This document shows positions 1-44,675 of a DNA stretch of 44,675 bases, in pieces. Under the pieces are notes generated by a model, which was given only the letters and a program-made list of their open reading frames with translations, had not been told where the DNA came from and made no database searches. This DNA comes from Verrucomicrobiales bacterium. GTDB taxonomy: Bacteria > Verrucomicrobiota > Verrucomicrobiia > Verrucomicrobiales > V1-33. The stretch spans positions 1-44,675 of the forward strand of contig JAGNEJ010000032.1 of NCBI GenBank assembly GCA_018003315.1, given 5' to 3'. The position numbers were made by a program, and so were the translations under genes. Every line of letters starts with the position of its first letter. Within the stretch, counting starts at the first letter, position 1.

Positions 1-598
1 CAGTGCCCGGGCACTCAAGGCCGCAGGCATTCAGGACAGCAAGGTCATTTATTCCGCCCGCAGAATCCGCGACCTCGCCGCAATCATCCGCACCACCCCC
101 GGTGCGCTGCACGATGTGGTGAGCATCGGCCCCGAGCGCTACAACGAGGTGTATGCAAAGGCGGGGAATCTCAACCGCCTGCTCGCCTGGGGTCATGCCC
201 GGGTCCTGGAAAACCTGCTGGAACGCCAGCCGGACTGCCCCCGCGCCCTGTCGGATAAATTTGCCGACGAAGCGGTGCTTCAGCGCGCCCTGCTGCCCCG
301 AGGGAAAAAAATCCATCTCGACCAGCGCACCAAGGGAGAAAGCGACATCGCCGTGGCCGCCGCCTCCATCCTCGCCCGCGAACGCTTTGTGAACTGGATG
401 GAGGAAGCGGGCAAGCGGCTGGGCGTGACCATTCCCAAAGGCAGCAGCAGCCCGGAAGTCGATGCCACCGGACACCGGCTCGTCGCCATCAAAGGGGATG
501 CCATCCTCCCCCGCGTTGCCAAAATGCATTTCCGCAACTCCTACCGCATCCGGGGCCTGCCCGAACCGGAAAAAAAGCCCTGGCGACCGAAGAAATGA
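1..598 (+). CDS. rnhC: Ribonuclease HIII, 3' part (5' end outside window)
   Basis: Cleaves the RNA strand of RNA/DNA hybrids; a cytoplasmic enzyme of replication and repair. The frame is open from base 2, so the start and the N-terminal substrate-binding domain lie upstream. The visible part begins with the GIQDSK segment typical of type 2 RNases H, then GPERYNEVYAKAGNLNRLLAWGHA, the ALSDKFAD segment holding a conserved Asp, and QRTKGESDIAVAAAS, the closing catalytic block. The YAK.GNLN.LLAWGHA segment and the KGSSSPEVDA tail favour HIII over HII. The stop is TGA at 596-598. No neighbour explains it further. Identification is firm; the length of the missing part is unknown. Confidence 0.9.
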   Translation, partial: SARALKAAGIQDSKVIYSARRIRDLAAIIRTTPGALHDVVSIGPERYNEVYAKAGNLNRLLAWGHARVLENLLERQPDCPRALSDKFADEAVLQRALLPRGKKIHLDQRTKGESDIAVAAASILARERFVNWMEEAGKRLGVTIPKGSSSPEVDATGHRLVAIKGDAILPRVAKMHFRNSYRIRGLPEPEKKPWRPKK

Positions 599-685
599 CC
601 TGGCCAACGTATTTTCCGGTGAAAGGAACAGCGTTCCTGCCCGCTTTCACATTCCCAAACGACGGTGGTGTGCTACCTCTGTGAC

Positions 686-1267
686 ATGCATCTGCCCGCC
701 TACAAAGGTTTGAAAATTCTGATGACACTGGCGCTCATAGCCGCCGCGGCGCTGCTCTTGAACCGACTGGTGCCGTTGGCACCGGCTCCGCCGCCCTCCT
801 CCGGCAGCGTGGACGCCAAGCCATCCACCCCTGCCCCCGCCTTTCCGTCCGCATCGCCAGTGGCTGATCCCTCGCTCCCCATCCAGTCAGTGGCTCCCGC
901 AACACCGCCGGAAGTCCCGGCAGTGGCCGCTCCGGCACCGGAAGCTCCGCCGGCAACCAGTCCCGAAATTTCGATCAAACAGCTCAAGTGGAAAAGTGAA
1001 CTCTGGTATTTGAACGGCCAATTGTTCACCGGAGTGGCGGTGGACGCCCATCCCGGCGGCAAACCGCGCATCCGCTGGCCGATGCGGGATGGGCGCTTCC
1101 ACGGGGTAATCGAAGAATGGTATCCTAACGGCCAGCGCAGCACCGAAACCCACTACGCGCATGGGCTGCACGAAGGAGCGAACACTTACTGGAACGAGGA
1201 CGGCACGCTTCAGGTCAAAAAGATATGGAAACAGGACACACTGCTCAGCGAAGAAAAACCGCAGTAA
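686..1267 (+). CDS. Membrane-anchored protein with MORN-like repeats
   Basis: Function unknown. About 193 residues from the ATG at 686; an upstream GTG/ATG at 665 in the same frame is possible. There is an N-terminal hydrophobic segment (LMTLALIAAAALLLNRLV), then a roughly 75-residue Pro/Ala/Ser-rich linker, then a C-terminal domain with two MORN-variant repeats (DGRFHGVIEEWYPNGQR and HGLHEGANTYWNEDGTLQV). Such repeats are shared with proteins annotated as YwqK-type antitoxins, but that name is not evidence of a toxin system here. The likely topology is one membrane anchor with the repeat domain outside the cytoplasm. The gene overlaps the next one by 43 bases, which suggests co-translation. 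Confidence 0.7.
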   Translation: MHLPAYKGLKILMTLALIAAAALLLNRLVPLAPAPPPSSGSVDAKPSTPAPAFPSASPVADPSLPIQSVAPATPPEVPAVAAPAPEAPPATSPEISIKQLKWKSELWYLNGQLFTGVAVDAHPGGKPRIRWPMRDGRFHGVIEEWYPNGQRSTETHYAHGLHEGANTYWNEDGTLQVKKIWKQDTLLSEEKPQ

Positions 1268-1845
1268 CGCTGGCGCTCGCACTCCCATGGCTGCTCGCAC
1301 AGTGCGGAGCAGTGGCGAATCTGCGCGCCAAACAGTCTGCCGAAAAGCAGCAAAAGGCGCTGGCGGAACTGGTCAAAGCCAATGCCGCGGTTGAAAAGGA
1401 ACGGCTGGGGGAGCAGGCCGTGGGGGAAATTTCCTATGTGGATGAGGAGTCTGGATTCGTGCTGGTAAAGCAGTTGGTGGGAAAAACCATCGCCCCCAGC
1501 ACGCCACTGGTGGCAAAAGGCCCCGGCGGAGAAAGCCGCCTGCTGGCCTCACCGGCGGCCAAGGGATCGTTCGTGGCAGCGGACATCGTCAAAGGCAATC
1601 CGCGCAAAGGCGATGCCGTCTCCATCAACCCGCAGGCTCCGCCAAAACCCGCTCCAGCAGAAGCGGCAAGCGCCAAGCCTGCCGCCTCCACCGAAACTCC
1701 AGCCACAGGCACTGCCGCCGCGGAAGCAGCCGAACACAAGCCGCCCAAAATAGAGCCCTTGCTGCCGCCACTCGAACCGTTGACCTCCCCGGCGGACGAA
1801 CCGGAGTTGCCGAGCCTGCCTCCCTCCCTGCCGCTGCCGCAATGA
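1225..1845 (+). CDS. Exported protein of unknown function, Pro/Ala-rich tail
   Basis: Not recognised. It has 206 residues, with a basic N-terminus followed by a hydrophobic stretch (TLALALPWLLAQCGAVANL) that could be a signal peptide. The LLAQC is only a poor lipobox because Gln precedes the Cys. A short coiled-coil-like segment (AKQSAEKQQKALAELVKANA) follows, then a compact domain of about 75 residues (GEISYVDEESGFVLVKQL to KGDAVSIN) that looks like a small beta-barrel. The last 70 residues are a Pro/Ala/Glu-rich low-complexity tail. The start sits inside the previous gene and the stop overlaps the moeA start as ATGA (1842-1845), so all three are probably one transcript with coupled translation. 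Confidence 0.7.
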   Translation: METGHTAQRRKTAVTLALALPWLLAQCGAVANLRAKQSAEKQQKALAELVKANAAVEKERLGEQAVGEISYVDEESGFVLVKQLVGKTIAPSTPLVAKGPGGESRLLASPAAKGSFVAADIVKGNPRKGDAVSINPQAPPKPAPAEAASAKPAASTETPATGTAAAEAAEHKPPKIEPLLPPLEPLTSPADEPELPSLPPSLPLPQ

Positions 1846-3044
1846 TTTCGGAATCCACCGCGCTGGAGCGCATTCTGGCGCAGGCAGTCCCGCTGCCCAC
1901 GGAAACCCTGCCGTTGGCGGAAGCGTGCGGCAGAACCTGCGCGGCGGATGTATTCGCCAGCCTTGCGCTGCCGGCATTCGACCATTCGGCGATGGATGGT
2001 TATGCGCTCCACCAGCACGACTGCGAACGGAGCGGCCAGATCCTAACGGTGACGGGAACCCAGCCCGCGGGGCCGAAAAATCCAGGGCTTTCCGTGCAGC
2101 CCGGAAACTGCGTGCGCATTTTCACCGGCGGAGCCGTGCCCGCCGGAACGGCGGCGGTTCTCATGCAGGAGGATGCGGACCGCACAGGCGACAAAATCCA
2201 CGTGCGGGAAGCTGCAGCCGTGGGGGAATTCATCCGCCGCGCAGGGGCGGATCTGGCAGCCGGACAGAAGATTTTGCGTCAAGCCCAGGTGCTGCAGCCG
2301 GCGGCATTGGGGGTGGCCGCCTCGCAGGGGCTTGCGACGCTGGAAGTTTTCCGCCGACCGCGGGTGGTCATCGCTTCCACCGGCGCGGAACTGCGCGATC
2401 CCGGTTTGCCCCTGGAATTTCCCGGACAGATCTACAATTCCAACGGTCCGCTGCTCGAAGCTCTGCTGCGCCGGCAGGGCGTGGCCGACACGGTGGTGCA
2501 GGTCCGGCTGCCCGATGATCTGGACTCCCTAACCACAACCTTCCGCACCCAGCTTGCCTCATGTGACGCCCTCCTGGTCGCCGGAGGCATGTCCGTGGGC
2601 GATCACGACCTGGCGCGTCCGGCGCTGCTCGCAGCCGGAGTGGCCGCGGATTTTTGGAAAGTGTCGATCAAGCCAGGCAAACCCTTCCTGTTTGGCACCG
2701 CTGGTTCGACGCTGGCCTTCGGTCTGCCAGGAAATCCCGTCTCGGCCTTTATCACCGCGCTCCTGTTTGTGCTGCCCGCCCTGCGCCGAATGGGCGGCCT
2801 GCCGCAGGAACAGGCGCTTCCCTGCCAAATCCCCGCGCGGCTGGCCGGCAGGCTTGAAAACCGCGCCTCCCGCACCGCCTACCTGCGGGGCGTTCTGGAC
2901 CGCGCGCAGGGGTGGTTCACTCCGCAGGGCGTGCAGGAAAGCCACGCTCTTTTCACGCTCAGCCAGGCCAATGCCCTGGGCAGAGTCGAGGCGAATGCCG
3001 CACTGGAAGCGGGGGCGGAGATCTCCGTCCTGCCGCTTTGGTAG
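1842..3044 (+). CDS. moeA: Molybdopterin molybdotransferase MoeA
   Basis: Inserts molybdate into adenylylated molybdopterin, the last common step of molybdenum cofactor synthesis in the cytoplasm. At 400 residues it has the usual MoeA length. Visible family motifs are FDHSAMDGYAL near residue 46, GNCVRIFTGGAVPAGTAAV, a central MoaB/Mog-like domain with VIASTGAEL and LLVAGGMSVGDHDL, and KPGKPFLFG followed by LPGNPVSAFI. The C-terminal domain IV is complete. The ATG overlaps the stop of the gene before it by four bases. No other moa/mob/mog gene is in the window. The gene is convergent with the GlnD-like gene, with four bases between the stops. Confidence 0.95.
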   Translation: MISESTALERILAQAVPLPTETLPLAEACGRTCAADVFASLALPAFDHSAMDGYALHQHDCERSGQILTVTGTQPAGPKNPGLSVQPGNCVRIFTGGAVPAGTAAVLMQEDADRTGDKIHVREAAAVGEFIRRAGADLAAGQKILRQAQVLQPAALGVAASQGLATLEVFRRPRVVIASTGAELRDPGLPLEFPGQIYNSNGPLLEALLRRQGVADTVVQVRLPDDLDSLTTTFRTQLASCDALLVAGGMSVGDHDLARPALLAAGVAADFWKVSIKPGKPFLFGTAGSTLAFGLPGNPVSAFITALLFVLPALRRMGGLPQEQALPCQIPARLAGRLENRASRTAYLRGVLDRAQGWFTPQGVQESHALFTLSQANALGRVEANAALEAGAEISVLPLW

Positions 3045-3048
3045 GCAT

Positions 3049-5694
3049 TCACGCGGTGCCTGCGAACCAGTCGCGCACCTGCTGGGCGGCGGCCTCCAGC
3101 GCGACTCCTGCACCCAGGGTGTGATACACCTGCACCGAGGCACGGCTGCCGTGCACCTGGGCGTTGAGCGCGTAAATGTTGCCCCCAAGGCGGCGATGCA
3201 CCAGGTAACTGAGTGCATAGACGATGCCGGGTTGGTTGCGGCTGGACTCAAACTTGAGTCGGCAAATGCCGCCGGTCTGCCTGGTCAGAGTGGCCGCACC
3301 CACAATTTCCGGTAGCGCCGCCTCATCCTCCACAGAAATGAACGCCCGCTCGCGGATCGCCCTGGCAATGTCCTGACAAAGACCGGACGGAAGCGGCTTT
3401 CCGGTGGCGGCCACATGAAAAAAGTCGAGTGCCAGACGGAATGTTTCCGCTGAAAAAAGGTGGGCCTGCAGCAGTTCCACGCCATGCCGGAAGAGCACCC
3501 CGCTGATGGTGGCAGCCAGTCCAGGGTAGTCATGGGCGGCCACGCCAATGATGCGGGAATTTCCATCGGAAAGTTCCAAAGCCCTGGGCGATGCCTGGTC
3601 CGGATTTTCCGCCAGATTGAGCAGGGCGGAACCGAACCGGTTGGCGTGCAGCCGGTAGCGACCGCCGAACAGGTCGTTTCCAAAGTCCCTGAGAATGGCC
3701 ACCTGTTCGGAAGAAAAACCGGCCGCAGTCAGTTCGGCGGTCGGATCCGCCGCGGGATGAAACCGCGCCATGGTCATGCCGTAAAGTTCCCGGGTGTTGA
3801 ACCAGCGGGCGGGAAGCTGTTCCCCGGAATGGTAGTCGGTGCGGTCGGCATGCACAAACACGAAGAGGGCGCGCAGCCGGCGTTCATTTTTACAGAGCCG
3901 GGCGAATTCCTCCACCATGGCCCAGTCGTGAATGCCCGTCGCAGAACGGATGGAAAAGGCGCGCCGGTGCTGCACGAGAAATTCGGTGATGGCGAGGACT
4001 TCCCGCGGAAAATCACACTCCGCAGCAAAGCGCTCGTAGTATTCCTCGAGCGGGATGCCGGAGAAACCAGATGAGAACCGTTCATGCAGCGGAAGCTGTG
4101 GATTCTCCTGCGCCACGCGGTCCTCATGCGTTAGCGGAAGCCGCTTCGTTTTCAACGCCAGCCGGATCGCCGCCAGACAATCGGGGTCGAGCAGGGCAGC
4201 CTCGACCTCCACGGCAAGCTGCCGGAAGAGATCGCGCTGCTGCGTGCTGGACATGGCTCCTGCCAGCAGTTTTTGGCCATCGGTAACAAACCGCTCCAGG
4301 GCCCGCATTTTGTCGCGTTCCAGCGCAGAGCGCAGGGATTTGCGTTCTTCCAGCACCCGTTTGTCCAGTGAGACTTCGAACCGTGCGTAGCCGGGAAAGA
4401 GCCGTTCTTCCGCGCCGTCGATCTGGGAGAGGAAGGCGAACGAGGCGGCGTGACTGCCGCGGGTTTCGAGAAACAGCCGGGCCAGCTCCGGCACCCTAAC
4501 CAGCCATTTTCCGGCGTTGTGGAAGGTCGCCTGCAGTTCGGAGGGCGCGATGGGCAGCCCATGGCGCTGGCTGGCCAGCAGCAGAGAAAGTGCCGCACTG
4601 CTCTTGGCCTGGGGCGTGCGGCATTCCGCGGCACCCGCATGCACCAACCCTCCGCTGTTCAGCACGATTTTGCTGCCGCGCCTGACTTCGCGTCCGCAGC
4701 TCAGTTCGCGTTCGATGACGCTTTTGGAAAAGGCCGCCACGCGACGTCGCGCCGCCAGCAGATCGGCGCGCACCTGGTTGGCGAATTCGAACTGGTCCCG
4801 CTCACTCGCGCCCTTCCCGAGCAGTTCTCCGAACGAGGTGAAATCCTCGAAATGCAGCACATCTTCCGGGTGGTTGCCGCCCGGCGTGTCCGACACCGCG
4901 CTGCATCCGCGCCGCAGGTGGACAAAGGACCGGATGCGCAGCAGGAACTCATAGGCCGCCAGGTCGAGCGGGTCCTCCAGGGCGCGGTAAATGTCATGGC
5001 TGTGCTGGAATTCCCTGCCCGCCAGCGTCCAGATTCCGGCCAGGAAGACTCTGAGGCCGTCGTTCTTGATGTCGAAGCGGTCCAGGCGTTCGCTCTGTTC
5101 CGCGGCACGCTGCCACTGGGCCAGCCAGACGCTGCGCACATACAGAAAATGTTCGAAGGCATCGTAGTCGCGCTGGATTTCTTCGCGGAATTTCCCGGCC
5201 AATCCGCAGGGGTCATGCACCGGCACCATGTCCAGAAACGCATTCAACTGCATGCCCTCCAGCTCTTTTGCATGGTCGGTCCCGACGGAATAAGCCGGTG
5301 CCGACCACGAAAAACCATGCGCATCGGCAAACTCCCGGGAGCCGATCGTCTGCCTCCGCAACTCCCCCAGAAACGCATTGTCCTTGACGGTGTCGTCAAA
5401 AAGCAGGGCGAAATCCAGATCGGAACACGGGGAAAGTTCCGCGCGTCCCGTCCCCCCGACCGCCACGAGGGCAAATGGCTTGTCATAACCCAGGCGGTGC
5501 TGCTGGTCTTGAATCCAGTGGGCGACCACCGCGGTGTAGGCCGCGGTGCGTTCGCTGACAATGGCCCGTCCGTTGCGCAGTTCCGGCTGGAGGATCCGCG
5601 CCTCATTTTCAGCCAGAACGGCGCGCAGTGCCTCCTTCGGTCCGAGGCGTTGGATCCGCAGGCTGAAGTCGGTTGCAGGAGGAACAAAGGTCAT
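3049..5694 (-). CDS. glnD: GlnD-like nucleotidyltransferase with two ACT domains and degenerate HD domain
   Basis: Classical GlnD adds and removes UMP on PII proteins to report glutamine status. This 881-residue protein keeps the layout: a nucleotidyltransferase domain with GGTGRAELSPCSDLD at 80-94 (metal ligands D92 and D94), a helical middle, and two ACT modules at about 714-765 and 805-865. The middle aligns by eye with the GlnD HD domain (LVQHRRAF...IHDWAMVEEFA...HADRTD, 573-620), but the HD ligands appear to be gone: FEVSLDKRVL (439-448) where histidines are expected, and LFRQLA (489-494) where LFHDIAK is expected. It may therefore transfer but not remove UMP, or act on another partner. 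The start is the ATG at 5694; a longer frame to 5928 has no family similarity and overlaps the divergent gene. No PII gene is in the window. Confidence 0.8.
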   Translation of the reverse strand: MTFVPPATDFSLRIQRLGPKEALRAVLAENEARILQPELRNGRAIVSERTAAYTAVVAHWIQDQQHRLGYDKPFALVAVGGTGRAELSPCSDLDFALLFDDTVKDNAFLGELRRQTIGSREFADAHGFSWSAPAYSVGTDHAKELEGMQLNAFLDMVPVHDPCGLAGKFREEIQRDYDAFEHFLYVRSVWLAQWQRAAEQSERLDRFDIKNDGLRVFLAGIWTLAGREFQHSHDIYRALEDPLDLAAYEFLLRIRSFVHLRRGCSAVSDTPGGNHPEDVLHFEDFTSFGELLGKGASERDQFEFANQVRADLLAARRRVAAFSKSVIERELSCGREVRRGSKIVLNSGGLVHAGAAECRTPQAKSSAALSLLLASQRHGLPIAPSELQATFHNAGKWLVRVPELARLFLETRGSHAASFAFLSQIDGAEERLFPGYARFEVSLDKRVLEERKSLRSALERDKMRALERFVTDGQKLLAGAMSSTQQRDLFRQLAVEVEAALLDPDCLAAIRLALKTKRLPLTHEDRVAQENPQLPLHERFSSGFSGIPLEEYYERFAAECDFPREVLAITEFLVQHRRAFSIRSATGIHDWAMVEEFARLCKNERRLRALFVFVHADRTDYHSGEQLPARWFNTRELYGMTMARFHPAADPTAELTAAGFSSEQVAILRDFGNDLFGGRYRLHANRFGSALLNLAENPDQASPRALELSDGNSRIIGVAAHDYPGLAATISGVLFRHGVELLQAHLFSAETFRLALDFFHVAATGKPLPSGLCQDIARAIRERAFISVEDEAALPEIVGAATLTRQTGGICRLKFESSRNQPGIVYALSYLVHRRLGGNIYALNAQVHGSRASVQVYHTLGAGVALEAAAQQVRDWFAGTA

Positions 5695-5761
5695 GGATGG
5701 CAGGGTGCCGCACCCAGTGCGGAAAGGAGAGTGGACTCCGTCCGGAATCGGTGTCGGGGAC

Positions 5762-5805
5762 GGATTTATACTGCCAGTCGCCGAAAATATAAATCCTTTA
5801 TCACG
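5762..5805. promoter_or_regulatory. AT-rich core of a divergent intergenic region
   Basis: The 182 bases between the GlnD-like gene and the GTPase gene contain one AT-rich patch in GC-rich surroundings. It has a TATAAA on the minus strand (5770 to 5765) and another on the plus strand (5788-5793), so it could hold back-to-back -10 elements for the two divergent genes. No convincing -35 element is present for either. This is inference from base composition only. Confidence 0.25.
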
Positions 5806-5876
5806 CAAGGGAACGGCCTTGCCCGGCAGGGAAGCTGGCGCACATTCCCCAAAATCCCCATGCCATGCCCCAGCTG

Positions 5877-7421
5877 ATGACCGCAGAACCCCCGCCACGC
5901 AGCGGACGCGCATCGACCAGTTCCGCATCTTCTGCGACCACGGTGTGCCTGAGCCTCATTTCCCATACGAACGTCGGCAAGACCACCCTAGCCAGAACCC
6001 TGCTGCGGAGGGATGTCGGCCAGGTGCTGGACCAGGAACATGTGACCGTGGTGGCAGAAGCCCACTGCATGGTCGAAGCGGAAGGATGCCGGCTCCTGCT
6101 CTGGGACACGCCAGGATTCGGCAACACCGCACCGCTGCTCAAACGGCTGCGCCGCTCCCACCAGCCAGTGCGCGCCTTCCTGCTGGAAACCTGGGACCGG
6201 GTGCGCAACCGCTCCCTGTGGTGCAGCCAGCAGGCGGTGAGAAACGTGCAGGCGGATGCCGATGTGGTGCTCTACCTGATCGACGCCTCACAGAAACCGG
6301 AGGATGCCGCGTTTGTCGGCATGGAGATGGAAATCCTGCAGTGGATGGGCAAACCGGTGGTGGTGCTCCTGAACCAGACCGGTCCGCCCCGGCCGCGGCT
6401 GGACGAGCAGATCGAGGAGGAAGGCTGGCGACAGCACCTGCGAAGGTTTTCCATTGTCAGGGAAGTGCTGGGACTGGATGCCTTCGCCCGCTGCTGGGTC
6501 CAGGAACATGTGCTGCTTGATCGCATCGGCCCGCTGGTGCCGACGGACAAACGGGCGGCCTTCCTCCAATTGAAGGAAGCCTGGCAACGGAAAAACGCCC
6601 TGATTTTCGAACAATCAATGACCGTGCTGGGGCGGCAACTCGCGGAATCGGTCACGGACAAGGAAACCACCTCCAAGGAAACGCTCCTGCAGCGCATCGG
6701 CTGGGGCCGCCGGGCGCTCCATGACGAAATGGATGCCGCCAGAGAGGCCCTGGGCCAAAGACTCGCGGAGCGCAGTGTCGCCGCCTCCAACGAATTGATC
6801 CAGCTCCACGAACTGGCTGGACAGCGCAAGGAACACCTCGAAAAAGCACATGAAAAAAATTTTTCCGTGCCGCAGGCCGTCAATGAAAGCCTGTGGACGG
6901 CGGTGGGCGGGGTGCTGACCGGAGCAGCGACCGGAGTGCTGACCGACATCAAAACGGGCGGTCTGACCCTGGGAGGAGGAGCCATCGTGGGCGCCTTTCT
7001 CGGTGGAGCCGGTTCGTATCTGCTAGCCAAGGGATACAACCTCACGCGAAGTGCAAAGGACAGCGTGCGCTGGACTGAGGAGCACTTCGCCGCACAGACA
7101 GAAACCGTCCTGCTTTTCTATCTGGCCGTGGCCCACTGGGGACGGGGGCGCGGAGAATGGGCGGAGGCGGACCACCCCGCCGCCTGGCGCGAGACGGTGG
7201 CAACCGCCGTCAGCGCACACCGAAAGGAAATCGACGCCCTCTGGAAACGAGGCCCGGAAGGATCCATGGAGGAACTCGCTTCCACAGCTGCGGCCCTTTG
7301 CAGGCGACTGGCGAATGATTTGCTGGGTGCGCTGTTTCCGCAAAATGTTCCGGACCACACGGTCAGTGTCGTGGATTCCCCTTCGCCGCCACTGGAGCCG
7401 CACGACTCCGCGGATCCGTGA
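5877..7421 (+). CDS. GTP-binding protein of the DUF3482-like GTPase type
   Basis: A P-loop GTPase with a long C-terminal region and no assigned cellular role. About 514 residues from the ATG at 5877; the ATG at 5865 adds four residues and is equally possible. Numbering from 5865, G1 is SHTNVGKT (33-40), G3 is WDTPGFG (80-86) and G4 is NQTG (170-173), the last deviating from NKxD. A helical, partly coiled-coil middle (about 240-340) leads to a Gly/Ala-rich hydrophobic stretch (about 343-390) that could insert into or rest on a membrane. The layout matches proteobacterial DUF3482 GTPases, whose usual DUF2868 partner is not present here. It is divergent from the GlnD-like gene and followed by the zinc-ribbon gene in the same direction. 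Confidence 0.75.
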   Translation: MTAEPPPRSGRASTSSASSATTVCLSLISHTNVGKTTLARTLLRRDVGQVLDQEHVTVVAEAHCMVEAEGCRLLLWDTPGFGNTAPLLKRLRRSHQPVRAFLLETWDRVRNRSLWCSQQAVRNVQADADVVLYLIDASQKPEDAAFVGMEMEILQWMGKPVVVLLNQTGPPRPRLDEQIEEEGWRQHLRRFSIVREVLGLDAFARCWVQEHVLLDRIGPLVPTDKRAAFLQLKEAWQRKNALIFEQSMTVLGRQLAESVTDKETTSKETLLQRIGWGRRALHDEMDAAREALGQRLAERSVAASNELIQLHELAGQRKEHLEKAHEKNFSVPQAVNESLWTAVGGVLTGAATGVLTDIKTGGLTLGGGAIVGAFLGGAGSYLLAKGYNLTRSAKDSVRWTEEHFAAQTETVLLFYLAVAHWGRGRGEWAEADHPAAWRETVATAVSAHRKEIDALWKRGPEGSMEELASTAAALCRRLANDLLGALFPQNVPDHTVSVVDSPSPPLEPHDSADP

Positions 7422-7530
7422 CATTTGTCAGGACAACGGCACGGGCGGTGAATTCTCTCTGGACGCTCCCCCATTCCGTGAAATAGTCCAAGTCCAGCAG
7501 GGTCTCGCGGCCCTGATTTCCCCATCCCCG

Positions 7531-9372
7531 ATGCCCGACAAAGAGTTTCCATGCCCGCACTGCAAGCAAGGGCTGCTCCTCGATCCTGAGACTGCAGGAT
7601 TGACGGTCGCCTGTCCGTATTGCGATCGGGATTTGACGATGCCGGGCCCCGGCGGCGTCCCGGTGTCGGATGAGAGAGAGGACAAACCCCTGCCGAGGCC
7701 GAAAACGAGGCTCCCAGACTCCCGGCACGTCAGCGATGCCGACGCCGGAGTGACCGCGCAAGCAGAGTCCGGAACGCTGCCATCGCGCCGATCTGCCTCC
7801 AAGGACGAGGAAATCAAGCGCCTCGCCGCCATGGCGGGGCATGTGGAATACGACGCCTCCCGCATGGAACAGAAAGGGATGACCCCTTTTGCCTGTCCAG
7901 CCTGCCACCGTCCACTGTGGGTGTCCCGCAGGGACTTCGGCACCGCGATGACCTGCGAAGGCTGTTCCCTGGAAATCAATGCGCCAAACCCGGCGCTGGG
8001 TTTGCCCGCCAGCCTGCACAACCCCGCCCAGGCAGGCCCAGAGGCCAGCCTCCCCAAGGCAGTGCTCCCCACACAGCGCCGCGTCAGCGACCAGCCACTG
8101 GAAGAAGGCAGACCCGGAGGCAAGACACGAAAGTCCGCCCCGGCAGCACCTCCCGCGCGGCCAGTGGAAGAAACGAGCACCGCCCCGGCACCGGAAACCG
8201 CGCATCCGCACCGTCCCAAGCCGGCGGTCATGCCAAAACTGGAACCCATTCCAGCCCCGGCCGACCCAGTGCTGCGTCCGGAAATTGCCGCCAAAACCGC
8301 CCTGCCCGCGGGCAAAGCCAGCCAGCAGCGCACCGTGGGGAAAAAGGCCAAACGCGCCCCCCAATCCCCTCCGGCAGACGAAGCCAGCGAGCCTCCGGAG
8401 GAAATGCCCTCCCCCCAGGAGGCCGCCGCCGGGAAAGGGCTCATCCGGCTGAGCGACCGGAAAAAATCCTTTTTGCCCAAGGGAGAAGTCGAAGGCGACT
8501 TGGAAGTCACGGAAGCCTGGGGCGGCGGAGAAGTGGCACATCCGGTTTCGCGCCGCATCACCCTCATTTCCTGGCTGGTGCTCATCCCCGCGGTGGTGGG
8601 CCTGGGCATCTGGGGAATGCGCGAGGTGTTCCGGCAAAAACCGGAACCGGAACGCCAGCAGCCCAGCGAACCAAACAATGCCCGTATCGTGCATGTGGCG
8701 GAGGAACTCCTCGGACGGTTCTTTGCCGCGAAAACCCTGGAAGAACGCGCGCAGATGGTGCGACATCCTGACAGAACGCTGCCGCGCATGCAGCGCTACT
8801 ACAAGCGCCCGCTGCCCACTTTTGCCGTGGATTCCTTTTACGGCACGAAGGAGGGCCGACTGGAAGACCGCGACTTCCTGACAGGAATGCTGAAGCTGGA
8901 CGGGGAAACCATGCCGCGGGCCATCGCGCTGGAAATCCCCCCATCCGGCTCCCCGGATCCGGACAAATTGCGGATCGACTGGGAAAGCTACGTTTACTGG
9001 GCGGAAGTTCCCTGGGACGAATTCCGTGCCCAGGAAATGACTTCCGCGTGCGACTTCCGTGCGCTCATCAGGAAGGACGACTATTACAACGGGTATTTCA
9101 ACGACGCCTCGCGGTGGGTCGCCTACAAAATCTACCATCCCGCCTATCACGACAAGGACTACGGCTACTGTTACGGCTATGCGCCGCTCAATTCCCCGGT
9201 GTGCACCGCCATGATCCAGCCGTTTCGCGCGGCCGAGGAACGCGGCGGCGAATCCATCCAGGGCATTGTCCGCCTGCGCTTCCATGCCAAGTCCGAAGGC
9301 CCGCGCAGCTACGCGCCCCAGGTCCTCATCGACAAGTTCACGCCGGACTGGGTCGTGGTCCACGAAGAATAG
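7531..9372 (+). CDS. Zinc-ribbon membrane protein, conserved unknown
   Basis: Not recognised beyond its domains. It has 613 residues from the ATG at 7531; this start places a CPHC...CPYC pair (C8, C11, C28, C31) at the very N-terminus. A second pair lies at C122, C125, C142 and C145, so two zinc ribbons are likely. Residues about 150-330 are Pro/Ala/Lys-rich low complexity. One transmembrane helix (RITLISWLVLIPAVVGLGIW, about 341-360) separates this from a C-terminal domain of about 240 residues (LLGRFFAAKTLEERAQMVRH onward) rich in Tyr and Trp. The ribbons would be cytoplasmic and the C-terminal domain outside. The architecture resembles verrucomicrobial proteins of unknown role. Confidence 0.75.
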   Translation: MPDKEFPCPHCKQGLLLDPETAGLTVACPYCDRDLTMPGPGGVPVSDEREDKPLPRPKTRLPDSRHVSDADAGVTAQAESGTLPSRRSASKDEEIKRLAAMAGHVEYDASRMEQKGMTPFACPACHRPLWVSRRDFGTAMTCEGCSLEINAPNPALGLPASLHNPAQAGPEASLPKAVLPTQRRVSDQPLEEGRPGGKTRKSAPAAPPARPVEETSTAPAPETAHPHRPKPAVMPKLEPIPAPADPVLRPEIAAKTALPAGKASQQRTVGKKAKRAPQSPPADEASEPPEEMPSPQEAAAGKGLIRLSDRKKSFLPKGEVEGDLEVTEAWGGGEVAHPVSRRITLISWLVLIPAVVGLGIWGMREVFRQKPEPERQQPSEPNNARIVHVAEELLGRFFAAKTLEERAQMVRHPDRTLPRMQRYYKRPLPTFAVDSFYGTKEGRLEDRDFLTGMLKLDGETMPRAIALEIPPSGSPDPDKLRIDWESYVYWAEVPWDEFRAQEMTSACDFRALIRKDDYYNGYFNDASRWVAYKIYHPAYHDKDYGYCYGYAPLNSPVCTAMIQPFRAAEERGGESIQGIVRLRFHAKSEGPRSYAPQVLIDKFTPDWVVVHEE

Positions 9373-9430
9373 CACCGGCAGCGGGTTCGCGGTTGCAAAT
9401 CGCCCACCGGCGGGTTCGGATGTGCCCTCC

Positions 9431-11317
<1,887 letters not shown>

Positions 11318-11318
11318 C

Positions 11319-11333
11319 CGCACCGTGGGTGCG
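11319..11333 (+). terminator. Short hairpin directly after the ABC-F stop
   Basis: CGCACC-GTG-GGTGCG is a perfect six-base-pair stem with a three-base loop, starting two bases after the stop codon. No run of T follows, so it is only a possible transcription end or RNA stability element. Confidence 0.3.
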
Positions 11334-11382
11334 TTGGGAAAAATGTCTGGTGAAATCCGGTGAAGGTGGAAAGAGTGGGCGG

Positions 11383-12510
11383 ATGAAAGCAACCATGACT
11401 TTGCTGGCCGCCGCGGTAGCGGGAACGGCACTATTTTCACCGAAACCAGTCCGGGCGGACGAAAGCGAGGCCGGCTGGGTTGCCCTGTTCAATGGAAAAG
11501 ACCTGACCAACTGGGTGAACGTGAACTGTGCGCCGGAAACCTGGAGTGTGGGCGACGGAGTCATCCACTGCACCGGGAAACCGATCGGTGCGCTGCGGAC
11601 CCCGCGGATGTATGAGAATTTCGTGCTGGAACTGGAGTGGCGGCACCTGACAAAAGGTGGCAACGCCGGCATCTTCGTCTGGGCCTCCCCCATCGCCGCG
11701 CCAGGCGTTCCCTTTCTGCGGGCCATCGAGGTGCAGGTGCTCGACGAAGGCTTCAATGTGAAGGGCAAGAACGAATGGTACACGACCCACGGGGATGTCT
11801 TTCCCATTCACGGGACGACCATGAACCCGATTCACAAGGGCAACGGCATGCGCTGTTTTCCGATCGAGGAACGCAGCCTGCCCACGCCGCAGTGGAACCA
11901 TTACCGGATCGAAGGCAATGCCGGGCGGCTGCGGCTCTCGGTCAATGGCAAGGAGGTGTCCGGCGGAGACGAATGCAACTGGCGCAAAGGATACCTCGGG
12001 CTGGAAAGTGAAGGGGCTCCCACGGAATGGCGAAACATCCGCATCAAGGAACTCCCCCCAACCGGCGCCGCCGCCGCCGCACAGACCGCCCCGGAAGATG
12101 CCGGATGGAAAAGCGTGTTTTCAGGAATCGACCTGCGCGGCTGGAAAACAGAAAAGGAGGCCGCGTGGAAGGCAGGGGACTGGCAACTGCATGCCGAAGC
12201 GGGAGCCCCGGCGCTGCGGACCGCGCAGACGATAACGGGAGACTTTTCACTGGTGGTGGACTGCCACTGCGACGCAATAGAACCCGGCAGCGAACCCTCA
12301 GTGCTGGCAGGCGCATTGCGGGTGCCCCTGACAGGAAAGGCACGGACTTGGACGCGTTTCACCCTCACCGCGAAAAACCGGAAAGTCTCCATCCAGTCCG
12401 GACAGGCCGCCGCGGTGGAGTGCGGTGAGCTTCCGGAGGGAGCCGTGGAGCTTTCCCTGAGCCCCGGAAGCAAAGCCGCAATGTTTGCCAACGTGTATCT
12501 CAAACAGTAA
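11383..12510 (+). CDS. Secreted DUF1080 protein (3-keto-disaccharide hydrolase type)
   Basis: DUF1080 proteins are beta-sandwich (concanavalin-like) domains, now named 3-keto-disaccharide hydrolases in databases, and are abundant in Verrucomicrobia and Planctomycetes. It has 375 residues with a signal peptide (MKATMTLLAAAVAGTALFSP, likely cut after VRA). The first domain starts WVALFNGKDLTNWV and contains ELEWRH, NAGIFVW and NHYRIEGNAGRLRLSVNG. After a linker rich in Pro and Ala, a second shorter copy begins SVFSGIDLRGWK and holds DFSLVVDCHC, so the protein seems to be a full domain plus a truncated or diverged repeat. Substrate cannot be read from the sequence. The likely place is the periplasm. 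Confidence 0.85.
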   Translation: MKATMTLLAAAVAGTALFSPKPVRADESEAGWVALFNGKDLTNWVNVNCAPETWSVGDGVIHCTGKPIGALRTPRMYENFVLELEWRHLTKGGNAGIFVWASPIAAPGVPFLRAIEVQVLDEGFNVKGKNEWYTTHGDVFPIHGTTMNPIHKGNGMRCFPIEERSLPTPQWNHYRIEGNAGRLRLSVNGKEVSGGDECNWRKGYLGLESEGAPTEWRNIRIKELPPTGAAAAAQTAPEDAGWKSVFSGIDLRGWKTEKEAAWKAGDWQLHAEAGAPALRTAQTITGDFSLVVDCHCDAIEPGSEPSVLAGALRVPLTGKARTWTRFTLTAKNRKVSIQSGQAAAVECGELPEGAVELSLSPGSKAAMFANVYLKQ

Positions 12511-12623
12511 GGAAAAGGGGCGGCCGTTCCGCGTCCGGACGCATTTCCTGTCCGGGTTTCTCTTGATTCCACAGGCGGCATGGGGATTCTGTGCGCTGTC
12601 AGCCACACTGCCCGCAACCGTCC

Positions 12624-14321
12624 ATGTCCCAGAATCCGGTCAAACCCGAACCATCCTCCGACGCTCCTTCACTCGACTTCATCCGTGAGATTGTGCAGGA
12701 AGATCTGCGCTCTGGAAAACACCCGTTCGTGGTGACCCGGTTTCCTCCGGAGCCGAACGGTTACCTGCACATTGGACATGCCAAGTCGATCCTGCTGAAC
12801 TTCGGCATTGCCCAGGAAGTGCCGGGATCCCGCACCCACCTGCGTTTCGATGACACCAATCCGATCAAAGAGGACCTGGAGTATGTGGAATCGATCAAGG
12901 AAGATGTGCGCTGGCTCGGGTGCGACTGGGGAACGCATCTGTTCCATGCCTCGGATTATTTCGACCAAATCCACGCCTGGGCGGTGGAACTGATCCAGAA
13001 GGGCCTGGCGTATGTGTGCGAATTGTCAGCGGAGGAAATGCGGGCTGCGCGCGGCACCCTGACCGAACCCGGCAGGAACAGCCCTTTCCGCGACCGGAGC
13101 ATCGCGGAGAATTTGGACCTCTTTTCCCGAATGGGACGCGGAGAGTTTCCCGACGGCTCAAAAACACTGCGCGCCAAAATCGACATGGCGTCGCCCAACA
13201 TCAACCTGCGCGATCCCGTCATCTACCGGATCAAAAAGGTTCCGCATGACCGCACCGGTGACAAATGGTGCATCTATCCGACCTATGACATGGCTCACGG
13301 ATATTCCGATGCCATCGAGGGCATCACCCATTCCATCTGCACCCTGGAATTCGAAGACCACCGGCCGCTCTACAACTGGCTCATTGAAAATGTGAGCGCT
13401 CCGTGCCACCCCCGGCAGATTGAGTTTTCCCGGCTCAACCTGACCTACACCGTCATGAGCAAGCGGAAACTGCTGGAACTGGTGGAGTCCGGCCTGGTGG
13501 ATGGCTGGGATGACCCCCGCATGCCCACCATTTCCGGACTGCGGCGCCGCGGCTTCACGCCGGAAAGCCTGCGCATTTTCTGCCGTCGGATCGGGGTGAC
13601 GAAATTCAACAGCCTAACCGATATTGGCATTCTGGAGCAGTCGGTGCGGGAGCACCTCAACCGGACGGCTCCCCGGTTTCTGGGTGTGCTGCGCCCACTG
13701 AAAGTGGTGCTCACCGACTATCCGCCGGAAAAATGTGAGGAAATCGAACTGAGCAACAATCCGGAAGACCCCGCCGCCGGTACCCGCACCGTGCCATTCA
13801 CGAAGGAGTTTTTCATTGAACAGGACGACTTCATGGAATCGCCGCCTCCGAAATACTTTCGCCTGGCGCCCGGACGGGAAGTGCGGCTCAAGGCGGCCTA
13901 TACCATCACCTGTCAGGAGGTAGTCAAGGATTCCTCCGGCAACACGGTGGAACTGCGCTGCACCCACGATCCGGCGAGCAAGGGAACCGCACCGAAAAAA
14001 GGGACCGCAGTCATTCACTGGCTCAGTGCAACGGCAGCCAGGGACGTGACCGTGCGCCTTTACGACCGGCTCTTCACCTTGGAGGACCCGGGCACCATTC
14101 CGGAGGGAAAGGATTACCGGGATTTTCTCAACTCGGGATCACTGGAAGAACTGACCGCCAAGACCGAACCTGCGGTCTCCACCCAGAGCGCAGGAACCCG
14201 CTTTCAGTTCGAGCGGCTCGGATACTTCTGCGTGGACACCAAGGACTCCCATCCCGGACACCCCGTGCTCAACCGCACAGTGACCCTCAAGGACACCTGG
14301 GCGAAAATCGCCGGCAGGTAG
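12624..14321 (+). CDS. glnS: Glutaminyl-tRNA synthetase
   Basis: Charges tRNA-Gln with glutamine. It has 565 residues, matching bacterial GlnRS. The class I signatures are present: [15 protein letters not shown] (41-55, the HIGH motif) and VMSKRKL (the KMSKS equivalent). The catalytic core carries [10 protein letters not shown], the Gln-tRNA recognition region [10 protein letters not shown], and the two C-terminal anticodon-binding beta-barrels ([19 protein letters not shown] and ending in [10 protein letters not shown]). A direct GlnRS suggests that this organism need not use the Glu-tRNA amidotransferase route for Gln. The gene is convergent with the HlyD gene, three bases between the stops. 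Confidence 0.96.
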
Positions 14322-14330
14322 GGACTACCT
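14316..14330. terminator. Hairpin spanning both stop codons of two convergent genes
   Basis: AGGTAG-GGA-CTACCT forms a perfect six-base-pair stem with a three-base loop. The TAG stop of glnS (14319-14321) is in one arm and the stop of the HlyD gene (CTA at 14325-14327 on the plus strand) in the other. No T-run is present, so a role as bidirectional terminator is only possible. Confidence 0.3.
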
Positions 14331-15473
14331 TCGTCCCCTCCCGCCGAAAAATTGATCCCAAAGGGGAATGGCACCGGGGCGGTCCAGGTGAATGGTCACC
14401 GTCTGGCCGGGCAGCAGAGTGCTTCCCTTGGGGTATTCGCAGATGACATCCCGCCCGAAAAGCCGCGCACCGGGCGCAGGACTGGTGGAATTTGAGAGGA
14501 AGTTGGTCCGCGGAGCCAAAAAGAGCACCTTCGAGTGGAACACCTGGGTGCGGTCACTGAGCGGGGTGATCCACACGTCCGCCCCCACCTCGACGCGGTC
14601 CACTTGTTCCTGCGCCAGAAAACCGATGACCTGGGTAGGATCAGCCACGATTTTCACAATTCCCTCCCCTTCCATCACGAACTCGCCCGGTTCCTTGTCG
14701 ATGCGGTCAATGATGCCGCCAACGGTCGCCTTGAGACGCAGCCCCTCCTTGCTGGCCCGCAGTTGCATCAACTCCGAAGCACGGTCGTCCTCGACGTATT
14801 TCATCGGGTCGGTTTCCTTGGCCAACACATCACGCTTCTGCTTTTGCACGGCTATTTCGTTGTCCACCTGGGTCATGGAGATCATCAGCGCCCTGTGCTG
14901 AGCCCGGCTTTTTGCGATCTCCGCGTTGTATTCGGCGATCATCGGGTCCGTGGGCAGTTCGCCCTGGCGTTCCTTCGGAATGCCCTGCATCCGCCGCTGC
15001 CACTCCTTTTCCTTGTCGGCTTTGACTTCCTCAAATGCCTCCGCTTCGTTTTTCACTTCCTCCGCATCGCGGTCGATCCCTCGCTTTTCACTCTCCAGTT
15101 TGAATATCCGGTCGTCAAATTCTGAAAGCCGCTTGCGCCTGTCCGCCTCAATCTGGGCCATGACTCCGGCCAGTTCGGCATCGATCAGGTCGCTGCGCAT
15201 GATGGCCACCACTGCGCCGGCCTCGACGCGTTTGCCCCGTTCAATGCCCGGCCCCAGACTCTCCAGTTTGCCCTCCAACTGGGGAGAAACACTTTCCTGA
15301 TACACGTCCACCGCGCCATTCATCCGCTTGAACACAGCCCCCTGCTGGTAACTCCAAACCGCAACGCCAATGGCTCCCAGCCAGACCAGCAGCGGCCAGT
15401 AGGCGACATACCTCCGCAGGGAATACCCCTTGGGACGAAGCGGTTGCAACTTGTTTGGGTGATGGTGCGGCAT
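14325..15473 (-). CDS. HlyD-type membrane fusion protein
   Basis: Periplasmic adaptor of the HlyD/EmrA type, which links an inner-membrane transporter to the outer envelope. It has 382 residues. A cytoplasmic N-terminus with His residues is followed by one transmembrane helix (YWPLLVWLGAIGVAVWSY, about 28-45). A lipoyl-like half-motif (SVSPQLEGKLESLGPGIERG) comes next, then a long coiled coil (about 110-215; FDDRIFKLESEKRGIDRDAE and KEKEWQRRMQG). The second lipoyl half (LRLKATVGGIIDRIDKEPGE) and a beta-barrel end (VGADVWITP) close the protein. It starts 18 bases after the DUF4956 stop on the same strand, so it is probably co-transcribed with that gene and VTC. No transporter gene lies next to it. 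Confidence 0.85.
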   Translation of the reverse strand: MPHHHPNKLQPLRPKGYSLRRYVAYWPLLVWLGAIGVAVWSYQQGAVFKRMNGAVDVYQESVSPQLEGKLESLGPGIERGKRVEAGAVVAIMRSDLIDAELAGVMAQIEADRRKRLSEFDDRIFKLESEKRGIDRDAEEVKNEAEAFEEVKADKEKEWQRRMQGIPKERQGELPTDPMIAEYNAEIAKSRAQHRALMISMTQVDNEIAVQKQKRDVLAKETDPMKYVEDDRASELMQLRASKEGLRLKATVGGIIDRIDKEPGEFVMEGEGIVKIVADPTQVIGFLAQEQVDRVEVGADVWITPLSDRTQVFHSKVLFLAPRTNFLSNSTSPAPGARLFGRDVICEYPKGSTLLPGQTVTIHLDRPGAIPLWDQFFGGRGRR

Positions 15474-15491
15474 GGAGAAAAACGCGAAAAA

Positions 15492-16190
15492 TTACACTTC
15501 AACGGTGGTGCGCTGCATGACCAGGCTGACTTCCTGGGCTTCTGGAAGCTTGGCTACGGCGTCCACAAGATCGGTCTTGTAGGTGGGGTCGATGAGCCGC
15601 ACCTGGTAGGCGTATTCCATGACTTCCCCCTGAATGGCTTCCCGGGTGGCAACCACTTCGGTCCGGGCGCAGTAGGTTGAAAAAATGCGATCCAACTCAT
15701 CCCTCGAACTGGAATTTGGCGGCAGCATGAAACGCAGCAGTCCCTCAAATTCGCGCCGGGACGCGAACGGCGACCAGGCGAGAAAAAATGCCGCCGCACT
15801 GAAAAACAGGGTTCCCATGATCCCCACCATGAAAACCTGGGCACCGCAGGAAATGCCGATGGCCAGCGCAGCGAACAAAAAGATGATGTCCCGTGGATCG
15901 CGAATGGGGGTTCGGAAGCGAATGAACGCCATCGCTCCGAGAATCCCCAGTCCCCGCGCCATGTTGTTGCCGATGGCCATGATCATGATGCAGATCACAA
16001 GGTTGGCCAAAACCAAGGTGTGCAGAAAGGTCCTCTGAAACGAGAAGCCCTGGTGCGTCCACCGGTAAACATTCGCCTGCACCATGCCCAGCACGAAGGC
16101 AATGCACAGCGAGTAAAAGATTTCTATCGCTTCAAGAGAATGCGTGGCCCCCAGGGCGTCGAATAACGGGATCTCTTCAACTGGCGGCAT
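15492..16190 (-). CDS. DUF4956 membrane protein
   Basis: A DUF4956 family protein, a multi-spanning membrane protein usually encoded next to VTC-type polyphosphate polymerases and often CotH kinases. It has 232 residues with four to five hydrophobic segments (for example IFYSLCIAFVLGMVQANVY, TLVLANLVICIMIMAIGN, IIFLFAALAIGISCGAQVF, MGTLFFSAAAFFLAW). The family hallmark FIRFRTPIRDPRDIIFLFAA is intact in the middle. The C-terminal 90 residues are soluble and may be an ACT- or ferredoxin-like domain. It sits between VTC and the HlyD gene on the same strand. Biochemical role unknown; a part in moving or anchoring the VTC product is inferred from neighbourhood only. Confidence 0.88.
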   Translation of the reverse strand: MPPVEEIPLFDALGATHSLEAIEIFYSLCIAFVLGMVQANVYRWTHQGFSFQRTFLHTLVLANLVICIMIMAIGNNMARGLGILGAMAFIRFRTPIRDPRDIIFLFAALAIGISCGAQVFMVGIMGTLFFSAAAFFLAWSPFASRREFEGLLRFMLPPNSSSRDELDRIFSTYCARTEVVATREAIQGEVMEYAYQVRLIDPTYKTDLVDAVAKLPEAQEVSLVMQRTTVEV

Positions 16191-16341
16191 GATGGGAAAG
16201 GACTAATGATGAAGGAATAATGAAAGGCGAAAGACGGCGGGAGCAGGGCACGTATCTTGCAAAGCCACTTGTTGATTGCAATGGAATTCCGGCATGGTGG
16301 CATGTTTTTCATCCCCGGAGGTCCGGAACGTCCGGACGCCA

Positions 16342-17274
16342 TCAGAAGAACACTTGGGAATACGGGCTGACGTCGAGCATCTCGCAGTTGTAGCTGATCC
16401 CGTTGATGTAGTTGTTTTCCAGGCGGCAGGCGGTGGCGTACTTGCAGAAGCCCACCGGATCTAGGTTGAAGCGCTCGGCCAGTTCCAGCATCCACGTCGG
16501 CGCGTTCACCATCGCCTTCAATTCCAGGATGTAGGCGGGATAGTCCACGCCAAAGCCCATCTGAGTGTCCAGCGGACGCCAGTATTTCCAGTCGGCCACT
16601 TCCTCACCGGGTAGCATCCAGTTGGTGTGCGTGCGGTAGGAAATGCGGCGGTCAAAGGTGACACGGGCGTAGTCATCGTTGGCGCTGAAATAGGATTCCC
16701 GAATGTAGCGGATGAGGATTTTCGGGCGGGTGCCCAGCTCACGGGCCAGCCGGCAGAAATCCAGAAAGTTGGAATTGTCCTTCGCGGATTTCAGCAGCGG
16801 ACAGGTTTCCGGGTGGGTGATGATTTTGGGGTGCCAGATGGCCCGGGACAGCCGGCTCCGGCTTTTCACCACCATGCCGTTGATGCGCCGTTTCAATTCA
16901 ACAAAAATGGCGTTCTTCGGATTGCTGTCAGTGCCATAGGTGCGGATGCGCATCTTGAAGCGGTTCGCCAGTTTGCGCTCACCGGCGATGGCCAGATGCA
17001 GGAACGGCGTGTCCAACTGCATCGTGGTGGTGATGTATTCGGGGATCTCCCCCTTGGCATTCGGATCGGGGATGCAGAAGTTCTCCAACCACTTGCGAAT
17101 CTGCGGCATCAGCCGCGGGTGAATCAGGTATTTTTTTTCGTAGCGCTCGATGATCTGGTCCTTCACCCCCTTGCGGCTGGGTCCCAGCGCAGGACCCAAC
17201 GGCTTCGGCTTGGAAACCGGGGCGGCTGCGGTTTCCGCGGAGGGAGGTGGCGGAGATTCTTTGACTTCAATCAT
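16342..17274 (-). CDS. VTC-domain polyphosphate polymerase
   Basis: VTC domains polymerise inorganic polyphosphate from ATP inside a charged tunnel; the best known is yeast Vtc4. It has 310 residues with a 38-residue Pro-rich head. Tunnel motifs are all visible: RYEKKYL (44-50), MRIRTYG (108-114), FVELKRR (124-130) followed by a Lys at 137, LIRYIRESYF, RVTFDRRI and ILELKA. Every charged position expected to line the tunnel seems to be kept, so it is probably active. It has no membrane segment; the DUF4956 protein encoded 151 bases downstream may provide the anchor. Assignment to the family is firm; the product in this organism is inferred. Confidence 0.87.
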   Translation of the reverse strand: MIEVKESPPPPSAETAAAPVSKPKPLGPALGPSRKGVKDQIIERYEKKYLIHPRLMPQIRKWLENFCIPDPNAKGEIPEYITTTMQLDTPFLHLAIAGERKLANRFKMRIRTYGTDSNPKNAIFVELKRRINGMVVKSRSRLSRAIWHPKIITHPETCPLLKSAKDNSNFLDFCRLARELGTRPKILIRYIRESYFSANDDYARVTFDRRISYRTHTNWMLPGEEVADWKYWRPLDTQMGFGVDYPAYILELKAMVNAPTWMLELAERFNLDPVGFCKYATACRLENNYINGISYNCEMLDVSPYSQVFF

Positions 17275-17619
17275 CTGGGGAGGGAAATGCTGACGAAATG
17301 AGTCCGTGGTACCGGATTTCCGGCGGGCCTGTCAAGACTTCTTGGGGAAATTCCGCAGGACGCAACATCTGATTCTGCCTGCAATCCCCAAACCGGACAC
17401 CGTTTCCTCCGCCCCTCCCTCGCTAATTCCGCACCGGGCTCATTCCGTAAAAATCTGTTCGTGCGTTGATCTGCGGCCGCAGCAGATAAAAATTTTTCAC
17501 CTTCAATGAATAGCTTCGCAGGGGCTGCGTCGAAATCACTGAACACCTGAAATGCCGGTCCCGACGAGGGCGGCGCCCGGGGTTCGATCAACCAAACCAC
17601 CATCACCAAACATCCCGCC
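17275..17619. other. 345-base divergent intergenic region
   Basis: Lies between the divergent VTC gene (-) and the His-rich protein gene (+), so it should carry promoters for both. The only structure seen is a 12-base perfect palindrome, CTGCGGCCGCAG (17471-17482), followed by an AT-rich run (AGATAAAAATTTTTCACC). A TTGATC just before the palindrome is too close to GATAAA to form a standard promoter. No tRNA, small RNA or extra coding frame could be supported. Confidence 0.4.
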
Positions 17620-17940
17620 ATGAAACTCTTCTCCATCCTGTTCACCGTGCTGACGCTCTTCTTTTTCCTCCCCGCTCCTGCCGCCAAGGCAGACCATGAC
17701 AGTTGCCGCACCCGAGTGAGTGCCTGCGGCAGTTGCGGAGGCGAAGTCCGCTGGGTTTACCGCTGCACCGGATACGACTGCCACGGTCACCCCATTTACC
17801 GCTGGGTGCGCCTCGCCCATTCCTGCCACCATCACCACCACTCGGCACCTTCCCACCACCACCACTCGGCTCCGTCCCACGGACACTATGACAGCCATGG
17901 CCACGGAGGCTTTTCCATCCGCTTCGGCTCCCACCGGTAA
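17620..17940 (+). CDS. Small secreted His/Cys-rich protein
   Basis: Not recognised as a named family. It has 106 residues with a clear signal peptide (MKLFSILFTVLTLFFFLPAP, probably cut after AKA), leaving about 83 residues. The first half has six Cys (CRTRVSACGSCGG, RCTGYDC and the later HSCHH). The second half is dominated by His, with two near-identical copies of HHHHSAPS and a HYDSHGHGG end. This composition suggests a periplasmic or secreted binder of transition metals such as Zn, Cu or Ni, but that is inferred from composition. A strong hairpin follows the stop. Confidence 0.7.
   Translation: MKLFSILFTVLTLFFFLPAPAAKADHDSCRTRVSACGSCGGEVRWVYRCTGYDCHGHPIYRWVRLAHSCHHHHHSAPSHHHHSAPSHGHYDSHGHGGFSIRFGSHR
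17828..17880 (+). repeat. Imperfect tandem repeat encoding HHHHSAPS twice
   Basis: Two adjacent copies of about 24 bases, each CACCACCACTCGGC followed by a CC(T/G)TCC ending, encode the two His-rich octapeptides of the small secreted protein. Unequal copying of such a unit would change the number of His clusters. Confidence 0.6.
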
Positions 17941-17977
17941 TGCGGTAAAACCCTCTCCTCACTCCGAGGAAACCAAT

Positions 17978-18005
17978 CCAGGGCACCCCTCGCAGGGTGC
18001 CCTGG
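17978..18005. terminator. Strong hairpin between convergent genes
   Basis: CCAGGGCACCC-CTCGCA-GGGTGCCCTGG is a perfect 11-base-pair stem with a six-base loop. It is 37 bases past the stop of the His-rich gene and lies before the end of sufE on the other strand, so it could end both transcripts. Only a weak T-rich stretch follows (TCGATTTAT), so this is a probable rather than textbook intrinsic terminator. Confidence 0.6.
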
Positions 18006-18147
18006 TCGATTTATGAGCAGGTCCGATTGTTGAAACCATCAGGATTGGCCAGGTTGGCGTGGCAGGTCGCTGAAAATTACCGGTCGCTTGCAGGGCAAAT
18101 CGTATTGCAGCACAGGAAAATGTTCCTGAACACCCGAAGCACCGGTT

Positions 18148-18573
18148 TCAATGAGGAGGCAGGGGGTGTTGGCTTCGCGCGAAGTCGGCCATTTCCCGGC
18201 GCACTGCCTGCAAGCCGTTCTGGCGGGTTGGGGAAAGGTTTTTCCAGAGGCCGGCTGTCTCCAGCAGGGACGGTTCCACGGCCAGAATGTCCGCGGGTTC
18301 CGCGTCGTCGTAGATGCGGCAGAGCAGATGCACCAGTCCGGCGACCAGCGGCGAATCTGCGGCGCTGTGGAAACGGCAGCGGCCATTGGCAAAGCCGCGC
18401 TTGAGCCAGACTTGGGAAATGCAGCCGTGGACCCTGATTTCCGGCACGCGTTCCGATTCTGCCAGCGCCGGGGCGCGGGCGGCTTCGGTGACCAGGTAGG
18501 CGAGCCTTTCCTGCGGATCCGGGAGGACCAGCAGGTTTTCCAACAGGCCGCTCTGACGCTGGGAAACAGTCAT
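18148..18573 (-). CDS. sufE: SufE family cysteine-desulfurase partner
   Basis: Accepts sulfane sulfur from a SufS-type cysteine desulfurase for iron-sulfur cluster assembly. It has 141 residues, the usual SufE size. The acceptor Cys is C51 in VHGCISQVWL; further family features are LVAGLVHLLCRIYDD and the end block LSPTRQNGLQAVRR. The start is the ATG at 18573; a GTG two codons upstream (18579) is also possible. No sufS, sufB, sufC or sufD is in the window, so it works with genes elsewhere. It is divergent from lgt. Confidence 0.9.
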   Translation of the reverse strand: MTVSQRQSGLLENLLVLPDPQERLAYLVTEAARAPALAESERVPEIRVHGCISQVWLKRGFANGRCRFHSAADSPLVAGLVHLLCRIYDDAEPADILAVEPSLLETAGLWKNLSPTRQNGLQAVRREMADFARSQHPLPPH

Positions 18574-18649
18574 GATCACGGGAAAATTTTCCTTTCCGAT
18601 GGGCGCGGCAGGGCAACAGTGCGGGTCATTCCCTTTTCCCCTGATCCGC

Positions 18650-19600
18650 GTGATTGCCGCCTACCTCCACAGCCTCGACCCCGTCCTCGTCAAGTTCAAC
18701 GAATTCCTCAAAATTCACTGGTATGGGCTTGCCTATGTCATGGGCTTTGTCTGCGCCTATCTGCTCATGGTCCGGCTGGCGCGCCGCGGCATTGGGGAAT
18801 TAAAACCGCACGAAGTCGGCGATTTCATCACCTACACGGCCATTTTCGGCGTGCTGGTGGGCGGACGGCTCGGCTACATGCTGCTTTATAACCGGGAGGA
18901 ATTTTTCGCCAATCCGCTGTCCATCGTTTACCTGACTCGCGGCGGCATGGCGAGTCACGGAGGCATCCTCGGCATCTTTTTCTTCACGCTCTACTACGCG
19001 TGGCGGCATCAAAAGTCCTGGCCGGGTCTGGGGGACAATCTGGTGTGCGTCGCTCCGGTGGGAGTGTTTTTTGGCCGGATGGCCAACTTCATCAACGGCG
19101 AACTCTGGGGCCACCGGGTGCGGGCGGATTTCCCGCTGGCGGTGCAGTTCCCCACGGAATTGCGCGAGGATGCGGAACTGCTGGCGCAGGCACAGCAACT
19201 GATGCCAGGGATGCTGCGTGACGCCTCGCCGGATGCAATCATTGCCGCCGCGCGGAAGAATTCTGAAGTGGCGACCGCCCTGCGGGAAGTGCTGCCGGTG
19301 CGGCACCCTTCCCAGCTGTATGAAGCGGCGCTTGAAGGTGTGCTGTTGTTTGCCATTCTCTATCTGGTGCGCATCCGCTGGCCCAAGGCACCCCACGGTC
19401 TGCTCACGGGGCTCTTTTTCATTTTCTATGCCGTGTTCCGCATGTTCGTGGAGCATTACTTCCGCGTGGCCGACGGGATGATCGCCGGCATGAGCCGGGG
19501 ATTTTTCTATTCCACCTTCATGATCGGCATCGGGGCGGCCTTTCTGATTTATGCCGCCACCGCCGGCAGAAAACACCGGGGAACGCTGGCAGAGAATTGA
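18650..19600 (+). CDS. lgt: Prolipoprotein diacylglyceryl transferase
   Basis: Transfers diacylglycerol from phosphatidylglycerol to the lipobox Cys of prolipoproteins; inner membrane. About 316 residues from the GTG at 18650, chosen because the protein then starts just before the LHSLDPVLVKF segment as in other Lgt; ATG codons at 18572 and 18599 would add residues without family similarity, and the first collides with the sufE start. Hydrophobic segments cover most of the protein. Catalytic blocks are GGMASHGGILG, GRMANFINGELWG and RHPSQLYEA. The usual GRxGN has Ala in place of the second Gly, and the segment between NGELWG and RHPSQ is longer than in Escherichia coli. Confidence 0.9.
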   Translation: MIAAYLHSLDPVLVKFNEFLKIHWYGLAYVMGFVCAYLLMVRLARRGIGELKPHEVGDFITYTAIFGVLVGGRLGYMLLYNREEFFANPLSIVYLTRGGMASHGGILGIFFFTLYYAWRHQKSWPGLGDNLVCVAPVGVFFGRMANFINGELWGHRVRADFPLAVQFPTELREDAELLAQAQQLMPGMLRDASPDAIIAAARKNSEVATALREVLPVRHPSQLYEAALEGVLLFAILYLVRIRWPKAPHGLLTGLFFIFYAVFRMFVEHYFRVADGMIAGMSRGFFYSTFMIGIGAAFLIYAATAGRKHRGTLAEN

Positions 19601-19624
19601 AAGGGCGGCTATTGTCGCCGCATC

Positions 19625-20968
19625 ATGGACGATTTGTTCGACCATCAACCGTCCGCGGAGGATTGCGCCGCACGCCGCCGCGAGGCCGTGCCGCTGGCCG
19701 CACGGATGCGGCCCGAAACCCTGGAGCAATACGTCGGGCAGGAACACATTCTGGGTGAGGGAAAACTGCTGCGCCGCGCCATTGAGGCGGACCGGTTTTC
19801 CGCCTTCATCTTCTACGGTCCACCCGGAGTGGGGAAAACCAGCCTGGCCCAGGTGATCGCCCGGCGCACGGAATCCCGCTTTGTGAATCTGAGCGGCGTG
19901 GAAAGCAACGTGGCGGACATTCGCCGGGCAGCGGATGAAGCGGCGCAGCGGCTCCGGATCAACGGCGCGGTGACCACGCTGTTTGTGGACGAAATCCACC
20001 GGTTCAACAAGGCCCAGCAGGACGTGCTGCTGCCCTATATTGAACGCGGCACGGTGCGCTTCATCGGCGCCACCACCCACAATCCCTTCTTTTACATCAA
20101 CAGCCCGCTGGTGTCCCGGGCGCAGATTTTCCAGCTCGAACCCCTGACCAACGCTGACCTGGAAAAGCTCATCGGCATGGCGCTGCGGGATGCCGAACGG
20201 GGGCTGGGGAACCGCCCGGTGGAAATCGCGCAGGCGGCCATCGACCACCTGGCAGTGCGGTGCGACGGCGACGCCCGCAAATGCCTGAGCGCCCTGGAAC
20301 TCGGCGTCCTGACAACACCGCCTGATGCGGAAGGGATCATTCACTTCACCCTCTCGGTGGCGGAGGAAAGCATCCAGCAGAAGACCGTGGTCTATGACGG
20401 AAACGGGGACGCCCACTACGACACCATCAGCGCATTTATCAAATCCATGCGCGGCAGCGATCCGGACGCCACGCTCTACTGGCTGGCGAAAATGCTCCAC
20501 GCCGGGGAGGATTTTCGCTTCATCGCACGGCGCATTGTCATCTGCGCCAGCGAAGATGTCGGCCTGGCGGATTCCAATGCACTGCGCGTTGCCGTGGCGG
20601 CACAGCAGGCGGCGGAATTTGTCGGTCTGCCGGAGGCGCGCATTCCCCTGGCGCACGCTGCTGTCTATCTGGCCACCGCTCCGAAAAGCAACAGTGCCTA
20701 CGCCGGGCTCAATGCCGCCATGAAGGACGTCCGGGAAGGCCGCACGCTGGCAGTGCCCAAACACCTGCGCAGCACCGCCTACAAGGGAGCCGCCCAGTTC
20801 GGTCACGGCGAGGGATACCAATACGCCCACGACTACGACGAGAACTTCGTTCCCCAGGCCTATCTTCCGGAAGGCAGACGGTATTTCGAGCCGACCGGAA
20901 ATGGTCAGGAACTCAGGATCAGGGAACGGCTGGACCACTGGCGCAGGCAGTTCGAGGACCGCGGCTGA
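19625..20968 (+). CDS. rarA: Replication-associated recombination protein RarA (MgsA)
   Basis: AAA+ ATPase related to clamp loaders that acts at stalled replication forks. It has 447 residues. The N-terminal part has the family start LAARMRPETLEQYVGQEHIL, Walker A GPPGVGKTS, Walker B TLFVDEIHRFNKAQQD, sensor 1 FIGATTHNPFF and the arginine finger region PLVSRAQIF. The C-terminal tetramerisation domain shows MRGSDPDATLYWLAKML, RRIVICASEDVGLAD and the end block VPKHLRSTAYKGAA. It follows lgt by 24 bases and may share its transcript. Confidence 0.95.
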   Translation: MDDLFDHQPSAEDCAARRREAVPLAARMRPETLEQYVGQEHILGEGKLLRRAIEADRFSAFIFYGPPGVGKTSLAQVIARRTESRFVNLSGVESNVADIRRAADEAAQRLRINGAVTTLFVDEIHRFNKAQQDVLLPYIERGTVRFIGATTHNPFFYINSPLVSRAQIFQLEPLTNADLEKLIGMALRDAERGLGNRPVEIAQAAIDHLAVRCDGDARKCLSALELGVLTTPPDAEGIIHFTLSVAEESIQQKTVVYDGNGDAHYDTISAFIKSMRGSDPDATLYWLAKMLHAGEDFRFIARRIVICASEDVGLADSNALRVAVAAQQAAEFVGLPEARIPLAHAAVYLATAPKSNSAYAGLNAAMKDVREGRTLAVPKHLRSTAYKGAAQFGHGEGYQYAHDYDENFVPQAYLPEGRRYFEPTGNGQELRIRERLDHWRRQFEDRG

Positions 20969-20991
20969 ACCGTTCAGAAACCGCTTTACCA

Positions 20992-21014
20992 CCGCCGGGG
21001 GCGCGGCTTTTTTT
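20992..21014 (+). terminator. Weak intrinsic terminator after rarA
   Basis: A short GC stem (GCCG...CGGC, four base pairs, six-base loop) is followed at once by seven T. The T-run is good but the stem is short, so termination is likely to be partial. It lies between rarA and the E2 gene on the same strand. Confidence 0.4.
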
Positions 21015-21040
21015 GCCCCAACATTTGCTCAACGATTCCG

Positions 21041-22276
21041 ATGCCGAAAATTCCCATTACCATGCCCCAGCTCGGCGAGTCGATTGCCGAAGCCACCATT
21101 GTGCGCCTGGATGTGCCGCCCGGAGACACCGTGCATGCGGACCAGGAGGTCATGGAGGTGGAAACCCAAAAAGCGGTGATGAGCGTGACCACCCCGTATG
21201 CCGGCCAACTGGACGAGTGGGTCTGCGAAGTAGGGCAAAGCTATGCGGTAGGGGCGACGCTGGGCTTTCTGAAGATGACGGACGAGGAAGCGCAGCGCGC
21301 AGGGATCAACCTCACGGACGCCGCCCCAACCCCTGCCGAAGAATCCGGTTCCTCGGCTGAAATCGCCGCTGGTGCGCATTTCCGAACCGATGCGGCCAGC
21401 CAGATCGTGGACACCCGGAGAGTGGAACCCACCCTGCACGGACTGCCCGTGCCGGCGAATGCCACCGGGGCCGCCTATATTTCCCCGAGGATGCGGGCCC
21501 GGATGCAGGAACTGGGGCTCAATGCAGCAGACCTCGCTGCGGTCGCGGGAAGCGGAGCGGGCGGACGGGTCACCGTGGAGGATTTCGAAGCATTCCTGCG
21601 CAAACTGGAGGAACACCCCATGACTCCGGCCAGCCCCATGCGCATCGCCGTGGCCGATTCCATGCGGCGGAGCTGGACCCGTCCGCTGGCCACCGTGGGG
21701 TCGCCGGTGTGCATGGATGCCATTCTCGCACACCGAAAACAGCAGGCAGAACCCCGGCCCGGTCCGGCGCTTTATGCCATCCGGGCACTGGCCCTGGCAC
21801 TGGCAGAAAATACGGCAGTGGCCGGACGCCTCGTCGGGGAGCGCATCGTGCATCCGAACTCCATCGACATCGGTTTTGCCGTGGAAGTGGATGACGGCGT
21901 GCTGGTCCCGGTGCTCAAGAAGGTGGAGCAGCGTCCGATGAAGGAACTGGTGGTGATTTACAACAGCATCGTGCAACGCGTTCGGGAGCGGAAAATGCCC
22001 CCGGAAGCACTGGGGCTGGGCATCGCCACCGTTTCCAATTTCGGAACCTTCGGCATCGTCTGGGCCACTCCCATTCCACTGCCGGAGCAAAATCTCATTC
22101 TGGGCCTGGGAGCGGGACGCAAACAGCCCATCTGGGATAACGTCGTCGGCCAGTTCGTTCCCAGGGTGGAATCGGAACTCACCCTCAGTTTCGACCACCG
22201 GGTTCTTGACGGCGGCGCGGCGGGGCGGCTCATCAGCAGAGTCGCCGCCCTCCTCCAGGAACCGGAAAAACTCTAA
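21041..22276 (+). CDS. 2-oxoacid dehydrogenase E2 (dihydrolipoamide acyltransferase)
   Basis: Core acyltransferase of a pyruvate, 2-oxoglutarate or branched-chain dehydrogenase complex. It has 411 residues: one lipoyl domain (1-80) with the lipoylated Lys at 44 in VETQKAVMSV, an E3/E1-binding domain (ISPRMRARMQELGL to GGRVTVEDFEAF, about 148-187), and a catalytic domain ending in SFDHRVLDGG with H386 and D390. The core has the family segment VSNFGTFGI. The lipoyl site reads ETQKA rather than the common ETDKA. No E1 or E3 gene is nearby, so the substrate cannot be deduced. Confidence 0.9.
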   Translation: MPKIPITMPQLGESIAEATIVRLDVPPGDTVHADQEVMEVETQKAVMSVTTPYAGQLDEWVCEVGQSYAVGATLGFLKMTDEEAQRAGINLTDAAPTPAEESGSSAEIAAGAHFRTDAASQIVDTRRVEPTLHGLPVPANATGAAYISPRMRARMQELGLNAADLAAVAGSGAGGRVTVEDFEAFLRKLEEHPMTPASPMRIAVADSMRRSWTRPLATVGSPVCMDAILAHRKQQAEPRPGPALYAIRALALALAENTAVAGRLVGERIVHPNSIDIGFAVEVDDGVLVPVLKKVEQRPMKELVVIYNSIVQRVRERKMPPEALGLGIATVSNFGTFGIVWATPIPLPEQNLILGLGAGRKQPIWDNVVGQFVPRVESELTLSFDHRVLDGGAAGRLISRVAALLQEPEKL

Positions 22277-22357
22277 CTTCGGCAAATTTTGGTTTTCAGA
22301 CTCTCTGCTTGCGGCTACAACCATTTCCGGCATTCCCCACTCCCCCACCCTGCCCAA

Positions 22358-22981
22358 ATGTCGCAAGAATCCTCCGCATCCGAGATCGTCTGCCGCAGCA
22401 CCAAATGGTATTTGTGGCGGCGTGCCCTGCCGCTCGCGATCCTCCCGCTGGCGATGAGCGCCTGGTTTTTCTACGACTATAAAGTCGGCTACCCGAGGAA
22501 AATGGCGGACTACCAGGAATACACCGAATTTCAGCGGATCGGCGGCGATGAACAGGAGTGGTTGAAAAAGGGCAAAAGCAAAAAGCCGGATGAAATCACG
22601 CAGGAGAAAATCGACGGACAGCTTCATTGGAGCATCGGCGCAGGCGTGCTGGGCATTTGTGCGCTTGTCTATTACAGCCTGAGCGTGCCGAAAACGCTCA
22701 CGGCAGACGCCGTCTCCTTCACCACCCCCTGGGGCAGGCGGATTCCTTTTGAGTCCATCCACCGTCTCGACAAGCGCAAGTGGCGGCACAAAGGGCTGGC
22801 CTATGCGTTTTTCAAGGATGCTTCGGGTTCCGGCAAGGCGGTCCTGGATGACTTGAGGTTCAGTGGAGCGCAGCAAATCCTCGACCGCATCGAGGCGGCT
22901 TTTCACGGGGAAGTCATCGATCTGGAAGTGATCGGGGAGGCACCCATGACGGAAGCGGAAAATTCCGGTTCCGATTCCTGA
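22358..22981 (+). CDS. Membrane protein of unknown function
   Basis: Not recognised. It has 207 residues from the ATG at 22358; the frame upstream to 22289 lacks protein-like sequence. Two transmembrane helices are visible: ALPLAILPLAMSAWFFYDY (about 24-42) and SIGAGVLGICALVYYSLSV. They are separated by a charged loop (GGDEQEWLKKGKSKKPDEIT). The C-terminal 90 residues (LTADAVSFTTPWGRRIPFES onward) look like a small PH-like beta domain and end in an acidic tail. It follows the E2 gene by 81 bases, but a link in function is not shown. Confidence 0.65.
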   Translation: MSQESSASEIVCRSTKWYLWRRALPLAILPLAMSAWFFYDYKVGYPRKMADYQEYTEFQRIGGDEQEWLKKGKSKKPDEITQEKIDGQLHWSIGAGVLGICALVYYSLSVPKTLTADAVSFTTPWGRRIPFESIHRLDKRKWRHKGLAYAFFKDASGSGKAVLDDLRFSGAQQILDRIEAAFHGEVIDLEVIGEAPMTEAENSGSDS

Positions 22982-23111
22982 TCCTGGCCAGACATTTCCG
23001 CCCTGCGGCACCAGGGCGTTGCCAGCAGAAGGGCACCCAAGACCTGTGCAGATTTTCCGGTTCACAAGGAATCGGCACTCTGGCAGTCTCGCGGAAACAG
23101 CAACCATTCCG

Positions 23112-24221
23112 ATGAAACCAGCCGCACTTATCCTGGTCGCAACACTAACATCTTTCACCGCCCGTGGTGCCAGTGTCACCTTGTCCTCTGCGACCGCCAC
23201 CTTCGATCAGGGTGCGCCTTATGACATCGCCAAAACCATCAACGGCAGCGCTTCCGACGGTTTCGGCTGGGGCGTTTATAACGGACAGTTCTCAAACCAG
23301 ACAGCCGTTTTTTCCGCTGCCGCCCCAGCCAGCACCAGCACGGGCTTGATGATTACCATGCCGCAGTGGTTGGACAACGTGCACCACAGCAACCAATTCC
23401 GCGTGTCCTACACCACCGATGCCGTGCCCTCGCTGGGCGGAGCCTGGACGCAGATCAATCCCTACTCCGCCGTGGCGATGGGAGGCGGCCTGACCCTGCA
23501 GAATGCCGGGAGCAACCAGTTCCAGGTTTCCGGAGCCAGCAGCGACTCCACCTCCTATCGCCTGTTTGCACTGGGCAGTTTCAGCGGCATCACCGGATTC
23601 CGCCTGGAACTCACGCCCTACGACAATCCCTCAGATCCCTATGGCGCGGCCCTGGGCGGCCATGCCAACGGAAACCTGGTCCTGACAGAATTCCGGGTGG
23701 ATGCACTGGATGCCACGACCAATTTTGCCCTCTATGGCGGAGTCACCCCCAGCGGTGGTGTCTGGCCCGGAATGCCGGCGGTGCGAATCGTGGACGGCGA
23801 TGCCGCCACAGTGACCCACCCGAACACTGGATCTGCCACGCCATTTTCGTTCACCGTGGACATGGGGGGCTCCATCGCCCTGGACCAGGTGAACATCCTC
23901 AACCGTAACGATTGCTGTCCGGAGCGGCTTTCCAATTTCCGCGTCGCCGTGCTCGATGATTCCATGGTTCAAACCTGGAGTGGTGATTTTCATACGGATG
24001 GCAGCAATTCCGGCATGAGCGGAGTGGATTCCATCACCGCAGGCATGGGGAGCGGAACCTTCGCCGGGCGCTACATTCGCATCACCAATCTCGACGGTGC
24101 GTCCTACTCTCCTCAAATCGCGGAAGTCCAGGCCTTCGGAACCTTCGTTCCGGAGCCCGCCGGTCCGCTTCTTCTCGGAATTGCCGCGTCCGCTCTCATG
24201 CTGCACCGCCGGCGCCGCTGA
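23112..24221 (+). CDS. PEP-CTERM protein with discoidin-like domain
   Basis: Exported protein of 369 residues. It has a signal peptide (MKPAALILVATLTSFTARGA), a beta-rich module (about 22-205; FDQGAPYDIAKTING), a discoidin/F5-8C-like domain (about 220-345; NILNRNDCCPERLSNFRVAV and RYIRITNLDGASYSPQIAEV), and a C-terminal sorting signal VPEPAGPLLLGIAASALMLH followed by Arg residues. PEP-CTERM tails are recognised by exosortases, which cut and anchor or release the protein at the cell surface. The same two modules form the first 350 residues of the next gene. It ends 43 bases before that gene starts, and the two are likely co-transcribed. Confidence 0.8.
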   Translation: MKPAALILVATLTSFTARGASVTLSSATATFDQGAPYDIAKTINGSASDGFGWGVYNGQFSNQTAVFSAAAPASTSTGLMITMPQWLDNVHHSNQFRVSYTTDAVPSLGGAWTQINPYSAVAMGGGLTLQNAGSNQFQVSGASSDSTSYRLFALGSFSGITGFRLELTPYDNPSDPYGAALGGHANGNLVLTEFRVDALDATTNFALYGGVTPSGGVWPGMPAVRIVDGDAATVTHPNTGSATPFSFTVDMGGSIALDQVNILNRNDCCPERLSNFRVAVLDDSMVQTWSGDFHTDGSNSGMSGVDSITAGMGSGTFAGRYIRITNLDGASYSPQIAEVQAFGTFVPEPAGPLLLGIAASALMLHRRRR

Positions 24222-24264
24222 CCATGTGCCGCCTGACGCTTCTCCGCGTCCAGCCTCCTCCCCC

Positions 24265-27200
24265 ATGAAAACCCTCCTTCAACGGGTGCCTGCGCTCATG
24301 CTGGCCGCCGTCCCGTCGCTGCTGCATGGAGGACCACTCACGTTTTCCACGGCATCGGTCACTTTCCAACAGGGAACACCCTATCAAATTCAGAATACCC
24401 TGAACCCCAATACGGAGGGCTGGGGCGTGTACGGCGGATTGAACGCGGCGCAGACGGCCTGGTTCACACTTTCCGCGCCTGCAAATGGAACGCAGTTCCA
24501 GATCTCCATGCTGCAGAATCTGGGCTCCTCGCACTGGATTCAGGAATTCCGCCTGTCGGTGACAACCGATTCCGTGCCATCCGCCGGAGGAAACTGGACG
24601 GTGTGGAATCCCGCGGTGCGAATCTCGGCTGGAACGACGCTGGCAGTCGTCAACACCGACCACATCCGTTCGACCGGCAGCGCGCTCAATGCGGCTTACA
24701 CGCTGCGTGGGGATTTCCCGATGCAGGGCATCACCGGCGTGCGGCTGGAGTGTTTTCCTTACGACTATAACACCTCGGATGCCTTGGCCGCCTCGCTCGG
24801 GCGGTCCGCCAACGGCAATTTTGTGCTCAGCGAATTCAAGGCGGAAGCAGACCCGGAAATCAACGTGGCCCAAGGCAGACCGGCCACGGCATCTGCCGCC
24901 CTCTGGTCCGGCTTTCCCGCGACAAACATCGTCGATGGCAGCGCGGGAACCATCACCCACCCGCTGGCCTCCGCGGGCACCCTGGGGTTTTACTACGAGG
25001 TGGACCTTCAGGCGACCTACAGCATCAACCGCATCCTGGTGCGCAACCGCAACGACGGCTGCTGTCCGGAGCGGCTGTCCAACTATCAAATCCAGCTTTA
25101 CGGCGATGATGTTGACGGCCTGGGCGATTTGAACTGGAGCGCCACGATTCGCGGAGACGGCACCAATTCAGGAGTTGGAGGGGTGGATACGGTGACGGCG
25201 GCCGCCGACGCCACACCCGGCCATGTCTTTGCCGGAAGGTTCCTGCGTCTCATCAACCTGAGCAACGCCGCCTACAACCCCCAGGTGGCGGAAATCGAAG
25301 TTTATGGTTCGCAACTGCCCTCCATTCTGAATTTCACGGTTGATGACGACACCATTTCCTCCGGTGGCAGCGCGGTGCTGAGTTGGCAGACGTCAAATGC
25401 CAGTTCCGTCAGCATCTCACCCGTGGTCGGCACGGTGGCGGCGGGCGGCACCGTCACGGTGAGTCCGCCTGCGACCACGACCTACACCCTGACGGCGTCA
25501 AATGCCGCCGGAACCGTCACTGCGACACTCGCCGTCGGCGTGGATGTGGTGCTGCAACCGCCCGCCATCAACGAATTTCAGGCCAGCGGCAGCTCTCTGA
25601 CCGACGAGGACAACACGGAGCAGGACTGGCTGGAACTGAAGAATCCCAACCCCTACCGTCTCGATGTCGGCGGCTTCAAATTAACGGATGGTTCGCCGGT
25701 CCCATGGGTATTCGCTCCCGGAACGGTCATTCCCGCAAATGGATTCCTCGTCGTTTTTGCCTCCGGAAAAAACCGCCAGAATCCCTCAGGTCGTCCGCAC
25801 ACGGATTTTTCCCTTTCGAGCGGCGGAGAATATCTGGCGCTGCTGTCACCGGTGGGTGCAATCCTGCAGGAATTCGTCCCGGCTTATCCCCTGCAATTGT
25901 CAGGATTCAGCTACGGGCCTCCTTCCGGCGGTGGGCCGGCGGGTTTTTTGTCACCACCGACTCCGGGAGCCGTAAACGGCGCGGTCACTTATCTCGGCAA
26001 GGTTGCCGACACCCGGTTTTCCGTTGACCGGGGATTTTATTCCACCCCCATCGACGTGGCTGTCACCTGCGACACACCGGGTGCGGAAATCCGCTACACG
26101 CTGGACGGCACCAAACCCACGGCGTCCACGGGAACCGTTTACACGGCTCCAGTCCACATCACGACCACCGCAGTGCTCCGGGCCGCAGCATTCAAACCTG
26201 GCTGGGCACCTTCCAGCACCGACACCCACACTTATCTCTACATCGCCAGCGTGCTCCAGCAGGGAGCCGCACCGCCGGGATGGCCGACGACGTGGCTGGA
26301 CGGCGGCACGAGTTACGCCGCGGACTATCAAATGGATCCGGATGTGGTCAACAGTCCCACCTATGCCGCGGAAATGCCGCAGGCGATGCAAGGCATTCGC
26401 ACGCTCAGCATCGTCATTCCTCCGGCGGATTTTCTTGGATCAGCGAATGGAATTTACAACAACCCGCAGCAGCGCGGAGCGGCATGGGAGCGGGCGATTT
26501 CTGCGGAACTGCTGCTGCCGCCGGATGCCCAGCACCCGAATGGATCGACGGGGTTTCAGGAAAACTGCGGCCTGCGCGTCTGGGGCTACGGCTGGCGCGC
26601 CCACAGCGCATCGAAAAAGCATTCCTTCCGCCTCAAGTTCAAGGACATTTACGAGGGACCTGGCAAGCTGGAATACCCGCTGTTTCCCGGCTGGCCCGTG
26701 GAACGCTTCGACAACATTGTACTCAGATCCCAGGGGAGCCGCGGCTGGAATGACTTCCGAACTCCTGACATTTCACAAAGCCAGTACATCCACGACGCCT
26801 TCGCCCGGGACTCCGCCAGGGAGATGGGAAAAATCGACGGCCCTTCCACCCACGTCCACCTCTATGTGAACGGCCTCTACTGGGGCCTTTACAACGCAGT
26901 GCTGCGGCCGGACGCCAGCTTTGGAGAAGAGCATTTCGGCGGTACGGAAGCGGATTACGATGCGCTGAACGCACGGGTCGGAGCCCTGGAGGTCATCGAT
27001 GGCGACCGCGTGGCCTGGGATGCCGCGCTGGCCCTTGCCAATGCCGGACTGGATGACTCAGCCCGCTACGCCCAGTTCCAGACGCTTGTCGATGTGGACA
27101 ATCTGATCGACTACATTCTGTTTCAAATCTATTCCACGAACCACGACAGCCCCAGCAACCAGAACAATTTCCGGGCTCTGCGCAAACGGGAGGCGAACGG

Positions 27201-28581
27201 ACTCTACCGTTTCTATTTCTGGGACATGGAATACACCCTGTGGGACCAGAACGAAAACACGCTCTCCAGCATGGCCACAACCGGTGAAACGGTTTACCGA
27301 ATGTTCTACCAACTGCGGGCAAATGCCGAATTCCGCCTGCGTTTTGCCGATCATGTGCAGAAGCACTGCTTCAACAACGGGGCGCTGACACCGGCCCGGT
27401 CGATTGCCCGCTGGCAATCCCGGGCGACGGAATTGTATTCCCCCATCCTGGCGGAAAGCGCGCGTTGGGGGGATGCCCGGCGCGAACCGCCCTTCACCCG
27501 CAATGTGGAGTGGGAGGCGGAACGGACACGGCTCACTGGCACTTATTTCCCCCAGCGCACCGGCATCATGCTCAACCACCTCCGCACCGCCAGTCTGTTT
27601 CCCGCCGTCGCAGCGCCCAGCTTCAACCAGCACGGCGGCAGTGTGAACAGCGGATTCAGCGCCGCCATTTCCGCACCGGCAGGAACCATCTATTATTCGC
27701 TCGACGGCACCGATCCACGGACCGGCGGCATTCCATACAGTGCAGCCATTCCACTAACAACTCCAGGCCATGTGCTCATCAGCACCCGCGCCAACAGCGG
27801 CGGCGTATGGAGTGCGATGACGGTGGCGGATTTCAGCGTCAGCCTGGCAGCCGCCAGCACGGCGAATCTGGTCCTCTCTGAAATCCACTACAACCCGGTC
27901 GGCGGCGGCACTGAATTCGTGGAACTCATGAACATTGGCATCAGCTGGATCGACCTGGGCGGGTGCCGCTTCAGCGAAGGGATCACCCATACCTTCCCCG
28001 CAAACTCCATCCTCGCTCCCGGCACCAGGCTGGTGCTGCAGACAGGGGACTTTGCTGGCAGCCTCGACAATGCCGGCGAGCGCATCACCCTGCTCGCACC
28101 GGATTCCCTAACCATCATTCGCACGCTGCGCTACGACGACAAGGCTCCGTGGCCGACGGAGGCGGACGGCACCGGACGCTCGCTGGTGCTGGTGGCGCCG
28201 CAAACCAGTCCGGATCACGAAAATCCGCTCAACTGGCGAGCCAGCGTCGCCGTCGGCGGCAGCCCGGGGGCAAGTGACGCCGTTCCCTTTTCCGGAAATC
28301 CCGCGGGCGATGACGACGGGGATGGCTGGTCCAATTTGCTGGAATACACCCTGGGGCCAAATCCTGAAATCGTTTGGAGCCATGTCGCAGGCGCCATCAC
28401 GGTGACATCGACGCGCAGCCCTGCGGCGGATGATGCCGCAGTTGTCCTGGAATTCTCCAGCGACCTGCAAACCTGGCATTCCGGTCCCGGCTACACGGAA
28501 CAAACCGGCTGGAATGAATGGCGTTCCCTGTCCTCTCCCGGAAATCGCGCCTTTGTGCGGCTCGCCGTCCGTTTGCGCTGA
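24265..28581 (+). CDS. Giant secreted CotH-kinase protein with discoidin, lamin-tail and chitobiase-like domains
   Basis: 1438 residues with a signal peptide (MKTLLQRVPALMLAAVPSLL). Order: module shared with the previous gene (about 25-200), discoidin-like domain with NDGCCPERLSNYQIQL (about 200-350), Ig-like domain (350-430), lamin-tail domain (PPAINEFQASGSSL, about 431-555), chitobiase C-terminal-like domain (EIRYTLDGTKPTAS, about 580-660), CotH kinase domain (about 705-1080), second chitobiase-like repeat (IYYSLDGTDPRTGG), second lamin-tail domain (about 1200-1320), and a tail with DDDGDGWSNLLEYTLG. CotH is a secreted or surface protein kinase that phosphorylates spore coat proteins in Bacillus. 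Kinase features here are NHDSPSNQNNF (about 959-969) and the metal-binding WDMEYTLW (986-993). In related proteins I expect Glu before RPD; here residue 880 is Leu (NAVLRPDASF). No sorting tail is present. Confidence 0.85.
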   Translation: MKTLLQRVPALMLAAVPSLLHGGPLTFSTASVTFQQGTPYQIQNTLNPNTEGWGVYGGLNAAQTAWFTLSAPANGTQFQISMLQNLGSSHWIQEFRLSVTTDSVPSAGGNWTVWNPAVRISAGTTLAVVNTDHIRSTGSALNAAYTLRGDFPMQGITGVRLECFPYDYNTSDALAASLGRSANGNFVLSEFKAEADPEINVAQGRPATASAALWSGFPATNIVDGSAGTITHPLASAGTLGFYYEVDLQATYSINRILVRNRNDGCCPERLSNYQIQLYGDDVDGLGDLNWSATIRGDGTNSGVGGVDTVTAAADATPGHVFAGRFLRLINLSNAAYNPQVAEIEVYGSQLPSILNFTVDDDTISSGGSAVLSWQTSNASSVSISPVVGTVAAGGTVTVSPPATTTYTLTASNAAGTVTATLAVGVDVVLQPPAINEFQASGSSLTDEDNTEQDWLELKNPNPYRLDVGGFKLTDGSPVPWVFAPGTVIPANGFLVVFASGKNRQNPSGRPHTDFSLSSGGEYLALLSPVGAILQEFVPAYPLQLSGFSYGPPSGGGPAGFLSPPTPGAVNGAVTYLGKVADTRFSVDRGFYSTPIDVAVTCDTPGAEIRYTLDGTKPTASTGTVYTAPVHITTTAVLRAAAFKPGWAPSSTDTHTYLYIASVLQQGAAPPGWPTTWLDGGTSYAADYQMDPDVVNSPTYAAEMPQAMQGIRTLSIVIPPADFLGSANGIYNNPQQRGAAWERAISAELLLPPDAQHPNGSTGFQENCGLRVWGYGWRAHSASKKHSFRLKFKDIYEGPGKLEYPLFPGWPVERFDNIVLRSQGSRGWNDFRTPDISQSQYIHDAFARDSAREMGKIDGPSTHVHLYVNGLYWGLYNAVLRPDASFGEEHFGGTEADYDALNARVGALEVIDGDRVAWDAALALANAGLDDSARYAQFQTLVDVDNLIDYILFQIYSTNHDSPSNQNNFRALRKREANGLYRFYFWDMEYTLWDQNENTLSSMATTGETVYRMFYQLRANAEFRLRFADHVQKHCFNNGALTPARSIARWQSRATELYSPILAESARWGDARREPPFTRNVEWEAERTRLTGTYFPQRTGIMLNHLRTASLFPAVAAPSFNQHGGSVNSGFSAAISAPAGTIYYSLDGTDPRTGGIPYSAAIPLTTPGHVLISTRANSGGVWSAMTVADFSVSLAAASTANLVLSEIHYNPVGGGTEFVELMNIGISWIDLGGCRFSEGITHTFPANSILAPGTRLVLQTGDFAGSLDNAGERITLLAPDSLTIIRTLRYDDKAPWPTEADGTGRSLVLVAPQTSPDHENPLNWRASVAVGGSPGASDAVPFSGNPAGDDDGDGWSNLLEYTLGPNPEIVWSHVAGAITVTSTRSPAADDAAVVLEFSSDLQTWHSGPGYTEQTGWNEWRSLSSPGNRAFVRLAVRLR

Positions 28582-28589
28582 TTTCGGAT

Positions 28590-29468
28590 TTAATATTCCC
28601 GGTCCAGCAGGTGATGCGCCAGTTCCGCCAGCCGTTGTCCGTTCTCTTCGAACACGGCGATGGCTTCCAACGCTTCGGCAGTCAGCCGATGTGCTTCCGC
28701 GCGGGATTCCTCCAAACCTAAAACGCTGGGGTAGGTGGACTTTTCCGCCTTCTCATCCTTGCCCGCGGTTTTGCCCAGTTTCTCGCTGGTCTGGGTAACA
28801 TCCAGGATGTCATCGATGACCTGAAAGGCCAGGCCGAGCGCCCGGCCAAACCGGGTCAGCCCCTCCAGTTGATCCCCGCTGGCACCGCCGCACATGCCGC
28901 CCAGGCGCAGGGCTGCGGTCATCATGGCCATGGTTTTGCCTTCGTGAATGGCCCGCAGCTTTTCCAGCGAGAGCTTCCTTCCTTCCCCTTCCAAATCCTG
29001 CACCTGTCCGCCCACCAGCCAGCGGCTGCCGGCTGCCTCCGCCAGTTCCCTGACTAAATCCGCTAGGCCGTAACATTTGCCAGGCCGGCTGCGCAGCAAA
29101 ATTTCGAAGGCCAGCGGCTGAAATGCGTCCCCGGCCAAGAGGGCCACGGCCTCGCCATACACCTTGTGACAGGTGGGCCGCCCGCGGCGGAAATCGTCAT
29201 TGTCCATGCATGGCAGGTCGTCGTGGATCAGCGAATAGGTGTGGATGCACTCCACCGCACAGCCCGCGGGGATGGCCGCGGCGCGATCGCCCCCGCATGC
29301 TTCACAGGCCGCAACCGTTAGGATGGGCCGCAGCCGTTTACCCCCGGCAAACATGCTGTGGCGCATGGCCGAATGCAGGGAGTGCGGAACGACATCGCCC
29401 GCTGGCAGCAGTTCCTGCAGGGCAGCCTCAATGTCGGCATGGGTGGATTGAAGATAGGAATCGAAGTG
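28590..29468 (-). CDS. ispA: Polyprenyl (farnesyl/geranylgeranyl) diphosphate synthase
   Basis: Condenses isopentenyl diphosphate with allylic primers to make C15/C20 isoprenoid precursors. It is 292 residues from the GTG at 29468, which has GGAAG eight bases upstream and gives the normal family length; longer starts up to 29660 run into the divergent mazG gene. The first Asp-rich motif is HDDLPCMDNDD (83-93) and the second is DDILDVTQTSEKLGKTAGKD. FAGGKRLRP and the Gln near AFQVIDDILD also fit. The exact chain length cannot be read with confidence. It is convergent with the CotH gene, eight bases between stops. Confidence 0.92.
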   Translation of the reverse strand, partial: HFDSYLQSTHADIEAALQELLPAGDVVPHSLHSAMRHSMFAGGKRLRPILTVAACEACGGDRAAAIPAGCAVECIHTYSLIHDDLPCMDNDDFRRGRPTCHKVYGEAVALLAGDAFQPLAFEILLRSRPGKCYGLADLVRELAEAAGSRWLVGGQVQDLEGEGRKLSLEKLRAIHEGKTMAMMTAALRLGGMCGGASGDQLEGLTRFGRALGLAFQVIDDILDVTQTSEKLGKTAGKDEKAEKSTYPSVLGLEESRAEAHRLTAEALEAIAVFEENGQRLAELAHHLLDREY

Positions 29469-29637
29469 CACGGTATGGGCTTCCACCGTGGCGAACGGGA
29501 TGGCGATGACAACGGAAATTCCGGCTGCCCGGACGGGCGCATCCGGAAATGTCAGGCTCGCCCCAGGGGACACTGGCCGGGGACGGCGGTGGTGACATGG
29601 CCGTTGCAACCCCGCCTGCTCGGGGCTTTGCTGCCTC

Positions 29638-30474
29638 ATGCCGAAAGTTCCTCCTGACAATTCCGACGGCCTGCTGCGCCTCCAGCGGGTCGTTCACGAT
29701 CTGCGTTCACCCGGCGGCTGCCCGTGGGACCGTGAACAGACGCACCAGTCGCTCGGCACCAATCTCATTGAGGAAGCCTACGAGTCTCTGGAAGCGATTC
29801 TTGCCGGTGACCTCCGCCACATGGAGGAGGAACTGGGGGATTTGCTCCTGCAGGTGGTGCTGCACGGAGAGATCGCCTCCGAAACGAAGGCGTTTTCCCT
29901 CGACAGCATCGCCCACCGCATTGCGGAAAAACTGATCCGCCGCCACCCCCATGTGTATGGCGACAGCGCGGCGGACACCTCTGCGGCGGTGCTCCGGCAG
30001 TGGGATGAAATCAAGCGTCAGGAAAAAGGCGGAGCGTCCCGCCCGCATCTCGACGGCATTTCCAAGGCGCTGCCGTCCCTGACTCGCGCCGCCAAGCTTC
30101 AGAAACGAGCCGCGAAGGTCGGCTTCGACTGGGAAAATGCCAATGGCGTGCTAGAAAAAATCCGGGAGGAACTGGCGGAGGTGGAGGCCGAACTGCCCGG
30201 CGGTGACACCCCCGCCCTTCAGGAGGAAATCGGCGATCTGCTTTTTTCCGTGGCCAACCTCGCCCGGAAACTCGGCCACGACCCCGAAGTCCTCCTGGTC
30301 GCAGCCAATGCCAAATTCACCCGCCGCTTCCACCGCATGGAAGTCACCCTCGCCGCTACCGACCGTCCGCTGGGCATTGCCGGCATGGCGGAAATGGAAG
30401 CCGCCTGGCAGCGGGAAAAGAAGGTGGTCCCGCTGGCACCAGAGGCACCACCCGGTGCGGGATCATGCGCTTGA
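29638..30474 (+). CDS. mazG: Nucleoside triphosphate pyrophosphohydrolase MazG
   Basis: Hydrolyses NTPs to NMP and pyrophosphate and cleans aberrant nucleotides. It has 278 residues, the two-domain form. The first MazG domain shows CPWDREQTHQSLGTNLIEEA and the metal-binding EEELGDLLLQVV, the second shows EIREELAEVEAELPGG and EIGDLLFSVANLARKLG. The start ATG at 29638 gives MPKVPPDNSDGLLRLQRVVH. It is divergent from ispA; the region between (29469-29637) has no feature I can name. Confidence 0.94.
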   Translation: MPKVPPDNSDGLLRLQRVVHDLRSPGGCPWDREQTHQSLGTNLIEEAYESLEAILAGDLRHMEEELGDLLLQVVLHGEIASETKAFSLDSIAHRIAEKLIRRHPHVYGDSAADTSAAVLRQWDEIKRQEKGGASRPHLDGISKALPSLTRAAKLQKRAAKVGFDWENANGVLEKIREELAEVEAELPGGDTPALQEEIGDLLFSVANLARKLGHDPEVLLVAANAKFTRRFHRMEVTLAATDRPLGIAGMAEMEAAWQREKKVVPLAPEAPPGAGSCA

Positions 30475-30540
30475 CGGGTGGCGGGTGCCCCGTTAAGTGG
30501 AATTTCCTTCCCCTCCTTCACCATCCAACACCAATCAACC

Positions 30541-31509
30541 ATGGCAGACCTCGACGGCAAATCCCAGGAAAAGACCAAGGAGTTTTTTACCAGCGTTCCC
30601 CAGGCATCACCCGGCTATTTTCTCAAAGGTTCCCACCAGTATGACTGGGGGCTGAAAAACCGCCTGGGCCGGGTCTTCAACCCCAAGGACGGACGGACGC
30701 TGATGCTGGCGTTTGATCACGGCTATTTCCAGGGGCCGACCAGCGGCCTGGAACGGGTGGATCAGACCATCCTGCCGCTGGAACCGCATGTGGACTGCCT
30801 CATGCTGACACGCGGCATCCAGCGCAGCATCATCCCCGCCACCACGCAGAAGGCGATTGCCCTGCGGGCCTCCGGCGGCACGTCCATGGTCAGTCCGTTT
30901 GACGAATGGGAAGGCGAATATGAAGGACGCAAGCTGAAGCTGGGACGACCGGGATATGAGCCGCTGTCCAACGAGAGCCTGGCGCTGAACATCGAAGAAG
31001 CCATCCGCCTCAACGCCTCCGTCCTGGCCGTGCAGGTTTTCGTCGGCGGGGCCTGTGAACGTCAGAGCCTCAAAAACCTGACCGACATGGTGGATGCCGC
31101 CAACCGCTACGGAATCGGTGTCATGGGAGTGGTCGCTGTCGGACGCGCCATGGCGCGCAACCCCCAGTATTTCCGCCTGGCCACCCGCATCATTGCGGAA
31201 CTGGGGGCGCACCTCGTGAAATGTTATTACACGGATGAAGGTTTTGAAACCATCACGTCCTGCTGTCCAGTTCCCATCGTGATCGCTGGCGGAAAGAAGC
31301 TGCCCGAACTGGATGCGCTCAAGATGTCCTACAACGCCCTCCAGCAAGGAGCCTCCGGGGTGGACATGGGACGGAACATCTTCCAGGCGGATGATCCGGT
31401 GGCCATGGTCCAGGCGGTCCGTGCCGTGGTGCATGACGGACTGAAGCCGGATGCGGCCTTCAAACTCTACGGCGAGCTGAAACGCAAGTCGAAGCGGAGC
31501 AAAAAGTAG
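30541..31509 (+). CDS. LsrF-like class I aldolase/thiolase with an insertion
   Basis: Very similar to Escherichia coli LsrF, the thiolase that ends autoinducer-2 breakdown, throughout its length: MLAFDHGYFQGPTSGLERVD, CPVPIVIAGGKKLPE and GASGVDMGRNIFQADDPVAM. It has 322 residues. The Schiff-base Lys is K227 (LVKCYYTDEGFE), and D59/H60 lie in AFDHG. Compared with LsrF from memory, there is an extra block of about 23 residues at 117-139 (region FDEWEGEYEGRKLKLGRPGY). No lsrK, lsrR, lsrG or lsr transporter genes are nearby, so a role in AI-2 breakdown is doubtful; another small-sugar-phosphate aldolase or thiolase reaction is possible. A terminator follows the stop. Confidence 0.85.
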   Translation: MADLDGKSQEKTKEFFTSVPQASPGYFLKGSHQYDWGLKNRLGRVFNPKDGRTLMLAFDHGYFQGPTSGLERVDQTILPLEPHVDCLMLTRGIQRSIIPATTQKAIALRASGGTSMVSPFDEWEGEYEGRKLKLGRPGYEPLSNESLALNIEEAIRLNASVLAVQVFVGGACERQSLKNLTDMVDAANRYGIGVMGVVAVGRAMARNPQYFRLATRIIAELGAHLVKCYYTDEGFETITSCCPVPIVIAGGKKLPELDALKMSYNALQQGASGVDMGRNIFQADDPVAMVQAVRAVVHDGLKPDAAFKLYGELKRKSKRSKK

Positions 31510-31539
31510 CCCCCCATCGAATTTGCCTCATTACATGGG

Positions 31540-31573
31540 AAAAACCGGATGCCGACGCTTCCGGTTTTTTCTT
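31540..31573 (+). terminator. Intrinsic terminator after the LsrF-like gene
   Basis: AAAAACCGGA (31540-31549), a ten-base loop and TCCGGTTTTT (31560-31569) form a perfect ten-base-pair stem whose 3' arm runs into a T-tract (TTTTTTCTTT). It begins 30 bases after the stop codon and separates the aldolase from the glycosyltransferase pair. Confidence 0.85.
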
Positions 31574-31658
31574 TGGCATCATTTTCAGGATCTTGCAGCG
31601 AGAGATTCCGCTTGATGCCGGTCTGATTTCCGCATTTTGTGCCTATTTTCCGTGAAGG

Positions 31659-32678
31659 ATGGAAACCTCACTGCCCAGATTCTGCATCATCGTTCCCTGC
31701 TACAACGAAGAGGATTCCATTCCCGCCCTGGTCGAAAAATTGACGCCCGCCCTGGATGCGGCTGCGGATGGCGACTGGCAGGTGCTGCTGGTGGATGACG
31801 GCAGCAGCGACGGCACCGCCCGCATGATCTGGGAATTGAACACCCGCGACCGCCGGTTTCAGGGATTGAGACTTTCCAGAAATTTCGGCCACCAGCCCGC
31901 GGTCACCGCCGGTCTCCAGCATGCCAGCGGCCAATGCATTGGCGTGATTGACTGCGACCTGCAGGATCCCGTGGAGATCCTCGTGCAGCTCTATGAAAAA
32001 GTTTCCTCCGGTGAGTGGGATGTGTGTTCCGGCGTCCGCGGGCACCGCGAGGAGGCTCCCTGGTGGCTGCGGTGTGCCTACAGGCTCTTCTACCGGTTCA
32101 TGGCCTGGATGGCGGAACATGACTATACGCTGGATTCCGGCGACTTCTGCGTTTTCAACCGCCGCGTTCACCGCTCGCTCCTTGCCCTGCGGGAAACACT
32201 CTGGGTGCCGCGGGGACTGCGCAGCTGGGTGGGCTTTCGCCAGACCACCCTCACCTATCGCAGGCCGCCCCGTGTCCACGGGCAGAGCAAGTACAACGTT
32301 TCCCGGCTCATGAAACTGGCGGTCAGCAACATCACCAGCTTCAGCACCGCACCGCTGCGTCTGGCCACCTGGATCGGCCTGCGCATGGGCCTGCTCACCC
32401 TGCTGGCCGGACTTGTTTTCCTCATCAACCGGCTTTTCCCAAATCTGTTTCCCTTTGGTTATCGCATCGAAGAAGGCCGCGGCACCGCCACCATCGTCCT
32501 CTACGGTTCCTTCATTGCATCGATGCTCTTTTTCTGCCTCGGCATCATGGGTGAATACATCGCAGTCATCGTCAAGGAGGTGAAACGCCGCCCGTCATCA
32601 ATCGTCATGGAACGCACTCCGGGCCTGCCGGGATCCGGTGACGGAATTTCCACCGGCCAGCTCGCATCCGGCTCATGA
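31659..32678 (+). CDS. GT2 glycosyltransferase, DPM1/GtrB-like, membrane-bound
   Basis: Family 2 glycosyltransferase that likely loads a sugar from a nucleotide sugar onto a polyprenyl phosphate carrier. It has 339 residues. The N-terminal GT-A domain shows CIIVPCYNEEDSIPALVEKL, LLVDDGSSDGTA and the DCDLQDP metal motif; RNFGHQPAVTAGLQHASGQ is typical of this subfamily. Two transmembrane helices follow at about 230-300 (MGLLTLLAGLVFLIN and LYGSFIASMLFFCLGIMGEY). It overlaps the next gene by four bases (ATGA), and the pair probably makes and uses a lipid-linked sugar at the membrane. Confidence 0.9.
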   Translation: METSLPRFCIIVPCYNEEDSIPALVEKLTPALDAAADGDWQVLLVDDGSSDGTARMIWELNTRDRRFQGLRLSRNFGHQPAVTAGLQHASGQCIGVIDCDLQDPVEILVQLYEKVSSGEWDVCSGVRGHREEAPWWLRCAYRLFYRFMAWMAEHDYTLDSGDFCVFNRRVHRSLLALRETLWVPRGLRSWVGFRQTTLTYRRPPRVHGQSKYNVSRLMKLAVSNITSFSTAPLRLATWIGLRMGLLTLLAGLVFLINRLFPNLFPFGYRIEEGRGTATIVLYGSFIASMLFFCLGIMGEYIAVIVKEVKRRPSSIVMERTPGLPGSGDGISTGQLASGS

Positions 32679-34615
32679 CTGCCCGGTTCACAAAGGGGCT
32701 GCGTCTCCTGCTGCGCCTGCTTCCCTGGGCGCTGGTGCTGCTGCCCGCGGCGGCTGCGGCTTGGCTGCTGGAGCGCCATGTGGTGAATGTCCCATTCCTT
32801 GATGACTGGATGTTCACCGAAATGTATGAAAAGGCGCGCGGTCAGCACGGCGGCCTCTCGCTGCACGATTTTTTTGCCGTGCAGATGGAACATCGTCTGG
32901 CCTGGCCACGGCTGGTGATCATCCTGCTCGACAAAATCTGCCCCGGCCGATTCGATGCCCAGTGCTGGGTGACGTTCGGACTGCTCTGCCTCACCTTTCT
33001 CAATGTTGGCTGGCTGCTGCGCCGCTCCGCCGGAGCGTTTTCCGCCTGGTGGCCGGTGCTTGCCCTGGCGGGGATGGCTATCTTTTCGCCGGTGCAGTAT
33101 CAGATCCTGCTCTGGCCGATGATGTTTCAGGTGGCCACGCCTGCCGCGGCGTTGACCTCCGGGTTGGTCATCATGGATCTGCGGCGGCTTCCGTTGTGGC
33201 TTCGCTTTGCGCTGTGTGCGCTGTGCGCCTCCGCGGCCAGCCTCAGCATTGCCAGCGGCCTGCTCGTCTGGGTCCTCCTGATCCCGGTTGTCCTGTGGGG
33301 TGCGGGTCTGGAATCATGGAAAGTGCGCCTTCGTTTCGGAGGGCTTTGGGTGACGGCCTTCGCCGTTTTCGCCGCCCTTTACTTTCATAACCTGAAAAAT
33401 GAAACCGAAGGGCAGTTCGCTTACCGGGCCGCCCAGGAAGAAGTGACAGCCACCAAGGGGATTTCGGCACTGCTTCGCGATCCAGTGCAGGCAGTTCTGT
33501 TCACCGTTCGTTTTGTCGCCGGACCGATCTGCCGGGGCACCAGTGGTCCCATGATGGACCTGGCGCTTGCCGTTGGCGGTGTGTTTCTGCTGGCATTTGC
33601 GGGTTTTCTCTGCGTGTGGCTTTGGAAATTCAAGGATGCTGAAATGCGGGCATCCTGGCTCCCCTGGCTGTGTTTTGGGCTCTACTCTCCCGCCACCGGC
33701 TTTCTGGTGGCGCTGGGCAGAGCCTGGGTCACCAAGGATGGCGACAATGCGCTGCAGGCCCGCTATGTGATTCACGGCATTCCGCTGCTTGTCGCCGTCC
33801 TGGCGCTTTGCTGGCTGGCTGGCTGCCGTTGGAAAAAAAGCTGTCCTGACAAGGTGCTGATCATTTCCCGTGGATGCAGCGCGGGGGCAACGCTGCTGTT
33901 TTCAGTGCTGCTCGTCGGCTGGCTGCACGGCGTTTTCATGATGCAGGTGTGGGAAAGCAGCCGGCTCCGCGGCCTGGTAAACACCCTGTTTTTTGAACTC
34001 GGGACGAAATACGAAACCTGGGTTGATCCCGAAAGCCAGATGGTGTCGATGCATGAATTTGCCCTGCGCACCAACCGCATGGGGCTGCTGACGCCTCGGA
34101 TGTTCCGGACCAACCGGCTCGACCAATTCCGCATGGGACACGAATACCTCCGCGGTTCGAACGCCGAATTGGTGAATTTGCGGCTGGTGACGGATGACAG
34201 TGATCCGAAGTTTCGGGCAATCGCTGAAGGACATGCCAGCCTTCCATCCCGGCATCGGGTTGCCGATGGCATTTTCTTCGCCTGCCGCGACAGTCGTGGG
34301 CTGGATTCGTGGAAGATTTTCTGTGTGGCCCAGGTGCAGGGGATGCCGCTGCCGCTTGAGGATTCTCTTGGCCGCGACATGCGGTTTGTTTTTGGTGCGA
34401 ACAAGGAAGTGCTTCAAAACCTCGCCGGTTTTCAGGTGGTGTTTCCCCTGGATTTTCTTCCCAAAGAACCCAGCGAACAGGAAATCTCCGCCTGGGCTTA
34501 CGATTTCAAAAAGAATACCGTTTACCCGATGATGGGCCGCTACCGGGTGAATCTCGCCCAGCCCAAGATCATCAAACTGCGCAACCCAAACAAACCCGCT
34601 CCGCCGCCCCAGTGA
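32675..34615 (+). CDS. Polytopic membrane protein, possible GT-C-type glycosyltransferase
   Basis: It has 646 residues with about ten hydrophobic segments in the first 430 residues, then a soluble C-terminal domain of about 200 residues. The first long loop, right after helix 1, holds PFLDDWMF (D43, D44, W45) and MEHRLAWPR (E72, H73), which resembles the acidic first-loop motif of GT-C enzymes that use lipid-linked sugars. The partner GT2 gene would supply such a donor, and its stop overlaps this start. Subfamily and acceptor are not known. The C-terminal part (for example AWAYDFKKNTVYPMMGRYRV) is not recognised. Confidence 0.7.
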   Translation: MTARFTKGLRLLLRLLPWALVLLPAAAAAWLLERHVVNVPFLDDWMFTEMYEKARGQHGGLSLHDFFAVQMEHRLAWPRLVIILLDKICPGRFDAQCWVTFGLLCLTFLNVGWLLRRSAGAFSAWWPVLALAGMAIFSPVQYQILLWPMMFQVATPAAALTSGLVIMDLRRLPLWLRFALCALCASAASLSIASGLLVWVLLIPVVLWGAGLESWKVRLRFGGLWVTAFAVFAALYFHNLKNETEGQFAYRAAQEEVTATKGISALLRDPVQAVLFTVRFVAGPICRGTSGPMMDLALAVGGVFLLAFAGFLCVWLWKFKDAEMRASWLPWLCFGLYSPATGFLVALGRAWVTKDGDNALQARYVIHGIPLLVAVLALCWLAGCRWKKSCPDKVLIISRGCSAGATLLFSVLLVGWLHGVFMMQVWESSRLRGLVNTLFFELGTKYETWVDPESQMVSMHEFALRTNRMGLLTPRMFRTNRLDQFRMGHEYLRGSNAELVNLRLVTDDSDPKFRAIAEGHASLPSRHRVADGIFFACRDSRGLDSWKIFCVAQVQGMPLPLEDSLGRDMRFVFGANKEVLQNLAGFQVVFPLDFLPKEPSEQEISAWAYDFKKNTVYPMMGRYRVNLAQPKIIKLRNPNKPAPPPQ

Positions 34616-34658
34616 GCGATGCGCGGTGCGCGGGCATCTGCTTGGCCGCCGGACCTTC

Positions 34659-34976
34659 TCACCGGTTCCAATTCACCAGAACATAGGTCGCATAGGCGAA
34701 CAGCAGCACCACCAGCCAGGCCACCAGCCGTTTCGTGTCCGACCGGCCGATGCGAAATTGTTGGGATGATTCGGACATCAAAAAATCCCTCGCCGTTTCC
34801 CGGTCTTCGACAATTTCCGGAAACTGCTCCAAAGGCAGCCAAACCTTCTCCTGTAGATCGCAAACTTCCGTGCTCCGGCTGATCCTGCCGGAGTGAAACA
34901 GCTCCCGAATTTGGGAAAGCCAAAGCGGACCTTTCATCTGGCCGTCGCTGCCGAGGTAGAGGAATTGGGCGGACAT
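34659..34976 (-). CDS. Small GYF_2-domain membrane protein
   Basis: It has 105 residues. The N-terminal half is a GYF_2 (DUF4339-type) domain: FLYLGSDGQMKGPLWLSQI, ELFHSGRISRSTEV, WLPLEQFPEI; in other bacteria this domain is typically fused to or near membrane proteins and is thought to mediate protein contacts. The C-terminus is one transmembrane helix (LVAWLVVLLFAYATYVLVNW) that ends at the last residues, so the GYF domain faces the cytoplasm if it is a tail-anchored protein. Start at the ATG 34976; upstream frame is inside the next gene. It lies 31 bases downstream of the GT4 gene on the same strand and may be co-transcribed. Confidence 0.8.
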   Translation of the reverse strand: MSAQFLYLGSDGQMKGPLWLSQIRELFHSGRISRSTEVCDLQEKVWLPLEQFPEIVEDRETARDFLMSESSQQFRIGRSDTKRLVAWLVVLLFAYATYVLVNWNR

Positions 34977-35007
34977 GGAGGAAAATATAGGGCGGCAATC
35001 CCTTCTC

Positions 35008-37551
35008 TCAAGGCGCAAGGCCGAGGACTTTGCGGTAGCTCTCCACCATGCGCTGGAGTGAAAAGCGCTCCCTGATCCGCTCCCGCCCCGCCAGTCCCAG
35101 GCGCTGGCGAAGCCTCCAGTCGTGCGCCAGGAGAACCAGTTTCTCCGCGAAGGCCTTCGGGACGCCCCGCGGCACCAGATAGCCTGTAACACCGTCTGCA
35201 ACCTGCTCCGCCATTCCACCGTGGTGCGTGGCAACGACCGGCAGGCCGTGGGCCATGGCTTCCAGACTGGCATTGGGGCACCCTGCAGGTTCGGAGATCA
35301 TTGCAAAGATGTCGGTACGGCGCAGGAATGCCGAAACGTCAGCAAGGCTGCCCAGCCAGCGAACCGGCAGACCAGCCGCCCTCCGTTTGAGTTCGCGGAC
35401 CCAGGCCAGGTTGCCGCCGTCCGGTCCTCCGGCAATCTGAATCTCACAGCGCGGCAGATTCGGCAGCGCCAGGCGAAACGCATCCAGGAGATCCTCCAGT
35501 TTCTTGTCAGGGCTCAGCCGGGCCGCTGTTGCAATGACCAGTGGCGTCGTTGCCGCGTGGACTCTGCCAGTTTCAGGAACAGAAATTCCGTTAGGGATGA
35601 CCTGCACGGAACATCCCAGCAGTCTTGCTGCGGTGGCGGCTTCGTCCGCATACTTCACCACCACTGCGGACAGGCGGCGTCCGTAGTCGCTCGGCTCCAG
35701 GCAGGGCAGCCCGGTGCGGGGCGATTCAAAATACCGGAGCAGCGATTGGAAATACATTTCCCCCGGACTCACATCGAAAATGGGAATATCCAGCACCAAG
35801 TCTGCGATGAGCATTTTATAACTGGTGATGAGATTCCAGAAAACGATGGCTGCGGGAGCTGAGGAATCGATGTGCTCCAGCAGCATGGACACGGCGCTTT
35901 CCGCATCCATTTCCGAAGGCGGCGGGAGCGAGACGACGCGGATGCCCGCTTGTTGGAGGGCCTTTCTGCCAGGAGTAGGATGGCCGGGATGCTCTTCCAC
36001 CACCGCGGCCCGAACGGGGATGCCCTGGCGATGGAGTTCCAGCAGCAGCCTGCGGGCGCTGCTTTGCGCTCCGCCAGTGCTGAAATTGTTGCAAACAAGC
36101 CAGAGTCCCCTTTGGGGTATTTTCCTGGGTGGCAGACACAGTCTGGGATAAAGTGCCGCAGCCCTGGCAGCCATCGCGTGCCGGGTGAAATGCCGCGGCA
36201 GCGACGGCGGTGGCTTTGCCAACGCATCACCAATGGCCTGCGCAAACTGCTCGGGGGTTGCCCCGGGCGGCACCAAATGGATTCCATCCACTTCTCGGGC
36301 GCCGCCCACGTCCGTTGCAATCACCGGTTTTCCCGCGGCCAGCGCCTCCAGTTGTGCCAGGCTCAGGCCTTCGTGATCGCTCGCGGAAACGAGGGCGTCG
36401 CAGTCAGCCAGCAGCGGGGTGGTGTCCGCGACAAGGCCCAGCGCATGAACTCCGGGGGGAAGCGTCAGGGATTCCGTCCCGCTGCCCGCCAGAAACAGAT
36501 GCACTTCACGGCTGGGGAGTGCCTTGCGCACGGCATCCAGAATGGCCGGGAACCGGTCGAAGCGTTTTTGCGGCCTGACATTGGCCAACGCCAGCAGCAC
36601 CGCGGCGTCAAGGCTGATGCCACAATGCCGTCGCCAGAATCCGGACCGTGCTGCTGGCAGGTGGTGCGTGGGCACGCCGTTCCACAGCGTCCGGTGCGGC
36701 AGCATCTGATGAATCTGCCGTTCCACGGCCAGGGAACACCCCAGCAACAGGGAGGCATCGCCGGGTTTGAGTTCAGCCATTCCGCCCGGCCAGGCGTTGG
36801 CAGTGTTGTGCAAGGTGACAGCCACCGGCCAGCCGCTGCCAGTCAGGAACCGGATGTCACCTGCGGACAGAAGATGTGCGTGGATGACATCGGCACCAAA
36901 ATCCGCCGCGGCATCCCGCAGTGACGCACCGCGGTGCTCAGAGTCCGAGAGGTCCACGAACTGCCCCGGAGGCGGATAGGATTCCCGCGTGGACTTCCCA
37001 AGGGCTGCCAGAAGCGTTGGAAATCCCATGCGGCTGAGTTCCTCCTTCAGATCCAGGGCCACTTTTTCCGCGCCGCCTATTTGAATGGTGGTGACTGCCT
37101 GGACGATGCGCAGGCGCTCATCCCACTGCCAATCCAGCGCCGGCAAATGAATGACTCGGTGCCGCGCCTGGCTGAGCAGGCGCTCCAGGGTGCTCGCCGG
37201 ATCCTGCCCTCTGGCGATGCCGCAACGGAATGCATCCGCCGATTGTCCTGACAAATAACTGACAGCGGGGAGTTGCCGCAGACCGCGCTGCCACCAGCGC
37301 AGGCAGGAAAAATCCCCCCCGCAGGATTGCAACAGCCTTGCCCGTTCCCGATCCTGACCAAGCCCCACGGCGATGAAGTCGCCAGTGCCGGGCATGGCGG
37401 CTGCTTGCGGGCGCAGCAGCCAGGCTCCGGGTTTTGCCACCACCAGACCGTCCACATCCAGCAGCCCGGCCCGCTCCAGGCTGCGGCGGGTCCGAGCGAT
37501 CAGCCTGGATGGCGAAAGTTCGGAGACTGGCAAAAAATGCAGTGCGGACAT
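35008..37551 (-). CDS. Fused double GT4 glycosyltransferase
   Basis: It has 847 residues with two complete GT-B/GT4 glycosyltransferase units in one chain. Residues about 1-145 are an unrecognised N-terminal region. The first unit (about 148-470) starts IVQAVTTIQIGGAEKVALDL and has the EX7E block in DHEGLSLAQLEALAAGKPVI. The second (about 482-847) starts LVCNNFSTGGAQSSARRLLL and has EPAGCPNASLEAMAHGLPVV. Each unit has its own GGAE/GGAQ glycine loop, so both could be active. The ATG at 37551 was chosen; one at 37611 adds 20 residues. Two sequential transfers in one enzyme are inferred; product unknown, but the nearby GT2 gene suggests surface glycan synthesis. Confidence 0.85.
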   Translation of the reverse strand: MSALHFLPVSELSPSRLIARTRRSLERAGLLDVDGLVVAKPGAWLLRPQAAAMPGTGDFIAVGLGQDRERARLLQSCGGDFSCLRWWQRGLRQLPAVSYLSGQSADAFRCGIARGQDPASTLERLLSQARHRVIHLPALDWQWDERLRIVQAVTTIQIGGAEKVALDLKEELSRMGFPTLLAALGKSTRESYPPPGQFVDLSDSEHRGASLRDAAADFGADVIHAHLLSAGDIRFLTGSGWPVAVTLHNTANAWPGGMAELKPGDASLLLGCSLAVERQIHQMLPHRTLWNGVPTHHLPAARSGFWRRHCGISLDAAVLLALANVRPQKRFDRFPAILDAVRKALPSREVHLFLAGSGTESLTLPPGVHALGLVADTTPLLADCDALVSASDHEGLSLAQLEALAAGKPVIATDVGGAREVDGIHLVPPGATPEQFAQAIGDALAKPPPSLPRHFTRHAMAARAAALYPRLCLPPRKIPQRGLWLVCNNFSTGGAQSSARRLLLELHRQGIPVRAAVVEEHPGHPTPGRKALQQAGIRVVSLPPPSEMDAESAVSMLLEHIDSSAPAAIVFWNLITSYKMLIADLVLDIPIFDVSPGEMYFQSLLRYFESPRTGLPCLEPSDYGRRLSAVVVKYADEAATAARLLGCSVQVIPNGISVPETGRVHAATTPLVIATAARLSPDKKLEDLLDAFRLALPNLPRCEIQIAGGPDGGNLAWVRELKRRAAGLPVRWLGSLADVSAFLRRTDIFAMISEPAGCPNASLEAMAHGLPVVATHHGGMAEQVADGVTGYLVPRGVPKAFAEKLVLLAHDWRLRQRLGLAGRERIRERFSLQRMVESYRKVLGLAP

Positions 37552-37679
37552 GCAGGGGAAAATCGGAACCGAAGGTAGTGACGCCGCCGCGTCTGCCAAG
37601 TGCGGATGCATGGCTGATCTGTTGCCAGGCCCACAGAATCCGGCTGGCGGAATCCGACTTTCGCGCTAGCCGTTGCTCC

Positions 37680-39632
37680 ATGATTCGCCAGCATTTCATC
37701 GTCGGAACCGCGGGACACATTGACCATGGAAAGAGTTCCCTGGTCCGGGCCTTGACCGGCATTGATCCCGACCGGCTGCCGGAAGAAAAAGCCCGCGGCA
37801 TGACCATCGATCTGGGCTTTTCCCACCTGGCGCTGCAGGATCCCGAAGATGCGGAACGGGAGTTCCGGCTTGGCATTGTGGATGTGCCCGGCCATGCCGA
37901 TTTTGTGAAGAACATGGTGGCGGGGGTGGGCAGCATCGACCTCGCGCTGCTGGTGGTGGCCGCAGATGACGGCTGGATGCCGCAAACCGAGGAGCATGTG
38001 CAGATCCTGACATATCTTGGCGTGCGCCGTGCGGTGGTCGCGCTGACAAAAACGGACGTGGCGGATGCCGTTCTCGCTGCGGAAATGGTCCGCGAAGCGC
38101 TGAAGGGAACTCCCTTTGCCGATGCCCCGCTGGTTCCGACCGCGGCTCCGCAGGGACGGGGAATTCCCGAATTGAAACGAATGCTGGCGACGGTCCTGCG
38201 CGAAACACCGCCGCCGCGGGATTTTGGACGTCCCCGTCTGGCGGTGGACCGGGTGTTTTCCCCCGCGGGCATTGGCACAGTGGTCACCGGCACCCTAACT
38301 GGCGGGGTGCTCCAAAAAAACCAGCCGGTGGTGCTGCAGCCACCCGGCATTCATTCCCACTTGAGGAACCTGCAATCCCACGGTGCCGATGTGAAAACCG
38401 CCCTACCCGGCACGCGAACCGCCCTGCAGTTGGCGGATGTGGCGGTGGATGCCCGCTCCAAAAAGCGGGGGGCCCGCCGCGGGGATGTGGTGACGCTCCC
38501 CTGTCTGGGAGCACCCGTGATGGCACTTCATGTGCAGTTGGAGAAAACGCCGCGCAATCTCTTCGCGGCCAAGGCCGCAGAACGCCCGCTGCGGCACGGA
38601 CAGGACCTCACCTGGCATCATGGCTCCGGAGCACACGAAGTGAGGGTGCGCCTGCTGGCAGCCCGCACGCTGGTTCCTGGCGGGCGGTGTCTGGCAGAAT
38701 TAAAGTTCACCGAGCCGGTGCATGCTTTTGCCGGAGACCGGTTCATTCTGCGCGACCTCGCCAAACAAGCAACAGTGGCCGGCGGCATCGTGCTGGATGC
38801 GGACCCGGCTCCCGGCTCGCTGCGCAAACCTGGGCAGGTTGCCATGCTCGAACTGCGCGCCTCGGAGCCTGACAATGTCGCGGCGTTTGTGCTGTCTGGA
38901 GTGTCGCGCCAGGGTGCGGTGCTGCGGGAGGGGTTGTTGGCAAAAAGCCGCTTCAGTGACGACGAGATTCGCTCTACCATTGGGGATTTGGCTGCTGCCA
39001 ACCGGATCATCGCCGGGGGGAGCTGGCTGCTGGACACAGCCTGGTGGGAGCAAAAGCTCGCGGTCGCCAGTGAAATGCTGCGGAATCACCACCTGGCCAA
39101 TCCCCAAGCCATGGGGATGGACGTGGCGGAGCTTTCGAACCTCGTGGCGCCCCATCTTCCGGACCGCCGGCTCTTTGACGTGCTGGTTTCCGGACTTGCC
39201 GCCGTTGGATTTGTCAGGGCTGGAAAGGTGATCCGGTCCGCTTCACACCATCCGGGACTGCCTCCGCAACTGCAGGAAGCGGGAGCCGCCATCCGCTCCG
39301 CCCTTGCCGCCAGCCCGCTGGAGCCTCCCAACGTCGGCGAACTGGCGCCGACTCCGGCCCACCGGCAGGCGCTCACATTTTTGCTGGAAACCGGAGAGGC
39401 GGTGCGCCTCGATGAAAAAACCATCATCAGCGCGGAAGCGCTCGCAGGCCTGAAGGCGGCGATTTTGTCCCACCTGCAGCGGGCAGGAACGGCCACGGCC
39501 AGTGATCTGCGCCAAGCCACTGCCACCACGCGCCGCATTCTCATCCCGCTGCTGGAAAAACTGGACCGGGAGGGATTCACGCGTCGTCAGGGGGACTTGC
39601 GCTCCATCGGACGCAATGCTGTGCCTGGCTGA
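37680..39632 (+). CDS. selB: Selenocysteine-specific elongation factor SelB
   Basis: GTPase that brings selenocysteinyl-tRNA to UGA codons that are marked by a SECIS hairpin. It has 650 residues. G1 is AGHIDHGKSS (11-20), G3 DVPGH (68-72), G4 TKTD (123-126); GIDPDRLPEEKARGMTIDLGF is the SelB-type switch region. Domains II and III follow (RVFSPAGIGTVVTGTLTGG; EPVHAFAGDRFILRD). The C-terminal third has the winged-helix repeats that bind SECIS RNA (ending LLEKLDREGFTRRQGDLRSI). No selA, selC or selD is in the window. It is divergent from the double GT4 gene; 128 bases lie between starts. Confidence 0.93.
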   Translation: MIRQHFIVGTAGHIDHGKSSLVRALTGIDPDRLPEEKARGMTIDLGFSHLALQDPEDAEREFRLGIVDVPGHADFVKNMVAGVGSIDLALLVVAADDGWMPQTEEHVQILTYLGVRRAVVALTKTDVADAVLAAEMVREALKGTPFADAPLVPTAAPQGRGIPELKRMLATVLRETPPPRDFGRPRLAVDRVFSPAGIGTVVTGTLTGGVLQKNQPVVLQPPGIHSHLRNLQSHGADVKTALPGTRTALQLADVAVDARSKKRGARRGDVVTLPCLGAPVMALHVQLEKTPRNLFAAKAAERPLRHGQDLTWHHGSGAHEVRVRLLAARTLVPGGRCLAELKFTEPVHAFAGDRFILRDLAKQATVAGGIVLDADPAPGSLRKPGQVAMLELRASEPDNVAAFVLSGVSRQGAVLREGLLAKSRFSDDEIRSTIGDLAAANRIIAGGSWLLDTAWWEQKLAVASEMLRNHHLANPQAMGMDVAELSNLVAPHLPDRRLFDVLVSGLAAVGFVRAGKVIRSASHHPGLPPQLQEAGAAIRSALAASPLEPPNVGELAPTPAHRQALTFLLETGEAVRLDEKTIISAEALAGLKAAILSHLQRAGTATASDLRQATATTRRILIPLLEKLDREGFTRRQGDLRSIGRNAVPG

Positions 39633-39648
39633 GGGTTCCGGTCCGGGT

Positions 39649-41370
39649 TCAGATTCCTGTCTCGCCCCCGCAGATCTGTCCGTCAATCACCTGGGCCACA
39701 TGCCAGGAGCCATCGTCTGACAAATCGACAACCTGATCGAAATACCGCAGTTGTCCGCCATCCGTTCCGATGACCAGAGAGGTGATGTTGCGTTCGCGGA
39801 GTTTTGTCAGGACAAGATGCACTTGTGCGGGGGTGAGTGCCGTTCCAATCCGGTCGAGAACGGCGAACTCCGGTCGGGAGATCAACAGCCGGGCCGCCAC
39901 CAGCAACTGCTGCTCCGCCAGCGAAGCCACCGCTTCCCATTGCTGCCGGGTGTCGTAACCGCCCGCACGGTTCAGGAAGTCGCCCAGATTCAACTCGTGA
40001 AGCAGTCGCGCCATCTCCTCGTCACTGGTATGCGTTTCCGCTCCGCTGCGCAGCACGGTCTCGCGCAGGGTGCCTGCGAGCAGGTAGGGACGTTCCGGAA
40101 CGAAGAAGGCCAGGTCCAGATTCGGCCGGGTGATCCTGCCTTTACCCGCGGGCCAAATGCCGGCCGTGGCACGAAAAAGGGCGATCTGCGCCGCCACGCC
40201 GCTCCCGGTGATGAGCGTGCTTTTTCCGGTGGGCACTGTCAGGTTGAAATCTCTCAGCAGGATGCCGCCATTTTTGGGCGACTCCAGCGTTAGGTTTTCG
40301 AAACGGATGTGTCCGCACTGCTCGCACACTTCCACCATTCCTTCTTCGCGCTTCGCCGCCCCTCCAATGGCATCGCCCAGTGAACCGAGCCGGACCACCA
40401 CCGCAGCGTAGTTGGAAAAGGATTGAAACTGGGTGATGAGCAGGGAAAACGCTCCCAACAGGTGGGCAAAGGCCATGGTGGCCTGGGCGATGACGCCGAA
40501 TTCAACTTTTCCGGCGATGAAGAGCGGAGCGACAATGAGGGCCGGGATGATCTGGATGAGGTAATTGTAGCCGTTGGTGAAGAAGGCAAGATTTCGGTTC
40601 ACCGCAATCATCCGCCGCATGTTCGCCACCAGTTCATTGATGCGCTGCCGCAGACGGCTCTCCACGCGTCCTTCACGGTGGAGCAGGGCAATCTCGTCGG
40701 CATGTTCGACGACATGCAGAAGGTCGCGACGGAAATCCGCTTCGCGGTCCAGTTGCCGGTAATTGAGCCCGATCAGGGGTTTTCCCAAATAATAAGTGAG
40801 CAGCGAACCGACCAGGGCGTATGCGACGGCGACCACGAAAAGCAGCCAACTGATGGACCAGAGAACGCCCGAAAATGCCAGGATGGTGAAATTGGCATTG
40901 AGCAGCATGAGCACGAAGGAAAGCGTGACCGTGGTGAATGCCTTGATGTCATCGGCGATCCGCTGGTCCACATTTTTGATGGCTCCGGTGTCGTTCAGGT
41001 GGTAATAAACGCGCTGGCCGAGGTACTGGCCGACGAAGCTGCGGGTCAGCCATTCCCGCCAGAGCAAGGCAAGCCGCTCCTCACAAAACCGGTAGAAGGC
41101 GGATGCCCCAGTCAGCAGGACAAAGACACCAAGATAGAAGACGGTGTGAAGAAAGAAGCTCCTGGAATCGCGTCTCTCGATGGATGAGAAAAAGTCGCGT
41201 CCCACGTAGCTGTTGAGGACATTCAGACCGTTGATGACCAGCAGCAGCCCGATGAGCCCCGCTGCCAGCAGCCACGCCTTTTTGCGCACCGCGAACGTGA
41301 AGAACTGGTGCAGGGATTCGCCGAACCGGTGCCAGGCTGACTCCGGAATCTTGACGCTGCCGTCACTCAT
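39649..41370 (-). CDS. ABC-exporter-like protein (SbmA/YddA type) with degenerate ATPase domain
   Basis: It has 573 residues. The N-terminal half is an SbmA/YddA-type (ABC_membrane_2) transmembrane domain with about six helices (for example LLAAGLIGLLLVINGLNVLN) and the family segments WREWLT and NPDQRI-like NVDQRIADD (134-142). The C-terminal half still aligns with the ABC ATPase of YddA proteins, but the core motifs are changed: Walker A is GSGVAAQIALF (389-399) with no GKS/T, the Q-loop is FVPERPYL (Gln to Glu 426), the signature is SLAEQQ (483-488) without the Gly, Walker B is AVLDRIG (503-509) with Arg in place of catalytic Glu, and the H-loop is VIGTD (533-537) with no His. It cannot be expected to hydrolyse ATP. 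The frame is intact. Confidence 0.85.
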   Translation of the reverse strand: MSDGSVKIPESAWHRFGESLHQFFTFAVRKKAWLLAAGLIGLLLVINGLNVLNSYVGRDFFSSIERRDSRSFFLHTVFYLGVFVLLTGASAFYRFCEERLALLWREWLTRSFVGQYLGQRVYYHLNDTGAIKNVDQRIADDIKAFTTVTLSFVLMLLNANFTILAFSGVLWSISWLLFVVAVAYALVGSLLTYYLGKPLIGLNYRQLDREADFRRDLLHVVEHADEIALLHREGRVESRLRQRINELVANMRRMIAVNRNLAFFTNGYNYLIQIIPALIVAPLFIAGKVEFGVIAQATMAFAHLLGAFSLLITQFQSFSNYAAVVVRLGSLGDAIGGAAKREEGMVEVCEQCGHIRFENLTLESPKNGGILLRDFNLTVPTGKSTLITGSGVAAQIALFRATAGIWPAGKGRITRPNLDLAFFVPERPYLLAGTLRETVLRSGAETHTSDEEMARLLHELNLGDFLNRAGGYDTRQQWEAVASLAEQQLLVAARLLISRPEFAVLDRIGTALTPAQVHLVLTKLRERNITSLVIGTDGGQLRYFDQVVDLSDDGSWHVAQVIDGQICGGETGI

Positions 41371-41586
41371 GGGCTGGCAGGATGTCCGCTGGATGTGGAA
41401 GGATGATCACAAAGCGGCAAAACTAACCGGGCTGGCATCGTGCGCAACCGCCTGAATGCTCCAGGCACGAACACTGTTTGGTAAAACAAAGGCCGGTGAA
41501 ACCGCCCGGCGGCACTGGGCTGGGTGCGGGAGGCAATATCCGCAGCTGTGGGTGCATTGTCCGGATGCGGTGCTTCGTCGAAAGGG

Positions 41587-43299
41587 TCATGGTTCGCGTT
41601 TTCTAACGGTTACGGTCTGCAGGTAGTATTTGTTGTAGGCATTTCCGTCGGAAACGAGAGCAAAATTGTAGCCCCAGTAGTTCACGAACTGAGGATCGTC
41701 GATTTTCCAGCGCACGGCATGCCATTGCCGGTTGTCAGGCACGGTGTACCATCCTTCTTTGGCCGTTTTGAGACCAGTGGGGGATTCATACACCAGCTTG
41801 AAGCCTGCATTGTCATTGGCTTCGTTGCGGCGCACCACGGCGGTGATTTCAATGGGAGTGGAGGCATAGGAGAGAAAACCCGGATCAACAATGAACAGAT
41901 TTCCGCCGGGCACGCTTCCCGCCCGAGCCGAGCCGCCGTAGGCCACGACGGCCTGTGCCACGGAATCGCCGGACAGCGAGTGCAAGCCCTGTTCGGAAGG
42001 CTGCGGGCCAATTGTCAGGGAAACGGATTTGGCCTTGCTGAAATCTCCACCCCACCAGAGTGGAGCGGTTTTGTTGGCCCTGGCTTCACGCAGGAGTTTT
42101 TCCGGCGGTTGCATCACAAAAACCGGTGCTTTGGTGAGGGTGAGCGTGGCAGAGGAGATCTTTTCACCGGTCAGCGGGTTCAACACCGGCGTCGGCTGCT
42201 GGAATTTGACCTCACAGGTCGCATTTTTGCTGGCCCAGGCGATCAGGACTGGTCCTTTTGCTCCATCAAAAGCGAACCCATAATGCTGCCCGTTGAGCAG
42301 CACCCAGCCGAGATACGCGGGGTTCTGCCCCAGATGCCGGATCAGTTGCGCCAGCGCTGAATAGGCCGGTCTGGCTGTTCCTTTGGCATCGAGCAGTCCC
42401 ATTGGTCCGCTGTCGCCGTCCATGCCTTCGAACCAGTGAATGCAGGCCGCTCCTTGGGCAATGCCCATGGCATAGGCTTTGATCAAGGCATGGGCCTGCG
42501 TGTCCGCCCCCTTGCCGGCATCACAGCCGAGTTCCGTAAAAATGACGGGCACATTTTTTCGGTCGGGATTGCGCCGCGCCAGCATTTGCCGCACGCTGGG
42601 CACAATGTTCATGAACACCGCTTCTGTTCCCGCATTGTCGGCGATGCCGTTGAGCACCTCGTAGGGATGCAGCGTCAGGTAATCGAAATGGTCGCCTGCT
42701 CCGGCCTGGAGTGCCTGGTCGAGATAGCTGAGATGGACGGATTTTGCTGCCAGACCAATGAGGCAGTCGGGGTCGGCGCTTTTTGCCGCCTTCCAAGTAA
42801 CCACGACGAGTTTGGCGTAATCGGCAGGTGTTTGCTTCTGGCCTGTTCCATTTGGCGGTTCATTCCAGACCTCCCAGCGTTTGATGCGGCCTCGACAATG
42901 CTGCACGGTTTGAAAAACGTAGTTGGACCATGCCGCCAGATTGTTGACAGGAAGGGTGCCGGGTTCATCCAGCTTGTTCCAACCCACTCCGCCGTTGAAC
43001 AGTCCGCCAAACTCAAATCCCCGCTCAGCGAGGAAGTCCATCTGTCTGTCCAGGTCGTTCCAGACAAACTTTCCCTGTTCCGGTTCCAGTTGTGCCCATC
43101 CGGTCATGACCGCACGGTAGTGGCGCAGGCCGATTGCCTGCATTTGCGGAATCCACCGCGCTGCATCTTGTGCGGAACGATTGTGAATGTGACAGCTTCC
43201 AATCCCAAAGGGGTCGAGTTCGGCGGGAGCCGCAACCATTTGCGCGGCCCAGGCAATGGCCAGCATCTGGATTGAGCAAAGGATGGGGTGGATTCTCAC
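41587..43299 (-). CDS. Secreted clan GH-A glycoside hydrolase
   Basis: It has 570 residues with a signal peptide (MRIHPILCSIQMLAIAWAAQ). A TIM-barrel of about 350 residues follows. The acid/base Glu is E147 in RWEVWNEPPNG and the likely nucleophile is E256 in VIFTELGCDAG, the arrangement of clan GH-A (families such as GH39 and GH5); LTLHPYEV also fits. The last 170 residues (VSLTIGPQPSEQGLHSLSGD onward) are beta-rich and may bind carbohydrate or support the fold. The exact family and sugar cannot be settled by eye. It lies 216 bases upstream of the ABC-like gene on the same strand. Probably periplasmic or secreted. Confidence 0.82.
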   Translation of the reverse strand: MRIHPILCSIQMLAIAWAAQMVAAPAELDPFGIGSCHIHNRSAQDAARWIPQMQAIGLRHYRAVMTGWAQLEPEQGKFVWNDLDRQMDFLAERGFEFGGLFNGGVGWNKLDEPGTLPVNNLAAWSNYVFQTVQHCRGRIKRWEVWNEPPNGTGQKQTPADYAKLVVVTWKAAKSADPDCLIGLAAKSVHLSYLDQALQAGAGDHFDYLTLHPYEVLNGIADNAGTEAVFMNIVPSVRQMLARRNPDRKNVPVIFTELGCDAGKGADTQAHALIKAYAMGIAQGAACIHWFEGMDGDSGPMGLLDAKGTARPAYSALAQLIRHLGQNPAYLGWVLLNGQHYGFAFDGAKGPVLIAWASKNATCEVKFQQPTPVLNPLTGEKISSATLTLTKAPVFVMQPPEKLLREARANKTAPLWWGGDFSKAKSVSLTIGPQPSEQGLHSLSGDSVAQAVVAYGGSARAGSVPGGNLFIVDPGFLSYASTPIEITAVVRRNEANDNAGFKLVYESPTGLKTAKEGWYTVPDNRQWHAVRWKIDDPQFVNYWGYNFALVSDGNAYNKYYLQTVTVRKREP

Positions 43300-43382
43300 C
43301 GAATGCGGCGGGAGTTGGTTTCAGAGGCGCTCGCCAGCGTGCCGGGGAAGAGGAACATCGCGGCGAGGTGCCGTCAGCCCCT

Positions 43383-44675
43383 TCAGTGGTTAAACATGAA
43401 TTCCTTGGAATTCAGCAGAGCCCAGAAGGCGTCTTCAAGAACGGAAGCCGTGTCCTTGGGGTCCTTGGTAGCGGCTTCGAGGATCGGGGCCAGCTCTTCA
43501 GGAGTGGGTTTGCGGCTGACGCAGCGGATGTAGAGCGAGTCGATGATTTCCTGAGGAGATTTTTTGGCTTCGAGCAATTTTTGGACGACCTTGCCCTGGA
43601 CGATGCGGGAATTGGTGATGTCTCCATTGAGGAGGTGGAGCGCCTGGCTGAGGCTGGGATCCATCCGCACTTCGCAGGAACAGACCGTAGCGCGTTCCGC
43701 GCGTCCGAAGGTGCGCAGGAAGTAGTTGCTGACGTTGCCGTCGGCAATCTGCACCGCACGGGCGCCGAGCGGGAGGCCCTGGAATTTGTTGGGCGTTTCA
43801 GTCACCTGGCTGATGGTGTCGAGCATGACTTCGGCCCGCTGCCGCCGGATGTAGCTGTGGCTGAAGTTGCGTTCGTCCGTGGCGTTGCTTTCGTTGACCT
43901 TGGTGGCCAGGCTGTAGGTGCGGCTGGTGCAGATGTCGCGCACCAGCCGTTTGAAGTCGTAGTTGTATTCGGTGAATTTTCCGCCCAGGGCGCGCAGCAG
44001 TTCCGGATTGCTGGCGGGATTGGAAACACGGACGTCGTCCACGGGATTGATGATGCCAATGCCAAAGAAATGCGCCCAGACGATGTTGGCGAGGTTGTCG
44101 GCGAAATAGTGGTTTTCCGGGCTGGCCAGCCATTCTGCCAGGACCTTGCGGCGGTCCTGCCCCTGGACTTTTGGGGCGTCACCGCCGAGAAATTTCGGAG
44201 GCACCGGCTGCTTGGTGACGATGTGCGGGTATTCGCCGCCTCCTGAGTTGAAAACCACGGTTTCGCGCGGGTCCTCCGCCTGCTTCCGTCCAATCTGGGT
44301 AAAGAAACTGGCGAATCCATAGTAGTCGTCCATGGTCCAGCGGTCGAACGGATGGTTGTGGCACTGGGCGCACTGGAGGCGCATGCCCATGAAAACCTGC
44401 GCGGCATTTTCGGCCACTTTCAGGGTGTCCCGCTCGATCTGGTAATAGTTGGTGGCGGGGCTGGTGAAGGTGCCGCCGGTGGAGCCGAGGATTTCCTGAA
44501 CGATTTTGTTGAACGGAACGTTGCCGGCGATTTTTTCGCGCAACCAGTTGTAGTAGAGCTGGGTGCTCTTGTAGCTGACCTGGTTGGTGGGGTTGGTTCG
44601 GATCTGGAGCAGCTCCGCCGATTTCATGACCCACATTTCGATGAATTCCTTCCTCCCCAGCAGGTCATCCACCAG
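43383..44675 (-). CDS. DUF1549/DUF1553 protein, C-terminal part (5' end outside window)
   Basis: Part of a large secreted family (PSD1 group) typical of Verrucomicrobia and Planctomycetes. These proteins often carry cytochrome c domains at the N-terminus; that part lies beyond the window edge. The visible 430 residues start in the DUF1549 region (LVDDLLGRKEFIEMWV), which contains a possible heme-binding CAQCHNHPFDRW. DUF1553 follows: RRKVLAEWLASPENHYFADN, LVRDICTSRTYSL and the end LYIRCVSRKPTPEEL. Its biochemical role is unknown; a link to polysaccharide breakdown is often assumed. The adjacent glycosidase would fit that idea. Open to the last base, so clearly truncated by the window and not a pseudogene. 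Confidence 0.88.
   Translation of the reverse strand: MVDDLLGRKEFIEMWVMKSAELLQIRTNPTNQVSYKSTQLYYNWLREKIAGNVPFNKIVQEILGSTGGTFTSPATNYYQIERDTLKVAENAAQVFMGMRLQCAQCHNHPFDRWTMDDYYGFASFFTQIGRKQAEDPRETVVFNSGGGEYPHIVTKQPVPPKFLGGDAPKVQGQDRRKVLAEWLASPENHYFADNLANIVWAHFFGIGIINPVDDVRVSNPASNPELLRALGGKFTEYNYDFKRLVRDICTSRTYSLATKVNESNATDERNFSHSYIRRQRAEVMLDTISQVTETPNKFQGLPLGARAVQIADGNVSNYFLRTFGRAERATVCSCEVRMDPSLSQALHLLNGDITNSRIVQGKVVQKLLEAKKSPQEIIDSLYIRCVSRKPTPEELAPILEAATKDPKDTASVLEDAFWALLNSKEFMFNH

Follow-up and report, generated by a model that had tools for sequence, protein, structure and literature searches.

A catalytically dead but conserved NBD in a YddA/BclA-like protein family suggests an ABC-type pump no longer powered by ATP

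SLiPTs such as SbmA/BacA have been proposed to descend from a YddA-like ancestor after loss of the ATPase domain (NBD), and no stage with a dead NBD is mentioned in this proposal (Ettema et al., PMC13316013). SbmA carries a glutamate ladder made up of E193, E203, E269, E276, E287, and E378 (PMC13316013). SbmA/BacA have been found only in Pseudomonadota, and BclA, whose transport requires ATP hydrolysis, occurs in four phyla that do not include Verrucomicrobiota (Smith et al., PMC12003926). Degenerate ATP sites are a familiar feature of ABC proteins, and in the exporters reviewed they are one of the two sites (PMC7756269). A stage in which the NBD is dead but still attached was not described in the literature searched, and no homodimeric ABC transporter with both ATP sites dead was found in the open-access literature searched, which is not proof of absence. 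Here we describe such an NBD in P0001, a protein encoded in the window, the whole stretch of 44,675 nucleotides of a Verrucomicrobiales genome that was analysed.

P0001 is a 573-aa pseudo-ATPase ABC-type transporter (39649..41370, minus strand, as are all features of the protein given below) with homologues of the same architecture, and its frame runs from an ATG through 573 codons to the stop without an internal stop; the earlier note had likewise called the frame intact. The transmembrane domain (TMD; residues 29-340, 40351..41286) has a type IV ABC fold according to Pfam (ABC_membrane_2), AlphaFold2, and a TM-score of 0.85 to Rv1819c, and includes the coupling helix 2 region (residues 221-240, 40651..40710), which was assigned by homology and is kept in dead-NBD members and diverged in NBD-less ones. 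The NBD (residues 347-562, 39685..40332) is called catalytically dead on the basis of its motifs, with a fold model whose pLDDT ranges from 73 to 92 by block and with purifying selection. The Pfam match to ABC_membrane_2 (PF06472) scores 133.5 bits against a cut-off of 24.4 and overlaps a weaker match to SbmA_BacA (PF05992; 52.6 bits against 24, residues 125-331), whereas the NBD matches ABC_tran (PF00005) with 15.3 bits, under the gathering cut-off of 25. The order of TMD and NBD on one chain, together with a YddA-like TMD, is that of YddA/BclA, the place in the TMD tree is beside intact YddA/ABCD-like proteins, and the functional ATPase motifs of this family are missing. Judged from sequence, P0001 descends from the YddA/BclA/ABCD branch but lacks the catalytic hallmarks of a functional ABC ATPase.

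The motif comparison gave the replacements that the earlier note had listed and one more, in the D-loop. The former Walker A, GSGVAAQIA (residues 389-397, 40180..40206), is without G4, G6, the Lys, and the Ser/Thr; the Q-loop Gln is replaced by Glu426 (40093..40095); the former signature, SLAEQQ (residues 483-488, 39907..39924), has Ala for Gly; the D-loop Asp is T513; and the H-loop His is Thr536 (39763..39765), a position where His is found in none of 50 clade sequences. In Walker B, FAVLDR (residues 502-507, 39850..39867), the hhhhD pattern with its Asp is intact and only the position of the catalytic Glu is altered, to Arg507. The claim that every catalytic motif has been lost therefore goes a little too far: the window copy still has its Walker B Asp, and many clade members keep the Walker A Lys, this Asp, and the signature Gly. 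The label of "exporter" given to the protein was an assumption; its relatives include importers.

Searches of related genomes, GTDB species genomes, and three further groups gave about 100 different relatives, which the motif tables split cleanly into 50 dead-NBD proteins, the window protein included, and 48 intact ones. The dead-NBD proteins come from Verrucomicrobiota, Gammaproteobacteria, Planctomycetota, and Rokubacteria, share ~41-55% identity with P0001, and all have full-length frames. The intact set consists of a sister clade of ten and 38 more distant proteins, and the sister clade, at 36-40% identity to P0001 over the whole chain and 40-46% over the TMD, is the nearest group with intact motifs; no close homologue has them, an outcome in favour of the earlier note, which had named such homologues as a refutation. 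None of the dead proteins has the Q-loop Gln (Glu in 46/50) or the catalytic Glu (Arg in 41, His in 7, Leu in 2). The two Walker A loop glycines are kept in 3/50 and 1/50 and the Mg2+-binding Ser/Thr in 3/50, and the Walker A Lys (37/50), the Walker B Asp (41/50), and the signature Gly (32/50) are still widely present. The commonest set at four sites, those of the Walker A Lys, the Q-loop Gln, the Walker B Asp, and the catalytic Glu, is K-E-D-R (27/50). Because the same Q-loop and catalytic substitutions recur across the clade, we see a fixed, charge-swapped replacement pattern rather than scattered losses. The recurrence in other genomes that the earlier note had proposed to look for was thus found in 50 sequences, and the motif losses are, at the sequence level, a family trait and not an accident of one genome. 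Assembly error or chance was considered and is ruled out by this recurrence in many genomes. Within the clade, the window copy is eroded further, its Walker A Lys being gone too.

Trees were built from the TMD only, so that the trait was kept from shaping them. A single clade unites the dead proteins with two NBD-less ones. Its support is SH-aLRT 99 in the quick tree and bootstrap/SH-aLRT 100/99 in the careful one, where it joins the ten intact sister proteins in a 100/100 group. E. coli SbmA lies outside the dead clade on a long branch in the quick tree. These trees show, as far as the TMD records descent, a single loss of the catalytic residues, in the common ancestor of a clade that spans several phyla. 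The NBD-less proteins, L071 and L072, have frames of 363 and 373 codons that end right after the membrane domain, and they nest in a 100/100 subclade with dead-NBD proteins. No NBD gene was found in the 13 and 18 kb examined around them (the first flank ends at the contig end), and their neighbours, a 1,2-beta-oligoglucan phosphorylase (SOGP) and a protein family that we call fam2, are unchanged from those of dead-NBD loci. The same comparison shows that the NBD was later lost in some members with the gene neighbours retained. Two further candidates for NBD-less proteins, L059 and L066, were rejected as contig ends. Since the NBD-less proteins nest within the dead clade, a stage between ABC and NBD-less transporters is plausible, and to this extent the suggestion of an intermediate state stands; P0001 is, however, not an intermediate toward SbmA itself, because E. 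coli SbmA lies outside the clade and only two of its six ladder positions are matched.

A second YddA-like pair, L116/L117 from Gammaproteobacteria (G556, G672), has lost most of Walker A (GDSEATAKLF) but not the Walker B acids. The pair is not part of the dead clade, and its Walker A loss is independent. Methylotetracoccus oryzae (G426) has five dead-NBD copies (L085-L088 and L033) without adjacent GH94 or fam2 genes, and also encodes a distant intact YddA-like protein (L095). L094 (G051:C1:5707357-5707656) is a fragment of a related TMD, with 43% identity over 100 residues and an in-frame TAA, and is probably a decayed paralogue.

When closely related dead proteins are compared pairwise, omega has a median of 0.112 in the NBD and 0.091 in the TMD; the corresponding values for intact proteins are 0.208 and 0.159, in both sets from pairs that are not independent. 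As read from omega, the dead NBD is shown to be under purifying selection, which supports the earlier view of a dead ATPase retained for its structural role. The structure prediction that had been proposed as a check gave, in AlphaFold2, a full type IV half-transporter with every NBD element (mean pLDDT 82.5) and a complete NBD fold, although a homologue-based prediction would tend toward such a fold regardless. The closest solved structures are Rv1819c (6tqe; TM 0.85, Z 25.5), matched over the whole chain, and ABCD1/3/4. The coupling helix 2 region of dead members resembles the intact consensus, and its identity to the dead consensus is 0.67 overall, 0.43 in the dead relatives nearest to the NBD-less proteins, and 0.17 in the NBD-less proteins themselves. 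That this region is kept with a dead NBD and diverged without an NBD suggests that it still serves as a docking site for the dead NBD.

A GH94, fam2, or GH63-like gene is adjacent to the transporter gene in 32/55 dead or NBD-less loci and in 0/10 intact-sister loci, five of which have short flanks. The other 23 of the 55, including the window and all Methylotetracoccus/Methylolobus copies, are without adjacent glycan genes, some of them with short flanks. The GH94 neighbours are of two kinds, one NdvB-like, matching the phosphorylase domain of the cyclic beta-1,2-glucan synthase NdvB (8rf9, 4e-210), and the other of the SOGP type, matching in L064 the 1,2-beta-oligoglucan phosphorylase 5h3z (1e-187). 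Fam2 proteins (for example L151:4822-8049, L034:7737-10922, L031, and L055) are ~1050 aa long and carry an F5/8C module besides a catalytic part for which no Pfam catalytic family scores above its cut-off. The predicted model of fam2 has an (alpha/alpha)6 barrel resembling GH63/65/78/94/116 enzymes, and fam2 may represent a novel family of glycoside hydrolases or phosphorylases.

Across 388 Verrucomicrobiota genomes, a dead or NBD-less transporter and a close fam2 (at least 44% identity, a cut set after the list was seen) occur in exactly the same seven, and the other 381 have neither (Fisher p 4e-15, uncorrected for kinship between genomes). Counting any fam2 match, the ratio is 7/7 transporter genomes against 16/381 others (p 1e-9, kinship likewise uncorrected), and those 16 have only distant fam2 relatives (31-39% identity). 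Fam2 is absent from the genomes with the intact sister only (G054, G221, G437, G438) and also from three genomes with the dead transporter, namely G427 and the planctomycetal G435 and G436, and G426 has a distant fam2 only. A glycan role may thus not hold for all members, given the 23 loci without glycan neighbours and the three genomes without fam2. In the window's own genome, fam2 and an SOGP with SOGP_N, SOGP_2nd, GH94, and SOGP_4th domains (L151:8046-11381) stand together on another contig (C73), away from the transporter, whose own neighbours are selB and a gene with a weak GH10/GH42 resemblance.

Immediately before fam2 and SOGP on C73, on their upstream side, frames read from their sequence as polysaccharide-flippase-like and O-antigen-ligase-like (L151:1923-4696) hint at an exopolysaccharide setting. 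In the window, selB (37434-39632, plus strand) is tail-to-tail with the transporter, an arrangement also seen in an Akkermansiaceae locus (L043:8202-10514), and ARAGORN found no tRNA gene in the window and so no tRNA-Sec. The region just past selB (31659-37611) contains GT2-like, membrane, and double-GT4 glycosyltransferase genes, and a glycan locus may extend on this side of the transporter.

From these results, we consider it probable, with a fair margin of doubt, that P0001 represents a type IV (ABCD/YddA/BclA-like) homodimeric transporter without an ATP-hydrolysis drive, in which the NBD would be a structural pseudo-ATPase and the substrate would probably be a beta-1,2-gluco-oligosaccharide. 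The strongest argument beyond the residues that the NBD is not the energy source is that NBD-less relatives retain the same partner genes. Mechanistically, a putative Glu426-Arg507 ion pair would fill the place of the attacking water and the gamma-phosphate, and the NBD would act as a nucleotide-free clasp on the coupling helices. Alternating access could then draw on the proton gradient, as SbmA does, or simply on a gradient of the substrate, which phosphorolysis in the cytosol would trap. The substrate, a beta-1,2-gluco-oligosaccharide or similar glycan to judge from gene linkage, would be processed by the GH94 and fam2 enzymes. Listeria SOGP is predicted to be cytosolic and is thought to work on imported oligosaccharides (PMC3960220). 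With SOGP thus predicted to be a cytosolic degrading enzyme there, import seems likelier than export. More speculatively, and with somewhat less than even confidence, a whole ABC family may have switched from ATP to a proton gradient or to a substrate gradient held by phosphorolysis, with a re-engineered nucleotide-free NBD as an essential clasp, in an independent, beta-1,2-glucan-linked replay of the ABC-to-SbmA transition.

The proton path that the earlier note had proposed to look for in the membrane half was not borne out in its SbmA form. Only two of the six ladder positions are acidic in P0001, D140 (corresponding to E193) and E210 (E276), in an alignment of ~20% identity that makes the positions approximate, and both are also acidic in the intact sister clade. 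When acidic residues newly acquired by the dead clade were sought, only D208 turned up, beside the older E210. No SbmA-type proton path is therefore demonstrated, and the SbmA-type glutamate ladder, tried as proof of proton coupling, was rejected with four of its six glutamates absent.

Of the other readings, the one that survives best, though we regard it as unlikely, is that the NBD binds nucleotide without hydrolysis and gates the transporter as a sensor or latch, as the degenerate site of heterodimeric ABC exporters may do. Most members still have the Walker A Lys and the Walker B Asp, so that the NBD may bind nucleotide; the signature Gly is kept in 32 of the 50 as well, and the degenerate site of asymmetric ABC proteins retains ATP for minutes (PMC7756269). 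This has to be set against the near-complete loss of both Walker A loop glycines (left in 3/50 and 1/50) and of the Ser/Thr that binds Mg2+ (left in 3/50), the negative charge in the Q-loop, the window copy without a Walker A Lys, and the same neighbours at NBD-less members. Somewhat less likely still is a membrane anchor or scaffold for the GH94 and fam2 enzymes that does not transport and uses the NBD as a docking platform. Linkage and co-occurrence with large glycan enzymes and the retention of an NBD without catalysis would suit such a scaffold, but the TMD is the most conserved part of the protein (108/306 columns at 90% or more), NBD-less members keep the enzymes though the docking platform is gone, and such enzymes are absent at several loci.

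A heterodimer in which the dead protein pairs with an ABC half-transporter that is still catalytically intact is very unlikely. Five genomes (G030, G289, G345, G429, and G433) encode the dead protein as well as an intact sister, and some others have a distant intact YddA-like protein, but the intact copies lie elsewhere in the genome and not in an operon with the dead copy, and ten examined genomes, the window's own included, have the dead form but lack any intact YddA/ABCD-like paralogue at E<=1e-20. An obligate heterodimer is thus rejected for most genomes. Least of all do we credit a decaying remnant without a role, which the earlier note had also doubted: the window NBD is among the more diverged copies (identity to consensus 0.46) and two members have lost the NBD, but this divergence is normal for its TMD (residual z -0.6), omega is ~0.11 in close-pair NBDs, the Q-to-E and E-to-R replacements are fixed, and all 50 frames are full length.

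How an ATP-driven pump becomes a secondary transporter is an open question, and this clade, with living examples of the working, dead, and absent NBD, lets the three stages be compared side by side. Within it, one can test in what order the changes came, what a catalytically silent NBD does, and how the energy source changed. The clade is also a candidate transporter for beta-1,2-glucan oligosaccharides, and automatic annotation of the dead-NBD group as ATP-driven ABC transporters is probably wrong in function.

In comparison with known systems, TmrAB, TM287/288, and CFTR share with the dead clade a conserved loss of catalytic NBD residues under selection (PMC7756269); in them one of two sites is degenerate, whereas a homodimer of P0001 would have no working site. 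Human ABCD1/3/4 and plant ABCD1 are similar in sequence (E-values down to 3e-59) and fold (Z 25-27), but they are active ATPases with acyl-CoA or cobalamin as substrates. Rv1819c, YddA, and BclA have the same TMD-NBD order and ABC_membrane_2 domain, with Rv1819c (6tqe) as the best full-length fold match, and differ from the window protein in that its catalytic NBD residues are replaced. The cyclic beta-1,2-glucan exporter CGT (7znu; NdvA/ChvA) resembles P0001 in its type IV fold (Z 25.1) and its beta-1,2-glucan context, but it belongs to a different ABC subfamily and is known as a working ATP-driven exporter whose partner is the NdvB synthase and not a stand-alone phosphorylase. SbmA/BacA, like P0001, combine an ABC-type TMD with the lack of a working ATPase (SbmA 9g3g aligns over residues 20-334, Z 23.4), and the NBD-less members L071/L072 are like them in architecture as well. 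Unlike SbmA/BacA, the window protein has an NBD, misses four of the six ladder glutamates, and sits on a separate branch of the TMD tree; it may work like SbmA, yet falls outside the SbmA family.
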